Shown here piece by piece: positions 1 through 64,000 of a DNA stretch of 64,000 nucleotides. The stretch comes from Comamonadaceae bacterium (GTDB taxonomy: Bacteria; Pseudomonadota; Gammaproteobacteria; Burkholderiales; Burkholderiaceae_C). Positions within the stretch are counted from its first letter, which is position 1. The number at the start of each line of letters is the position of its first letter. The stretch covers positions 46,515 through 110,514 of the forward strand of contig CANFYZ010000002.1 of NCBI GenBank assembly GCA_947451385.1, written 5' to 3'. Below the pieces are notes generated by a model. It did no database searches. It was not told the DNA's origin and saw only the letters and a list, made by a program, of their open reading frames with translations. The translations under genes and the position numbers were made by a program.

Positions 1-2
1 CG

Positions 3-1004
3 CGCAGCGGCGTGTTGGTGCGCAGGCTGCAAGGGCTGCAGGCGCTGTCGACCATCGATACCGTGGTGTTTGACAAAACCGGCACCTTGACCCGCGATGC
101 CTTCAGCCTGGCCCAGGTGAGCACCCGGCAAGGCGTGAGCCCGGCGCAAGCGTTGATGTGGGCCGGTGCACTGGCCCGGCACTCGCTGCATCCGGTGTCC
201 CGCGCTGTAGGGTCGGCCGCCCGGCAAGCGGCGGCGCAGGCTGATCAACTGGCGGCCTTGGAAGCGTTGCAGGTGTTGGATGTGCAAGAGCATGCAGGGC
301 AGGGCGTGCAGGCGATTTGGCCAGGCACCGGCCTTGCCGCGCCAGAACCCCAAGGCACGGTGCGCTTGGGTTCTGCCGCTTTTTGTGGTGTGACAGACGA
401 AGGCTCCCAGGGTTTGCAAGCGGTGTTGGCCGATGACTCGGGCTGGCTGGCGACGCTGGAATTGCAGGAAGACATTCGCAGCGATGCCCGCGCCACCGTG
501 CAGGCCCTGCAACAGCAAGGCCTGCGGGTGCTTTTGTTGTCGGGTGATGGCGAGGCGGCGGTGCAACAAGTGGCGCAGGCGGTAGGCATCACGGAGGCGC
601 GCGGCGGCTGCAGCCCGCAAGACAAACTGGCCGCATTGCAGACGCTGCAGGCCCAAGGCCATCAGGTGGCGATGGTGGGGGATGGCTTGAACGATGGCCC
701 GGTCCTGGCCGGCGCCCATGTGTCTTTTGCCCTGGGCCAAGCGGTTCCCTTGGCGCAGTCCAAGGCCGACTTTGTGTTGCTGGGTGCGCAGCTTGGTGTG
801 CTGGTGCCGGTGTGGGCCCGCAGTCGCCAAACCATGCGTGTGGTGCGACAAAACCTGGCCTGGGCGGCTGTGTACAACGCTGCCTGCGTCCCTCTGGCTT
901 TGATGGGCTGGTTGCCCGCTTGGTTGGCCGGTTTGGGCATGGCCTTCAGCTCTTTGTGGGTGGTGCTGAATGCGCTGCGCTTGTCGACCAATTTAGAACC
1001 TTGA
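3..1004 (+). CDS. ccoI: Heavy-metal (Cu) translocating P-type ATPase, CcoI/FixI-like, 5' truncated by window edge
   Basis: DKTGTLT phosphorylation motif and GDGLND hinge motif; lies directly upstream of ccoS and ccoNOQP; frame open to window start. Confidence 0.9.
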   Translation, partial: RSGVLVRRLQGLQALSTIDTVVFDKTGTLTRDAFSLAQVSTRQGVSPAQALMWAGALARHSLHPVSRAVGSAARQAAAQADQLAALEALQVLDVQEHAGQGVQAIWPGTGLAAPEPQGTVRLGSAAFCGVTDEGSQGLQAVLADDSGWLATLELQEDIRSDARATVQALQQQGLRVLLLSGDGEAAVQQVAQAVGITEARGGCSPQDKLAALQTLQAQGHQVAMVGDGLNDGPVLAGAHVSFALGQAVPLAQSKADFVLLGAQLGVLVPVWARSRQTMRVVRQNLAWAAVYNAACVPLALMGWLPAWLAGLGMAFSSLWVVLNALRLSTNLEP

Positions 1005-1014
1005 GAGGTGAGTG

Positions 1015-1152
1015 ATGGACATCTTGTATTTACTGATTCCGTTGTCGGTGGCACTCGTCTTTGCCATTTTGGCGGGGCTGTGGTGGGCGATTCACCGTGG
1101 GCAATTTGAAGACATTGAGGCGGAAGGTGAGCGAATTTTGCGCGGCGATTGA
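1015..1152 (+). CDS. ccoS: cbb3-type cytochrome oxidase assembly protein CcoS
   Basis: Read directly (not in ORF track): MDILYLLIPLSVALVFAILAGLWWAIHRGQFEDIEAEGERILRGD, 45 aa, typical CcoS; between ccoI and ccoN. Confidence 0.9.
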   Translation: MDILYLLIPLSVALVFAILAGLWWAIHRGQFEDIEAEGERILRGD

Positions 1153-1162
1153 CTTAAGTCAA
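1149..1162. promoter_or_regulatory. FNR/ANR-type binding site, perfect 14-bp palindrome TTGACTTAAGTCAA
   Basis: Matches TTGAY-N4-RTCAA; upstream of ccoN and overlaps the ccoS stop codon; fnr homologue in the same window. Confidence 0.85.
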
Positions 1163-1218
1163 TTGTCAGTTTGTGTAAGCGCACCATACTCAATTTGAAT
1201 TTTTTAGAAGAGGTGAAA

Positions 1219-2655
1219 ATGAAATTTGCCAATGCGCAAGCCACTGTCTACAACGACACCGTTGTGCGGCAGTTCGCCATCATGACGGTGGTGTGGGGCG
1301 TGGTGGGCATGTTGGTGGGGGTGATCATTGCCGCCCAGCTGACCTGGCCTGAGTTGAATATGGGTATCCCATGGCTGAGTTATGGTCGCCTGCGACCGCT
1401 GCACACCAACGCCGTGATCTTTGCCTTTGGTGGTTGCGGTTTGTTTGCCAGCGCCTATTACGTGGTGCAACGCACCTGCAATGTGCGTTTGTTCGCCAGT
1501 CAGCTCGCTTCATTCACTTTTTGGGGTTGGCAGTTGGTCATCTTGTTGGCCGCGATTTCTTTGCCTCTGGGTTACACCAGCGGCAAAGAGTATGCCGAAC
1601 TGGAATGGCCGATTGACATTCTGATCACCCTGGTCTGGGTCAGTTTTGCTGTGGTGTTCTTTGGCACCGTGGGCACGCGCAAGGTGCGCCACATTTATGT
1701 GGCCAACTGGTTCTTTGGTGCGTTCATCATCGCTGTGGCTTTGCTGCACCTGGTCAACAGCGCGGCGCTGCCTGTCGGCATGATGAAGTCTTACTCCGCC
1801 TACGCCGGCGTGCAAGACGCGATGGTGCAGTGGTGGTACGGCCACAACGCGGTGGGCTTTTTCTTGACCGCAGGCTTCCTGGGCATGATGTATTACTTCA
1901 TCCCCAAGCAGGCCGAGCGTCCTGTGTATTCGTATCGCCTGTCGATCGTGCACTTTTGGGCTTTGATCTTCACTTACATGTGGGCCGGCCCACACCATTT
2001 GCACTACACCGCCTTGCCTGACTGGACCCAGTCGGTGGGCATGGTGTTCTCGCTGATTTTGTTGGCCCCCAGCTGGGGCGGCATGATCAACGGTGTGATG
2101 ACCTTGTCGGGCGCTTGGCACAAGCTGCGTGACGACCCCATCCTGCGCTTTTTGATCGTGTCCTTGTCTTTCTATGGCATGTCCACTTTCGAAGGTCCGA
2201 TGATGTCCATCAAAACCGTCAACGCTTTGAGCCACTACACCGACTGGACCGTGGGCCATGTGCACTCAGGCGCTTTGGGCTGGGTGGGCTTGGTGACCAT
2301 GGGTTCCATGTATTACCTGATTCCCCGTTTGTTTGGCAAAAAGCAGATGTACAGCGTCAAAGCCATTGAGATTCACTTCTGGGCGGCAACCATCGGCATC
2401 GTGATTTACATCGCTGCGATGTGGATTGCCGGGGTCATGCAGGGGCTGATGTGGCGCGCCATCAATGCCGATGGCACCTTGACCTACACCTTTGTGGAAT
2501 CGGTCAAAGCCACCTTCCCGTTCTATGTGTTGCGTTTGGTCGGTGGTTTGCTGTACCTCGGCGGCATGGTGCTGATGCTCTGGAACACCCTGAAGACGGC
2601 CACTGCCGGCCGGGCCGTGGATGTCCAGATCCCTTCTCTCACCGCACACGCTTAA
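1219..2655 (+). CDS. ccoN: cbb3-type cytochrome c oxidase subunit I
   Basis: Conserved haem-copper oxidase sequence ([51 protein letters not shown]); RBS-like GAGGTGAAA before ATG at 1219, so the track start at 1171 is probably too early. Confidence 0.97.
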
Positions 2656-2667
2656 GGAGTGACCCGC

Positions 2668-3297
2668 ATGTCAAATCAGAATCAAACGGGCGGCGGTCTG
2701 TCCCACGAAAAGATCGAAACCAATAACTTCTTGATGATCGTGCTGATCCTCTTGGTGTTGTTGTTCGGCGGTCTGGTTGAAATCGTGCCGCTGTTTTTTC
2801 AAAAATCCACCACCGAGCCGATTGCCGGTCTGAAGCCCTACACGGCGCTGCAAGTGGCCGGGCGCGACATTTATGTGCGTGAAGGTTGCTACAACTGCCA
2901 TTCGCAAATGATCCGTCCTTTCCGTGCAGAAACCCTGCGCTACGGCCCTTATTCGGTGGCTGGCGAATCGGTGTACGACCATCCCTTCCAGTGGGGCAGC
3001 AAACGCACCGGGCCTGACTTGGCTCGCGTGGGCGGTAAATACAGCGATGAATGGCATCGCATTCACCTGATCAATCCGCGTGACTTGGTGCCCGAGTCGA
3101 ACATGCCCGCTTATTCTTGGCTGGAGAAAAACCCGGTCGACGCCGCCAGCCTGCCGGCGCACATGCAGGGTCTGCGCACCTTGGGCGCGCCTTACTCGGA
3201 TGAAGAAATCGCCAAAGCCTCTGACGATGTCAAAGGCAAAACCGAGCTGGAAGCGGTGATCGCTTACCTGCAGGTGTTGGGTATTCACCGCAAATAA
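2668..3297 (+). CDS. ccoO: cbb3-type cytochrome c oxidase subunit II
   Basis: Single haem c motif CYNCH, N-terminal TM helix, follows ccoN. Confidence 0.96.
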
Positions 3298-3306
3298 GGA
3301 GTGGAC

Positions 3307-3447
3307 ATGGACATCAACACCTTGCGCGCCATCGTCACCGTGCTCACCTTTGCGGTGTTCATCGGGATCGTGACTTGGGCCTGGTCACGTCGCAATCAAG
3401 CGGCATTCGACGAAGCTGCCCAACTGCCGTTCCGCCAAGACGACTGA
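3307..3447 (+). CDS. ccoQ: cbb3-type oxidase subunit IV CcoQ
   Basis: Read directly (not in ORF track): MDINTLRAIVTVLTFAVFIGIVTWAWSRRNQAAFDEAAQLPFRQDD, 46 aa, between ccoO and ccoP. Confidence 0.92.
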   Translation: MDINTLRAIVTVLTFAVFIGIVTWAWSRRNQAAFDEAAQLPFRQDD

Positions 3448-3480
3448 GGTCGTCCGCGACATGAATTGAAAGGAATCGAA

Positions 3481-4410
3481 ATGAGTGACTTCACAAGCAA
3501 TTTCTGGTCGTTGTATGTGGCCGGCATTGCGCTGGTCGGCATCTTTGCCTGCTTGCTGCTGCTGTGGTTCAGTGGCAAAGCCAAGGCCATGACGGCCAAT
3601 GACAATACCACCGGCCACGTCTGGGACGAAGACCTGCGTGAGATGAACAACCCGCTGCCACGCTGGTGGGTGGGCTTGTTCATCATCACCATCGTGTTTG
3701 CCTTGCTGTATTTGGCTTTGTATCCGGGTCTGGGCAACGCGGCCGGCAAGCTGGGTTGGACCTCGGCCGGACAGTACGAAGCCGAAGTGGCCAAGGGCAA
3801 CAAAGAAGTGGCGCCTTTGTACGCCAAGTTCCAGGGCATGCCACCCGAAGACGTGGCTAAAGATCCCCAAGCCATGGCCATGGGCGACCGCTTGTTCATG
3901 AACAACTGCGCACAGTGCCACGGCTCGGATGCACGCGGCAGCAAAGGTTTTCCAAACTTGACCGATGCCGATTGGCTGCATGGCGGCACACCCGACAAAA
4001 TCAAAGAAACCTTGACCCAAGGCCGTATCGGTCAAATGCCCGCCATGGGGGCGGCAGTCGGCACACCCGAAGATGTGCGCAACGTGGCGCACTATGTGCT
4101 CAGCCTTTCAGGCAGTCCACACGACTCTTTGCGTGCGTCGTTGGGTAAATCCAAATTCGGTGTTTGCGCAGCCTGCCACGGCATGGACGGCAAAGGCAAT
4201 CAAGCCCTGGGCGCACCCAACTTGACGGACGACATCTGGCTGCACGGCTGGGGCGAGGCGGCGATTGTGGACCGCATCAACAACGGCAAAGTCAACCAAA
4301 TGCCTGCGCAAGCGGCTAAGTTGACCGAAGGCCAGATCCATGTCCTGGCAGCGTATGTCTGGGGCCTGTCCAACAAAGGCGTCGCGGCTGCGGCACCTGC
4401 TGCCAAGTGA
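3481..4410 (+). CDS. ccoP: cbb3-type cytochrome c oxidase subunit III (dihaem)
   Basis: Two CXXCH motifs (CAQCH, CAACH), N-terminal TM region, operon position. Confidence 0.96.
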   Translation: MSDFTSNFWSLYVAGIALVGIFACLLLLWFSGKAKAMTANDNTTGHVWDEDLREMNNPLPRWWVGLFIITIVFALLYLALYPGLGNAAGKLGWTSAGQYEAEVAKGNKEVAPLYAKFQGMPPEDVAKDPQAMAMGDRLFMNNCAQCHGSDARGSKGFPNLTDADWLHGGTPDKIKETLTQGRIGQMPAMGAAVGTPEDVRNVAHYVLSLSGSPHDSLRASLGKSKFGVCAACHGMDGKGNQALGAPNLTDDIWLHGWGEAAIVDRINNGKVNQMPAQAAKLTEGQIHVLAAYVWGLSNKGVAAAAPAAK

Positions 4411-4439
4411 TGTAAAGACTTTGCAAGATTGAAACTGGT

Positions 4440-5912
4440 TTGAACAAAGCACCTGAATCGGCACCGAAAATCATTCCCATCGTCCCGGTGGCTGCGGCTG
4501 CGGCTGGCACGGGCAGCGGCGATGCGGATGATTCTGTCGAGTTGACATCGCTGTATGTCGCGCACCAAAAAATCTACCCGCGCAGTGTCACCGGCTTGTT
4601 TGCCCGCTGGCGCTGGGCGATGGTGGTCATCACCCAGCTGGTTTTTTATGGGCTGCCCTGGTTGGAGTGGGGGCAGCGGCAAGCGGTGCTGTTCGATTTG
4701 GGGGCGCGCCGGTTTTATATTTTCGGCATTGTCTTGTATCCGCAAGACTTTATTTACCTGACCGCGTTGTTGGTGATCTCGGCGCTGTCTTTGTTTTTGT
4801 TCACCGCGATTGCTGGTCGCCTCTGGTGTGGTTATGCCTGCCCCCAAACCGTGTACAGCGAAATATTCATGTGGATCGAGCGCAAGGTTGAGGGTGACCG
4901 CAGTGCCCGCATGCGCCTGGACGGCGAGTCCATGTCGCTCGAAAAACTGGTCAAGAAATGGTACAAACATATTCTGTGGGTCGGTTTGTCCATGTGGACT
5001 GGCTTCAGCTTTGTCGGCTACTTCACGCCGATTCGAGAGTTGGGCATGGAGTTTTTTCTGGGGCGCATGTCGTCTTGGGAAGTCTTCTGGGTTTTCTTTT
5101 ATGGTTTTGCCACCTATGGCAATGCGGGCTTTATGCGCGAGCAGGTGTGCAAATACATGTGCCCCTATGCCCGTTTTCAAAGTGCCATGTTCGACAAAGA
5201 CACCTTGATCGTCACCTACGATGAGCAACGCGGTGAACCGCGCGGCGCGCGCAGCAAAAAAGCCGACCTCGCCACCTTGAGTTTGGGTGCGTGCGTCGAC
5301 TGCACCCTGTGTGTGCAGGTGTGCCCCACAGGGATTGATATCCGCAAAGGCCTGCAGTACGAATGCATTGGCTGCGGTGCTTGCGCCGATGTGTGCGACG
5401 CGGTCATGGACAAAATGGGCTATGCCCCCGGCTTGGTCAAATATTCGACCCAACACGCCATGCAACAAGGCTGGAATCAACAGCAAGTGATTCGGCAAAT
5501 TTTCCGCCCTCGCGTGTTGCTCTACACCGGGTTATTGGCTTCCATCACCTTGGCGATGGCAGTCAGCCTGGCCGTGCGTACGCCGTTCAAGGTCGATGTG
5601 GTGCGGGACCGCGCCTCGCTGGCGCGCATTGTGGCGGGCGGCAAGATCGAAAACAACTACCGCTTGCAAATCATGAACGCCGCGGAGCAGGAGCAGCGCT
5701 TCACGATCACTGCAGAGGGTTTGCCAGGTCTGCAGTTGGACTCGGATGCGCAAGTGATTGTGGCCTCCACCGAGTCCAAATGGGTCTCGGTGCGCTTGCA
5801 AGTGCCTTATGACGCCACCGCACCTGGCGCCCATCCCATTCATTTCCACATCAGCGCCACGGCACCGGCCGAAACCCTGGTGGAAAAATCTGTGTTTTTA
5901 GTGCCCCGTTGA
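4440..5912 (+). CDS. ccoG: Cytochrome c oxidase accessory protein CcoG (FixG/RdxA family)
   Basis: Ferredoxin-type Cys clusters CVDCTLCVQVCPTGIDIRKGLQYECIGCGACADVCD; multiple TM; TTG start. Confidence 0.93.
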   Translation: MNKAPESAPKIIPIVPVAAAAAGTGSGDADDSVELTSLYVAHQKIYPRSVTGLFARWRWAMVVITQLVFYGLPWLEWGQRQAVLFDLGARRFYIFGIVLYPQDFIYLTALLVISALSLFLFTAIAGRLWCGYACPQTVYSEIFMWIERKVEGDRSARMRLDGESMSLEKLVKKWYKHILWVGLSMWTGFSFVGYFTPIRELGMEFFLGRMSSWEVFWVFFYGFATYGNAGFMREQVCKYMCPYARFQSAMFDKDTLIVTYDEQRGEPRGARSKKADLATLSLGACVDCTLCVQVCPTGIDIRKGLQYECIGCGACADVCDAVMDKMGYAPGLVKYSTQHAMQQGWNQQQVIRQIFRPRVLLYTGLLASITLAMAVSLAVRTPFKVDVVRDRASLARIVAGGKIENNYRLQIMNAAEQEQRFTITAEGLPGLQLDSDAQVIVASTESKWVSVRLQVPYDATAPGAHPIHFHISATAPAETLVEKSVFLVPR

Positions 5913-5948
5913 AGCCAGCGGCTTGGGCACCCTGAAAGGACCTTCACT

Positions 5949-6230
5949 GTGACAAAACCTGATTCTCCAGCCGCACCTTGGTGGACTTTTTCTCATGTGT
6001 GGTTGGTCATTGCCGGTCCCGCCATCGTGGTGGTGGCGAGTTTCGTGACCTTGTACCTGGCCTTGAACTCACCCAACACTGTACTGGACGTGGAGCCTGC
6101 TACCCAGGCGCCGCAGCGTGCAGCTGCAGACGCCAGTTTGGCGCCTGCCATGTTGGCGCGCAACCACGCGGCCACGGGGGTGGTGCCTGTCAAGCCGGCT
6201 CCGCCTGGCGCTGGCGTAAACAAGCCCTGA
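5949..6230 (+). CDS. ccoH: FixH/CcoH-like small membrane protein
   Basis: 93 aa with one TM (HVWLVIAGPAIVVVASFVTLYLAL) directly after ccoG; GTG start. Confidence 0.7.
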   Translation: MTKPDSPAAPWWTFSHVWLVIAGPAIVVVASFVTLYLALNSPNTVLDVEPATQAPQRAAADASLAPAMLARNHAATGVVPVKPAPPGAGVNKP

Positions 6231-6270
6231 ACAACAAAACGACCTCGCCCCCACCCATTGGAGACAAACC

Positions 6271-6573
6271 ATGAACAACACGCTGCGGGCTCAACGAATG
6301 ATGTGGATTGCCTGGCCCGCTTTTTTGGTGGCGGGCATGTTGGAGGTCACGGTGTTCGCCTGTGTCGATCCCGAAGACCTGCATTGGTTCGGGCATCCAT
6401 GGGCCTTGTCGCGTCAAGGGGTGTACACCTTGGCATTTTTTGCGTTTTGGTTTTTGGCCATGGTCTCGAGTGCGCTCACGACCTTGCTGTCGGCCTCGCC
6501 GTTTGAAGTCAACCGTTGCCCGGTGCCCGTGGGCGAGCGCCCTGAGGATTGCAGCCGCCACCGCTGCAGCTGA
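6271..6573 (+). CDS. Small two-TM membrane protein of unknown function
   Basis: 100 aa, two hydrophobic segments; between ccoH and fnr. Confidence 0.65.
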   Translation: MNNTLRAQRMMWIAWPAFLVAGMLEVTVFACVDPEDLHWFGHPWALSRQGVYTLAFFAFWFLAMVSSALTTLLSASPFEVNRCPVPVGERPEDCSRHRCS

Positions 6574-6598
6574 GTCGGGCCACAGCGCCGGGGGCGGG

Positions 6599-7321
6599 TC
6601 AGTGGCAGGCGACTTGGTTGTTCACCAGTTGCTGCAAGGCTTCGGTGTTCAAAATGCGCACATGGCGTTGCTTGACTTCGACAATGCCTTCTTCCACGAA
6701 CTTGGAAAACGTGCGGCTGACGGTTTCCAGTTTCAAGCCCAAATAGCTGCCAATTTCTTCACGCGTCATCCGCAGAATCAACTCGGTCTGTGAGAGCCCA
6801 CGGGCATGCAGGCGCTGCACCAGGTTGAGCAAGAAGGCGGCCAGACGCTCTTCGGCGCGCATGCTGCCCAGCAACAGCATCACGCCGTGTTCACGCACAA
6901 TTTCCCGGCTCATGATTTTGTGCACATGGTGCTGCAGGGAATTGACCTCGCGCGACAGGGCTTCGATTTTGTCGAACGGCATGACGCAGACTTCGGCGTC
7001 TTCCAGGGCGATCGCATCGCACGAGTGGAAGTCGTTGACGATGCCATCCAAGCCCATGATCTCGCCGGCCATTTGAAATCCCGTGACCTGGTCACGACCG
7101 TCTTCAGTGGCCACACTGGTTTTGAAAAAACCGGTGCGAATCGCATACAAGGCATTGAATTTTTCGCCGTTGCGAAACAAAGACTCGTTGCGTTTGACTT
7201 TGCGGCGTGTGCCGATCAGATCGTCGATGCGTTGCAGATCTTCTTCGCTCACGCCGACCGGCATACACAACTCTCGCATATTGCAGTTGGAGCAAGCTAC
7301 TTTGATCGCGTGCAAGTTCAT
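6599..7321 (-). CDS. fnr: Fnr/Anr-type oxygen-sensing Crp/Fnr-family regulator
   Basis: CSNCNMRELC cluster plus downstream Cys; C-terminal HTH (EEIGSYLGLKLETVSRTFSKF). Internal start at 7321 (MNLHAIKVACSNC) fits the family better than 7366. Confidence 0.93.
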   Translation of the reverse strand: MNLHAIKVACSNCNMRELCMPVGVSEEDLQRIDDLIGTRRKVKRNESLFRNGEKFNALYAIRTGFFKTSVATEDGRDQVTGFQMAGEIMGLDGIVNDFHSCDAIALEDAEVCVMPFDKIEALSREVNSLQHHVHKIMSREIVREHGVMLLLGSMRAEERLAAFLLNLVQRLHARGLSQTELILRMTREEIGSYLGLKLETVSRTFSKFVEEGIVEVKQRHVRILNTEALQQLVNNQVACH

Positions 7322-7352
7322 AAGGCTACCTTGTTGGGCGGAGGTGCGTGAG

Positions 7353-7366
7353 TTGATGAAAGTCAT
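7353..7366. promoter_or_regulatory. Imperfect FNR-type half-site TTGATGAAAGTCAT, candidate fnr autoregulatory site
   Basis: TTGAT-N4-GTCAT, one mismatch to TTGAY-N4-RTCAA; upstream of the preferred fnr start. Confidence 0.4.
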
Positions 7367-7447
7367 GTGATTTTAAATCCCCGAGGGTTACAGAAACTGA
7401 CGACCTCCCAAAGCGTCGTCCCGAAGCAGCCACTGGATGGCCTGGAT

Positions 7448-7461
7448 TTGATTTGCATCAA
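7448..7461. promoter_or_regulatory. FNR-type binding site TTGATTTGCATCAA
   Basis: Perfect TTGAT-N4-ATCAA between divergent fnr and hemN. Confidence 0.85.
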
Positions 7462-7525
7462 GTTCATTTTTAGGGGACTCGGGCACAGTGTATGTGCGAG
7501 AACACACACATTAGGAAACCAGTGC

Positions 7526-8908
7526 ATGACGCTGATCACGCCCGAATTATTGACCCGTTTTGACGTGCCGGGACCACGCTACACCTCCTATCCCACAGCG
7601 GATCGGTTTGTCGACGCCTTCACCACGGCCGATTACGTCCAAGCCTTGGTGCAGCGCAGAGAGAGCTTGGCTGTGCGGGCCAAGCCCTTGAGCCTGTATG
7701 TGCATATTCCTTTTTGTGAGTCACTGTGCTACTACTGCGCTTGCAACAAGATCATCACCAAGCACCCCGAGCGAGCCACAGCTTATTTGGATTACCTGGC
7801 GCGCGAGGTTGCGCTGCATGTGCAGCACTTGGGGTCGGGGCAACCGGTCAGTCAGTTGCATTTAGGGGGCGGTACACCCACGTACTTGAAAGACAGCGAA
7901 TTGGTGGCGCTGATGGCGATGCTCAAGCGGCACTTTCACATCGTGCCCGGCGGTGAGTATTCGATCGAGGTGGACCCCCGCACCGTCGATGCACAGCGCT
8001 TGCGTTTGCTGGCCGAGCTGGGCTTTAACCGCTTGAGCTTCGGTGTGCAAGACTTTGATGCTGACGTGCAAGCGGCCGTGCACCGCATTCAGCCGGCAGA
8101 GCAGGTCTTCAATTTGGTGGAGGAGGCGCGTCGCATCGGCTTTGACTCGGTCAATGTGGACTTGATTTATGGCTTGCCCAAACAAACACCGGCATCGTTT
8201 GAGCGCACGCTGGCGCAAATCAATGACTTGCGTCCAGACCGCATCGCCTTGTACGCCTACGCGCATTTGCCGGCGCGCTTCAAACCCCAACGGCGCATCC
8301 ATGCGGCCGACTTGCCCCTGCCGGGCGACAAGGTCCGGATGCTGGCCATGTCGCTGTCGGCCCTGCAAGACGCGGGCTATGTGTATGTCGGCATGGACCA
8401 TTTCGCCTTGCCAGACGATGCCTTGGCGGTGGCCAAGCGGCAAGGGCGTTTGCACCGCAACTTCCAGGGCTACAGCACCCAACCCGATTGCGATCTGATT
8501 GCGCTGGGCGTCTCGGCGATTGGCCGCGTGGGCAGCACCTACAGCCAAAACGCCAAAACCCTGAGCGAGTACTGTGACGCCATCGATCAAGGCCAGCTGC
8601 CCGTGGTGCGCGGCCTGGCCTTGAGCCGCGACGACTTGATTCGCAGGGCGGTGATCATGGCGCTGATGTGCCAAGGCCAATTGCAATACGAGTCCATCAA
8701 CCTGGCTTGGTTGATCGATTTCAAAAGCTACTTCAAGGCCGAGTTGGCCCATCTGCAGGATCTGCAAACGCAAGGGCTGGTAGAGTTGTCCAACACAGGG
8801 ATCGCCGTCACACCGATGGGCTGGTTCTTTGTGCGTGGCGTGGCCATGTCGTTTGACCGCTATGTGCAGGCAGACGCGAATCGGACGCGCTTTTCCAAAA
8901 TCATCTGA
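7526..8908 (+). CDS. hemN: Oxygen-independent coproporphyrinogen III dehydrogenase
   Basis: Radical SAM motif CESLCYYCAC; PRYTSYPTADRF N-terminus; HLGGGTPTYL. Confidence 0.95.
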   Translation: MTLITPELLTRFDVPGPRYTSYPTADRFVDAFTTADYVQALVQRRESLAVRAKPLSLYVHIPFCESLCYYCACNKIITKHPERATAYLDYLAREVALHVQHLGSGQPVSQLHLGGGTPTYLKDSELVALMAMLKRHFHIVPGGEYSIEVDPRTVDAQRLRLLAELGFNRLSFGVQDFDADVQAAVHRIQPAEQVFNLVEEARRIGFDSVNVDLIYGLPKQTPASFERTLAQINDLRPDRIALYAYAHLPARFKPQRRIHAADLPLPGDKVRMLAMSLSALQDAGYVYVGMDHFALPDDALAVAKRQGRLHRNFQGYSTQPDCDLIALGVSAIGRVGSTYSQNAKTLSEYCDAIDQGQLPVVRGLALSRDDLIRRAVIMALMCQGQLQYESINLAWLIDFKSYFKAELAHLQDLQTQGLVELSNTGIAVTPMGWFFVRGVAMSFDRYVQADANRTRFSKII

Positions 8909-8916
8909 GTTTTTTC

Positions 8917-9603
8917 ATGTCCAGTTCACTGGCAGTGACGGCATTGCTCATGGGCTTGGCCGGGGGCCCGCATTGCGTGGCCATGTGTGGCGCAGCCTGT
9001 GCAGGCATCGGCCAGGTCGCCGGTGTGGGTGCTGCGCGCTCGATGCTCGGATTTCAGTTGGGACGTGTGCTCGGTTACGCCTTGTTGGGTGCGGTGGCGG
9101 CGGCCAGCGTGAATGCCCTGGGCTGGCTCACGGTGCAGTCGGCAGCGCTGCGCCCTGTGTGGTCCCTGCTGCATGTGGCGGCTTTGGTGCTGGGCATCTT
9201 GCTTGCATGGCAAGGCCGCCAACCGCCTTGGTTGGACCGGGTTGCACAACGGCTTTGGCGCCAGGTGCGGGCCTGGGGCGGGCGATGGGGGGGACGCTGG
9301 AGGCAAGCCACACCGATGCTCATGGGGGGGCTGTGGGCCTTGATGCCATGCGGGCTGCTGTACTCGGCGCTGATGGTGGCGGCGCTCACGGGTGATGTGG
9401 GCGAGGGCGCGGTGACCATGGCCTTTTTTGCGCTGGGCAGCAGCGTGAGTTTGTGGGCCGGGCCCTGGCTGCTGCTGCAACTGAAAAACCTGGGCGATGG
9501 CACCTGGGGCATCCGAATCGCCGGTGTGGCCTTGGCGGTGATCTCAGCCTGGGCCCTGTGGATGGGCTTGGTGCACGATCAAGCGCCTTGGTGTGTCGCT
9601 TAA
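8917..9603 (+). CDS. Sulfite exporter TauE/SafE (UreH_2-like) family membrane protein
   Basis: N-terminal MGLAGGPHCVAMCGAACAG motif; multiple TM; GGLWALMPCGLLYSAL. Confidence 0.8.
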   Translation: MSSSLAVTALLMGLAGGPHCVAMCGAACAGIGQVAGVGAARSMLGFQLGRVLGYALLGAVAAASVNALGWLTVQSAALRPVWSLLHVAALVLGILLAWQGRQPPWLDRVAQRLWRQVRAWGGRWGGRWRQATPMLMGGLWALMPCGLLYSALMVAALTGDVGEGAVTMAFFALGSSVSLWAGPWLLLQLKNLGDGTWGIRIAGVALAVISAWALWMGLVHDQAPWCVA

Positions 9604-9632
9604 AGCCACGAGCAGTTGTCCAATCGGACCCG

Positions 9633-10445
9633 TTAAACGACGCTCATTCCTTTATTGAACATGTAGACCGCCAGAAACACCAAAAAGAACGCAAACACTC
9701 TTTTGAGTTTCTTCACTGGGAGTCGGTGCGCAGCACGGGCCCCAAAGGGCGCTGTGACCACGCTGAAGCAGGCAATCACCAACATGCCAGGCAACCAGAT
9801 ATAGCCAAAGGCGCCTGGGGGCAGGTTGTCCAGTTTCAGGCCGCTGATGACAAAGCCGGTCACATTGGCCAGCGCAATGGGAAAACCCAGGGCGGCGCTG
9901 GTGCCAATGGCGTTGTGGATGGCCACGTTGCACCAAGTCATCAAGGGGACGCTGACGAACGCACCGCCTGCCCCCACCAAGCCAGACAACATGCCAATCA
10001 GACCCCCCATGCCCAATTGACCCGCAAAACCTGGCATTTGACGCGAAGGTTTGGGTTTCTTGTCCATGAACATTTGAAAGGAAGAGTAGGAGACAAATAC
10101 CCCAAACAAAATCGCCAAAGTGGCGCCCTTGACCGCGACAAAAATCCACAAGCTGGCCAAGGCACTGCCCAAGACGATGCCAGGGGCCAAACCTTTCACC
10201 AAATCCCAACGTACAGCGCCGAGTTTGTGGTGGGTGCGGACGCTGGAAATGGAGGTGAACAAAATGGTGGACATCGAAGTGACAATGCCCATCTTGATGG
10301 ACAAGTCTTCGGCCACGCCCATGTTGGTCAGCATAAAACTCAGCACGGGCACCATCAGCAACCCGCCGCCCAAACCCAACAAGCCCGCCATGAAACCCAC
10401 CACGGCCCCTGTCAGGCCCAGCTCAAAAAATATATGAGCTTCCAT
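9633..10445 (-). CDS. TauE/SafE family sulfite/anion permease
   Basis: GFMAGLLGLGGGLLMVPVL and GLVGAGGAFVSVPLM repeats typical of TauE/SafE. Confidence 0.88.
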   Translation of the reverse strand: MEAHIFFELGLTGAVVGFMAGLLGLGGGLLMVPVLSFMLTNMGVAEDLSIKMGIVTSMSTILFTSISSVRTHHKLGAVRWDLVKGLAPGIVLGSALASLWIFVAVKGATLAILFGVFVSYSSFQMFMDKKPKPSRQMPGFAGQLGMGGLIGMLSGLVGAGGAFVSVPLMTWCNVAIHNAIGTSAALGFPIALANVTGFVISGLKLDNLPPGAFGYIWLPGMLVIACFSVVTAPFGARAAHRLPVKKLKRVFAFFLVFLAVYMFNKGMSVV

Positions 10446-10450
10446 GGGGC

Positions 10451-11968
10451 TTAAGCCAGACCGAGCTTTTGTGCCATGCCAATGCGTTGTAATTTTCCGG
10501 TGGCCCCTTTGGGGATTTCGTCCATCAGCAGCACTTTGCGCGGAACTTTGAAATCGGCCAAACGTGTCGCCGTGTAGTCGCGCAGCTCTTTCTCTGTCGC
10601 TGTCATGCCTTCTCGCAGAACGACGGCAGCGCCCACTTCTTCTCCCAATTTGTCATGGGGAATGCCAAAGCAAACCACCTGCGCCACAGCAGGATGGTCC
10701 ATCAAGACTTCGTCCACTTCGCGGGGACTGATCTTTTCGCCGCCGCGGTTGATGATTTCTTTGAGGCGGCCCGTGATGCTCACGTAGCCTTCAGTGTCCA
10801 TGACCCCTTGGTCACCGGTTCTGAACCAGCCATGCGTGAAGGCTTCGGCGTTGGCTTTCTCGTTGTTCTCATAACCGGGCGTCACGTTGCTGCCGCGAAT
10901 CACAATTTCACCTGTGCTCCCTGCGGGCAATAACTCACCTTCGGCGCTCATGATGGCAATTTCAGGACCCGCAGCCATGCCCACAGTGCCAGGCTTTCGT
11001 TGGCCGGGCGGCAGCGGGTTGCAAGCCATTTGGTGGGCGGCTTCGGTCATGCCATAGGCTTCAATTACTGGCGCATTGAAGGTGGCTTCGAGCTCGGCCA
11101 AAACCTGGGGTGGCAAGGAAGACGAGGACGAGCGAATGAACCGCAATGGCACTCTGGCAATCACCTCTTTGTTATTGGCCGAGCGGGACAAAATCGCCTG
11201 GTGCATGGTGGGCACAGCGGTGTACCAAGTCGGCTTGACTTCGTCCATCAGGCTGAAGAACTTCAATGCATTGAAGCCACTGGTGCAATAGACCTCACCG
11301 CCTTGCGACAGTGGCGCGAGAATGCCGGCAATCAAGCCGTGGATGTGAAAAAGTGGCATCACATTCAAACCGCGATCCGAACTGCTGAAGCGCGTGCTGT
11401 GCGCAATGTTTTGAGCTGAGGCACTCACGTTGCGGTGGGTCAGTGGCACGATTTTGGGGCGAGAGGTGGTGCCCGAAGTGTGCAGGACCAAAGCCACGTC
11501 GTCAGCCTGGGCTTCGCCAGGCGCCTGGGCCGCCTTGGGAGCGAGGCCATGCATGTTCAACGTGAAAGAGCCAGCGCCCAATGTGGGCGTGGGCTCCAGC
11601 TCGATCAGGGCAATGCCCATCTTGGCTGCGACTGCAACGGCGGGGCTGCTCGAGCCTTTTTCTACCACCAAGGCTTTCGCATTCAAGTCGTTCAAATAAA
11701 ACTCAAACTCATCGGCTCGGTAGCTCGGGTTCAAAGGCGCCGATGTACAGCAACAAGCCACGGTGACGAAACTGGCGGCCATTTCTGCGCTGTTCGGCAA
11801 CACCAGTGCCACACGATCGTTGCGACCAATGCCCACTTGGTTGAACTCTTTTTGGACGTAAAGACTGAGCTTTCGCAATGCCGAATAAGTGAGCGGGGCA
11901 CTGTTGGAAGCCGTCAAACAAACAGATTCGGCATCTCCAGCCGCCAAGAGTTCTATTAGGGTTTTCAT
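10451..11968 (-). CDS. AMP-dependent acyl-CoA synthetase/ligase
   Basis: AMP-binding motif LVLHTSGTTSRPKIVPLTHRN; GWFRTGDQGVMDTEGYVSITGRLKEIINRGGEKISPREVD; C-terminal PKGATGKLQR. Confidence 0.93.
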   Translation of the reverse strand: MKTLIELLAAGDAESVCLTASNSAPLTYSALRKLSLYVQKEFNQVGIGRNDRVALVLPNSAEMAASFVTVACCCTSAPLNPSYRADEFEFYLNDLNAKALVVEKGSSSPAVAVAAKMGIALIELEPTPTLGAGSFTLNMHGLAPKAAQAPGEAQADDVALVLHTSGTTSRPKIVPLTHRNVSASAQNIAHSTRFSSSDRGLNVMPLFHIHGLIAGILAPLSQGGEVYCTSGFNALKFFSLMDEVKPTWYTAVPTMHQAILSRSANNKEVIARVPLRFIRSSSSSLPPQVLAELEATFNAPVIEAYGMTEAAHQMACNPLPPGQRKPGTVGMAAGPEIAIMSAEGELLPAGSTGEIVIRGSNVTPGYENNEKANAEAFTHGWFRTGDQGVMDTEGYVSITGRLKEIINRGGEKISPREVDEVLMDHPAVAQVVCFGIPHDKLGEEVGAAVVLREGMTATEKELRDYTATRLADFKVPRKVLLMDEIPKGATGKLQRIGMAQKLGLA

Positions 11969-12073
11969 TAGTATGGGGGTGAAAAAGGTTGTTTAAGGAA
12001 AATAAGGCTCGACAAAAACCGGGTCATTCTATTACGATACTGTGACGTTTGCAAAATTACTAAGGAGTTTATT

Positions 12074-13087
12074 TTGAAAAATCATCAGTCGATGTATCTC
12101 TGTACAGCTGCCTTGGTGATGGGCGGCGTGTTGTTCAGTGGCCCCACCTTTGCCCAGTCCAGCTGGGAGCCAAGCAAAAGCGTTGAATTCATCGTGCCCG
12201 CTGGCACGGGGGGCGGCGCTGATCAAATGGCTCGTTTTCTTCAGGGTGTGATTACCAAGAACAAACTCATGTCACAACCCTTGGTGGTGGTGAACAAAGC
12301 GGGTGGTGCCGGTGCCGAGGGTTTTTTGGATGCCAAAGGCTCGCGCCCAGACGGTCACAAAATCATCATCACACTGTCAAATTTATTCACAACCCCGCTC
12401 GCAACAGGGGTGCCCTTCAATTGGAAGGACCTGACACCCGTTTCCATGCTGGCCTTGGATGAATTTGTGCTTTGGGTGAATGCCGAGTCGCCGTACAAAA
12501 CTGTCTCCGACTTCACCAAGGCGGTGAAGCAAGGCGAATCTGGCAAATTCAAAATGGGGGGTACAGGCTCCAAACAAGAGGACCAGATCATCACCGTGGC
12601 GATTGAAAAAGCCACTGACAAAAAAATGACCTACATCCCTTTCAAAGGCGGCGGCGATGTGGCGGTTCAACTGGTCGGTAAGCACATTGACGCGACTGTG
12701 AACAACCCCATTGAAGCGGTGGCCCATTGGAAAGGCGGTACTTTGAGAGCCTTGTGTGTGTTTGACGCACAGGTGATGCCTTACCCCAAAAAAATCACCC
12801 CCACACAATCTTGGAAAGACATTCCAACCTGCAAATCGCAAGGCCTCGATGTGGAGTACTTGATGCTGCGCGGCATTTTCATGGCGCCTAAGTCGACGCC
12901 AGCGCAAGTGGCCTACTACAACGACGTTTTCCAGAAAGTTCGCCAACTTCCTGAATGGAAAGAATTCATGGAGACCGGTGCTTTCAAGGACACCTTCTTG
13001 AAAGGTCAAGAGTTTCAAGATTGGCTGCTGAAAGCCGAGGTGGAGCATTTCCGCCTGATGCGCGAAGCTGGTTTCTTGGCCAAATAA
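12074..13087 (+). CDS. tctC: Tripartite tricarboxylate transporter substrate-binding protein (TctC/Bug family)
   Basis: Signal peptide then VEFIVPAGTGGGADQMARF; followed by TctB and TctA; TTG start. Confidence 0.9.
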   Translation: MKNHQSMYLCTAALVMGGVLFSGPTFAQSSWEPSKSVEFIVPAGTGGGADQMARFLQGVITKNKLMSQPLVVVNKAGGAGAEGFLDAKGSRPDGHKIIITLSNLFTTPLATGVPFNWKDLTPVSMLALDEFVLWVNAESPYKTVSDFTKAVKQGESGKFKMGGTGSKQEDQIITVAIEKATDKKMTYIPFKGGGDVAVQLVGKHIDATVNNPIEAVAHWKGGTLRALCVFDAQVMPYPKKITPTQSWKDIPTCKSQGLDVEYLMLRGIFMAPKSTPAQVAYYNDVFQKVRQLPEWKEFMETGAFKDTFLKGQEFQDWLLKAEVEHFRLMREAGFLAK

Positions 13088-13107
13088 GTACGTTGAAGGG
13101 ACGCATC

Positions 13108-13605
13108 ATGAAATCGGGTTCACACCTGCAAATGCGGTGGATGGAGTTGTTGGTGGCGGCCTGCTTTGTGGGGGCGGGCTTGTTGGTGATCACAGACAGC
13201 ATGCGAGTGGGGAACGCCTGGGGCAGCGATGGCCCTGAGCCAGGCTACTTTCCCTTTTACATTGGTTGCCTCATGTTGGGCGGCGCCGCGTGGGTTATTT
13301 TGCAAACCCTGCTGGCTTGGAAACAAGACGATGGCCAAGAGGTTTTTGCCGAAAATCATGAATTCAATTTGATGTTGCTCATGCTGGTGCCGACGACCGT
13401 GTTCACGGCCGCCATCTTTGTCATGGGAATCTATGTGGCCTCTCTTATTTTCATTGCGGCCTTCATGGTCTGGCAAGGAAAGTACAGCTACTTCAAATCC
13501 ATCGCGGTAGGTGCGAGCATCAGCGCAGCGTTGTTTGTCTTATTTGAAATTTGGTTTTTGTTGCCATTGCCCAAAGGCATGCTTGAAACTTGGTTGGGCT
13601 ACTGA
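13108..13605 (+). CDS. tctB: Tripartite tricarboxylate transporter TctB family protein
   Basis: About 165 aa, four hydrophobic segments, GPEPGYFPF motif; between TctC and TctA. Confidence 0.88.
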   Translation: MKSGSHLQMRWMELLVAACFVGAGLLVITDSMRVGNAWGSDGPEPGYFPFYIGCLMLGGAAWVILQTLLAWKQDDGQEVFAENHEFNLMLLMLVPTTVFTAAIFVMGIYVASLIFIAAFMVWQGKYSYFKSIAVGASISAALFVLFEIWFLLPLPKGMLETWLGY

Positions 13606-13607
13606 AC

Positions 13608-15098
13608 ATGGAAGAACTCAATAACCTGTTCCAGGGCTTTGCAGTCGCTTTGACTGTGCCCAACATGGGCTTCATGCTGATTGGTATCTTTTTGGGCGTG
13701 CTGATTGGTGTCTTGCCCGGTTTGGGCGGTGCCAATGGCGTGGCCATTCTGTTGCCACTGACCTTTGGCATGTCGCCCACTTCGGCCATCATCATGTTGT
13801 CCTGCATCTATTGGGGTGCCTTGTTTGGGGGGGCGATTACTTCCATCTTGTTCAATATTCCGGGAGAGCCGTGGTCCGTGGCGACCACTTTTGACGGCTA
13901 CCCGATGGCACAAAAGGGCCGCGCCGCCCAAGCTTTGACAGCCGCCTTCACGTCCTCATTTGTGGGCGCCTTGGTCGCCGTGTTGATGGTGACCTTTTTG
14001 GCCCCCTTGGTCGCCAAATTTGCGCTGCACTTCGGACCGCCAGAATTCTTTGCCGTCCAATTGCTGACCTTTGCAAGTTTCATTGGCATGAGCAAAGAAC
14101 CTCCCGTTAAAACCTTGATGGCCATGATGTTGGGTTTTGCATTGGCGGCCGTGGGGTTGGACAGTGTGACCGGCACTTTGCGAATGACATTCGGTCAAGA
14201 AAGTTTGCTGCAAGGCTTTGACTTTTTGGTGGCCGTGATTGGGCTTTTTGGCGTGGGCGAAATTTTGCTCACCATGGAAGAAGGCCTTGCCTTCAAAGGC
14301 CAGAAGGGCCGAATCAGTCTCAGGGATGTGCTCGATACCTGGAAAGAACTTCCCAAATATTGGGCCACGTCCTTGCGCGCTTGTTTGATTGGTTGCTGGA
14401 TGGGCATCACCCCCGGCGGTGCCACGCCGGCCTCGTTCATGAGCTACGGCATGGCCAAACGCATCTCCAAACATCCTGAAGATTTTGGCAAGGGCGCAAT
14501 CGAAGGGGTGATTGCTCCTGAGACCGCCGCGCATGCGGCGGGAACAAGTGCGTTGCTGCCGATGCTCACATTGGGGATTCCCGGCTCACCCACCGCCGCC
14601 GTGTTACTCGGTGGATTGTTGATCTGGGGGCTGCAACCGGGTCCTTTGCTGTTCACCGAGCAAAAGGATTTTGTCTGGGGTTTGATTGCCTCGATGTATT
14701 TGGGCAATATTGCCGGCTTGATCGTGGTCTTGACCACCGTGCCTTGGTGGGCGGCCATCTTGAGAATACCGTTTTCGATCATCGCACCCGTGATTGTGGT
14801 GATTTGTGCGGTCGGTGCCTACACGGTGCATGGCCACCTGCTGGATGTGGCTTTGATGGTTGTTTTCGGCGTGATGGGCTATGCGTTTAAAAAGCTCAAA
14901 TATCCCTTAGCGCCCTTGGTTTTGGCCTTGGTTTTGGGGGACATGGCCGAAAGCAGTTTCAGGCAATCCATGCTCATCTCCAAAGGCCAGTTGGACATAT
15001 TTGTTGCCACCCCGTTGGCCGGCTCCATCACTGGCTTGGCGTTGATCATGCTCTTTTGGCCTGTACTGGGCCTCTTGAAAAAGCTCAGTCGAGACTGA
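13608..15098 (+). CDS. tctA: Tripartite tricarboxylate transporter permease TctA
   Basis: GVLIGVLPGLGGANGVAILLPLTFGM and TLGIPGSPTAAVLLGGLLIWGLQPGP. Confidence 0.95.
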   Translation: MEELNNLFQGFAVALTVPNMGFMLIGIFLGVLIGVLPGLGGANGVAILLPLTFGMSPTSAIIMLSCIYWGALFGGAITSILFNIPGEPWSVATTFDGYPMAQKGRAAQALTAAFTSSFVGALVAVLMVTFLAPLVAKFALHFGPPEFFAVQLLTFASFIGMSKEPPVKTLMAMMLGFALAAVGLDSVTGTLRMTFGQESLLQGFDFLVAVIGLFGVGEILLTMEEGLAFKGQKGRISLRDVLDTWKELPKYWATSLRACLIGCWMGITPGGATPASFMSYGMAKRISKHPEDFGKGAIEGVIAPETAAHAAGTSALLPMLTLGIPGSPTAAVLLGGLLIWGLQPGPLLFTEQKDFVWGLIASMYLGNIAGLIVVLTTVPWWAAILRIPFSIIAPVIVVICAVGAYTVHGHLLDVALMVVFGVMGYAFKKLKYPLAPLVLALVLGDMAESSFRQSMLISKGQLDIFVATPLAGSITGLALIMLFWPVLGLLKKLSRD

Positions 15099-16089
15099 GC
15101 CCTTTGGCTTTTCTCAAGACGCTCTGCTCGAGCAATCGGGTCAGAGCGTAAACCGAGTCGAGGGTCGGGGTGGGCATGTCGCAAATTTTGCCCAGTTCAA
15201 TCACGCTCCCCAAGAGGGCCTCTAACTCCAAGGCTTTGCCATGTTCAATGTCTTGCAGCATGGATGTTTTGTGGGCACCCACAGCCTGTGCGCCAGCAAT
15301 GCGTTTGTCGATGCTGATTTTGAATTGAACCCCTAGCTTTTCTCCCACCCTTTGCGCTTCCGCCATCATGCGCGCAGCCAAATTGCGTGTGAGATCAAAA
15401 TTACAAATGTCTTCCAGGGTGGCGTGGGTCAGTGCGGACACGGGGTTGAAGGTGAGGTTGCCCCACAGCTTGACCCACAACTCACTGCGAATATCGGTGG
15501 AGACGGGTGTTTTGAATCCCGCCGCAATCATGGCCTGCGCCAAGGCTGTGACGCGTTCTGATTTCTCGCCGCTGGGCTCGCCCAGGGTAAAACGGTTGCC
15601 TTCAATGAGTTTGACAACGCCCGGGGCAATCAACTCGGCGGCGGGGTAGACCACCGCACCGATCACTCTTTGCGGGCCAATGTGCTGCCACTGTGCGCCA
15701 CCAGGATCAATGGAACTCAATGGGCGGTTTTGATAGTCACCGACCAGGTTGTAAAAGTACCACCAAGGAACACCGTTTTGGAGGGTGACCACGGCGGTCG
15801 TGTCATGACACAGTCGCCCAATTTGTTCGGCCACAGGGCTGACCTGGTGCGACTTCATGGTTAAAAAGACATAGTCGTGCGGCGTCGCTTCGTCAATGGT
15901 GCAAGCCTTCACCTGGGGGGCGTGGAGTGAAGTACCGTCTTCTAAGACGAGTGACATGCCATTGGCTTGAATGGCTTTGAGGTTCTCGCCACGCGCGATG
16001 AATGTGACGTTGCAACCTGACAAGGCCAGCTTCACGCCGAGGTAACCCCCGATGGCACCGGCGCCCACAATGGCAATATTCAAACTCAT
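15085..16089 (-). CDS. 2-dehydropantoate 2-reductase family protein (PanE/ApbA-like)
   Basis: Rossmann motif IAIVGAGAIGGYLGVKLALSG; KLWGNLTFNPVSALT. Confidence 0.88.
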   Translation of the reverse strand: MSLNIAIVGAGAIGGYLGVKLALSGCNVTFIARGENLKAIQANGMSLVLEDGTSLHAPQVKACTIDEATPHDYVFLTMKSHQVSPVAEQIGRLCHDTTAVVTLQNGVPWWYFYNLVGDYQNRPLSSIDPGGAQWQHIGPQRVIGAVVYPAAELIAPGVVKLIEGNRFTLGEPSGEKSERVTALAQAMIAAGFKTPVSTDIRSELWVKLWGNLTFNPVSALTHATLEDICNFDLTRNLAARMMAEAQRVGEKLGVQFKISIDKRIAGAQAVGAHKTSMLQDIEHGKALELEALLGSVIELGKICDMPTPTLDSVYALTRLLEQSVLRKAKGLSLD

Positions 16090-16859
16090 GCTGTTTCTTT
16101 CATAGTGTTCGACAGGGTGCCAATGCCTTCAATCGAGACTTCGACAACGGCGTCATTTTGCCAAGGCATGGCCCCGAGCGAGGTGCCACAGGAAATAATG
16201 TCACCCGCCTCCAAAGTCATGCCTCTGGACAATTTGGCCACCAATTCTTGCGGTGAAAAAAACATGTCGGTCACCGGGTAATTCTGGCGTTCTCGTCCGT
16301 TGACTTTGGCGCTCACCATGGCTTTTGTGCAATCCAAGTCGGTTTCAATCCAAGGGCCGAAAGGGGTAAAGCCATCAAAATTTTTGGCGCGAGTCCATTG
16401 CTCAAAACTGCTGTCGGATCGAAGTAACTCAATCGCAGTGACGTCGTTGACGCAGGTGAATCCAAAAATATGTTGATCGGCATCTTCGACAGGAATATCG
16501 CGTCCCCGGCGTCCAATGACAATGCCCAACTCCGCCTCGTAAACCACCCGGCCGATATCGGGTACGGGCCGAATCACAGCTTGAAGATGGTGTGAATAAG
16601 AATTAGGCGATTTGAGAAAATAAAGCGGTTCTGAAGGCGCACTCCAGCCGTTCTTTTCTGCTGCAGCTTTGAAATTATTCCAAAGCGCGATCACTTTACC
16701 GGGATGGCAAGGCGCCAGTAGCTCCACTTCCGACAGCGGCAAGGTGTCGCCCGTCGGTTGGGGGTTTTCGAACATCTGGCCTGTATGGAGATGGACGGTA
16801 TCACCCACCAGTTGACCCAGGCCAACGCGGCCTTGGTGAGCGAAACGTAGCCACTTCAT
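16086..16859 (-). CDS. Fumarylacetoacetate hydrolase family protein
   Basis: YEAELGIVIGRRGRDI, GFTCVNDVTAIELL, FDGFTPFGPWI; start set at MKWLRFAHQGRVGLG; ATGA overlap with the PanE-like gene. Confidence 0.9.
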   Translation of the reverse strand: MKWLRFAHQGRVGLGQLVGDTVHLHTGQMFENPQPTGDTLPLSEVELLAPCHPGKVIALWNNFKAAAEKNGWSAPSEPLYFLKSPNSYSHHLQAVIRPVPDIGRVVYEAELGIVIGRRGRDIPVEDADQHIFGFTCVNDVTAIELLRSDSSFEQWTRAKNFDGFTPFGPWIETDLDCTKAMVSAKVNGRERQNYPVTDMFFSPQELVAKLSRGMTLEAGDIISCGTSLGAMPWQNDAVVEVSIEGIGTLSNTMKETA

Positions 16860-16899
16860 GCGGTTTCTCCTACCGGCTAATTCAAAAATTTTTTGGAAA

Positions 16900-17078
16900 A
16901 GGTGTCTGCAGTGCCACCGGACCCTCATCCTGAACCGGGGGTTCAGGTGGGCGAGGGCAGACTGACGTTGGGTTCGTCTGACGCGAGACGATCACGCTCA
17001 CCAGTCGATGTACCAAGCCCGAGCTCAATGAGCATTGGTTCAAGGAAATATAAAGCCCAGCATGCACTGCAGACCGGG
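16900..17078 (-). ncRNA. ssrS: 6S RNA
   Basis: Directly downstream of zapA on the same strand; about 175 nt; perfect 11-bp terminal helix (GTCTGCAGTGC 16904-16914 with GCACTGCAGAC 17064-17074); internal hairpin CCTGAACC-ggg-GGTTCAGG (16929-16947); TACAAT -10-like element just upstream on the minus strand. Confidence 0.8.
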
Positions 17079-17115
17079 TGAATTGTAGGCCAAATGGTCT
17101 GTTTGGCGGTGTCGC

Positions 17116-17457
17116 TTAAATCAATTGACCGTCACGGCCCAGGGTCTGGTCAAGGCGCTGCAACAACTGGTTCAGGCGTTCTGAATCCGTGTCAGACAGG
17201 GGCGCGGGTGGGGCGGCGGGGGAGAGGGTGTTGGGCAAAACCTCGGTGTTCGCTGACGCATTGGCATCGAAGGCCAAGTTCAAGGCCGCCAATACCGCAA
17301 TGCGGTCGCGCGCCTTGATTTTGCCGGCGTCGCGGATCTTGCACATGGCCGCATCCACCTTGCTGACGGCCGCCAACAACTGCGGCTCGCCGCCCTCGGG
17401 GCAACCCAGCAGATAGCTTTGGCCCATGATTTGGACTTCCAATTGCTTTGAACTCAT
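17116..17457 (-). CDS. zapA: Cell division protein ZapA
   Basis: KQLEVQIMGQSYLLGCPEGGEPQLLAAVSKVDAAM typical ZapA N-terminus. Confidence 0.9.
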   Translation of the reverse strand: MSSKQLEVQIMGQSYLLGCPEGGEPQLLAAVSKVDAAMCKIRDAGKIKARDRIAVLAALNLAFDANASANTEVLPNTLSPAAPPAPLSDTDSERLNQLLQRLDQTLGRDGQLI

Positions 17458-17684
17458 GGCGCGGCATCCGGTGCAGAAGGGGCGGGCAAGCGCTCGATCA
17501 GGCTGTCAATCCGTGCGCGGGCAGCTGCCAGCCGGGACTTCAGCAAATCGCGCTCTTGGGACAGGGCAGATACTTGCTGACGCAGCAACTCATTGGTGCG
17601 AGTCAGCTCCTCGTGGCGCAGCAACAGGTGCTCAACACGTTCCGCAATCAGGTCGATGGTGTGATGGTTTGTCATGGCCGACAA
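17454..17684 (-). CDS. Short coiled-coil (ZapB/DUF904-like) protein
   Basis: 76 aa leucine-rich coiled coil overlapping the zapA start by 4 nt. Confidence 0.75.
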   Translation of the reverse strand: MSAMTNHHTIDLIAERVEHLLLRHEELTRTNELLRQQVSALSQERDLLKSRLAAARARIDSLIERLPAPSAPDAAP

Positions 17685-17734
17685 AAAGTGAATCGCTCTA
17701 TTGTAGGGTTGAAGACAGGTTCAAACTTACAATC

Positions 17735-17962
17735 TGGGTTGTTGGTGCTCGCGGCGTGGTTCACAGGCCGCAGTTCAACGGGAAGCAGGAGGGTGGCGTC
17801 GCTCGCACGACGCCGTCTAACCTGCGCTGCCCCCGCAACGGTCAAGCGGACGAACTTCTTGCAAGTTCCGTCTCTGTCAACATGCCACTGGTCGCCTTGA
17901 ACAAGCGATTGGGAAGGCGACAGAGGTTGTCTCCGCCAGCCCGGATACCGGCCAACAAGGTG
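17735..17962 (+). promoter_or_regulatory. Cobalamin (AdoCbl) riboswitch
   Basis: GTTGGTGC...GGGAAGCAGGAGGGTGGCG...CTGCGCTGCCCCCGCAACGGTC...GCCACTGG...GGGAAGGCGACAG...CCAGCCCGGATACCGGCC, the canonical series of cobalamin riboswitch elements; followed by btuB; boundaries approximate. Confidence 0.93.
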
Positions 17963-17983
17963 ACACGCCCGCAAGGGCGTGTC
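17962..17983 (+). promoter_or_regulatory. Hairpin with 9-bp stem and GCAA loop after the riboswitch (GACACGCCC-GCAA-GGGCGTGTC)
   Basis: Perfect inverted repeat between riboswitch core and btuB start; no following U-tract. Confidence 0.6.
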
Positions 17984-18040
17984 GTGAAGCCCAAGCACTG
18001 TCGGGGAAGGCGGTGAGGGTGTTTGTCTTGTCTGTTGCTG

Positions 18041-20050
18041 ATGAAAATTTATTTCGCCCCGTTTCGCATGGGCCATTGGGCCTGGGTTGGTTCGTGCTTT
18101 TTTGTGATTTTTTCGGCGCAAGCCCAGTCGACTTCGACTTTGCAAAGGCTGCCCACCGAAAACCCTGAAGTGGTGATCACGGGTAACCGCCAAATCCAAC
18201 AAAATCTTCAGGTGCCCGGGTTGCTCACGGTGATCACGCGCCAACAAATTGAGGACGCCGGCGCCGCCACCGTCAACGAGTCGATCATGCGGTTGGCGGG
18301 GGTGATTGGAACGCCCAGTTTGTATGGCGGTAATGAATATGCCCTGGACCTGGGCGGTTATGGCGATACGGCATCGAGTAACACAGTGGTCATTCTTGAC
18401 GGTGTGCCCTTGCGTGAAGCAGATCAAAGTGAGACCCGCCTGTCCGCCATTCCGGTAGAGCAAGTCGAACGCATTGAGATTTACCGGGGTTCTGGCAATG
18501 TTTTGTACGGCGAAGGTGCGTCAGCCGGGGTGATCCATGTCATCACCCGGGCTTCTGCTGGCCGGGTGCAGCCAGAGGCTTCAGGGTCGGTGGCCCTCAG
18601 CAAGGGAAGTTGGGGCGCCCAGGAGGTCCGGTCCCATGTCTCCAAGGGCTTTGAATCGGTCGAGGTCAATGCGTCAGTGGTTGACGCACGATCAGATGGC
18701 TACCGTGCACACGCCCGCCATGAAAGTACCAGCGGCCAATTGGCGCTCAAAGGCTTATCGGAGAGTTGGCGTTGGGGTGTCCATTTGGCGGCAGAAGAAG
18801 TCCAGGCCCGGACACCGGGTTCATTGACGCTGGCCCAGTTTGAGTCGAACCCGCGTCAGGCGCAACCGGATTCTTTAACCCACGATACCCGCATGAAAGT
18901 CAAAGCCGAACGCTATGCGGCGTTTGCAGAAACCGCCTTGGCCGGCGTGACCTTCAGAGCAGACGTGGCCCAAAGGCATCGCAGCTTTGATGCCGTGTCT
19001 GTTTTATATGGTTTACGCACCCCCCTGACGTTTGAAACCCAATCCGACTACCTGAGTCTGTCAGGGCGCAAACAGGTGCTGTTTGATGAAGGACAAAGCA
19101 ACTTTCTGGTTGGTTTGGAAACCACGGCCTGGGACCAGTCGCGGGTGTATCCGACCTACCCCAGCTGGGGGACCGTCCTGCTGGATTCCCGGTCGCGTGG
19201 TTTCTATGTCAAAAGCGACACCGATTTCAATGCCGCTGGCGTTCGCCTCAGTGCGGGCTGGCGTGAGGAGTCGTTTAAGCGAAATCAGTTGTTCACGGGC
19301 CTCAAAACCAGCTTGGATGAAACCCCCCGTGCTTGGGACGTGGGCCTGTCGAAAAGTCTGAACGCACAAAATGCCATCTATGTCCGGTACGCCCAAAGTT
19401 TTCGTTTGCCTAACCTCGACGAATTCACGACGCCCGCCTATGACCTGAGCTTCAACCCGATCAATCTGCGGCCTCAAACAGACCGCACCCGCGAAATCGG
19501 ATGGAAGCGCAGCGCGGGCGCCAACCATGTGATGGGTGTTCGCCTCTACAGAACCCAGTTGCGCAACGAGATCATCTATGACCCCGCGCAGTATGGAAAC
19601 ATCAATCTGGAGGCCACCCAGCGCCAGGGTCTGGACGTGCATGCGACCGTGGCGCCCCTGCCCAAGCTGGTGCTGACCGCCTCGGTGGGTTGGCGAGAAA
19701 CCCAGATTGAATATGGCGCGAATTCAGGAAAGTCCATGCCCATGGCTGCCAAGGAGGTGGCCAGCCTGCGCGCCGATTGGTCTCCGATGGCCGGTCATCA
19801 ACTGGGTGGCGGTTGGATGTATGTCGGCCGACAGTTCATCTCGGGAGACTTCGCCAACGAACAGAGCATGCCCAGCTACACCGTGATGGACATGCGCTAC
19901 AGCTACCGCATCGCTGCATGGGAGCTCTCCGCCGTCGTGCGTAATTTGACCGATAAAAAATATTTTTCATACGCCACCACAACCGGCGGCTATTCTGTCT
20001 ATCCCGACTCGGCAAGGTCGCTCCTTTTCACCGCGCGTTACCGTTACTGA
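18041..20050 (+). CDS. btuB: TonB-dependent receptor, BtuB-like (cobalamin)
   Basis: TonB box/plug (EVVITGNRQ, IEIYRGSGNVLYGEGASAGVIHVITR), C-terminal aromatic; riboswitch upstream and btu ABC genes downstream. Confidence 0.9.
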   Translation: MKIYFAPFRMGHWAWVGSCFFVIFSAQAQSTSTLQRLPTENPEVVITGNRQIQQNLQVPGLLTVITRQQIEDAGAATVNESIMRLAGVIGTPSLYGGNEYALDLGGYGDTASSNTVVILDGVPLREADQSETRLSAIPVEQVERIEIYRGSGNVLYGEGASAGVIHVITRASAGRVQPEASGSVALSKGSWGAQEVRSHVSKGFESVEVNASVVDARSDGYRAHARHESTSGQLALKGLSESWRWGVHLAAEEVQARTPGSLTLAQFESNPRQAQPDSLTHDTRMKVKAERYAAFAETALAGVTFRADVAQRHRSFDAVSVLYGLRTPLTFETQSDYLSLSGRKQVLFDEGQSNFLVGLETTAWDQSRVYPTYPSWGTVLLDSRSRGFYVKSDTDFNAAGVRLSAGWREESFKRNQLFTGLKTSLDETPRAWDVGLSKSLNAQNAIYVRYAQSFRLPNLDEFTTPAYDLSFNPINLRPQTDRTREIGWKRSAGANHVMGVRLYRTQLRNEIIYDPAQYGNINLEATQRQGLDVHATVAPLPKLVLTASVGWRETQIEYGANSGKSMPMAAKEVASLRADWSPMAGHQLGGGWMYVGRQFISGDFANEQSMPSYTVMDMRYSYRIAAWELSAVVRNLTDKKYFSYATTTGGYSVYPDSARSLLFTARYRY

Positions 20051-20055
20051 ACCTG

Positions 20056-20865
20056 ATGAACCCCTTAGTGCTTGGCCCCCAACGCATCGTCTGCTTGACC
20101 GAGGAGACGACGGAGTGGTTGTACCTGTTGGGGCAGGAGCGGCGCATTGTGGGGATTTCGGGGTACACGGTGCGCCCGCGCCGGGCGCGTGAGGAAAAGC
20201 CCAAGGTCAGCGCGTTCTTGACTGCCAAGATCGACAAGATTTTGGCGCTTGAGCCCGATTGCGTGTTCGGATTTTCAGACTTGCAAGCCGACATTGCTTC
20301 GGCGCTGATCCGCGCCGGGGTGCAGGTCACGGTGTTCAACCAGCGCAGCGTGGACGAGATTTTTTCCATGCTCTTCCAAGTGGGTGCGATGGTGGGCGAG
20401 GCGGAGCAGGCGCGTGCCCGCATCGCGCAGATGCAGGCCAATTTGCAAGCCTTGCGCGCCCAGGCGGCGACTTTCACGCGCCGCCCGAGGGTCTACTTTG
20501 AGGAGTGGGACCAGCCCCACATCAGTGGCATCCGCTGGGTCTCTGAGCTGATCGGCATCGCCGGTGGCGACGACATCTTTCCTGAATTGGCGGTCCAGTC
20601 CCTGGGCAAAGACCGCATCATTGCCGACGGGCAAACCATCGTCGACCGCGCCCCTGACATCGTCATCGGCTCCTGGTGCGGGAAGAAGTTTCGCCCCGAA
20701 AAAGTCGCCCAACGCCCCGGCTGGCAAGACGTGCCGGCCGTGCGCGACGCGCAGCTGTTTGAAATCAAGTCGGTCGATATCTTGCAGCCCGGGCCTGCTG
20801 CGCTGACCGATGGCGTGGCGCAGCTGCACCGCATCATGGCCCAATGGGCGCAGCAACATGGTTGA
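20056..20865 (+). CDS. Cobalamin-binding (BtuF-like) periplasmic-binding-fold protein without obvious signal peptide
   Basis: RIVCLTEETTEWLYLLGQERRIVGIS; ISGIRWVSELIGIAGGDDIF; embedded in the btu operon. Confidence 0.85.
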   Translation: MNPLVLGPQRIVCLTEETTEWLYLLGQERRIVGISGYTVRPRRAREEKPKVSAFLTAKIDKILALEPDCVFGFSDLQADIASALIRAGVQVTVFNQRSVDEIFSMLFQVGAMVGEAEQARARIAQMQANLQALRAQAATFTRRPRVYFEEWDQPHISGIRWVSELIGIAGGDDIFPELAVQSLGKDRIIADGQTIVDRAPDIVIGSWCGKKFRPEKVAQRPGWQDVPAVRDAQLFEIKSVDILQPGPAALTDGVAQLHRIMAQWAQQHG

Positions 20866-21763
20866 AGGCCGCGCCATCGCCAGGACCCTGCGCCTGTTTT
20901 TCGGGGCGCTGTGTTTCAGCCCCATGCTGGCCGCAGCCTTGACGGTGCAGGACGACCGCCATCAAGCGGTCGAGTTGGCGCGGCCGGCCCAGCGCATCGT
21001 CAGCTTGTTGCCTTCTCTCACTGAAACGGTCTGCGCTTTAGGCGCGTGCAACCGACTCGTCGGCGTGGACCGTTATTCCAACTGGCCCGCTTCGGTAAAC
21101 ACTTTGCCGCGCTTGGGCGGGGGCATTGACCCGAATATCGAAGCCATCGTCGCCGCTAGGCCTGACTTGGTGCTGTTGGCGGGCTCCACCCGCGGCGTGG
21201 AGCGGCTGCAGTCGCTGGGCCTGACGGTGCTGCAACTGGAGCCCCGCACCCATGAGGATACCGAGCGCGTGCTGCACACCGTGGCTGCGGCGCTGGGTTT
21301 GCCGCGCAGTGAGAGCGAGCGTGTCTGGCGCGAGATCGAGGCCGGTGTCAAGGCGGCTGCGCAGTCGCTCACGCCGGCCGCACGGGCGCAGCGGGTCTAT
21401 GTCGAGGTCAGCCCTGCGCCTTATGGCGCGAGCGAGTCGTCTTTTATTGGCGAGACCTTGCGCCGCCTGGGCGTGGGCAACATCTTGCCTGCAGCCATGG
21501 GGCCGTTTCCCAAAGTCAATCCTGAGTTCGTGGTGCGGGCGCAGCCGGATGCTATTTTGATCGGCGACAGTTCACGCGCCAGCATGGTGCAGCGCCCCGG
21601 CTGGGCGCAGCTGCCTGCGCTGCGTGACCAGCGCGTGTGCGCCTTCCCGCAAACGCAGGCCGATATTTTGGTGCGCCCCGGACCGCGCCTGGCCGAAGCG
21701 GCGCAGCTCATGGTGCAGTGTCTCAACCGGACGGCCGCTTTGCCGCACAAGGCTCAGCCATGA
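20858..21763 (+). CDS. btuF: Cobalamin ABC transporter substrate-binding protein (BtuF-like) with signal peptide
   Basis: Hydrophobic N-terminus ending AAAL, then RIVSLLPSLTETVCALGACNRLVGVDRYSNWP. Confidence 0.88.
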   Translation: MVEGRAIARTLRLFFGALCFSPMLAAALTVQDDRHQAVELARPAQRIVSLLPSLTETVCALGACNRLVGVDRYSNWPASVNTLPRLGGGIDPNIEAIVAARPDLVLLAGSTRGVERLQSLGLTVLQLEPRTHEDTERVLHTVAAALGLPRSESERVWREIEAGVKAAAQSLTPAARAQRVYVEVSPAPYGASESSFIGETLRRLGVGNILPAAMGPFPKVNPEFVVRAQPDAILIGDSSRASMVQRPGWAQLPALRDQRVCAFPQTQADILVRPGPRLAEAAQLMVQCLNRTAALPHKAQP

Positions 21764-22776
21764 CGCATGCCATGACCCGCGAGACTGTGCGCTGGGCTGG
21801 GGTGCTGGCGCTGTTGGGGCTGGCGGTCATGGCGCTGGGTCTGGGCGTGGGCAGTCAGGGGTGGGAAGCGATCAGCGTGATGGGCGGGGACCCGGTGCAG
21901 CAGCAAATCGTCTGGGACATTCGCTGGCCGCGCAGCCTGGGCGCATGGCTGGCGGGGGCCCTGCTGGGACTGGCCGGTGCTGTGGCGCAAGGCTTGTTCC
22001 GCAACCCGCTGGCCGATCCGTATTTGCTGGGCAGCGCCTCGGGCGCCTCGTTGGGGGTCAGCCTGTATCTCAGCGTTGCAGGCGGCTCGGTGTTGGGTGC
22101 CGGCGGGTGGCAACGCTTGGGCATGACCGGCGCGGCCTTTGTGGGCGCGGTGGGGGCGGTGCTGCTCACGCTGCTGCTGGCGCGTGGCGTGCAGCAAACC
22201 CTGCGTTTATTGCTGGCCGGTGTGGTGGTGGGGGTGGTATTGGGCGCGCTGGCCTCCTTGGCCGCGTTGCTGCAACCGCAGGTGTTGCAGGCCATGCAGG
22301 GTTTTATGTTGGGCTCGACGGCTTTTGTGGGGTGGGCCTCTTGTGCGCTCATGGCGGGTGCATTGGCTGTGTCTTTGGGCGTGGGCGTGGCGCTTGCGCG
22401 CGTGCTGGACGCACTCACCCTCGGCGAAGCCACGGCGCGCAGCCTGGGCGTGCCTCTGGGGGCTGCGCGCATCGGCTTGATTGCGGTGTTGTCATTGGCC
22501 ACGGGCGCGGCGGTGGCGCAAACGGGTTTGATCGCATTTGTCGGCCTGGCTGCGCCGCATGCGGTGCGCTCACGCGTCCACACCACGCACGCCGGGCTGC
22601 TGGTCTTGTCGGCGCTCATGGGGGGCGTGCTGCTGCAGTCGGCCGATGTGCTGGCGCGTGGGCTCCTGGCACCGCAAGACTTGCCGGTGGGCATGTTCAC
22701 GGCGGTGCTGGGCGGCGTGTATTTGCTGTGGCGCATGCAACGTGTACATCCTGCTGTGAACGGAGACCGCACATGA
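21760..22776 (+). CDS. btuC: Cobalamin/iron-chelate ABC transporter permease (FecCD family)
   Basis: WDIRWPRSLGAWLAGALLGLAGAVAQGLFRNPLADPYLLG; ATGA overlap with btuF. Confidence 0.93.
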   Translation: MTHAMTRETVRWAGVLALLGLAVMALGLGVGSQGWEAISVMGGDPVQQQIVWDIRWPRSLGAWLAGALLGLAGAVAQGLFRNPLADPYLLGSASGASLGVSLYLSVAGGSVLGAGGWQRLGMTGAAFVGAVGAVLLTLLLARGVQQTLRLLLAGVVVGVVLGALASLAALLQPQVLQAMQGFMLGSTAFVGWASCALMAGALAVSLGVGVALARVLDALTLGEATARSLGVPLGAARIGLIAVLSLATGAAVAQTGLIAFVGLAAPHAVRSRVHTTHAGLLVLSALMGGVLLQSADVLARGLLAPQDLPVGMFTAVLGGVYLLWRMQRVHPAVNGDRT

Positions 22777-23549
22777 ACGCCCCCATGCCTTGGGCCTTGC
22801 AGACCCGTGGGTTGCAGGTGCAGCTCGGCGGACGCGCTGTTTTGCACGGGGTGGATCTGGACATTGCCTCTGGCGAATGGACCTGTGTGGTGGGCCCCAA
22901 CGGCGCGGGCAAATCCACCTTGCTCAAGGCCGTGGCGGGCTTGCTGCCCGCGCAGGGGCAGGTGCGCTGGCAAGGCCAGGAACGAGACGCGATGCAACGG
23001 CGAGAGCGTGCGCGCTTGCTCTCGTGGCTGGGGCAGGGTGAGGCCGTCTCGCTGGATTTGCGCGTCTATGACGTGGCCATGCTGGGCCGCCTGCCGCACC
23101 AAGACTGGCTGGCCGCACCCAGTGCACAAGACCAGGCCATGGTCAAAGCCGCGCTCCAAGCCACCCAGGCTTGGGACTGGCGCGAGCGCAGCCTGGGTGA
23201 ACTCTCTGGCGGCGAGCGCCAACGCGTGTTGTTGGCCCGTGCCATGGCGGGCAACGCGCCGCTGATGCTGATGGACGAACCCATGGCCAACCTGGACCCA
23301 CCGCACCAGGTCGATTGGTTGGAGCAGGTGCAGTGCCTGCGCGCCCAGGGCACCACGGTGCTCAGTGTCTTGCACGAGATTGGCATGGCCCTGCAAGCTG
23401 ACAGTCTGGTGGTCATGCGCGAGGGGCGTGTGGTGCACCATGGCGCAGCGTCAGACGCGGCCACGCGGCAGGCCATTGAAGACGTGTTTGCGCAGCGCAT
23501 CCGCATCCTGGCCGTCGATGGGCAGTGGGTGGTGCTGCCCAGAGCCTGA
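22773..23549 (+). CDS. btuD: Cobalamin ABC transporter ATP-binding protein
   Basis: Walker A GPNGAGKST, signature LSGGERQRV, Walker B LMLMDEP; true start ATG 22773, so the 641-aa track ORF is over-extended. Confidence 0.93.
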   Translation: MNAPMPWALQTRGLQVQLGGRAVLHGVDLDIASGEWTCVVGPNGAGKSTLLKAVAGLLPAQGQVRWQGQERDAMQRRERARLLSWLGQGEAVSLDLRVYDVAMLGRLPHQDWLAAPSAQDQAMVKAALQATQAWDWRERSLGELSGGERQRVLLARAMAGNAPLMLMDEPMANLDPPHQVDWLEQVQCLRAQGTTVLSVLHEIGMALQADSLVVMREGRVVHHGAASDAATRQAIEDVFAQRIRILAVDGQWVVLPRA

Positions 23550-23634
23550 AAAATGGGATGAACATGCTGGGCTTCAATGGGCTTGGGACCTCAGCGTTTT
23601 TCAAGATTGTTTAAGATACCGCAGGAGAATTCGC

Positions 23635-24840
23635 ATGCACCTCGTTACCCCCCTTCGCCAGGCCCTGGCCCTGGCTGCCTTGAGCACCCTGGCGTGGTCT
23701 GTCCAGGCCCAAACGACTTACAAGATCGGTGAGATCAACAGCTACAAGGCGCAACCCGCGTTTTTAGAGCCCTACAAAAAAGGCATGGAGCTGGCGATCG
23801 ACGAGGTGAATGCGTCCGGCGGCGTGCTGGGCAAAAAACTGGAACTCATCACCCGTGACGACAACGCCAACCCCGGTGACGCCGTGCGCGTGGCCGAAGA
23901 GTTGATCTCGCGCGAAAAAATCGACGTGCTGACCGGCACTTTTTTGTCCAATACCGGCTTGGCCGTGGCCGACTTTGCCAAGCAAAAGAAGGTTTTTTTC
24001 TTGGCCGGCGAGCCTTTGTCAGACAAATTGACTTGGCAAGGTGGCAACGCTTACACCTTCCGTTTGCGCCCAGGCACCTACATGCAAGCAGCCATGTTGG
24101 TGCCCGAGGCGGTGAAGCTGAAGAAAAAACGCTGGGCGGTGGTCTACCCCAACTATGAATATGGCCAGTCGGCGGTCGCTGCGTTCAAAACCTTGCTGAA
24201 AGCCGCCCAACCCGAGGTCGAATTTGTGGCCGAGCAAGCCCCCCCACTGGGCAAGCTGGACGCGGGCAGTGTGGTGCAAGCCCTGGCCGATGCCAAGCCC
24301 GATGCAATTTTCAATGTCTTGTTCGGTGCCGACCTGACCAAATTTGTGCGTGAAGGCAATACCCGTGGCTTGTTCCAAGACCGGGAGGTGGTCAGCCTGC
24401 TGACCGGTGAACCCGAGTATTTGGACGCACTCAAGGACGAGACTCCCAATGGTTGGATCGTCACGGGCTACCCTTGGAGCTCGCTTGCCACGGTGGATCA
24501 CAAGACGTTTTTGCAAGCCTATCAAGCCAAATTCAAAGACTATCCGCGCATGGGCTCGGTCGTGGGTTACGCGCTGATCAAGTCGGTGGCGGCGGGCGTC
24601 GCCAAGGCCCAAGGGGTTGATTCCGATAAATTGCGTGTGGCATTTCGCGGTCTGCAAGTGGCCACACCTTTCGGCAAGATCACCTACCGCGCTGAAGATC
24701 ACCAGTCGACGATGGGGGCTTTCGTCGGACGCACCAAAAATGAGGGCGGCAAAGGGGTGATGGTCGATGCGCGCTACATGGACGGCGCGCAGTTTCAGCC
24801 ATCGGCCGCCGATGTGAAAAAATCTCGCAGCGCCGACTGA
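23635..24840 (+). CDS. Branched-chain amino acid-type ABC transporter substrate-binding protein (LivK-like)
   Basis: Signal peptide; GMELAIDEVNASGGVLGKKLELITRDDNANPGDAVRVAEELI. Confidence 0.9.
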   Translation: MHLVTPLRQALALAALSTLAWSVQAQTTYKIGEINSYKAQPAFLEPYKKGMELAIDEVNASGGVLGKKLELITRDDNANPGDAVRVAEELISREKIDVLTGTFLSNTGLAVADFAKQKKVFFLAGEPLSDKLTWQGGNAYTFRLRPGTYMQAAMLVPEAVKLKKKRWAVVYPNYEYGQSAVAAFKTLLKAAQPEVEFVAEQAPPLGKLDAGSVVQALADAKPDAIFNVLFGADLTKFVREGNTRGLFQDREVVSLLTGEPEYLDALKDETPNGWIVTGYPWSSLATVDHKTFLQAYQAKFKDYPRMGSVVGYALIKSVAAGVAKAQGVDSDKLRVAFRGLQVATPFGKITYRAEDHQSTMGAFVGRTKNEGGKGVMVDARYMDGAQFQPSAADVKKSRSAD

Positions 24841-24932
24841 CCCGATCGATCACGGCTTTGAGTGGCTGAAGGGCCCCAGGGCATGGCCCACAAGCCGTCC
24901 TGCGGCCCGACTTTTCACGACATCATCCACGC

Positions 24933-26843
24933 ATGAGTTTCTCTGGATTTTTCGCTCAACTTTTGAATGGGCTGGCCGCTGCCTCATCGCTTTTTTTTGT
25001 CGCCGCGGGTTTGTCACTGATTTTTGGCGTCACGCGCATTGTGAATTTTGCGCACGGTTCTTTTTACATGGCCGGCCTGTATGTCGCCTACACCCTGGTC
25101 GATCGCCTGGCCAGCAGTCTGGGGTTTTGGCCATCGATCGCCTTGGCGGCTTTGGCTGTGGGCGTGCTGGGCGCCCTGATTGAGATGCTCCTGTTGCGCC
25201 GCATTTACAAAGCGCCCGAGCTGTTTCAGTTGTTGGCCACCTTCGCTTTGGTTCTTGTGCTGAAGGATGCCATGTTGTGGCTCTGGGGCCCTGAAGAATT
25301 GCTGGGCCCCCGTGCGCCGGGATTGGCCGGGTCGGTATCGATTTGGGGGCGGCCGTTTCCTACTTACGATCTATTTTTGATGGCCGCCGGCCCTGTGGTG
25401 TTGGCGCTGCTGTGGCTGATGCTGACGCGAACCCGCTTTGGCACCCTGGTCCGCGCTGCGACGCAAGACCGTGAAATGGTCAGCGCGCTGGGCGTCAACC
25501 AAGCCTGGTTGTTTACCGCGGTGTTCGCCTTGGGGGCGTTGTTGGCGGGGTTGGGCGGCGCTTTGCAGTTGCCGCGTGAGCCCGCCAATTTGGAGATCGA
25601 TTTGAACATCATCGGCTCCGCTTTTGTGGTGGTGGTGGTCGGTGGCATGGGCTCGATACCAGGCGCCTATTGGGCCGCTTTGCTGATCGCGGAAGTCAAA
25701 GCCGTGTGCATTTGGTTGGGCGTGGTGGAGATCTTCGGCTTGGCGGTTTCGTTCTCCAAACTCACTTTGGTGGTGGACTTTGTGGTCATGGCTGCGGTGC
25801 TGGTTTGGCGTCCTTGGGGCTTGCTGGGCAGGCCGCAGGCCCCGAGTCGCACTGTGGGCTGGCGCGAAGAACCTTTGCGCCCGGCCAGCCAAGGCTTCTT
25901 GGTGGCTGCAGCTGTGCTCGGTCTGGTGTTGGTGGCCATGCCTTGGCTTGCGGCCAGCTCGCCTTACACCACGGTGTTGCTGATCGATTTGTTGATTGCC
26001 GCTTTGTTTGCGGCCAGCCTGCACTTCATCATGGGACCGGCCGGCATGCACTCCTTTGGTCATGCCGCTTATTTCGGTTTAGGTGCTTATGCTGCGGCGC
26101 TGCTGGTGCGCTCCTGGGGCTGGTCGATGGAAATGGCGTTGCTGGCAGCGCCCTGGGTGTCCGCCTTCGGGGCTTTGGTGTTTGGCTGGTTTGCCGTGCG
26201 CTTGTCCGGCGTTTACCTGGCCATGTTGACGTTGGCGTTTGCACAAATTACCTGGGCGGTCACTTTCCAGTGGGACAGATTGACGGGGGGCAGCAATGGC
26301 CTGACCGGCGTCTGGCCCTCGGCACTGTTCAGCGATAAACGCCTGTATTACGGGTTGACCTTGAGTTTGGTGGTGCTCAGTCTGCTGGGTTTGCGTCGGG
26401 TGTTGTTCTCGCCCTTTGGCTACGCGCTGCGTGCCGGCCGCGATTCGGTGTTGCGGGCTGAGGCCATAGGCATCGACGTGAAACGCGTCCAGTGGCTGGC
26501 CTTTATGTTGGCCGGCGCTGCGGCGGGTTTATCGGGGGCCTTGTATGCATTTTCCAAGGGCAGCATCTCGCCTGAAACCCTGGGCGTAGGCAAATCTGTC
26601 GACGCTTTGGTGATGGTCCTGCTGGGCGGCATTCAAACGCTGGCGGGCCCGGTGGTTGGGGCCTTCAGCTTCACGGCCTTGCATGATGTGGTGGCGCGCA
26701 ATACCGATTACTGGCGTGCCATGTTGGGCGCGGTTATTTTGATTTTGGTGTTGTTGTTCCCGCAAGGTTTGGCCGGGTCGGTGTCGTTGTGGTGGCATCG
26801 CTGGCGCGCTTCAACAGCGCCGCGAGAGGGGTCTGCGCCATGA
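24933..26843 (+). CDS. Fused branched-chain amino acid-type ABC permease (LivH-LivM in one polypeptide)
   Basis: N-terminal half LivH-like (SLIFGVTRIVNFAHGSFYMAG), C-terminal half LivM-like (GPAGMHSFGHAAYFGLGAYAAA ... RDSVLRAEAIGIDVKRVQWLAF); 636 aa without interruption. Confidence 0.92.
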   Translation: MSFSGFFAQLLNGLAAASSLFFVAAGLSLIFGVTRIVNFAHGSFYMAGLYVAYTLVDRLASSLGFWPSIALAALAVGVLGALIEMLLLRRIYKAPELFQLLATFALVLVLKDAMLWLWGPEELLGPRAPGLAGSVSIWGRPFPTYDLFLMAAGPVVLALLWLMLTRTRFGTLVRAATQDREMVSALGVNQAWLFTAVFALGALLAGLGGALQLPREPANLEIDLNIIGSAFVVVVVGGMGSIPGAYWAALLIAEVKAVCIWLGVVEIFGLAVSFSKLTLVVDFVVMAAVLVWRPWGLLGRPQAPSRTVGWREEPLRPASQGFLVAAAVLGLVLVAMPWLAASSPYTTVLLIDLLIAALFAASLHFIMGPAGMHSFGHAAYFGLGAYAAALLVRSWGWSMEMALLAAPWVSAFGALVFGWFAVRLSGVYLAMLTLAFAQITWAVTFQWDRLTGGSNGLTGVWPSALFSDKRLYYGLTLSLVVLSLLGLRRVLFSPFGYALRAGRDSVLRAEAIGIDVKRVQWLAFMLAGAAAGLSGALYAFSKGSISPETLGVGKSVDALVMVLLGGIQTLAGPVVGAFSFTALHDVVARNTDYWRAMLGAVILILVLLFPQGLAGSVSLWWHRWRASTAPREGSAP

Positions 26844-27610
26844 CGGCTGCACTCTTGCAAGTGAGAAACCTGGGCAAGTCCTTTGGCGGTGTCAAGGCGG
26901 TGGACGGCATCAGCTTTGATTTGGCGCCGGGTGAGTTGTTGGCCCTGATCGGACCCAACGGCGCGGGCAAGTCCACCACCTTCAATATGGTCCATGGCCA
27001 GTTGCGACCGGACCAGGGCTCTATCCTGCTGCAAGGCCAAGAGCTGGCGGGGCGCAGCCCTCGCGCCATTTGGCGGCAGGGCGTCGGACGCACCTTTCAG
27101 ATTGCCGAAACCTTTGCCTCACTCACTGCGGTAGAAAACGTCCAAATGGCGCTGCTCTCGCAGGACCATTTGCTGTTCTCGATGTGGCGGCGTGCAGCCG
27201 ACCACCGGCGCGATGACGCATTGGCTCTGCTGGACCAGGTGGGCATGAAGCGCCAGGCCGACCGGCCTTGCAACGTGTTGGCCTATGGCGATGTCAAGCG
27301 CGTGGAGTTGGCTGTGGCCATGGCCAACAGCCCTAAGCTGTTGCTGATGGACGAACCCACCGCCGGTATGGCGCCCCAAGAGCGCAACAACTTGATGGCG
27401 CTGACCAAAGAGCTGGTGTTGCATCAGGGCATGGCGGTGCTGTTCACCGAGCACAGCATGGACGTGGTCTTTGCCTATGCTGATCGCATGATCGTGCTGG
27501 CACGGGGCCGATTGATCGCCGAGGGCCAGCCCTCGGCTATTCGCGATCATCCCCAGGTGCAAGAAGTGTATTTCGGCACGGGCCAGACTTTTGAGAAAGC
27601 GCCTGCATGA
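26840..27610 (+). CDS. Branched-chain amino acid-type ABC ATP-binding protein (LivG-like)
   Basis: GPNGAGKSTTFNM, LLLMDEPTAGMAPQE, GVGRTFQI. Confidence 0.93.
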   Translation: MTAALLQVRNLGKSFGGVKAVDGISFDLAPGELLALIGPNGAGKSTTFNMVHGQLRPDQGSILLQGQELAGRSPRAIWRQGVGRTFQIAETFASLTAVENVQMALLSQDHLLFSMWRRAADHRRDDALALLDQVGMKRQADRPCNVLAYGDVKRVELAVAMANSPKLLLMDEPTAGMAPQERNNLMALTKELVLHQGMAVLFTEHSMDVVFAYADRMIVLARGRLIAEGQPSAIRDHPQVQEVYFGTGQTFEKAPA

Positions 27611-28341
27611 GCGCCGCCGAGATCTTGCTGGAAGCCAAAGGCCTGTCCGCTGGGTATGGCGCAGCCGAAATTTTGGTGGACGTCGACCTGCACGTGCGAC
27701 GCGGTGAAGTCGTGGCCCTGATCGGGCGCAATGGCGCGGGCAAGTCCACCCTGCTCAAAGCCTTGATGGGCCTGTTGGACCGCCGGCGAGGACAAGTGAT
27801 TTTCATGGGGCATGACCTGTCGCGCAGCGAACCCCACCAAGCCGCGCGCCTGGGCTTGGGGTATGTGCCAGAAGACCGCCGAATTTTCACCGACCTCACG
27901 GTCATGGAAAATCTGCAGGTGGGTCAACAAATGGTGCGTCAATGGCCTGATGGTCAGACCGCGCCGCATTGGACGCCAGAAAGCTTGTTTCAACTTTTTC
28001 CGAATTTGGCTGAAATGCCGCAACGCCCCGGCGGCCGCATGAGCGGGGGCGAACAACAAATGCTGACCGTCGCCCGCACGCTCATGGGCAACCCTTTTTT
28101 GGTGCTGCTTGACGAGCCCTCAGAGGGCATGGCGCCGGTCATCGTCGAGCACATGGTGCAAATGATCCTGGCCCTCAAAAAACAGGGCTTGAGCATCTTG
28201 TTGTCAGAGCAAAACATGCATTTTGCAGAGCTGGTGTCGGACCGGGCGTATGTGCTGGAAAAAGGCCAAATCCGTTTTCAAGGCACGATGCAGGAACTGG
28301 CTTCCAACGAAGAGGTACTGCGCTCTTTTGTGAGCTTGTGA
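27607..28341 (+). CDS. Branched-chain amino acid-type ABC ATP-binding protein (LivF-like)
   Basis: GRNGAGKSTLLKALMG, MSGGEQQML, LDEPSEGMAPVIVEHM. Confidence 0.93.
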   Translation: MSAAEILLEAKGLSAGYGAAEILVDVDLHVRRGEVVALIGRNGAGKSTLLKALMGLLDRRRGQVIFMGHDLSRSEPHQAARLGLGYVPEDRRIFTDLTVMENLQVGQQMVRQWPDGQTAPHWTPESLFQLFPNLAEMPQRPGGRMSGGEQQMLTVARTLMGNPFLVLLDEPSEGMAPVIVEHMVQMILALKKQGLSILLSEQNMHFAELVSDRAYVLEKGQIRFQGTMQELASNEEVLRSFVSL

Positions 28342-28391
28342 ACGCGGGCTTTCTCAGCGCGAGCTGAGCGGGGATGCCGCCCTGTCTTGCC

Positions 28392-29150
28392 TCAGGCGTC
28401 GGCCTTTGGCTCCGCCAGGTTCAGCGTGCGCAAGTCGGTCGCCAGCGCGCGGCGCTCGTCAAACACAAAGCAGCCGCCCTGGTAGTGGGCGCCACCGGTT
28501 TCTTCAAAGTATTTCAAAATGCCGCCTTCCAGTTGGTAGACATGGGGCAGGCCGGCTTCGCGCATGTAGATGGCGGCTTTTTCGCAGCGGATGCCGCCGG
28601 TGCAAAAACTGATCACCGTTTTGTCGGCCAGCTCGGCTTTGTGGGCCTGCACCGCGTCAGGGAATTCGGTGAATTTGTTCAGTCGCCAGTCGATCGCGCC
28701 GCTGAAGGTGCCTTCGTCCACCTCGTAGGTGTTGCGGGTGTCCAGGGTCACCACCGGGCGGCCATCGTCGTCATGACCTTGGTCCAACCAGCGTTTGGCG
28801 GTGAAGGCGTCCACCGCCGGTGCCCGACCGTCAGCGGGGCGGATGGTGGGGTGGTTCATGCGAATGATTTCGCCTTTGACTTTGACCCGCATCTTGCGAA
28901 ACGGCTGTTGTTCAGACCAGCTTTCTTTCGGCACGATGTCGGCAAAACGGGGGTCCGCATGCAATTGGCGCACAAAGCCACGCACGTCCTGCTCGGGGCC
29001 GGCCAGAAACAGGTTGATGCCTTCTTCGGCCAACAGAATCGTGCCTTTCAGGTTCAGGGCCAGGGCGCGGGCTTCCAACACGTCCCGCAAGGCTTCGGTG
29101 TCCGCCAGCGGGATGAATTTGTAAGTGGAAATATTGAGAATCTTGTTCAC
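28392..29150 (-). CDS. trhO: tRNA uridine(34) hydroxylase / rhodanese-family protein TrhO (YceA)
   Basis: NISTYKFIPL; rhodanese active site FCTGGIRCEKA; GILKYFEE; GTG start at 29150 preferred. Confidence 0.9.
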   Translation of the reverse strand: MNKILNISTYKFIPLADTEALRDVLEARALALNLKGTILLAEEGINLFLAGPEQDVRGFVRQLHADPRFADIVPKESWSEQQPFRKMRVKVKGEIIRMNHPTIRPADGRAPAVDAFTAKRWLDQGHDDDGRPVVTLDTRNTYEVDEGTFSGAIDWRLNKFTEFPDAVQAHKAELADKTVISFCTGGIRCEKAAIYMREAGLPHVYQLEGGILKYFEETGGAHYQGGCFVFDERRALATDLRTLNLAEPKADA

Positions 29151-29219
29151 GGTCGCTATTGTAGAAAACTGTCTGGCCACCGGTCCTGAAACCGGGGTGC
29201 CGGCTTCTACAATGAACCT

Positions 29220-32200
29220 ATGTTTGCCCATTTACGCCTCCATTCCGAATTCTCAGTGGTGGATTCCACTTGCCGCCTGGACGAGGTGGTCAAAGCCGCC
29301 GCCGCCGATGGTTTGCCCGCGCTGGCCTTGACCGACCTGAGCAATTTATTCGGCGCCGTCAAGTTCTACAAAGAAGCCCGCAACAAGGGGGTTCAGCCCA
29401 TCATCGGCGCAGAAATTTTTCTGGAAGGTTTGGGTGCGGAGGTGGGCAGCACCTCGCGCGTTTTGTTGCTGGTGCAGAGCACGCAAGGGTATTTGAACCT
29501 GTCGGAATTGCTGGCGCGCGCCTGGACCCAAAACGTGGTCAAAGCGCAGGCCGTGGTCAAGCTGGCGTGGTTGAAGTCTCTGTCCGAAGGCTTGATTTTG
29601 TTGTCCGGCGCACAAGCGGGCCCGGTCGGCCAGGCTTTGGTGCAGGGCGATGAATCCCGTGCGGCCGAAATGGCCTTGCAATTGGCCTCTATTTTTCCGC
29701 ACCGTTTTTACCTGGAACTGCAACGCGCCGGCCGGCCGGAGGATGCGGTGCAAGTTGCGGGCGCCGTGCGCTTGGCGGCCCGCCTGAGCCTGCCGGTGGT
29801 CGCCACCCACCCGGTGCAGTTCATGCACCAAGACGACTATGAAGCGCACGAAGCGCGGGTGTGTATTTCGGAGGGCGAAATCCTGGGCAACCAGCGCCGT
29901 GTGCGCAAATTTACCGGCGAGCAGTATTTCAAAACCAGTGCGCAAATGTGCGCATTGTTTGCGGACGTGCCCAGTGCGCTGGCCAACACCTTGGAAATCG
30001 CCAAGCGCTGCAACTTGTCGCTGGTGCTGGGCAAGCCGCAGTTGCCCAACTTCCCGATTCCGCCTGTGAATGGCGTGGTGATGTCGGTGGAAGATTATTT
30101 TCGCCACGTCTCACACGAAGGCCTGGAAGCCCGCTTGCGCCACCTGTACCCGAATGATGACCGGCGCCAAGCCGAACGTCCGCGTTATGCCGAGCGCTTG
30201 GAGTTTGAGCTGAACACCATTTTGAAAATGGGTTTCCCAGGTTACTTTTTGATCGTGGGGGACTTTATTCAATGGGCCAAGAACAACGGCTGCCCGGTCG
30301 GCCCTGGGCGGGGCTCGGGTGCAGGGTCATTGGTCGCCTATGCATTGAAGATCACCGACCTCGACCCCTTGCAGTACAACCTGCTGTTCGAACGATTCTT
30401 GAACCCTGAGCGGGTCTCCATGCCCGACTTTGACATTGACTTTTGTCAGACCAACCGGGACCGGGTGATCGAATACGTCAAAGACAAATATGGCCGTGAT
30501 GCGGTGTCACAGATCGCCACCTTCGGCACCATGGCCGCGCGTGCGGCGATCCGCGATGTGGGCCGCGTGTTGGACATGAGCTACACCTTTTGCGATGGCA
30601 TCAGCAAGCTGATTCCCAATAAGCCAGGTCAGCACATCACCATTGCCGGTGCGATCGAGGTTGAGCCCATCTTGGCCGAGCGCTTGGCCAAAGAAGACGA
30701 AGTCAAAACGCTGCTGGAGTTGGCGCAAAAGCTCGAAGGCATGACCCGCAACGTGGGCATGCACGCCGGGGGCGTGCTGATCGCGCCAGGCAAATTGACT
30801 GATTTTTGCCCGCTCTACCAACAGCCCGGCAGCACTTCGGCGGTGAGCCAGTACGACAAAGATGATGTGGAGGCGATTGGCCTGGTCAAGTTCGACTTTT
30901 TGGGCTTGGCAACGCTGACGATTTTAGAAATCGCCCGCGAATTCATCATTCAGCGCCACAAGGGGCAAGAGCAATTTGCCTTTGAAAACATCGCGCTGGA
31001 TGACGTGGCGACCTACAAGCTGTTTGCAGAAGGCAAGACCGAAGCGGTGTTCCAGTTTGAAAGTCCGGGCATGCAGCGCATGTTGAAAGATGCGCGCCCC
31101 AGCCGGCTAGAAGATCTGATTGCCCTGAACGCTTTGTACCGCCCGGGCCCGATGGACCTGATCCCCAGTTTTGTGGCCCGTAAACATGGGCGTGAAGTGA
31201 TTGAATACCCGCACCCGCTGGTGGCGGAGATGCTGTCAGAGACCTACGGCATCATGGTCTACCAAGAGCAGGTGATGCAGACGGCGCAGATTTTAGGCGG
31301 CTACAGCCTCGGCGGCGCCGACATGCTGCGCCGTGCAATGGGAAAAAAGAAGGCCGAAGAAATGGCCGAGCACCGCGCTATTTTCCGTGCGGGTGCGGCC
31401 AAGAACGACATCAGCGAAGCCAAAGCCGACGAGGTGTTTGACTTGATGGAAAAGTTCGCCGGTTACGGCTTCAACAAGTCGCATGCCGCGGCGTATTCTT
31501 TGCTGGCGTACCACACCGGCTGGCTCAAGGTGCATTACACCGCCGAGTTTTTCTGCGCCAACATGACGGTGGAAATGGACGACACCGACAAGCTCAAGGT
31601 GTTGCACCAAGATGCTTTGAAATTCGGCCTGAGCTTTGATCCGCCGGATGTGAACCGCGGGGGGTACCGCTTTGAGCCGGTGTCGGACAAAGTCATCCGC
31701 TACGGTTTGGGCGCCATCAAGGGCACGGGGCAGCAAGCGATTGAGGCCATTGTCAAAGCCCGAACCGAGGGCGGCCCGTTCAAAAGTTTGTTTGATTTTT
31801 GCGTGCGTGTGGACCGCAGCCGCTTGAACAAGCGCACGGTGGAAGCCTTGATCAAGGCTGGCGCATTTGATTCTTTGCACATGAACCGTGCCTCGCTGTC
31901 GGCCTCGGTGGACCGGGCGTTTGACTTTGCGGCAGCCACCTTGGCCAATGCCCACCAGGGCGGCCTGTTTGACATGATGGGCGACGACGACCATGGCTCC
32001 AGCACCCAAGAGCCCGACCTGGTGGAAATGACCCCTTGGGGTATCAAAGAGCGGTTGATGTTTGAAAAAGCGGCTGTGGGCTTTTACCTGTCGGGCCATT
32101 TGTTCGATGCCGTCGAGCGCGAGGTGCGTCAGTTTGTACGGCGCAAGATCGATGATTTGATCGACAGCCGCGAACCGCAGTTGTTGGCCGGCATCGTCAG

Positions 32201-32705
32201 CGATATCAAAATCATCAACGGCCAGCGTGGCAAGGTGGCGATTTTTAAACTGGACGACAAGACCCTGGCGATGGAAGCCACGGCTGACGAGAACCTGATC
32301 AACTCAGCGCGCCACATCTTGAAAGAGGACGAGTTGATCATCGTCATGGCGAAGATGCAGATGGATCGTTTTTCGGGTGGTTTCCGCTTGAAGATGGAGC
32401 AAATTTGGGACTTGCCCACGGCCCGTTGCCGATTTGGTAAATATTTGCGCGTGGCGGTCAACGGTCGTGCACCCGAGGTGGCGCGGCTGGTCCAAGCTTT
32501 TCCGCCGCAGCGAGAGATGACCGATCAAGGCGAGTTGGTGCGCGGCTTGCCGGTGCGCTTGGCCTTGTCGCGCCAAGGCGAGGGGATTGCGGCCCGGGCT
32601 GAAGTGCAGTTGGGCGAGCAAGCCAAATTTTTCCCCACCGATGCCGCTTTGGCCAGCTGGATGGCGCAAGCCGAGGGCGGTCAGGCTGTGATTGCTTACG
32701 ACTGA
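29220..32705 (+). CDS. dnaE: DNA polymerase III subunit alpha
   Basis: FAHLRLHSEFSVVDS PHP start; GPGRGSGAGSLVAYAL; MPDFDIDFCQTNRDRVI; 1161 aa. Confidence 0.97.
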   Translation: MFAHLRLHSEFSVVDSTCRLDEVVKAAAADGLPALALTDLSNLFGAVKFYKEARNKGVQPIIGAEIFLEGLGAEVGSTSRVLLLVQSTQGYLNLSELLARAWTQNVVKAQAVVKLAWLKSLSEGLILLSGAQAGPVGQALVQGDESRAAEMALQLASIFPHRFYLELQRAGRPEDAVQVAGAVRLAARLSLPVVATHPVQFMHQDDYEAHEARVCISEGEILGNQRRVRKFTGEQYFKTSAQMCALFADVPSALANTLEIAKRCNLSLVLGKPQLPNFPIPPVNGVVMSVEDYFRHVSHEGLEARLRHLYPNDDRRQAERPRYAERLEFELNTILKMGFPGYFLIVGDFIQWAKNNGCPVGPGRGSGAGSLVAYALKITDLDPLQYNLLFERFLNPERVSMPDFDIDFCQTNRDRVIEYVKDKYGRDAVSQIATFGTMAARAAIRDVGRVLDMSYTFCDGISKLIPNKPGQHITIAGAIEVEPILAERLAKEDEVKTLLELAQKLEGMTRNVGMHAGGVLIAPGKLTDFCPLYQQPGSTSAVSQYDKDDVEAIGLVKFDFLGLATLTILEIAREFIIQRHKGQEQFAFENIALDDVATYKLFAEGKTEAVFQFESPGMQRMLKDARPSRLEDLIALNALYRPGPMDLIPSFVARKHGREVIEYPHPLVAEMLSETYGIMVYQEQVMQTAQILGGYSLGGADMLRRAMGKKKAEEMAEHRAIFRAGAAKNDISEAKADEVFDLMEKFAGYGFNKSHAAAYSLLAYHTGWLKVHYTAEFFCANMTVEMDDTDKLKVLHQDALKFGLSFDPPDVNRGGYRFEPVSDKVIRYGLGAIKGTGQQAIEAIVKARTEGGPFKSLFDFCVRVDRSRLNKRTVEALIKAGAFDSLHMNRASLSASVDRAFDFAAATLANAHQGGLFDMMGDDDHGSSTQEPDLVEMTPWGIKERLMFEKAAVGFYLSGHLFDAVEREVRQFVRRKIDDLIDSREPQLLAGIVSDIKIINGQRGKVAIFKLDDKTLAMEATADENLINSARHILKEDELIIVMAKMQMDRFSGGFRLKMEQIWDLPTARCRFGKYLRVAVNGRAPEVARLVQAFPPQREMTDQGELVRGLPVRLALSRQGEGIAARAEVQLGEQAKFFPTDAALASWMAQAEGGQAVIAYD

Positions 32706-32714
32706 GTCGAGAAT

Positions 32715-33950
32715 TTAAAGGGCGGGGTGGGCCAAAGCCCAGCTGCCGTCGACATCCCCTCGGACGACGCCAATCAGCGTAATTGGCGAAGAGGGGTCGG
32801 CAGCCACCACAGCGGTGTCCAAATGGGCATCTGTTTTGGTCAGATAACCGTTCAGCCCCATTATTTTTTGCTGGCCATTGACCGTGACGACGTCGGCGGC
32901 ATCCACAAAGGCCCAGCTGGGGGACGTGGTGACAGGGCGGTTCAAATAATATTTCAGCAGACCCAGAACATCACTCAGGTTGACCACCCCATTGGCGTCA
33001 AAGTCAGCAGCGACCAGGTTGAATGGAGACGCGTAATCGCTGGGCAGCTCTTTGCCTAGATAAACTTTCAAGGCGGCCAGCACATCGGTGAGGGAAATGC
33101 CTGCATCAGCTTTGGTGGAAAAAGGCGTCTCCACCGACGGGTTGATTTGGCTGCTGTCGGTGAGGTCCGCGTTCGCGACCGTGAATTGACCTGTGGAATC
33201 TGAGACGGCGGGGGTGTTGGCGCCAATCGCCACGGTCACACCCGCGATAGGCACTGGGGAGAGGCCTTTCCAGTGCACGACCTGACCTGAAACATCCACG
33301 CCGCCCGAACCACCATCAGCGGGCGTCACATTGAATTGCAAATCATAGGCACTGCTGGATTCGACTTTGCCGTCTGAAACTTTGAATTTCAAATGGTCAT
33401 AGTTGGTGCCGCTGCTTTTGGGGGTGTAGCTGAAACCCAGGTCATACATGGATTCCCAGCTGATGACCTGGCCCAGGGCGACGGCCACCCCACCCAAGGT
33501 CAATGCGCCTTTGAGCGGCAATTGGGTGACTGTGATGGAGTGAAATGAGTCCCCATCGATGTCGCTGAAGGAAAAAGCGTCGGGAAGGATGCCAATAGGC
33601 GATTTCGCCACCCCTTCCAGCAGCGCATAGTTACTGGTGGGCCGGTGGGTGTCCTCCAGCACGAGCAACCCGGGCTCCAGGGCGGAGGAAGCGGTGTTCT
33701 TGCTGTCTCTAACTACAAAGGCCAGCTCCTCGTGCAGGGCCTCGGTTGAATTGGCAGCGGGTGTAAATTGGAGAAAACCTGCCGCCAAATCTGCGGCCGA
33801 AACTTCATAGCCCCCTGTAGGGATGACGAACGCGTTATTTTTGAATGTCAGCTCACCACTGAGGGGCAGAGTCAATAAAGAAATGCCCTGCAGGGTGTCG
33901 TTGGAATCGGCATCGTTGAAGGGGAAATCGGCCGCCTTGAAGGTATACAC
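32715..33950 (-). CDS. Cadherin/adhesin-like repeat fragment with carboxypeptidase-regulatory-like and dockerin-like C-terminus (probably 5'-truncated)
   Basis: Repeat-like VYTFKAADFPFNDADSNDTLQGISLLTLPLSGEL; VSGQVVHWKGLSPVPIAGVTVAIG; dockerin-like ISLTDVLAALKVYLGK...AADFDANGVVNLSDVLGLLKYYLNR; terminal RGDVDGSWA. GTG start, no signal peptide. Confidence 0.7.
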   Translation of the reverse strand: MYTFKAADFPFNDADSNDTLQGISLLTLPLSGELTFKNNAFVIPTGGYEVSAADLAAGFLQFTPAANSTEALHEELAFVVRDSKNTASSALEPGLLVLEDTHRPTSNYALLEGVAKSPIGILPDAFSFSDIDGDSFHSITVTQLPLKGALTLGGVAVALGQVISWESMYDLGFSYTPKSSGTNYDHLKFKVSDGKVESSSAYDLQFNVTPADGGSGGVDVSGQVVHWKGLSPVPIAGVTVAIGANTPAVSDSTGQFTVANADLTDSSQINPSVETPFSTKADAGISLTDVLAALKVYLGKELPSDYASPFNLVAADFDANGVVNLSDVLGLLKYYLNRPVTTSPSWAFVDAADVVTVNGQQKIMGLNGYLTKTDAHLDTAVVAADPSSPITLIGVVRGDVDGSWALAHPAL

Positions 33951-34133
33951 CTCACCGGTGGCGAGGTAAACCGTTTGAGACCCCGCGGCGGGCTGAAGAT
34001 CCGGCGGTGCGGCCGCAGAGGGCCCGTGGGTTAGGTCGCGGTGCGCTGAATTGGCGCCGCAAACTGACTTCGGTCAACTGTTGCGCTTGACCGTCATGAT
34101 TAAATACTTTGGATTCATTTCAAGGGATTTTTT

Positions 34134-35366
34134 ATGTATTGGCAGGGTGCACTGTCAGCTTTGGCCATCGGCATTCTGGTGGGGATCGTGCGCGAACGCC
34201 GTCTGCCGACGGAGCAGAGCCAAGCCGGTCTGCGTACCCATGCCTTGGTGGCGATTTTGGGCTATGTGGCCTGGGGTTTGGGGGTCTGGCCCTTCATGGG
34301 TTTGCTGGCCGTGGTGGGCGCGTTGGTCTTCACCGGTTACCGCGCCACGGCGCCCCAAAATCTGGGCTTGACGGGTGAGGTGGCGGTTTTGGTCACCCTT
34401 TTTCTTTCCGCCCTGGTGCAGCAAGAACCGGCCTTGGCCGTGGGCCTGGGGGTGCTGGTGGCCAGTTTGTTGGAGTTCAAGCAGCTCAGCCACCGCTTGA
34501 CGCGGGAATGGATCACCCAGCAGGAAATACAGGACGCTTTGGTCTTGGCTGTGGCGGCTTTGGTGGTCATGCCGCTGTTGCCGGCGCAAGCGATCGATCC
34601 TTGGCATGTGCTGCTTCCGACCACCTTGTGGCGGATCGTGGTATTGGTCATGGCGGCCGGCATGGTGGGTCACTTGGCGCAACGCGTGTTGGGGCTGCGC
34701 TGGGGATTGCCGGTCGCGGGCTTTTGCTCAGGGCTGGTGTCCTCCACCGCCGCGTTGGTTCATCTGGGCCACAAGGCACGCCAGGACCCCAGCCTCACTT
34801 ACAGCGCCAGCGCCTCTGCGCTGCTGTCCAACTTGGCTTCTTTGCTATTGATGCTGGGCGTCATAGGGGCGGTCTCGTCCACTTTGTTGCGTGCCGTGGC
34901 CGTGCCCATGGCGGCGGCCTGCGCGGCTTTGCTGGCCGGCGCTTTGGTGTGCATGTGGTTTGCTGTGGCTTCGGCAGCGACGTCCATGGCTTTGCAAGAC
35001 AGCGCCTTCAAACTCAGCCATGCCCTGTTTTTGGCTTTGCTTATGGGGGGCGTGTCGCTGCTGTCGGCCGGCTTGCAAGCGGTTTTTGGTGATGCCGGGG
35101 TGTTCGTGACTGCGGTGTTGGTGGCCATCGCCGAAGTCCATGCCGCTGCCGCCAGCGTCGCGCAAATGAGCCTGCGCAGCGAGGTGTCCCTGGCGGTCTC
35201 GGCCTGGAGCGTTTTGGCGGTTTTGGCGGCCAGCGCCATGGCCAAAACGGTCTTGGCTTTTGTCAGTGGCGGGACGGGGTTTGGCTGGCGTGTGGGTGCC
35301 GGCTTGGCCGGCATGGTGGGCGCCGCCGTCTTGACCCTGCGCTGGCTGCCCCTGTCGGGGTCCTAG
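34134..35366 (+). CDS. MgtC/SapB-DUF4010 family membrane protein
   Basis: N-terminal ALAIGILVGIVRERR...GLRTHALVAILGYV typical MgtC/SapB; C-terminal multi-TM region like DUF4010. Confidence 0.85.
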   Translation: MYWQGALSALAIGILVGIVRERRLPTEQSQAGLRTHALVAILGYVAWGLGVWPFMGLLAVVGALVFTGYRATAPQNLGLTGEVAVLVTLFLSALVQQEPALAVGLGVLVASLLEFKQLSHRLTREWITQQEIQDALVLAVAALVVMPLLPAQAIDPWHVLLPTTLWRIVVLVMAAGMVGHLAQRVLGLRWGLPVAGFCSGLVSSTAALVHLGHKARQDPSLTYSASASALLSNLASLLLMLGVIGAVSSTLLRAVAVPMAAACAALLAGALVCMWFAVASAATSMALQDSAFKLSHALFLALLMGGVSLLSAGLQAVFGDAGVFVTAVLVAIAEVHAAAASVAQMSLRSEVSLAVSAWSVLAVLAASAMAKTVLAFVSGGTGFGWRVGAGLAGMVGAAVLTLRWLPLSGS

Positions 35367-35391
35367 GGTGAACGACTTGGCCAGCAGCGCC

Positions 35392-37359
35392 TTAGAAATT
35401 CATCGCGGGTGGCATGCGGCGCGAGGGGGCGAAACGCCAGCGCCCGACGCAGCAGGTCAGTGTCAAGGCCGCCAGGCCCCACAGCGCGGTGATGCCCAAT
35501 GGGGTTTGCCAGTTGCTTTCGTAGGCCCCAAACATACAGGCTTTCAAGCCTTGGACGACCCAGGTCATGGGCAGCCAGGGGCTGATTTGGGCATACAGGC
35601 TGCCGCTCAACTCGATCGGTAAAAAGCCGCCTGAGGCAGAAATTTGGATGGCCAAAAATAGCATGGCCAAGGCTTTGCCTGCGTCACCCAGAGCACGGGT
35701 CATGGCAAACACGATCAATACAAAACTCAGCGAAGCGCAGGCCAAGGTCAAGGCCATCGCGCCAGGGTGGCGCAGGGTGATGCCCAGCAGATCGCGCGCG
35801 ATGACAAAAACCAGCGCGGCTTGCAACAGCCCCATGGACGCGGGCAACAGAACTTTGCCTGTGACTTGCGTCAATCTGGAAAACCGTCTGGCCAAGCCCG
35901 GTAGCCAACGCACATGGATCAAGAAGGCCGCCACCCCCGCGCCCAACCACAGCGCGGCCGCCATGATGTTGGGGGCCAGGCCGCTGCCATGGTTGGCCAC
36001 GCTGGCTTCAACTTCGAGAATCGGGTTGACCGAGTGCGCCAAACCTTGCGCACTGCCGTCCACGGTGCCGACCGATCGGGGCACTTCTTTGCTCATCAAC
36101 TCCAGCCCGGCAGAGAGGTAGCGCGCCCCCTGTCCCAGGCGGTGCAAGCCTTCATGCAATTGCTGCGCCCCTTGCGTTACATCGGCCGCGCCACTGCGCA
36201 ATTGGTCCAGTTGCTGGTCTTCGGGCAGGGTGCCAGTCATGCGGCGCATGCCTTGGCGCAAATCCCGCACGCCCAAGGTCAGTGTCCGGATATTGCTGCT
36301 GAGTGCGCTGGCGCCTTGGTTCAGCTTGTCCTGTCCTTCATGCGCTTGCTGCAGACCCTTGTCCAGTTGCTCTAGGCCTTGGTGCAGTCTCTCCAAACCC
36401 TCACTGAAAGGGGCCGGCACAAACGCCTGGTTGCTCAGGTCGGTTTTGACGGCGTTGACACTCTGCAACATGGTTTGGCTGGCGGCACGCAGGTCTTGCA
36501 GACCTTTGTTCAGTTCTTGGTGGCCGGCGGCCAGTGCTTCTGCCCCCAGGCGCAGACCGCGCACCTCTTCCACCGGGGGCAAGCCGGCTTCGGTGGCGCG
36601 AATGCCCGTGCCCATCTGGCGCGTGCCATCGGCCAAGCGTTGCACATGAGCTTGCATTTTGTTGGCGCCTTGCTGCAGGTTGGCGCTGGCTGTTTCGGCT
36701 TGCGCGGCGCCCTGCGCCAAGTCTTTGGCGCCCTGGCTCAATTGGTTCAGACCTTCGCGCAAGCGGTCCACACTCTGTTGCGAGCCCACGCTGTTGCGCA
36801 ACACCAGCGACCAGCGTTGCTCGTTCAAAGTGCGGTTCACGTCTTCGCTCAGGCCGTGGGCAAATTGCGAGGCCAGCAACGAGTTTTGGTAGTTGTTCCC
36901 TGCCGAGGTGTAAATCACCAAACGACCCTGTCCGTCGCGCAGACCGGGAACGGCGTTGGCACTGAAGTCGGCGGGCACGATCAAGGTGAAAGCCAATTGG
37001 CCTTGACGCACCTGGCGCCGAGCCTCTTCTTCGTTGGCCAGGGTGCGGTAGCCAAACTGCTGTTGGGATTGCAGTCGCGCCATGAGTTCGTTACCTATAT
37101 TCAGGCGTTGTTCGCGGTAGGTATAGCCTTGGTCCAGATTCACCAAGCCCACCGGCAAAGCCGTGGCGCGCCCGGAGGGGTCCCAGACGCTGTAAAGATA
37201 AATCAGCAGATAAATGGCGGGAATCAAGATCACCACGCAGGCCGACCACAGCAGTTGCGGGTGGCGCTGAAAAAACCGCCACTCAATCCGCGCCAACAGC
37301 AGCACAGGATGTGGCCTGCGCGGAGCGCGGTCAGGAGAGGAAGTGTGGGTGTGGGGCAC
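35392..37359 (-). CDS. YhgE/Pip-like membrane protein (ABC-2-type topology)
   Basis: Single N-terminal TM, PVGLVNLDQG motif, long coiled-coil ectodomain, five or more C-terminal TM helices. Confidence 0.8.
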   Translation of the reverse strand: MPHTHTSSPDRAPRRPHPVLLLARIEWRFFQRHPQLLWSACVVILIPAIYLLIYLYSVWDPSGRATALPVGLVNLDQGYTYREQRLNIGNELMARLQSQQQFGYRTLANEEEARRQVRQGQLAFTLIVPADFSANAVPGLRDGQGRLVIYTSAGNNYQNSLLASQFAHGLSEDVNRTLNEQRWSLVLRNSVGSQQSVDRLREGLNQLSQGAKDLAQGAAQAETASANLQQGANKMQAHVQRLADGTRQMGTGIRATEAGLPPVEEVRGLRLGAEALAAGHQELNKGLQDLRAASQTMLQSVNAVKTDLSNQAFVPAPFSEGLERLHQGLEQLDKGLQQAHEGQDKLNQGASALSSNIRTLTLGVRDLRQGMRRMTGTLPEDQQLDQLRSGAADVTQGAQQLHEGLHRLGQGARYLSAGLELMSKEVPRSVGTVDGSAQGLAHSVNPILEVEASVANHGSGLAPNIMAAALWLGAGVAAFLIHVRWLPGLARRFSRLTQVTGKVLLPASMGLLQAALVFVIARDLLGITLRHPGAMALTLACASLSFVLIVFAMTRALGDAGKALAMLFLAIQISASGGFLPIELSGSLYAQISPWLPMTWVVQGLKACMFGAYESNWQTPLGITALWGLAALTLTCCVGRWRFAPSRRMPPAMNF

Positions 37360-37423
37360 GGTGCGGATGACGCTGCTTTGAAATCATTCTGCCATGTGCA
37401 GCCTGCAGGGCGTTGTCAGGCGC

Positions 37424-38449
37424 TCAATCGATTTTGATGTGATTGCGCTCGATGATCTCGCGGTAAGCGCGCGTGTCTTGCTGAATCCGCAAGGCCAGGC
37501 CTTTGGCGCTGACATCGTCGATGCGCCAACCCTGAAGGAACAACTTTTGTCGCATCTCACGGGCGGTCAGGATTTGTTCCAAGGCCTGGCTCAATTGCGC
37601 TTGGTGGGCCGCGGGCATGCGGGCCGGGGCCATGACGGCGTTCCAGACTTCGATGTTCACGCCCTTGGCACCGATCTCTTCCATGGACGGCAGTGTGGGC
37701 GCCAAGGGTGAGCGCTTGGCCGAGCTGACCGCCAGCGCCTCGAGCTTGCCCGCTTGCAGCAGCGGATAGACGGTGGAGGTGGGCAGCAAAGCCATTTGCA
37801 CCTGGCCCCCGAGGATGGCGTTCAAGATGGCTGGCCCCCCATTGAAGGGCACGTGCAGGGGTTGAATTTTCAGTGCTTGTTTGATCAGCTCCATCCCCAA
37901 GTGCCCGCCCGAGCCTGCGCCAACCGAACCATAGGCCGACTTGTCGCCTTCGCTTTGGAGTTGGCTGATGGCGGCGGCCACGCTGCGCTCACTCGGTGAC
38001 TTGGCAGTGACCCACACCAAGGGGGCCGAGCCGATCAGCGCAATGGGGGCGAAATCGGTGGCCGGCTGGTAGGGCAATTTGGGGTACAAAAATGGCGAAC
38101 TGGTCAAAGGGCCATTGCCGATCAGGCCGATGGTGTGGCCGTCATCGGCTTTGGCAATCGCGTCCGCACCGATGTTGCCGCCCGCACCGGGCCGGTTTTC
38201 CACCACCACCGATTGACCCAGGGCACGCGCCAGCGGCTCGGCCAGCAAACGGGCTTGGACATCCGGGGACGAGCCACTGGCGTAACCCACGATGATGCGC
38301 AGCGGCTTGGTGGGCCAAGCATCCGCCGCCAGACTGGGCACGCACAGGGCCGCCATCAAGCAGGCCACGGTCATTGCCCGCCGCTGGCGCTCGCCCTTGA
38401 GCTCGCGCTCGCGCTTGCGCTGGTGATCGTTGGCGGGAAGTGTCTTCAT
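37424..38449 (-). CDS. Tripartite tricarboxylate transporter substrate-binding protein (Bug family), orphan
   Basis: WPTKPLRIIVGYASGSSPDVQARLLAEPLARALGQSVVVENRPGAGGNIGADA. Confidence 0.93.
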   Translation of the reverse strand: MKTLPANDHQRKRERELKGERQRRAMTVACLMAALCVPSLAADAWPTKPLRIIVGYASGSSPDVQARLLAEPLARALGQSVVVENRPGAGGNIGADAIAKADDGHTIGLIGNGPLTSSPFLYPKLPYQPATDFAPIALIGSAPLVWVTAKSPSERSVAAAISQLQSEGDKSAYGSVGAGSGGHLGMELIKQALKIQPLHVPFNGGPAILNAILGGQVQMALLPTSTVYPLLQAGKLEALAVSSAKRSPLAPTLPSMEEIGAKGVNIEVWNAVMAPARMPAAHQAQLSQALEQILTAREMRQKLFLQGWRIDDVSAKGLALRIQQDTRAYREIIERNHIKID

Positions 38450-38458
38450 GGTGGGGTC

Positions 38459-39466
38459 CTAGTCTTTGGGGCGGAAACTGATCACCATCACCGGCGGTAC
38501 TTTGTTATCGGTGTCGCGCGGCAGGGTCTCGGTTTTGTCGATGGCTTTGAGCACGGCGTCATCCCAGGCTTTGTTACCACTGGTCTGAATGAGCTTGCGG
38601 CTCAAAATCGTGCCGTCAGGTGCGACGCGTACTTCGACCTCGGCCTTGGGGTTGCCGTCCAGATCGTCATTGAAGGTGATGTTCGGTTTGATGCGCGCGC
38701 GGATCCGCCCTGCATAGCCGGCCGAAGGACCCGAGGCCTTGAGCGCAGTGCCTTTGGCATCGTCGCTGCCGGACGCGCCAGCCATGCCTTGCATGCGTCG
38801 GATATTTTCTTGACGTTGGGCTTCGCTGCGCTTCTCTTCCTCGGCCTTGGCTTGCGCTTCTTTTTTGGCTTTCTCTTCGGCGCGTTTTTTGTCTTGTGCC
38901 AATTGCTTGGCTTTTTCTTCGGCCTTGGCTTTTTCAGCCAGTTTTTTCTTCTCGCGCTCCTTGTCTTCGCGCTCTTGTTCGGCTTTGAGTTTTTCAGCCT
39001 TGTCTTTCAGCTCTTTCTCTTTCCGCTCTTTCTCTTTGCGGTCTTTTTCTTTTTGAGCTTTTTCCTCACGCAGTTTTTCTTCGCGCTGTTTCTTCTCTTT
39101 CAACGCCTTTTCTTTTTGCAGTGCAATGTCGGCCTCGGCCTTTTCTGTGGGCGCGGGCGGCGGGGGCGGTGCAGGCCGGGGTTGCGGCGGGGGCTTCACG
39201 GGCTCGGGTTCAGGCGGCACCGGTACTGGGGCCGGGGTTGGCTCTGGGGGCGGAGGCTCAGGCGCTTGCAGTGCCGGGGCCGCTTCTTGCGGCAGGGCCG
39301 ACCACAACTCGGCCGTGACCGACTGGTTCTCAGCTTGGCGGTTCCACTGAATGCCCCAGGTCAAGGCCAGCAACAACAAACCATGCGCCAGCAAGGCCAG
39401 CGCCAAGGAGCTGCCCGTGCCGCCCGGTCGGGGCGGCTGAAAAGCCAGGCGTTCGTTGTCTTGCAT
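38459..39466 (-). CDS. tolA: Cell envelope integrity protein TolA
   Basis: N-terminal TM, Pro-rich then long K/E/A-rich helical domain, TonB-like C-terminus; downstream of tolQR. Confidence 0.92.
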   Translation of the reverse strand: MQDNERLAFQPPRPGGTGSSLALALLAHGLLLLALTWGIQWNRQAENQSVTAELWSALPQEAAPALQAPEPPPPEPTPAPVPVPPEPEPVKPPPQPRPAPPPPPAPTEKAEADIALQKEKALKEKKQREEKLREEKAQKEKDRKEKERKEKELKDKAEKLKAEQEREDKEREKKKLAEKAKAEEKAKQLAQDKKRAEEKAKKEAQAKAEEEKRSEAQRQENIRRMQGMAGASGSDDAKGTALKASGPSAGYAGRIRARIKPNITFNDDLDGNPKAEVEVRVAPDGTILSRKLIQTSGNKAWDDAVLKAIDKTETLPRDTDNKVPPVMVISFRPKD

Positions 39467-39495
39467 CGTTCGATCAAAGTGCCATCTTGGCGCGA

Positions 39496-39924
39496 TCAGG
39501 GGGCCAGTTGCACCGACAAACCCACGCGCTGCACGCCTGCGCGTTGCAAGGTGTCCATCACCTTGACCACGCTCTCGTATTTGACGCTGCGGTCGGCGCT
39601 GATCACCACGGCCGCATTGCCCGGTTCATTGGCGTCGCCGATGGCCGCTTTCACCGCCGCGGCCAGATTGCCCAAAGACTGGGGGCGGTTGTTGCCATCG
39701 CTGTGCAGTTCAATGGTGTCGTCTTTTTGAATCACCACCTGCACCACTTTGTCGGGTTGCTTGGCGGCTTTGCCAACGCTGGGCAGGTCCACCATGCTGG
39801 GCGTGATCATGGGCGCGGTGACCATGAAGATGATCAACAGCACCAACATCACATCGATGAAGGGCACCATGTTGATCTCATTGATGGTGCGGCGGCCGCG
39901 GCCGCGTGAGGAGACAGAGGCCAT
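39496..39924 (-). CDS. tolR: Tol-Pal system protein TolR (ExbD family)
   Basis: INEINMVPFIDVMLVLLIIFMVTAPM. Confidence 0.95.
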   Translation of the reverse strand: MASVSSRGRGRRTINEINMVPFIDVMLVLLIIFMVTAPMITPSMVDLPSVGKAAKQPDKVVQVVIQKDDTIELHSDGNNRPQSLGNLAAAVKAAIGDANEPGNAAVVISADRSVKYESVVKVMDTLQRAGVQRVGLSVQLAP

Positions 39925-39936
39925 GGGCGGCTCCCC

Positions 39937-40641
39937 TCAGTGGCCCGAGGCCGAAGCGCTGGGCGCTTGCGCACCCAGGTTGCGTTGCAGGATGTTGGAG
40001 AACTCTTCAATGAAGGTCTCCAGCTTGATGGCGATGCGGTCCACATCGTGGGCAAAGCGGTTGTAGCTGATCACCGCGGGAATGGCCGCAAACAAGCCAA
40101 TCGCTGTGGCCACCAAGGCCTCGGCAATGCCCGGGGCCACGGTGGCCAGGGTGACTTGCTGCAAGCTGGCCAAGCCAGTGAAGGCGTGCATGATGCCCCA
40201 GACCGTGCCAAACAAGCCGATGTAGGGCGAGATCGAGCCCACGGTGGCCAGGAAGGCCAGTTGCGATTCGGCCATGTCCATCTCGCGCTGGAAACTGGCA
40301 CGCATGGCGCGGCGTGCGCCGTCCATCAAGGTGCCGGGGTCGGTGATGCGGCGCTCGCGCAGTTTTTGGTACTCGCGCATGCCGCTGGCAAAAATGCGCT
40401 CCATGGGGCCGGAGAGTTTGGCGTTTTGGTGCGCCCCGGCAAACAACTCGTTCAGGCTGGTGCCGGACCAAAACACGCGTTCAAACTCTTCGTTGAGTTC
40501 CTTGATGTGTTTGATCGCCATCAACTTGCGGATGATGGCCGACCAGCTGGCAATCGAGATGGTGAGCAAAATCACCATCACCACCTGGACCACAAAGCTG
40601 GCGTGCAAGACCAGGGCAACAATCGACATGTCTTGGTTCAT
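39937..40641 (-). CDS. tolQ: Tol-Pal system protein TolQ (ExbB family)
   Basis: LATVGSISPYIGLFGTVWGIMHAF; APGIAEALVATAIGLFAAIPAV. Confidence 0.95.
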   Translation of the reverse strand: MNQDMSIVALVLHASFVVQVVMVILLTISIASWSAIIRKLMAIKHIKELNEEFERVFWSGTSLNELFAGAHQNAKLSGPMERIFASGMREYQKLRERRITDPGTLMDGARRAMRASFQREMDMAESQLAFLATVGSISPYIGLFGTVWGIMHAFTGLASLQQVTLATVAPGIAEALVATAIGLFAAIPAVISYNRFAHDVDRIAIKLETFIEEFSNILQRNLGAQAPSASASGH

Positions 40642-41060
40642 GGTTGGAGTGCTTTCAAAATCGTGGCCGGAATGCGGCCGGGTTTGAGTGTCTGGCTGTC
40701 GACCCAGCCGATGCGTATGGTGCCTTCGGCCAGCAGCTGCGCGGCTTGGTCAGTGCTGTGGCGCCAGGCCTGCTGCTGCAGCGTCAAGGTGGCGCGGCCG
40801 GCTTCGGCCAGTTCGGCGGTCACGGTGAGCAGGTCGTCCAGTTGCGCGGGGCGGTGGTATTTCAGGGCGGTTTCGCTCACCACAAACATGCCGCCGACCT
40901 CGGTTTTCAATGCGTGCTGTTCGATGCCCAAGGCGCGCAGCCATTCGGTGCGGGCGCGTTCAAAAAACTTCAGGTAATTGGCATAGAAGACGATGCTACC
41001 GGCGTCGGTGTCTTCCCAGTAAATACGGATCGGAAATTGAAACGGTGTGGCTGTGCTCAT
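40638..41060 (-). CDS. ybgC: Tol-Pal-associated acyl-CoA thioesterase YbgC
   Basis: IRIYWEDTDAGSIVFYANYLKFFERARTEWLRALG hotdog motif; ATGA overlap with tolQ. Confidence 0.94.
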   Translation of the reverse strand: MSTATPFQFPIRIYWEDTDAGSIVFYANYLKFFERARTEWLRALGIEQHALKTEVGGMFVVSETALKYHRPAQLDDLLTVTAELAEAGRATLTLQQQAWRHSTDQAAQLLAEGTIRIGWVDSQTLKPGRIPATILKALQP

Positions 41061-42259
41061 GGGTGCAACCAGGTGCGCAAACGCGCCATGGCAGTTTGCA
41101 GTTCTTGCATGGCATTGGCGGTGGAAAAGCGCACAAAGTGGGCGGTCTCGGCCACGCCAAAATCGCGCCCGGGCGTGAGGGCGACGTGGGCCTCACGCAT
41201 GGCGGCGTAGGCAAAGTCCCAGCTGTCTTTCAGCCCCAGTCGTTGGCAGGCCGCCGAGCAATCGGCCCAGGCGTAAAACGCGCCATCGGGCGCCACCGGC
41301 ACGGTCAGGCCCATGGCGTTCAATGCAGGAATCACAAAATCGCGTCGCGCTTTGAACTCGGCGCGCCGCGCTTCGTACACCGCCAGACTCTCGGGCTCAA
41401 AGCACGCCAGCGCGGCCTGCTGCGCCACGGTGCTGGGGCAGATGAACAGGTTTTGCGCCAGGCGCTCGAGCACCGGCACCAAAGGCTCAGGCACCACCAA
41501 CCAACCCAGGCGCCAGCCGGTCATGTGAAAGTACTTGCTGAAACTGTTGACGCTGATGATCTGGTCGCTGATGGCCAAGGCGCTGTGGCCAAACGCCGCG
41601 TCATGGCTCAGGCCCAGATAGATTTCGTCCACCAGCGTGATGCCGCCACGCGCTTGCACCACCGCATGAATGCGCCGCAATTCGTCGGGGTGAATCGAGG
41701 TGCCCGTGGGATTGGAGGGCGAGGCCAACATCACGCCACGGGTGTGTTCGCCCCAATGTGCCGCCACCTTGTCGGCGGTGAGCTGAAAGCGTTCCGCCGC
41801 CGTGGTCGGCACCAACACCGCCGTGCCGTCGGCGGCACTGACAAAGTGGCGGTTACACGGGTAGCTGGGGTCGGGGGTGAGGATTTCGTCGCCACGCTGG
41901 ATCAAGGCCAGGCAGGCCAAATGCAGTGCCGCCGAAGCGCCTGCGGTGACCACGATGCGGCTGGCTGGAATGTCCAAGCCAAAGCGCGCGCCATACCAGG
42001 CGCTGATGCGCGCCCGCAGCTCGGGCAGGCCCAGGGCGGCGGTGTATTGGGTGGCGCCTTGGGTGATGACGCGCTGCGCCGCGGCCTGCACCAAAGGCGG
42101 CGCGGTGAAGTCGGGTTCGCCGATGTTCAAAAAAATCATCGGCCGGTCGGTGTGCGCCACTTCGCGCGCCATGGCCTGTGCGGCCTTGGCCACTTCCATC
42201 ACATAAAAAGGCTCGATGCGCTCGGCGCGTTCAGCAATGCGCATGGCGGGGTTCGGCAT
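41057..42259 (-). CDS. Class I/II pyridoxal phosphate-dependent aminotransferase
   Basis: NIGEPDFTAPP; NPTGTSIHPDE; NSFSKYFHMTGWRLGW. Confidence 0.93.
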   Translation of the reverse strand: MPNPAMRIAERAERIEPFYVMEVAKAAQAMAREVAHTDRPMIFLNIGEPDFTAPPLVQAAAQRVITQGATQYTAALGLPELRARISAWYGARFGLDIPASRIVVTAGASAALHLACLALIQRGDEILTPDPSYPCNRHFVSAADGTAVLVPTTAAERFQLTADKVAAHWGEHTRGVMLASPSNPTGTSIHPDELRRIHAVVQARGGITLVDEIYLGLSHDAAFGHSALAISDQIISVNSFSKYFHMTGWRLGWLVVPEPLVPVLERLAQNLFICPSTVAQQAALACFEPESLAVYEARRAEFKARRDFVIPALNAMGLTVPVAPDGAFYAWADCSAACQRLGLKDSWDFAYAAMREAHVALTPGRDFGVAETAHFVRFSTANAMQELQTAMARLRTWLHP

Positions 42260-42260
42260 C

Positions 42261-42827
42261 TCAGATGCGTGCGCGGCCGGCTTTGCGGTCGGCTTCGACT
42301 TCGTGCGGGCGCAACTGCGGCGCCAGGCCACCGAGCACGGCATTGACGTATTTGTGGCCATCGGTGCCGCCAAATTCTTTCGCCAGCTCAATGCACTCGT
42401 TCAGCACCACGCGCCACGGCACGTCAGGGCAATGCTGCATCTCGTACACGCCGATCCACATGCTGGCGTGTTCGATGGGTGAAATTTCGGCAAATTTGCG
42501 GTCCAGCAAGGGCGCGATCAAAGCGTCCAAAGCCGCTGCCTGTTCGGTGCAGCCGTAAAGCAGGGCGTCGTAATGGGCCGCGTCGGCTTTGTGAAAGCCC
42601 GCCAGATCGCGGGTGAACAGGTCGATGTCAGCCGCTTCGTTGCGGCCCACCAGGCTTTGGTACAAGGCCTGCAAGGCAAATTCACGTGAACGGCTGCGAG
42701 CCGATTTAGCCGAAGCCTTGCGCGCGCCAGTGCTGGTCAGCCCGGGCTTGGGGGCGCTGGCGGGCACCAGCTCGGCCCCATCCAATTCAGCCGGCAAGCT
42801 GGCAGCGGGTGCGGCGTTGCGGCTCAT
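42261..42827 (-). CDS. nusB: Transcription antitermination factor NusB
   Basis: [43 protein letters not shown]. Confidence 0.95.
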
Positions 42828-43327
42828 GCGAGGTCCTTGCCATCTTCGTCCAAAGGCTCGGCCAGGTCGCCCGACAGGTCTTCCATCAGCATGGCCATCT
42901 CTACCGCCACGCGGGCCGCGTCACGGCCTTTGTCGGTTTGGCGTGCCACAGCTTGGGCCATGTCTTCGGTGGTCAAAATCGCGTTGGCAATCGGCAGGTT
43001 GTAGTCCAGGCCGATGCGCGTCACCCCCGCACCCGATTCGTTCGCCACCAATTCAAAGTGGTAGGTCTCGCCACGGATGATGCAACCCAGCGCGATCAAG
43101 GCGTCGTATTCGGCGCGCTCGGCCATGGCCTGCAGGGCCAGGGGCACTTCCAGGGCACCGGGCACGGTGACGTGGTCGATGTCGCTCACGCCCAGGGCTT
43201 CGAGTTCCTGGATGCAGGCGGCCGCCAGCGCATTGGTCACGTCTTCGTTGAAACGGGCTTGCACAATGCCGATGTGCAGGAACTGGCCGTCCAGCTCTTG
43301 CGCGATACCTTGGTTGGCGTTTTGCAT
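42824..43327 (-). CDS. ribH: 6,7-dimethyl-8-ribityllumazine synthase
   Basis: [35 protein letters not shown]; internal start at 43327. Confidence 0.95.
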
Positions 43328-43329
43328 GT

Positions 43330-44466
43330 TTATTCCTTGGGGATGTAGCCGGTGATTTCGAGACCGTAACCCGTCATGCTGGGCATGCGACGGGGTTGGC
43401 CCATGAGTTTCATTTTGTGCACGCCGCATTCGCGCAAGATTTGCGCGCCCACACCGTAAGTGCGCAGGTCCATCTTGCCGCGCTCGGGCGCTTGGGCCGA
43501 GCGGGCCCGGCCTTCAAACTGCGCCAGCAGTTGGTCAGCGGTCTCACCGCAGTTGAGCAGCACGGCCACACCACAGCCCTGCGCATTCAGGTAATGCAGG
43601 CTGGCGTCCAGGCTCCAGGAGTGCATGGCGCGGTGCACTTCCAGTGCGTCCAGCACCGACAGCGGCTCGTGCACCCGCACGGGCACTTCGGTCTCGGGTG
43701 TCCAGTTGCCTTTGACCAAGGCCAGGTGCAGGGCCTGGCTGGGGCCGTCGCGAAAGGCGTGGGCGGTGAATTCACCGTGCGCGGTTTGCAGATTGCGCGA
43801 GCTGACTTTTTGCACCAAGGACTCGTTGCGGCTGCGGTGCTCGATCAGATCGGCGATGGTGCCGATCTTCAGGCCGTGTTCAGCGGCAAAAATTTGCAAG
43901 TCGGGCAGACGCGCCATGGTGCCGTCGTCTTTCATGATCTCGCAGATCACGGACGAGGGGCTGCAACCGGCCATGGCGGCCAGATCACACCCGGCTTCGG
44001 TGTGACCGGCGCGCATCAGCACGCCGCCGTCCACCGCCTGCAGCGGAAAGATGTGACCGGGTTGCACCAGATCGCTGGGTTGGCTGCTGGCCGACACGGC
44101 CGCTTGCACGGTGCGGGCGCGGTCGGCGGCCGAGATGCCGGTGGTCACGCCTTCAGCCGCTTCAATCGACACGGTGAAGGCGGTGCTGTAGACGGTGCCG
44201 TTGCGCGCCGCCATGGGCGGCAGTTTCAAAAATTCGCAGCGCTCGCGTGTCAGCGTCAGGCAGATCAGGCCGCGGCCAAAGCGGGCCATGAAGTTGATGG
44301 CTTCAGGCGTGACGTGGTCTGAGGCCAGCACCAGGTCGCCTTCGTTTTCGCGGTCTTCTTCGTCGACCAAAATGACCATGCGGCCTGCGCGCATATCGGC
44401 CACGATGTCTTCAACCGGCGAGATGGCCACGGGGGGCAGGGCGTGAGGAGCGTGAGGAGCGTTCAT
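43330..44466 (-). CDS. ribBA: Bifunctional RibBA-type protein (DHBP synthase plus GTP cyclohydrolase II-like domain)
   Basis: [37 protein letters not shown]-terminal GCH2-like domain; start at 44466, so the 540-aa track ORF is over-extended. Confidence 0.93.
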
Positions 44467-45104
44467 GCGGTCTTGGGGCTGGAAGTGGATTCGAGGCTGA
44501 GCATGCGTTCCACATACCTGGCCACAGTGTCGATTTCTAAATTCACGGGGCTGCCGCTGTGCAGCTGGCCCAGCGCAGTGTTTTGCACGGTGTGCGGAAT
44601 CAGGTTGATGCTGATGTCGCAGCCAGCGGCGTTGTCTACCACTTGGTTCACGGTCAGGCTCACGCCGTTGACGGTGATCGAGCCTTTGTAGGCCAGGTAT
44701 TTGGCCAAGGCGCGGGGGGCCAGAATGCGCAGCTCCCAGCTTTCGCCCACCTGGGCAAAGTGGCTCACCTGGCCCACGCCGTCCACATGGCCGGAGACAA
44801 TGTGACCGCCCAAGCGGTCGCCGGCGCGCAAGGCTTTTTCCAGGTTGATGGGGCCGGGACGGTCCAGGCCGGCGGTTTTGTCCAAAGACTCGGCCGAGAT
44901 GTCGATGGTGAATTGGCGCTGCGCCGGGTTGAAGGTGGTCACGGTCATGCAAGCCCCGTTCAGGGCGATGCTGTCGCCCAGGCCCACGTCATCCAGGTAT
45001 CCCGGTGGGGCCTCGATGGTGAGACGCTTGCCGTGGTGTAAAGAGCTGCCCAGGTCGTGCAGGTCGGCGATGCGCCCCACGCCGGTGATGATTCCGGTAA
45101 ACAT
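44463..45104 (-). CDS. ribE: Riboflavin synthase alpha subunit
   Basis: MFTGIITGVGRI; duplicated lumazine-binding domains. Confidence 0.95.
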   Translation of the reverse strand: MFTGIITGVGRIADLHDLGSSLHHGKRLTIEAPPGYLDDVGLGDSIALNGACMTVTTFNPAQRQFTIDISAESLDKTAGLDRPGPINLEKALRAGDRLGGHIVSGHVDGVGQVSHFAQVGESWELRILAPRALAKYLAYKGSITVNGVSLTVNQVVDNAAGCDISINLIPHTVQNTALGQLHSGSPVNLEIDTVARYVERMLSLESTSSPKTA

Positions 45105-45162
45105 AGTTGTATTTTCGCAGGGAAAGGGGGTGATATGGCCTTGCGGTCCTGAAAACCCTGAA

Positions 45163-46290
45163 TTAAAAAAGATCGCGTCCGGTGACGCGGGCCAAAATGC
45201 GCAAATCCGGACCGATCAGGGTGGGTTCGGTGAAGTTCAAGGGCAGCGCTTGGCTCAGCGCGCTCAAAGGGCCGAACTGCGCCATGCCCCGGCCTTGACC
45301 GATCAGCTTCGGTGCCAGGTAGAGCAAAAATTCATCGACCAAGCCCTCGCGCACCAGGGAGCCGTTCAGCTTGTGCCCGGCTTCCACATGCACTTCATTC
45401 ACCTCGCGCCGAGCCAAGTCGCGCAGCAGGGCGGGCAGATCGACTTTGCCGCCAGGGCCTGGCAGCAGCGTCACATGGGCCCCCAGCGCCTGCAAGGCGG
45501 CGCGCTTGGCAGGATCGTCCACAGCGGCATAAATCCAGATTTCCCGAGGGACATCGGCTGAAGTATTGAACAGTTGCGCCGTGAGCGGGGTTTCGAGTCG
45601 GCTGTCGACAATCACCAGATGCGGTGCACGCGGTGCGTCGACCAGGCGGGTGTCGAGTCGGGGGTCGTCTTCCAGCACGGTGCCAATGCCGGTCAGCACC
45701 GCACAGGCCCGGGCGCGCCAGGCGTGGCCGTCGGCACGCGCTTCGGGGCCGGTGATCCATTGGCTTTGGCCGTTCTCCAGCGCGGTTTGGCCGTCCACCG
45801 AGGCGGCGATTTTCATACGGACCCAGGGCGTGTGGCGCTGCATGCGGCTGAAAAAACCAATGTTCAGTTCACGCGAGGCGTCCGCGGCGAGGGCGTCGTG
45901 CGCTATCTGCACGCCTGCCGCTTGCAGGCGCTGCAGACCTTGCCCGGCCACCTGCGGATTGGGGTCGCTGGCGCCCACCACCACCCGTGCAATGCCGGCC
46001 TGCACCAGCGCATCACAACAAGGCCCGGTGCGGCCGTGGTGAGCGCAGGGCTCCAGCGTCACAAAGGCGGTCGCGCCCTGCACGGCGTGGCCTCGTGCTT
46101 GGGCATCGCGCAGGGCCATGATTTCGGCATGGGCTTGGCCTGCGCGCTGGGTGTGGCCTTCACCCAGAAGCGTGCCATCGGCCGTGGTGATGACGCAGCC
46201 CACCCGCGGGTTAGGCTGCGATAACCACAAAGCCTTTGGGGCCAGTTCCAGTGCGCGCTGCATCGGTGAAGTCGGGGTTGAACTGGACAT
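45163..46290 (-). CDS. ribD: Bifunctional diaminohydroxyphosphoribosylaminopyrimidine deaminase / uracil reductase
   Basis: HAEIMALRDA...VTLEPCAHHGRTGPCCDAL zinc deaminase motif; C-terminal reductase domain. Confidence 0.95.
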   Translation of the reverse strand: MSSSTPTSPMQRALELAPKALWLSQPNPRVGCVITTADGTLLGEGHTQRAGQAHAEIMALRDAQARGHAVQGATAFVTLEPCAHHGRTGPCCDALVQAGIARVVVGASDPNPQVAGQGLQRLQAAGVQIAHDALAADASRELNIGFFSRMQRHTPWVRMKIAASVDGQTALENGQSQWITGPEARADGHAWRARACAVLTGIGTVLEDDPRLDTRLVDAPRAPHLVIVDSRLETPLTAQLFNTSADVPREIWIYAAVDDPAKRAALQALGAHVTLLPGPGGKVDLPALLRDLARREVNEVHVEAGHKLNGSLVREGLVDEFLLYLAPKLIGQGRGMAQFGPLSALSQALPLNFTEPTLIGPDLRILARVTGRDLF

Positions 46291-46389
46291 GGCAATGTGG
46301 AAATGGGCGAGGCAATCAGTGCGGCAATGGGTGAGGCAATGCGTGGGGCAGGATGTGTATTTTGCCCTCTGCTGCAGCGTCAGCCAATT

Positions 46390-46842
46390 TCAAGGGGCTG
46401 TGAGGGGAACAAAGGCAGGGATGGACGAGACGCGGGTGTGCAGTTCGAGTTGTCCCGAGCCCGGCGCCATCGGGTTGTCTGATACGCCGCCGGCGCTGTC
46501 GTTTGCAGGCCGCCAACTGACCCGGACTTGAATGGCTTGGAGCTGCGGGTCAGCGGTGGCGGTCACCAGGCTGCGAACCGTGTAGACCGTGCCATTGCGG
46601 CTGCTGTTGCTGAGGAACTCGCCGCCCACGCTCAACCCGGCTGAGGCGGGGCATAGCGCCGGGCCGCTGCGCCAACATTCCACGGCGTTACCGGCCAAGG
46701 TCAGTGCGGTGATGTGCTGACGACTCGAGCTGCTGGTGTTTTGGCTGTGCATGGCCAAAGTGATGGCGCCCAAGATGCCCAAGCCCAGAACAGCTGCCGC
46801 GACCAAAGCTTCGATCAGGGTGAAGCCGCGCGCGGTGTTCAT
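46390..46842 (-). CDS. pilV: Type IV pilus modification/minor pilin protein PilV
   Basis: GFTLIEALVAAAVLGLGILG class III prepilin signal. Confidence 0.85.
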   Translation of the reverse strand: MNTARGFTLIEALVAAAVLGLGILGAITLAMHSQNTSSSSRQHITALTLAGNAVECWRSGPALCPASAGLSVGGEFLSNSSRNGTVYTVRSLVTATADPQLQAIQVRVSWRPANDSAGGVSDNPMAPGSGQLELHTRVSSIPAFVPLTAP

Positions 46843-46852
46843 ATTCCGGCTT

Positions 46853-48115
46853 TCATGACCCGCTCCGCCAACTGCCGCGCACACGTTGCATGCGACGGCC
46901 GTCGATACCCACAGGCCATGGCCAGTCAAAGGCTTGTCGGTGGTTTGCCAGCCACTGCATTTGGCTGCCGGCTTGCAAAGTCGGCAAGCCCGAAGCCACC
47001 GCCACCTGGCCCAGAACTGTGCCGCTGTGCCAGAGGGCCGCGCGGCTGTCTTGGCATTGGCTGTCTAGAAAAACCGTGCCGACAATTTGGCTGCTGGGAC
47101 TGATGCGCGGGCATTGGCTGGCGCAGGCCGTGGCCGAAAACACCAGTAACACCGGCGCAGTGGCGCTGCCCAGGCTTTGTGTCCATGGATTGGGGCTGTC
47201 GACCCAATACACCGAACGCGGTGGCGTGGTTGAGGTGTTCAAGCCTTTCAAGGCCTGGGCTTGTGAAACGGCCTGAATTTGTTCCGGCGTAGTGGCGCCG
47301 AACACGCTGCGCCAAACCCCCGAGGCGCAGTTGGACGGGGTGGGGGTCTGCAACAGCGTGGCCGGCGCGACCCAGGCACCGCCTTGCAAACTGACCGCAT
47401 TCACATTCCCGCAGGCTTGTTGTTCAGCGGGCGAGATCAGACCGTTGCCATCGGTATCGGGGGTAAACAAACTCTGGATTGCGATGCCCACGTTTTGCCC
47501 CGAACCGCCGCAACTGCCTTGGTTGGCATTGGGCGCGCAAAAGCGCGTGCTGCCCGGGCTGGCTTCGCTGACGCAGCCTTGCGTGAACAGCGGGGCGATT
47601 TTGAGGGGCAAGTCCATGGGCGCGAGGACCGGCATGTAGAGGCTTTGCTGTGCTTGTGCGGCGGCATGGTTGGTGTTGTGGCGAGCCTCTGCCAACACCA
47701 CCGCCACATGGGGCGCACGCACCACGTCGCGCATCACATGAACTTGCACGCTGTGGCCATGGGTGTCCCAGGTGCTGTCCAGCCCTGCGTCCAAGTTCAG
47801 GCTGCGGCATTGCCATTCGATGCCCGTGAAGCCGTTGGCGCATTGGCTGGCCTCATGCTGCGACCAAAACACAGTGACCGGGTCGCGCAGTGTGCGATCG
47901 AGCAGCGTCAAAGCCGTTTCGAGCGCGGCTTCTGCGGTGTATTGGGCTTGCGCTTTCCACAGACTGTGGTTGCTGGCCAGTCGCTCCGTCCAGACGACGC
48001 GCGCGGTGAAGAGGCCCACCGTACTCGCCAGCAGCACCAGCAAGGTCACCATCAACAGGGTGATCGCGCCTTGAGAGGACCGGGCCGGTGGAAAGGGCGT
48101 GTGAAGGATGGGCAC
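46853..48115 (-). CDS. pilX: PilX-like type IV pilus assembly protein
   Basis: QGAITLLMVTLLVLLASTVGLFTARVVWTERLASN; between PilW- and PilV-like genes. Confidence 0.8.
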   Translation of the reverse strand: MPILHTPFPPARSSQGAITLLMVTLLVLLASTVGLFTARVVWTERLASNHSLWKAQAQYTAEAALETALTLLDRTLRDPVTVFWSQHEASQCANGFTGIEWQCRSLNLDAGLDSTWDTHGHSVQVHVMRDVVRAPHVAVVLAEARHNTNHAAAQAQQSLYMPVLAPMDLPLKIAPLFTQGCVSEASPGSTRFCAPNANQGSCGGSGQNVGIAIQSLFTPDTDGNGLISPAEQQACGNVNAVSLQGGAWVAPATLLQTPTPSNCASGVWRSVFGATTPEQIQAVSQAQALKGLNTSTTPPRSVYWVDSPNPWTQSLGSATAPVLLVFSATACASQCPRISPSSQIVGTVFLDSQCQDSRAALWHSGTVLGQVAVASGLPTLQAGSQMQWLANHRQAFDWPWPVGIDGRRMQRVRGSWRSGS

Positions 48116-48121
48116 GGGCTG

Positions 48122-48802
48122 TCAATTACAACTGTTGGGCCAGAGGGCCTGATTGGCAGCGGTGGCCGCGGGCAGGGCATTGCGAAGGTTCACGCTTTGT
48201 TGATGCGTCACCAGAGTCAAAGGATCGTTGGGCAACGACGCTGTGAGCTGGATGTCTATATGTCGCTGCAAAGTGCCATCGACCCAAGCACAGCGCGGTG
48301 TAAATTTCAAAGACGTGACCTTCACGTGTTCGGCATTCGTCACGACCTGCCATTGCCCTGTTGAGCACGAGGTTTTGGTGCGTAGCTCGTAGGCGCGGAT
48401 AAGAAACCCATTGCATTCGTTGTTGTCTTTGTCGCCATCGTCATTGCGATCCCAGCTGAATTCAATTTGGTTGTCGCTCAGCGTGAAGTCTTCGGGTGCA
48501 CCGCAAAAGGCATCGTTGCAATCGGTGCCTGTGCGAAATTTCCAGGCTTGATGCAGGTATTGCGCCTGCCGAATTTCTTGTGCCATCCAGTCCATGGCCG
48601 CGCGCAGGTCTTGGTGCATGCGACTTTCGTCCATGGCGCTTCGTTGGGCTTTGAGTGTGACCATCCACAAACTGATGCCGCCCGTCAGAACCCCGAGGCC
48701 CACGGCCAAACCGATCAGCAAGCCAATGAGGCTGTCACCGCGGACGCCTTTTCTACTGGCCTTGCAATGGAGATGGCCGCGTTGATGCCCTGACGGCGTC
48801 AT
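48122..48802 (-). CDS. pilW: PilW-like minor pilin
   Basis: GDSLIGLLIGLAVGLGVLTGGISLW; internal start at 48802. Confidence 0.8.
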   Translation of the reverse strand: MTPSGHQRGHLHCKASRKGVRGDSLIGLLIGLAVGLGVLTGGISLWMVTLKAQRSAMDESRMHQDLRAAMDWMAQEIRQAQYLHQAWKFRTGTDCNDAFCGAPEDFTLSDNQIEFSWDRNDDGDKDNNECNGFLIRAYELRTKTSCSTGQWQVVTNAEHVKVTSLKFTPRCAWVDGTLQRHIDIQLTASLPNDPLTLVTHQQSVNLRNALPAATAANQALWPNSCN

Positions 48803-49266
48803 TGTTTCCAGCAACGTGCCGCATCCGACTGCGCTGCGGCCCCGCTGGTGAGGTTGATGCTGGCCGAGTTGGACAGGCGCAACTGCATCAGCGCGCAGTC
48901 CCCGTCTTTGGCCTGGTCGCCCAGCGCTGTGGCGACGGTCAGAAAGCCATCGTGATTCGCTTCGGGGATGCTCAACTGGAAGTAGGCCTGGGCGGAGAGA
49001 TTCTGCGTCCACCCCAGATCAGACAAATTGGTGGTGTAGCTGTCGTGCAAGCCTCTCCAACGGGTTTGCTCCAATTGGATGCGCTGCAAACTGCCTTGTG
49101 CGTCGAGGCGCCGAGATTTGCGAATCTGGCTTTGGTAGGCCGGCATAGCGATCGCCGCGAGCAGACCGGTGATGGCCAAAACGACCATTAACTCCAACAA
49201 GCTGAAGCCTGATATGGGAGGCTCAGGGCGCTCACGCCGACTGATGGAAGGGTCTTGAATGCCCAT
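48799..49266 (-). CDS. pilE: Type IV pilin protein, PilE-like minor pilin
   Basis: GFSLLELMVVLAITGLLAAIAMPAYQSQIRKSRR; C-terminal Cys pair. Confidence 0.85.
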   Translation of the reverse strand: MGIQDPSISRRERPEPPISGFSLLELMVVLAITGLLAAIAMPAYQSQIRKSRRLDAQGSLQRIQLEQTRWRGLHDSYTTNLSDLGWTQNLSAQAYFQLSIPEANHDGFLTVATALGDQAKDGDCALMQLRLSNSASINLTSGAAAQSDAARCWKQ

Positions 49267-49455
49267 TGCCGTCTCCCTGTCATTTTTTTGGATTTCCATT
49301 CTGGGTGGCCCGGGAGGGCTTGGCAAGCAGTTGGCGCGCACTTGGCACGCACTTGGCCTGAATGGAGAGTGAACTTGGCAATAAGGGCCAGCCAGGGCTT
49401 AATGGGACGCCCCATGCCCGGTAGGCCATGCCACTTTCACTGAGGGAGCGCTTGA

Positions 49456-50058
49456 ATGCAACACGGTGACCCAAGCCCGAGCAAGGCACAGACCGCATCC
49501 GCCCAGCGCAGGCGGCGCGGCTCCACCCGGGGTCTGAGCTTGCTGGAACTGGTTTTGGCGCTGGGGCTGTTCAGCGTGTTGCTCACGCTGGGGGCCCGAA
49601 CTTGGACGCCTTTGCGGCAGAAATATCAATTGCAAGCGCAGGCTCAGGACCTCTTGTCCACCCTGAGCCTGGCGCGCAGTGAAGCTCAAAAACGCGGGAC
49701 CCGTGTGACGGCCTGTGTCTCCGACGATGGGGTGCGTTGCCAAAGTCAGGGCCACTGGACGCAAGGGTGGATCGTGTTTGAAGACACCGATGGCAACGCG
49801 CTGCGGGCTGACGCTGAAACCCTGATTCAAGCGCATGCCGCACTGCCCTTGGGCCTCCTGGCGATCGGCAACAGCTCGGTGGTGCGCTACGTGTCTTATG
49901 CCCCCAATAGCCGCAGCCTGCTGGTCAGCGGCGCACCGCAAGCAGGCACCATCACCATGTGCCGTGCTTCAACACAGAGTAACAGTGCATGGGGCTTGGC
50001 CATTAACTTTGTGGGCAATGCCCACTTGGAAGCGGCCACGCTGGCCAGCTGCGGCTGA
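49456..50058 (+). CDS. fimT: GspH/FimT family pseudopilin
   Basis: GLSLLELVLALGLFSVLLTLG; SLARSEAQKRGTRVTAC; NFVGNAHLEAATLASCG. Confidence 0.85.
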   Translation: MQHGDPSPSKAQTASAQRRRRGSTRGLSLLELVLALGLFSVLLTLGARTWTPLRQKYQLQAQAQDLLSTLSLARSEAQKRGTRVTACVSDDGVRCQSQGHWTQGWIVFEDTDGNALRADAETLIQAHAALPLGLLAIGNSSVVRYVSYAPNSRSLLVSGAPQAGTITMCRASTQSNSAWGLAINFVGNAHLEAATLASCG

Positions 50059-50086
50059 GGCCGTTTTTGGCCGTTTGTGGCCGAGT

Positions 50087-50536
50087 TTATTTGTTGACTT
50101 CGTCCACCAACAGCTTGAAGTCATCAATGTCTTCAAAGCTGCGGTAGACGCTGGCAAAGCGAACGTAGGCGACTTTGTCGAGTTTTTTCAACTCGCGCAT
50201 CACCAGCTCACCCAACCGGTTGGAGGCGATTTCGCGTTGAGCAAAGCCGAGCAGTTTTTCTTCAATCCGCTCAATCGCCGAGTCGACTTGCTCGGTACTC
50301 ACCGGGCGTTTACGCAAGGCCAGGTTCATGCTGCCGCGCAGCTTGCCACGCTCGTACTCAATCCGGCGACCGTCTTTCTTGACGATGGTTGGAAAGTTCA
50401 CTTCCGGCCGCTCGTAAGTGGTGAAGCGCTTTTCGCAACTGCCACATTGGCGGCGGCGGCGAATCAAGTCCCCATCTTCGGCCAAACGCGTTTCCACCAC
50501 CTGGGTGTCGTTGTGGCCGCAGAAGGGGCATTTCAT
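50087..50536 (-). CDS. nrdR: Transcriptional repressor NrdR
   Basis: [43 protein letters not shown]. Confidence 0.97.
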
Positions 50537-50550
50537 CGGCTATCCCTGAA

Positions 50551-51795
50551 TCACTTGTAAACAGGGAAGCGCGCCGTCAAGGCATTGACCTTGGCGCGCA
50601 CAGCGGCGATGTTGGCTTCGTCGCGCGGGTTGTCCAGCACGTCGGCGATCAAATGGGCGGTGATCCGCGCTTCCTCGTCCTTGAAACCGCGCGTGGTCAT
50701 GGCCGGGGTGCCGATGCGCACACCGCTGGTCACGAACGGCTTTTCAGGGTCGTTCGGGATGGCGTTCTTGTTGATCGTCATGTGCGCTGCACCGAGTGCG
50801 GCTTCGGCTTCTTTGCCGGTGATGCCCTTGGCACGCAGATCCACCAGCATCACGTGGCTTTGGGTGCCGCCACTGACAATGCGCAGGCCGCGCTGGGTCA
50901 AGGTTTCGGCAACGATTTGGGCGTTTTTGATCACCTGGGCTTGGTAGGCCTTGAACTCCGGCGCCATCGCTTCTTTGAATGCCACCGCCTTCGCCGCGAT
51001 CACATGCATCAGCGGGCCGCCTTGCAGACCGGGGAAGATGGCGCTGTTGATGGCTTTCTCGTGCTCGGCCTTCATCAAGATGATGCCGCCACGGGGACCG
51101 CGCAGGCTCTTGTGGGTGGTCGATGTCACCACGTCCGCGTGCGGCACGGGGTTGGGGTAGACGCCTGCGGCGATCAGGCCGGCGTAGTGGGCCATGTCGA
51201 CCAGGAAGATGGCGCCGACTTCTTTGGCCACTTTGGCAAAGCGCGCCCAGTCGATGTGCAGCGAGTAGGCCGAGGCACCGGCGACGATCAGCTTGGGCTT
51301 GTGCTCACGGGCCTTGGCTTCCATGGCGTCGTAGTCGATGGCCTCGTTCTTGTCCAGGCCATAGCTCACCACGTTGAACCATTTGCCCGACATGTTCAGC
51401 GGCATGCCGTGGGTCAGGTGACCGCCTTCGGCCAGGCTCATGCCCATGATGGTGTCGCCGGGTTTCAAAAATGCCAAAAACACGGCCTCGTTGGCCGAGG
51501 CACCGCAGTGCGGTTGCACATTGGCCGCATCGGCGCCAAAGATTTGCTTGATGCGGTCAATCGCCAGTTGCTCGGCCACGTCGACGAATTCGCAGCCACC
51601 GTAGTAGCGCTTGCCGGGATAGCCTTCGGCGTATTTGTTGGTCAGCTGGCTGCCTTGCGCAGCCATGACGGCGGGCGAAGCGTAGTTTTCGCTGGCGATC
51701 AATTCAATGTGGTGTTCTTGGCGGGCGTTCTCGGCCTGGATGGCGGCAAAGATTTCGGGATCGGTTTGTTCAATCAAGTGGTTGCGGTGGTACAT
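50551..51795 (-). CDS. glyA: Serine hydroxymethyltransferase
   Basis: [57 protein letters not shown]. Confidence 0.98.
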
Positions 51796-51934
51796 GGCAG
51801 TCCTTCAGAAGATGGAACCTTGGCTGGCGACTTGTCATAAGTCCCCGTCAAGGGCTGCCCAGGCGAACGGCTGAAAACCTGTTGAATGCTGCGCCAAAGA
51901 AGGCAAGATTTCATCAGGCTGCGCGCTTCCCAGT

Positions 51935-51961
51935 GGTCATATGACCGTCATCAAGCGGTCA
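51935..51961. promoter_or_regulatory. Palindrome GGTCATATGACC overlapping inverted repeat TGACCG-N8-CGGTCA, candidate operator
   Basis: Perfect 12-bp palindrome 51935-51946 plus second repeat 51942-51961 between glyA and the transglycosylase gene. Confidence 0.3.
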
Positions 51962-52076
51962 AGGTCCACGTCAAGTTGCCCCAAGCCGAACCCGGCCCAG
52001 GCACAACCCTATCGCCAGTTGCGCACCCCTCAAGTGTAGCCCAGAGCCGGTCTGGCTCCCTCACACCGAGAGGGGG

Positions 52077-52883
52077 TTACAGTGAAATGGACTGCGTTTT
52101 GGGCGCGACGGGCCAGCGCGAAGTCGGAGGCTTGGGGCCCGCCACGCCGCCGGGAACGCGGGCTTGGCGCACCGACTGGGCGACGCGCGTCAAACGCTGT
52201 TCTTCTTGCAAAACCCGGTCCAAGTAGTTGTTGTCACGCCTTGGGGGTGTTTGGGCATAGGCCGCCAAGCCCGCTTGGACGGACCCATGGGTCACCACCA
52301 AATCGTGCAGCACACTGACGCCGACGCGTAAATTGCTCAAGGGGTCAAAGCTCGCCAGGGCACCGCCCAAACTGTCCAACTTCTGCGACTGCAGATCAGG
52401 TTGTATCTGCATCAGTCCTTGGCCCCCCAGGGTGCTTTGCGCATAAGGGTTGAAGTTGGACTCAATGGCCATGATGGACAAGATCAAGGTGGGTGAAATC
52501 TGCGCCCGCTCACCTAAATCAAAGGCTTCAGCCACCAAAACGCTCAATGGCTCCGGCGCCACGTTGTACTTGCGGCTCAACCAGTAGGTGACAGAAGCTT
52601 GTTCGGCCGGCAGGTCCAAGGGATCGCCTGCGGTGGTGCGTTGCAAAGCGGCATACCCCGCTGCGGGGGACCAGGGGCTGGGCAGTTGTCTGGCTTCTAG
52701 CCAAGCCATGAGTTCAACCTGGGCCATGCTTTGAAATTGGGGATGGATCGCCAAAGTGAATGTGAATGCGACCACCACCAAGCCCAAAAGGGCAAACCCA
52801 TTCCGGCTGATCTCAACAAAACCCGCACGGGTGTCGCTGGCGATCAGACAGACAGCTTTCCAACTGTTTAAAAACAAGTTCAA
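52077..52883 (-). CDS. Lytic transglycosylase (SLT domain) protein
   Basis: ISPTLILSIMAIESNFNPYAQSTLGGQGLMQIQ; N-terminal TM. Confidence 0.88.
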   Translation of the reverse strand: MNLFLNSWKAVCLIASDTRAGFVEISRNGFALLGLVVVAFTFTLAIHPQFQSMAQVELMAWLEARQLPSPWSPAAGYAALQRTTAGDPLDLPAEQASVTYWLSRKYNVAPEPLSVLVAEAFDLGERAQISPTLILSIMAIESNFNPYAQSTLGGQGLMQIQPDLQSQKLDSLGGALASFDPLSNLRVGVSVLHDLVVTHGSVQAGLAAYAQTPPRRDNNYLDRVLQEEQRLTRVAQSVRQARVPGGVAGPKPPTSRWPVAPKTQSISL

Positions 52884-53321
52884 ATTTGAATTCCAATATC
52901 TTCACTCAGCCTCCCCGGGTTGGGCAGGGCGCTGGGAAGCTTGCGCGAGTCAATGGGTCGGCGTCACTGTTCTTGTGCTTACCAGGCCAGGGCCTGTCCA
53001 ACCAGCAAATGAATGTCATTGCTGTGCACGGTGACGTTTCGACTCATCGGTTACAGGCGCAGCGAAGGGGAGGCTGGCCTGTTCAATGATCTGAAAGGCG
53101 CGATTCTAGGTAAAGCGTCATGGCTTGTGAAGTATATCATTTTGGTTTTATAGATTTTTTAGTTGTGTTTTTTGCGAGTGACTTTTCCCCTCGCGGGTTT
53201 GATCCGGCCACTGTGCCGTCCTGAAAAGCCGGGACTTTCGTTTCCAGACGAGGGTAGATTCAGGAATGCGGGCAAATAAGGGTGAAAATACGGGCTGTTC
53301 ATTTTTCATAGTGTTGACACA

Positions 53322-56237
53322 GTGACTCCAGCATCCCCCAAGAATTTCGATCTCTCCGGTTTGGACGCCCTCACGGGCGGCGTTTTCACAGCGCAGACCT
53401 CTGGTGAGCGCAGCGCGCGTTTGCGGGAGTGGCTTGCCACAGAACCTTCCGTGGAGCAGATGCAAGATGTGTACAAAGAACTGTCCTCACGTGACAAGGG
53501 CGCGGCCAAAAACCTGCGCGAGAAGTTAGATGAAATCAAACGCGCGCGCGGCCAAGACGCCTTGGCTGCCGAGTGGGCAGAGCGCGCGCAGCAGTTGCTG
53601 GGTCTGAAACGCATCAACATTGCCGATGCCTTGGCTTGGCAACGTGATGCCGCCAAAGCCGGAGCCCCGCTGTCGCGCGAACCGCTGGCGAGCTTGAAGC
53701 TGCAATTGGCCGAAGTGGTCAAAGCCGTGGATGATTTGCAGCACCAAGTGATGGTGCAGCGCGAAGCCGCTGTCTTGCTGGCCCAGCGCGTCGAAGTTTT
53801 GTCCACCAAGAGTTGGAAAGAAGCCTCAGCGGTGCATACCGCTTTGCAAGCTGACGTGGCCCAGTGGCAGCATCAGGCCCAAGCACTGACCGAGCAAGCC
53901 GGTTGGCCCAGCGTGGACATGAAATTCCCGCCCCAGCTTGAAGCTTCGCGCAACCAGTTGCAAGGCGTGTGGGAGGCCTTTGAGGCCGCGCTGAGCCAAG
54001 CCACCGCCGCCCAAGCCGATGCCACTGCGCCTTTGCCGCAGGTGCCGGTCTGGGCCGACGAGCTGCGCGCCTTGCGTGGAGAAGCGGCTGCACTCGCCCC
54101 GAACGCTGACGGCGACAAGCCCGCCAAACCCAAATTGGATCCGGCACAGCGCCAAGCCCTCCGGGATCAAGCCACCCAAGCCGTGCTGACGGTGCTGACG
54201 GCGGTGGAGACTGAAGTCAACGAAGGCCACGGCAAAGCCAGCGCGGGCGCGGCCAACGCCTTGCGCCAAGTGCTCAAAGAGCACGGTCGTCATTTGGACA
54301 CGGCATTGGACGCACGCGTTCATGCCGCTTTGACTGCGGCGGGTGAACTCGAAGGTTGGCAGCGCTGGCGGGCTGACCAACTGCGCCAAGAACTGGTGGC
54401 CAAGGCGGAAGCCCTGTTCAAACCCGTGGTGGCGCGCAAGCCCAAAGCGCCGCGTGCGCCTGTTGAAGGGGCCGCCGAAACCGCTGAAATCGCTGCCTCC
54501 GATGAGAACTTGCCATCGGTTGCCGAAGTGGCACCGCAAGCCCCAGCCGAAGTCACAGCAGAGGTCCCAGCCGCAGCCCCAGCCGAAGCGGAAGCAGCGA
54601 CTGTCGCTCCCGCCAAAATGCCTGCCATGGGTGGACGCAAGATGCAGGAAACCCTGCGGCAGTTGCGTGAGCAGTGGAAACTCACGGACCAAGGCGGAAC
54701 CCCCAACCATGCTTTGTGGAAGCGCTTTGATGCGGCTTGCAACGAGGCCTACAAGGTGGTGCAAGAGTGGTTGGACAAGCTCAAACAAGAAGCTGCTGAG
54801 CACCGTGGTCAACGCTTGGCCATGATGGAAGAGTTGCGCGCCTGGGGTGAGGCGCATGCCCACAACAGCGACTGGAAATTGCACCTGCGCACCCTGCACC
54901 AATTTGGCGATCGCTGGCGCAATGCGGGCCATTTGAGTGAAAAGGCCTTTGCCGAATTGCAGCCGCAATGGAAAAAAGTGATTCAGCAAGCCGCAGCCCC
55001 GTTGGAGGCCGCACAAAAAGCCAGTGTGGAGCGCCGACAGGCGTTGATCGCAGAAGCCCAAGTTTTGGGTGCAGCCCCCGGTTTGCGCGTGGATGCGGTG
55101 AAAGTGCTGCAACAGCGTTGGCAATCCGAAGCCCAGACGGTGCCCCTGGACCGCAAGCTGGAACAAAAGCTCTGGGAGTCGTTCCGTCAGCCCATTGACG
55201 AGGCCTTCAACCGCAAAACGATGGAACGCGAGCAGGTGGCTTTGAGCATCAGTGCCCATGACCGTGCAGTGCTCGACGCTTCGCGTGCCCTCGAAGCCGC
55301 CAACGCCAGTGGCGACGCGCAAAAGATCCGTGCCGCAATGCAGGGCTTGGAAGCCGCCTTGCGCGGTCAAGCCGTGGCGGTGGCCGCTGAACAAGCTTCG
55401 GCCAAACTGTCTGCCTCAGCGCCGACCGCTTCAGCTGTGGCCGAACCTGCGGCCGAATCCGCTGAGGTTTCGGCGCCATCGGCCGAGGGCGCTGCCGACG
55501 CAGATGCAGATGCCGATCCAGTCGCCCCCCAGGTTGCCGTGCCTGCAGCCCCTGCCAAAGCCCCGGTGCGCCCGGTGGTGGCGGTGCGCGGCGACGATCG
55601 ACCTGGCCAAAAGCGAACCGAAATGGCCGCCCCCGGTCGGGGTGGCAAATTTGGCGACCGGCGTGAAGGCGGGCGCGACGGTCGTCCCGCGGACCGCGGC
55701 GACCGAGGTGGTCGACCCCAAGACCGTTTTGGTGATCGCTTCGGTGACCGCGCTGAGCGGCCGGACCGGGGGCCCCGTTTGGGTGATGCGGCTTTCCGAG
55801 CCCAGCGTGATGCACTGGGTCAGGCCGAAATGACCTTGCGTAAATTGGCCTCACAAGCCCATGGCGAAACCCTGAGCAACCTGATGGCGGCTTGGGAAAC
55901 CCGTCAGTCTGAAACCCTGCCTTCGGCGCAGGAACTTGGCAAGGGCGTCAATGCCGCCACCCGCGCGGCTTGGGTCCAATCCGTCCAGGCGGCACCTGCC
56001 CCACAGAGTGCGGCACAGGCCGCTTTGCTGCGCCTGGAAATGGCTGCCGAAGTGCCGACGCCGGCCGAGTTTTTGAACGAACGCCGTGCGCTGCAACTGC
56101 AATTGCTGACGCGTCGCAATGAGCCCGGTCCGGTGGACACGTGGCGTCAAGACGTGGGCACGGTGTTGTCAGCGGCGCACGACGGCGGCGCGGCCCGGCG
56201 CTTACAAAACGTCTTGAAACAGCTGCTCCAACGGTAA
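53322..56237 (+). CDS. DUF349 domain protein with RG/GD-rich low-complexity segment
   Basis: Repeated alpha-helical units (LREQWKLTDQGGTPNHALWKRFDAACNEAY); segment GRGGKFGDRREGGRDGRPADRGDRGGRPQDRFGDRFGDRAERPDRGPR; GTG start. Confidence 0.8.
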   Translation: MTPASPKNFDLSGLDALTGGVFTAQTSGERSARLREWLATEPSVEQMQDVYKELSSRDKGAAKNLREKLDEIKRARGQDALAAEWAERAQQLLGLKRINIADALAWQRDAAKAGAPLSREPLASLKLQLAEVVKAVDDLQHQVMVQREAAVLLAQRVEVLSTKSWKEASAVHTALQADVAQWQHQAQALTEQAGWPSVDMKFPPQLEASRNQLQGVWEAFEAALSQATAAQADATAPLPQVPVWADELRALRGEAAALAPNADGDKPAKPKLDPAQRQALRDQATQAVLTVLTAVETEVNEGHGKASAGAANALRQVLKEHGRHLDTALDARVHAALTAAGELEGWQRWRADQLRQELVAKAEALFKPVVARKPKAPRAPVEGAAETAEIAASDENLPSVAEVAPQAPAEVTAEVPAAAPAEAEAATVAPAKMPAMGGRKMQETLRQLREQWKLTDQGGTPNHALWKRFDAACNEAYKVVQEWLDKLKQEAAEHRGQRLAMMEELRAWGEAHAHNSDWKLHLRTLHQFGDRWRNAGHLSEKAFAELQPQWKKVIQQAAAPLEAAQKASVERRQALIAEAQVLGAAPGLRVDAVKVLQQRWQSEAQTVPLDRKLEQKLWESFRQPIDEAFNRKTMEREQVALSISAHDRAVLDASRALEAANASGDAQKIRAAMQGLEAALRGQAVAVAAEQASAKLSASAPTASAVAEPAAESAEVSAPSAEGAADADADADPVAPQVAVPAAPAKAPVRPVVAVRGDDRPGQKRTEMAAPGRGGKFGDRREGGRDGRPADRGDRGGRPQDRFGDRFGDRAERPDRGPRLGDAAFRAQRDALGQAEMTLRKLASQAHGETLSNLMAAWETRQSETLPSAQELGKGVNAATRAAWVQSVQAAPAPQSAAQAALLRLEMAAEVPTPAEFLNERRALQLQLLTRRNEPGPVDTWRQDVGTVLSAAHDGGAARRLQNVLKQLLQR

Positions 56238-56265
56238 GCCCGCTGGGGTGCGGCCTGAATCGCAC

Positions 56266-57072
56266 TCAAATCAAAGGGATGCGTTGATGTTGGCCGTCTG
56301 AAAACAGCCGCAGCACCTGGGCCCGGGGCGGGCGCGCATCTGCGTCCCAGTCACTCAGTACGCTGCGCTGGCGGGCCCGTCCTGCCGCATCCGGACTCAG
56401 CGCATGGTCGGCCGGTTGGTGGGTGTGGCCATGAATCAGGGTCAGCGCATCGGCCTGCGTGAGCCAGTCTTGGCTGAGCGCGCTGTCTGCATCGGCATAG
56501 ACATCGCGAAAATCGGCGCCCGCTGGCGACCGTTTTCGGGCTTCGCTCTGATCGCGAAGACTTCGCGCCACCGCTTGACGCTCGGCCAAGCTTTGCTTTA
56601 AAAAATGATGCCGCCATTCGGCTGTGCGAACTTGCCGGCGAAATTTTTGGTAGTCCTCATCGGCCAGGCACAGAGCATCACCGTGACTGAGCAACCACGC
56701 CGCCTCACCGAATTGCAGAACAGTGGGGTCAGCCAAAAAATGCGCATGGCAGTCCTGGACAAAAGACGCGCCGATCAAAAAATCTCTGTTGCCGTGCATC
56801 AAGCCCAGGTACAGCCGCTGTCCCGCGCTTTTCAGTACTTCGGCGCACGATTGCAAAAAAGGGTTTTGCGCGACCGCATCGTCGCCGACCCAGACCTCAA
56901 ACAGGTCGCCCAAAACCAGCACCGCATCGGCCGGGGTGTGGTCCATGTAGCGCTGCCACACCTCAAAAGTGCGGGCCTCGCTGGCCTGCAAATGCAGGTC
57001 TGAGATCAGGTCCACCGCGCGCCAGGCCGCAGAGGCTTGCAGCTGCGACACAGGCGCTACGGTCCGAGTCAT
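56266..57072 (-). CDS. lpxH: UDP-2,3-diacylglucosamine diphosphatase
   Basis: LISDLHLQ; LGDLFEVWVGDD; LMHGNRDFLIG; LSHGDALC; HGHTHQPADH. Confidence 0.95.
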   Translation of the reverse strand: MTRTVAPVSQLQASAAWRAVDLISDLHLQASEARTFEVWQRYMDHTPADAVLVLGDLFEVWVGDDAVAQNPFLQSCAEVLKSAGQRLYLGLMHGNRDFLIGASFVQDCHAHFLADPTVLQFGEAAWLLSHGDALCLADEDYQKFRRQVRTAEWRHHFLKQSLAERQAVARSLRDQSEARKRSPAGADFRDVYADADSALSQDWLTQADALTLIHGHTHQPADHALSPDAAGRARQRSVLSDWDADARPPRAQVLRLFSDGQHQRIPLI

Positions 57073-57079
57073 GCGCCAA

Positions 57080-57586
57080 TCAGAGGGCGACGGCTTTTTG
57101 AATGATCACATCCTCTTTGGGCACGTCGTCATGAAAGCCTTTACGCGTGGTCTTCACGGCTTTGATCTGGTCCACGATCTCGGTGCCTTGGATGACTTTG
57201 CCAAACACCGCATAGCCCCAGCCTTGCAGCGAGGGCGCGGTGTGGTTCAAAAATTCGTTGTCAGCCACGTTGATGAAAAACTGTGCTGTGGCGGAATGAG
57301 GCGCTTGCGTGCGCGCCATGGCCAGCGTGTAGTTGTCGTTTTTCAAGCCGTTATTGGCTTCGTTATCGATGGGCGCATCGGTCGGCTTTTGGGTCATGCC
57401 GGGTTCAAAACCACCGCCTTGCACCATGAAGCCAGGAATGACACGGTGAAAAATCGTGTTGTCGTAATGACCTTTGGCCACGTAACTCAAAAAGTTAGCC
57501 GTGCTTTTGGGTGCATTGACTGCATCGAGTTCGATGGTGATGACGCCCAATTCGGCAATGTGAAGTTCGACGAGAGGATTGCTCAT
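57080..57586 (-). CDS. ppiB: Cytoplasmic cyclophilin-type peptidyl-prolyl isomerase
   Basis: [40 protein letters not shown]; no signal peptide. Confidence 0.93.
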
Positions 57587-58251
57587 GGTGTTTTTAAAAG
57601 AGTGATGGAATGGATGAAGATCGGCGTCTTGGGAACGTCGGAGGGAAATGGGCCACCGGCACCGGTGGGCGCAGATTTGATTTTTTGAACCACCTCCATG
57701 CCTGAGATGACTTTGCCAAAAACCGTATAACCGAAAAGTTGTGGGGCATTGATCAAATTGGCACGCGGCAGGTTTTCGTAGACACGACCTTGGTACTCAA
57801 AGTGTTTCACCGGATCGCCATCCGGAATGGGCGTGGGGTCCAGAAAGGCGTTGTCCGTCACGTTGATGAAGAACTGCGCAGTGGCCGATTGCGGGTCATT
57901 GGTGCGCGCCATGGCGAGGGTGCCCGTTTGATTTTTAAGACCGGCGGCCAGACTTTCTCGGCCTTCGTGGACGACGGGTGGGCGTGTTTTGCGCTCAGAA
58001 AATTTGGCGTCATAGCCGCCACCTTGAATCATGAAGGTGCTGATCACCCTGTGAAACACGGTGCCGTCGTAGTGTTTGTCTTTCACATATTGTAAAAAAT
58101 TGGCCACTGTTTTGGGCGCCTTGGTGGGGTACAGCTCGGCCACGATCTCGCCTTCAGACGTGGCAATTTTCACCCGCGCGACATCTTGCGCTTGCGCGGC
58201 AAACAGGGTGAAGGACAAACATGCCCCGAGGCAAAGGGAAGTGATTTTCAT
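57583..58251 (-). CDS. ppiA: Periplasmic cyclophilin-type peptidyl-prolyl isomerase
   Basis: Signal peptide; [38 protein letters not shown]. Confidence 0.92.
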
Positions 58252-58835
58252 GGTGAGGGCTGGAGCAATTGCCCCGTGCGTTGAATTTTGCTTGCCAACC
58301 GCCCGCCCATCAATGGGCTGGGCAGCGGCCCGCCTTGGGCCTGGAGGTAGGACTGCCGGGCCAGCGCAATGTGCACATCGCCCAAGTTCTCGAGCGCCAA
58401 ACTGTAATCCGGACGGGCGCGCACGGCCAGTTGCAATGCGCTCAAGGCTTCTTCATAACGCTGCTGCCCGGCATACAAAACGGCCAGATTGTTGTAGGGC
58501 TCAGGCAACTCCGGAAACTCTTGTGTCAAAGCCTGCAGTGTCGCTATGGCGGGAGAAATTTGGCCTTGTGCTACTTGCATCTGACTTTGCAACAAGCGAA
58601 TCTGCGGATCGGTGGGTTGCTTTTGAAGCTGACGATCGATCAAGGCTTGGGCCGCCGTCCACTGGCTGGCGTTGATTTTTTCGTTGACCTCGCTGTAGAC
58701 ATCGGCCAGGGCTGCACAAGAAATCAGCGCGATCCCCGTCAGCAGCGCCCCCCGCAATGAACGAGCCCACAGCCTCAAGCCCGTTTGATGGGGCGCGATT
58801 AACTCAGGTTCAGGACGCATAAAGGGGTCGAGCAT
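58248..58835 (-). CDS. Tetratricopeptide repeat protein
   Basis: N-terminal TM/signal; YNNLAVLYAGQQRYEEALSALQLAVRARPDYSLALENLGDVHIALA. Confidence 0.82.
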   Translation of the reverse strand: MLDPFMRPEPELIAPHQTGLRLWARSLRGALLTGIALISCAALADVYSEVNEKINASQWTAAQALIDRQLQKQPTDPQIRLLQSQMQVAQGQISPAIATLQALTQEFPELPEPYNNLAVLYAGQQRYEEALSALQLAVRARPDYSLALENLGDVHIALARQSYLQAQGGPLPSPLMGGRLASKIQRTGQLLQPSP

Positions 58836-58920
58836 GAATGGGCGTTGGCGGCGGGGCAGGAGGTTGGCGAAAAGCAGCGAAGCGGAAAATGAATGAAAAA
58901 TTAAGCGGTGATTACCCGCT

Positions 58921-58948
58921 TTGTGGGCCCGATTCAGGGCTTTATACT
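58921..58948 (+). promoter_or_regulatory. Candidate sigma70 promoter for cysS (TTGTGG-N16-TATACT)
   Basis: Good -35/-10 match with 16-bp spacing, about 115 nt upstream of cysS; preceded by AAGCGG-N7-CCGCTT (58903-58921). Confidence 0.5.
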
Positions 58949-59063
58949 GACAGGAAATTGTAGCGGAGCACAGCAGCCGACACAGGCTCTCCGTTTACGG
59001 TGTGCGGTACCTCATGGCAGAGTCCGCCTTTCTCTTACTTCCAGTCAGTGGTTTTTGGTTTTC

Positions 59064-60445
<1,382 letters not shown>

Positions 60446-60449
<4 letters not shown>

Positions 60450-61087
60450 AATCGAGCGAACCGGTAGCCGTGACGCCTGAATACTGGGCCCAAGCCTGTC
60501 AGCACCTGATGAAAAAAGACCGGGTGATGAAGCGCCTGATCCCGCAGTTTGGTGACGCTTGTTTGCAGTCGCGCGGCGATGCCTTCGTGACCTTGGCGCG
60601 CAGCATTGTGGGACAGCAAATCTCGGTCAAAGCGGCACAAACCGTGTGGGACCGTTTTGCGGCGCTGTCTAAAAAAATCACCCCCGGCGGGGTGCTCAAG
60701 CTCAAAGTAGACGACATGCGGGCCGCGGGTTTGTCGGTGCGCAAGGTCGAGTATTTGGTGGACTTGGCGCTGCATTTTTCATCCAAACAGGTGCATGTCG
60801 CGGAATGGGCTGACATGGAGGACGAAGTCATCATCGACGAATTGGTGGCCATCCGCGGTATCGGTCGTTGGACCGCCGAGATGTTTTTGATGTTTTATCT
60901 GATGCGCCCCAACGTGCTGCCGCTGGACGATGTGGGTTTGATCAATGGCATCAGTCGCAACTATTTTTCGGGTGAACCCGTCAGTCGAAGCGATGCCCGC
61001 GAGGTGGCCCAAGCCTGGAAACCCTACTGCACCGTGGCGACTTGGTATATTTGGCGGTCTCTGGACCCGGTGCCTGTGGCGTATTGA
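60446..61087 (+). CDS. DNA-3-methyladenine glycosylase (AlkA/HhH-GPD family)
   Basis: [42 protein letters not shown]. Confidence 0.93.
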
Positions 61088-61153
61088 GTGGTCCAGAATT
61101 GAATTGTGAATGGCATGCCCCCCGAGGGCCTTGCACTGAAAGAGGAGTCCCCC

Positions 61154-62128
61154 TTGGCCAAAAAAACTTTTCTCGATTTTGAGCAACCCGTTGCCGAACT
61201 CGAAGCCAAGATCGAAGAGTTGCGCTATGTGCAAAACGAGTCCGCGGTCGACATTTCAGAAGAAATTGACCAGCTCAGCAAAAAGAGCCAACAACTCACC
61301 AAAGACATCTACAGCGACCTGAGCCCTTGGCAAATCACCAAGATCGCGCGTCACCCTGAGCGGCCTTACACGCTGGATTACATCAACGACATCTTCACGG
61401 ACTTCGTGGAGATGCATGGTGACCGTCACTTTGCCGACGACCTGTCTATCGTCGGCGGTTTGGCGCGTTTCAACGGCCAGGCTTGCATGGTGATTGGCCA
61501 CCAAAAAGGGCGTGACACCAAAGAGCGAGGCTTGCGTAACTTTGGCATGTGCAAGCCCGAGGGTTACCGCAAAGCCCTGCGTTTGATGAAGACGGCCGAG
61601 AAATTCAAACTTCCCATCTTCACCTTCGTCGACACCCCCGGCGCGTACCCGGGCATCGATGCCGAGGAGCGCAGCCAGTCCGAGGCCATTGGCCGCAATA
61701 TTTACGAAATGGCGCAACTCGAAGTGCCGATCATCACCACCATCATTGGCGAAGGCGGCTCGGGTGGCGCCTTGGCCATCTCGGTGGGCGACGCGGTGCT
61801 GATGCTGCAGTACGCGGTGTACTCGGTGATCAGCCCCGAAGGCTGTGCCTCCATTTTGTGGAAAACCGCTGACAAAGCCGAAGAAGCGGCCGAGGCGCTG
61901 GGGATCACCGCACACCGTCTCAAAGCCCTGAACCTGGTGGACAAAATCGTCAGCGAACCCGTGGGTGGCGCGCACCGCGACCACGCGCAAATGTCTGCCT
62001 TTTTGAAGCGCGCCCTGGCGGAGTCCTGGCGCCAAGTGGCGGACCTGAAGGTCAAAGAACTGCTCGAACGTCGCTACGCCCGCCTGAACAGCTATGGTCG
62101 TTTCACCGACACCAAAGCTGGCAAATAA
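61154..62128 (+). CDS. accA: Acetyl-CoA carboxylase carboxyltransferase subunit alpha
   Basis: [59 protein letters not shown] start most consistent with the family. Confidence 0.96.
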
Positions 62129-62188
62129 GCCGGAACTTCAAGCACCACGCTCCGGGGCCCTGCGCGGCGCCCCGGCGAATTGAGTCTT

Positions 62189-63142
62189 ATGACCCCCACT
62201 TTGCCGCAGGCCCTGCAAGACTTTGCGCCCGGCTTGCCTTTGGCTGTGGCCCTGAGCGGCGGCGCCGACTCGACAGCGTTGCTGCATGCCTGTGCCCAAC
62301 GCTGGCCGGGGCAGGTGAGGGCGGTGCACATTCACCATGGACTGCAAGCAGCGGCCGACGCATTTGAGGCCCATTGCCAAACCGTCTGCGACGCCTTGTC
62401 GGTGCCTTTGGTCGCTGTCCGTGTGCAAGCGCAACCCGAACCAGGTCAAAGCCCTGAAGACGCCGCACGAAATGCCCGCTACGCCGCACTGGCGCAAGCC
62501 GTTCGCACGCATTCGCAACTTGCTGGCGTGCACGATGTGGCGCTGGCGCAGCACGCCGACGACCAAGTGGAAACCTTGCTGCTCGCCTTGTCCCGTGGTG
62601 CCGGATTGCCGGGGCTGGCCAGCATGCCGGCGGCGTGGTCGCGGGGTGGTTTGCAATGGCACCGCCCTTTGCTGCGGGTGGCCGGGAAAGACCTGCTGCA
62701 GTGGCTGACCGCGCAAGACTTGGCTTGGATCGAAGACCCCACCAACCAAGATGGGCGCTACACCCGCAACCGCATTCGAGCCCAAGTCCTGCCCGCGCTG
62801 GAGGCCGCTTTCACGGGCTGGCGCGACACCTTTGCGCGCAGTGCCAGCCACTGCGCCGCCGCACAAGACGCGCTGACCGAGTTGGCCGAAATGGATTTGC
62901 AACAAACGGGGCTGCCGCCTCGCATCGTGGCCTTGCAAGCGCTCAGCCCAGCGCGGCGCGTGAACGTGCTGCGGCACTGGCTCAGCGTGCATCACCACAC
63001 CCGCCCCAGCACGGCGCAAATGGACGCCCTGGTGCCCCAAATTTTGGCCTGTACCACCCGGGGTCATCGGCTGCACCTGAAGGTGGGCGCCGGTTTTGTG
63101 GTGCGCCAGGGCGATGCCCTGCACTGGACCGCACAGCCCTGA
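62189..63142 (+). CDS. tilS: tRNA(Ile)-lysidine synthetase
   Basis: PP-loop motif LAVALSGGADSTALLH; HHGLQ; QHADDQVETLLLALSRGAGLPGL; WIEDPTNQDGRYTRNRIR. Confidence 0.96.
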   Translation: MTPTLPQALQDFAPGLPLAVALSGGADSTALLHACAQRWPGQVRAVHIHHGLQAAADAFEAHCQTVCDALSVPLVAVRVQAQPEPGQSPEDAARNARYAALAQAVRTHSQLAGVHDVALAQHADDQVETLLLALSRGAGLPGLASMPAAWSRGGLQWHRPLLRVAGKDLLQWLTAQDLAWIEDPTNQDGRYTRNRIRAQVLPALEAAFTGWRDTFARSASHCAAAQDALTELAEMDLQQTGLPPRIVALQALSPARRVNVLRHWLSVHHHTRPSTAQMDALVPQILACTTRGHRLHLKVGAGFVVRQGDALHWTAQP

Positions 63143-63212
63143 ACCAGCCCCCCGGGGCGGCTGCCCCAGCCGTTACAATGCTTGGTTTTGCTGCAGCTAG
63201 AAAAAATATCCA

Positions 63213-64000
63213 ATGGCATTGATCGTACATAAATACGGCGGCACCTCCATGGGGTCGACCGAGCGCATACGCAACGTGGCCAAACGTGTCGCCAAATGGG
63301 CGCGCGCAGGCCATCACATGGTGGTGGTCCCCAGTGCCATGAGCGGTGAAACCAACCGCTTACTGGGTCTGGCCAAAGAGCTGGCCCCCACTAAAACCGA
63401 CTCGGCCTACCACCGCGAACTCGACGCTTTGGCCGCTACAGGCGAGCAGGCCTCATCGGCATTGTTGGCCATTGCCTTGCAAGCCGAAGGCATGCCTTCG
63501 GTCAGCTATGCCGGCTGGCAAGTGCCCATCAAAACCAATGACGCCTACACCAAGGCCCGCATCGAGTCGATTGACGATGCCCGCGTGCGCGCTGACTTGA
63601 ACGCCGGCAAGGTCGTCATCGTTACCGGCTTTCAGGGTGTGGACGAGGCCGGCAACATCACCACCTTGGGCCGTGGCGGCTCGGACACTTCAGCCGTGGC
63701 TGTGGCCGCCGCCATGAAAGCCGACGAATGCCTGATCTACACCGATGTGGACGGTGTCTACACCACCGACCCCCGCGTGGTGCCCGAAGCCCGTCGCCTG
63801 CTGACGGTGAGCTTTGAAGAGATGCTGGAGATGGCCTCCATGGGCTCCAAAGTCTTGCAAATTCGTTCGGTGGAGTTTGCTGGCAAATACAAGGTGCCGA
63901 TGCGGGTGCTGTCCAGCTTCACCCCATGGGACATCGACATTCACGAAGAAGCCAAATCAGGCACATTGATCACTTTTGAGGAAGACGAAAAAATGGAACA
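63213..64000 (+). CDS. lysC: Aspartate kinase, 3' truncated by window edge
   Basis: Read directly (not in ORF track): [26 protein letters not shown]...[32 protein letters not shown]. Confidence 0.97.

What the first reader, a model, noticed from the sequence alone, without database searches (positions are those of the whole stretch)
32715..34097. 5'-truncated adhesin-like gene with a dockerin-like C-terminus and an in-frame TGA at 34074-34076
The ORF begins at GTG 33950 in the middle of a repeat domain (..LATGEVYTFKAADFPFND..) with no signal peptide. The same frame stays open upstream for 41 codons (PKSVCGANSAHRDLTHGPSAAAPPDLQPAAGSQTVYLATGE), then hits a single TGA seven codons after an in-frame ATG (34097). 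Only about 36 bp separate that ATG from the divergent gene. This looks like the 3' remnant of a much larger surface protein, or a reservoir of C-terminal modules.
Basis: partly seen in the sequence, partly recalled or inferred. Interest (0 to 1): 0.6.

Follow-up and report, generated by a model that had tools for sequence, protein, structure and literature searches.

The report
Start-less relic of secreted surface protein
A freshwater Limnohabitans genome carries a headless copy of a secreted surface-protein gene. The copy itself is probably dead, but its intact end belongs to an unnamed family of C-terminal modules that look like a calcium-binding "dockerin" cut in two, with the last residues of the protein completing the fold.

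Summary
A 452-codon open frame (32715-34073, minus strand) has no ATG, GTG or TTG before codon 42. It is cut off by a TGA at 34074-34076, with ATGs at 34097 and 34118 beyond it. Coding signal starts abruptly near 34005, at a cadherin-like repeat boundary. The frame encodes two such repeats plus an intact ~200-aa C-terminal module. In the sister species G070, dnaE and the DUF4010 gene are 7 bp apart, so these 1,428 bp are extra to this lineage. Best reading: a start-less, probably untranslated relic. G102 has a second, independent orphan tail, at a locus where the window's own genome keeps a full-length gene.

"No signal peptide" is no evidence of truncation. The tail family (10 of 90 Limnohabitans genomes) lies at the extreme C-terminus of otherwise unrelated proteins without signal peptides (M10 protease/RTX, cyclophilin, lectin). 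In four genomes tail genes lie beside type I secretion genes. "Reservoir of modules" is not supported: no donor or recipient DNA was found.

New point: the terminal GDVDGSW supplies the half calcium loop missing before helix 1. Moving it there raises the Pfam Dockerin_1 score by 6-9 bits; scrambled controls do not. The fold is predicted with confidence, but secretion and calcium binding are untested.

The parts
32706..34133 (.). 1,428 bp present here but absent from the sister species between dnaE and the DUF4010 gene (7 bp there)
   Evidence: G070 L115 dnaE TGA 1426-1428, DUF4010 ATG 1436; same next gene (80% identical) beyond
32715..34073 (-). open frame X (452 codons plus stop), no start codon before GTG 33950; relic gene
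34074..34076 (-). in-frame TGA that closes the frame upstream
34095..34118 (-). two in-frame ATGs (34116-34118 and 34095-34097) followed by the TGA; neither has a clear ribosome-binding site
34008..34133 (.). stretch without coding signal in any minus-strand frame; now serves as the intergenic/5' region of the DUF4010 gene
33654..33992 (-). cadherin-like repeat 1 (Cadherin_3 best match, below cut-off), complete to within about 5 residues
33324..33635 (-). cadherin-like repeat 2
32718..33320 (-). conserved C-terminal module (tail): beta-sandwich, helix 1, calcium loop 2 and helix, beta insert, C-terminal strand and half loop
33060..33092 (-). tail helix 1 (in GISLTDVLAALK), with invariant D79 as position 12 of the split calcium loop
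32946..33005 (-). intact calcium loop 2 and helix (DFDANGVVNLSDVLGLLKYY)
32739..32759 (-). GDVDGSW terminal motif: first half of the split calcium loop 1
29220..32705 (+). dnaE, convergent flank
34134..35366 (+). DUF4010 protein gene, divergent flank

Best explanation
X is a start-less relic of a type-I-secreted surface protein gene, lodged between dnaE and the DUF4010 gene in this Limnohabitans lineage. Its upstream part was lost by deletion or by insertion of a fragment, so it is most likely not translated. What remains is two complete cadherin-like repeats and an undamaged C-terminal module, which suggests that the loss is fairly recent. In intact relatives the same module ends many unrelated secreted proteins. 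Inferred mechanism: it is the C-terminal export and folding end of type I secretion substrates. It leaves the cell first and unfolded, and folds outside on calcium. Its last residues (GDVDGS) reach back to helix 1 to complete a split dockerin-type calcium loop. Shown here: no start, empty site, C-terminal position of the family, predicted fold, and the profile test of the split loop. Inferred: export by the type I secretion system, calcium binding, and loss of expression of X.
For: No start codon before codon 42, and TGA upstream. Codon-usage signal appears only from about 34005, where the first repeat starts. Sister species G070 has dnaE and DUF4010 7 bp apart. In G102, at the zwf-tctC locus where the own genome has a 1,348-aa gene, only a short N-terminal piece and an out-of-frame intact tail remain. 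Other broken copies exist in G034 and G079. Full-length members nearly all have an ATG within about 40 codons of the frame start. Family: motif 2-8 or 31-39 aa from the stop in almost every member; no signal peptide in the members read; next to TolC/ABC/HlyD genes in G028, G023, G034 and G103. Tail fold pLDDT 90, pTM 0.86; best PDB match X-module-dockerin 5g5d_B, E 1.2e-3, probability 0.96; dockerin profile hits to 6e-7. Split-loop test, native / moved / scrambled bits: 18.4/24.1/17.9, 22.5/30.2/21.4, 15.9/25.0/16.3.
Against: No intact orthologue of X at this locus is known, so truncation is not proved by comparison. The first repeat is complete almost to the residue, which a random cut would give only about one time in ten (rough estimate). 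The genome is a 107-contig draft and reads were not available, so a sequencing or assembly error near 34005-34076 is possible. X keeps every invariant residue of the tail, as a working gene would. G070 is an 81%-complete assembly.
Confidence: 0.68

Rival explanations
1. X was always a short secreted protein (about 20-residue leader, two repeats, tail) and either carries a recent start-region mutation or only looks broken because of a sequencing or assembly error.
For: The first repeat is complete; the tail is undamaged; short members of about 355-409 aa exist (L044, L037); type I substrates need no signal peptide.
Against: No frame upstream of about 34005 shows coding signal; neither ATG has a clear ribosome-binding site; the gene is absent in the sister species.
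Confidence: 0.22
2. X is a silent cassette, a store of C-terminal modules used by recombination to change the ends of other surface proteins.
For: Several genomes hold orphan or broken tails beside intact ones; the family is modular, one tail on many different proteins.
Against: No DNA match to X in its own genome and only two short patches elsewhere in the genus; own paralogues are 39-49% identical in protein and form another clade; a constant tail is an odd thing to vary.
Confidence: 0.04
3. X is translated, from GTG 33950 or by reading through the TGA.
For: The frame is intact for 452 codons.
Against: GTG 33950 lies inside repeat 1 and would remove its first strand (residues 32-38); it has no properly spaced ribosome-binding site; the stretch between the TGA and about 34005 has no coding signal.
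Confidence: 0.06

Closest known systems
Dockerin type I (PF00404), in particular X-module-dockerin of CipA (PDB 5g5d chain B)
   Same: Beta-sandwich followed by the dockerin loop-helix motif; sequence-profile and fold matches; several family members pass the Pfam cut-off.
   Different: The calcium loop before helix 1 is missing and its first half lies at the C-terminus; X itself stays below the cut-off in native order (15-18 bits against 22.9); no Pfam cohesin partner was found in 16 congeners.
Type I secretion (RTX/LapA-like) substrates
   Same: No N-terminal signal peptide in the members read, conserved C-terminal end, RTX repeats in several members, genes beside ABC/HlyD/TolC operons.
   Different: The end is a folded dockerin-like module of about 200 aa rather than a short unstructured signal; no NCBIfam model covers it.
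Type IX secretion C-terminal sorting proteins (BFVD A0A6J5M064, 'Secretion system C-terminal sorting domain')
   Same: Best viral-library fold match over the whole module (211 columns, E 4e-6, query TM 0.51). From memory, Bacteroidota proteins with a GDVNGS-like motif after a dockerin are common; not tested here.
   Different: Limnohabitans is a betaproteobacterium and the tail genes go with type I, not type IX, genes.

Membership tests
Dockerin type I | two contiguous calcium loop-helix repeats, score above Pfam cut-off | tested here: not met
   X 15.4-18.4 bits against 22.9 in native order; only loop 2 is contiguous. Some paralogues pass (26.6, 24.0, 23.9). With the terminal motif moved before helix 1, X reaches 24.1.
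Dockerin type I | calcium ligand residues conserved | tested here: met
   Invariant columns include D79, D106, D117, D189, G192 and S193.
Dockerin type I | cohesin partner in the genome | tested here: not met
   PF00963: 0 of 16 congeners at E 0.01; a diverged cohesin cannot be excluded.
Type I secretion substrate | no N-terminal signal peptide; conserved module at the extreme C-terminus | tested here: met
   N-termini of members, by inspection; motif-to-stop distance 2-8 or 31-39 aa in almost all members.
Type I secretion substrate | linked ABC/membrane-fusion/TolC genes | tested here: met
   Family: beside tail genes in G028, G023, G034 and G103. X itself is not linked; own genome has two such transporters elsewhere.
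Type I secretion substrate | secretion depends on the transporter and on the C-terminal module | not testable with these tools
   Needs an experiment.
RTX protein | nonapeptide calcium repeats (PF00353) | tested here: not met
   None in X; present in the C6 and C1 paralogues.
Pseudogene/relic | no functional start, loss relative to relatives | tested here: inconclusive
   No start and no upstream coding signal; empty site in sister species; no intact orthologue to compare, no expression data.

The most novel reading that the evidence does not exclude
The tail is a new kind of type I secretion end. A circularly permuted (split) dockerin has its first calcium loop closed only by the last residues of the chain, so that the end of the exported protein acts as a calcium-triggered clasp that starts folding outside the cell. 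One patchily distributed Limnohabitans module thereby exports and caps proteases, lectins, isomerases and giant adhesins.
Probability: 0.3. Interest if true: 0.65.

Novelty: new variant of a known kind. Interest (0 to 1): 0.38.

Why it matters
The relic itself is ordinary. Its intact end points to an unnamed family of C-terminal modules that no Pfam or NCBIfam model covers as a whole. If the split-dockerin reading holds, it shows how a dockerin fold can be used without a cohesin, as the terminal folding clasp of type-I-secreted proteins, in an abundant freshwater genus. It would also give annotators a marker for secreted proteins that carry no signal peptide.

Tried and rejected
Mobile-element origin: no target duplication or terminal repeats were found, and the module is absent from plasmids, phage records and viral contigs. 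Duplication from an own paralogue: rejected by DNA search and tree. Frameshift from another frame carrying the N-terminus: no coding signal upstream in any frame. Cohesin-dockerin docking: no Pfam cohesin. Synteny through the DUF4010 gene: outside G070 it was not found next to dnaE, and G015 breaks at this point. A model of the two repeats was only moderate (pLDDT 68).

Full report
Observation. The minus-strand frame 32715-34073 is open for 452 codons and is closed upstream by TGA 34074-34076. ATGs at 34095-34097 and 34116-34118 lie in the same frame beyond the TGA. Between the TGA and GTG 33950 there is no ATG, GTG or TTG, and by inspection no CTG or ATH codon. The distances to the divergent gene are as stated; that gene is a DUF4010 protein and the convergent neighbour is dnaE.

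What X contains. The coding part is two cadherin-like repeats and a C-terminal module. Pfam sees Cadherin_3 and Big_9 weakly and a sub-threshold Dockerin_1. Aligned with adhesin repeats, repeat 1 is complete from about residue 23-28, that is 33992-34007. A codon-usage log-odds scan shows coding signal in this frame from about 34005 downwards and in no frame above it. So the gene body starts abruptly at a domain boundary, without a start codon.

Locus history. The genus is Limnohabitans by its named members (taxonomy). The sister species G070 (93% identical DnaE C-terminal part, 69% identical DUF4010 protein, 80% identical next gene) has dnaE TGA, 7 bp, then the DUF4010 ATG. Here 1,428 bp lie between them. 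In other congeners examined dnaE is followed by other genes, and G015, close by a partial DnaE match, breaks at this point. Whether X came in or was lost in G070 is not decided. No donor DNA exists in the held genus genomes beyond two short patches in Bal53. In a tail tree X groups with Bal53 tails (support 0.82), apart from the four own paralogues.

A second orphan tail. In the window's own genome a 1,348-aa RTX/M10-type gene lies between zwf and a tctC-type gene (gene names by inspection). In G102 (CAIWWN contig 265) the flanks align at 84-88%, but between them only a short N-terminal piece and an out-of-frame tail remain, the tail aligning at 79% DNA identity. G034 and G079 hold further frame-broken tails. 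Loss of the body with survival of the tail therefore recurs in this family, which supports reading X as a relic.

The tail family. A profile of 22 tails finds it in 10 of 90 Limnohabitans genomes, own included, with 1-8 copies each. One further genus in a family sample has it; the order and phylum samples gave only the own genome. Those wide searches scored only the best 7-8 candidates per genome, so the spread outside the genus is a lower bound. The GD(V/I)DGS motif lies 2-8 or 31-39 residues from the stop in almost every member. What precedes the tail varies: RTX repeats with an M10-type peptidase, cyclophilin, C-type lectin, Ig-like repeats. The N-termini read show no signal peptide. TolC/ABC/HlyD genes lie beside tail genes in G028 and G023, about 5 kb away in G034, and an HlyD gene lies beside one in G103. 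The own genome has two related transporters, one 58% identical to the Bal53 one. Type I export is therefore likely, and the missing signal peptide of X means nothing.

Fold of the tail. AlphaFold gives pLDDT 90 and pTM 0.86. The best PDB match is the X-module-dockerin of CipA, E 1.2e-3, probability 0.96, with low global TM. Profile search against PDB sequences finds dockerins down to 6e-7. Invariant columns include D79, D106, D117, D189, G192, S193 and a few structural residues. Loop 2 (D106 to D117) is a complete dockerin loop. Helix 1 carries the position-12 aspartate (D79), but positions 1-6 are missing before it; the C-terminal GDVDGS has exactly that half. Placing the terminal motif before helix 1 raised the Dockerin_1 score in all three members tested, from 18.4 to 24.1, 22.5 to 30.2 and 15.9 to 25.0 bits, with scrambled prefixes at 17.9, 21.4 and 16.3. 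This is a sequence test of a split or circularly permuted dockerin.

Limits. No reads, no expression data, draft genome, no intact orthologue of X. The literature searches found no paper on such tails in Limnohabitans, within an open-access library only. The Bacteroidota comparison is partly from memory.

Noticed in passing
L142:4023-4571 (G102, CAIWWN010000265.1): Orthologous locus of the own C6 gene reduced to a short N-terminal piece and an out-of-frame intact tail: a second, independent orphan tail.
   Followed up: yes
L044:13634-16708 (G034:C8): Lipoprotein-like protein (VSCGGGG) with the dockerin-like module near its N-terminus instead of the C-terminus (112 bits), beside tail genes; possibly an outer-membrane-anchored relative.
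   Followed up: partly
L044:1318-2579 and L156:1-3370: Further frame-broken tail copies in G034 and G079; could be decay or assembly errors.
   Followed up: no
L039, L040, L041, L042, L046, L047: A long tail type carries about 33 more residues after GDVDGS, ending in QFGIY or QWG; the short type stops within 8 residues. The two types form separate groups in the midpoint-rooted tree.
   Followed up: partly
L144:8564-10609 and L149:8567-10609: The same tail gene at the same locus in two Limnohabitans MAGs, next to a glucokinase-like gene: a case where selection on an intact member could be measured.
   Followed up: no
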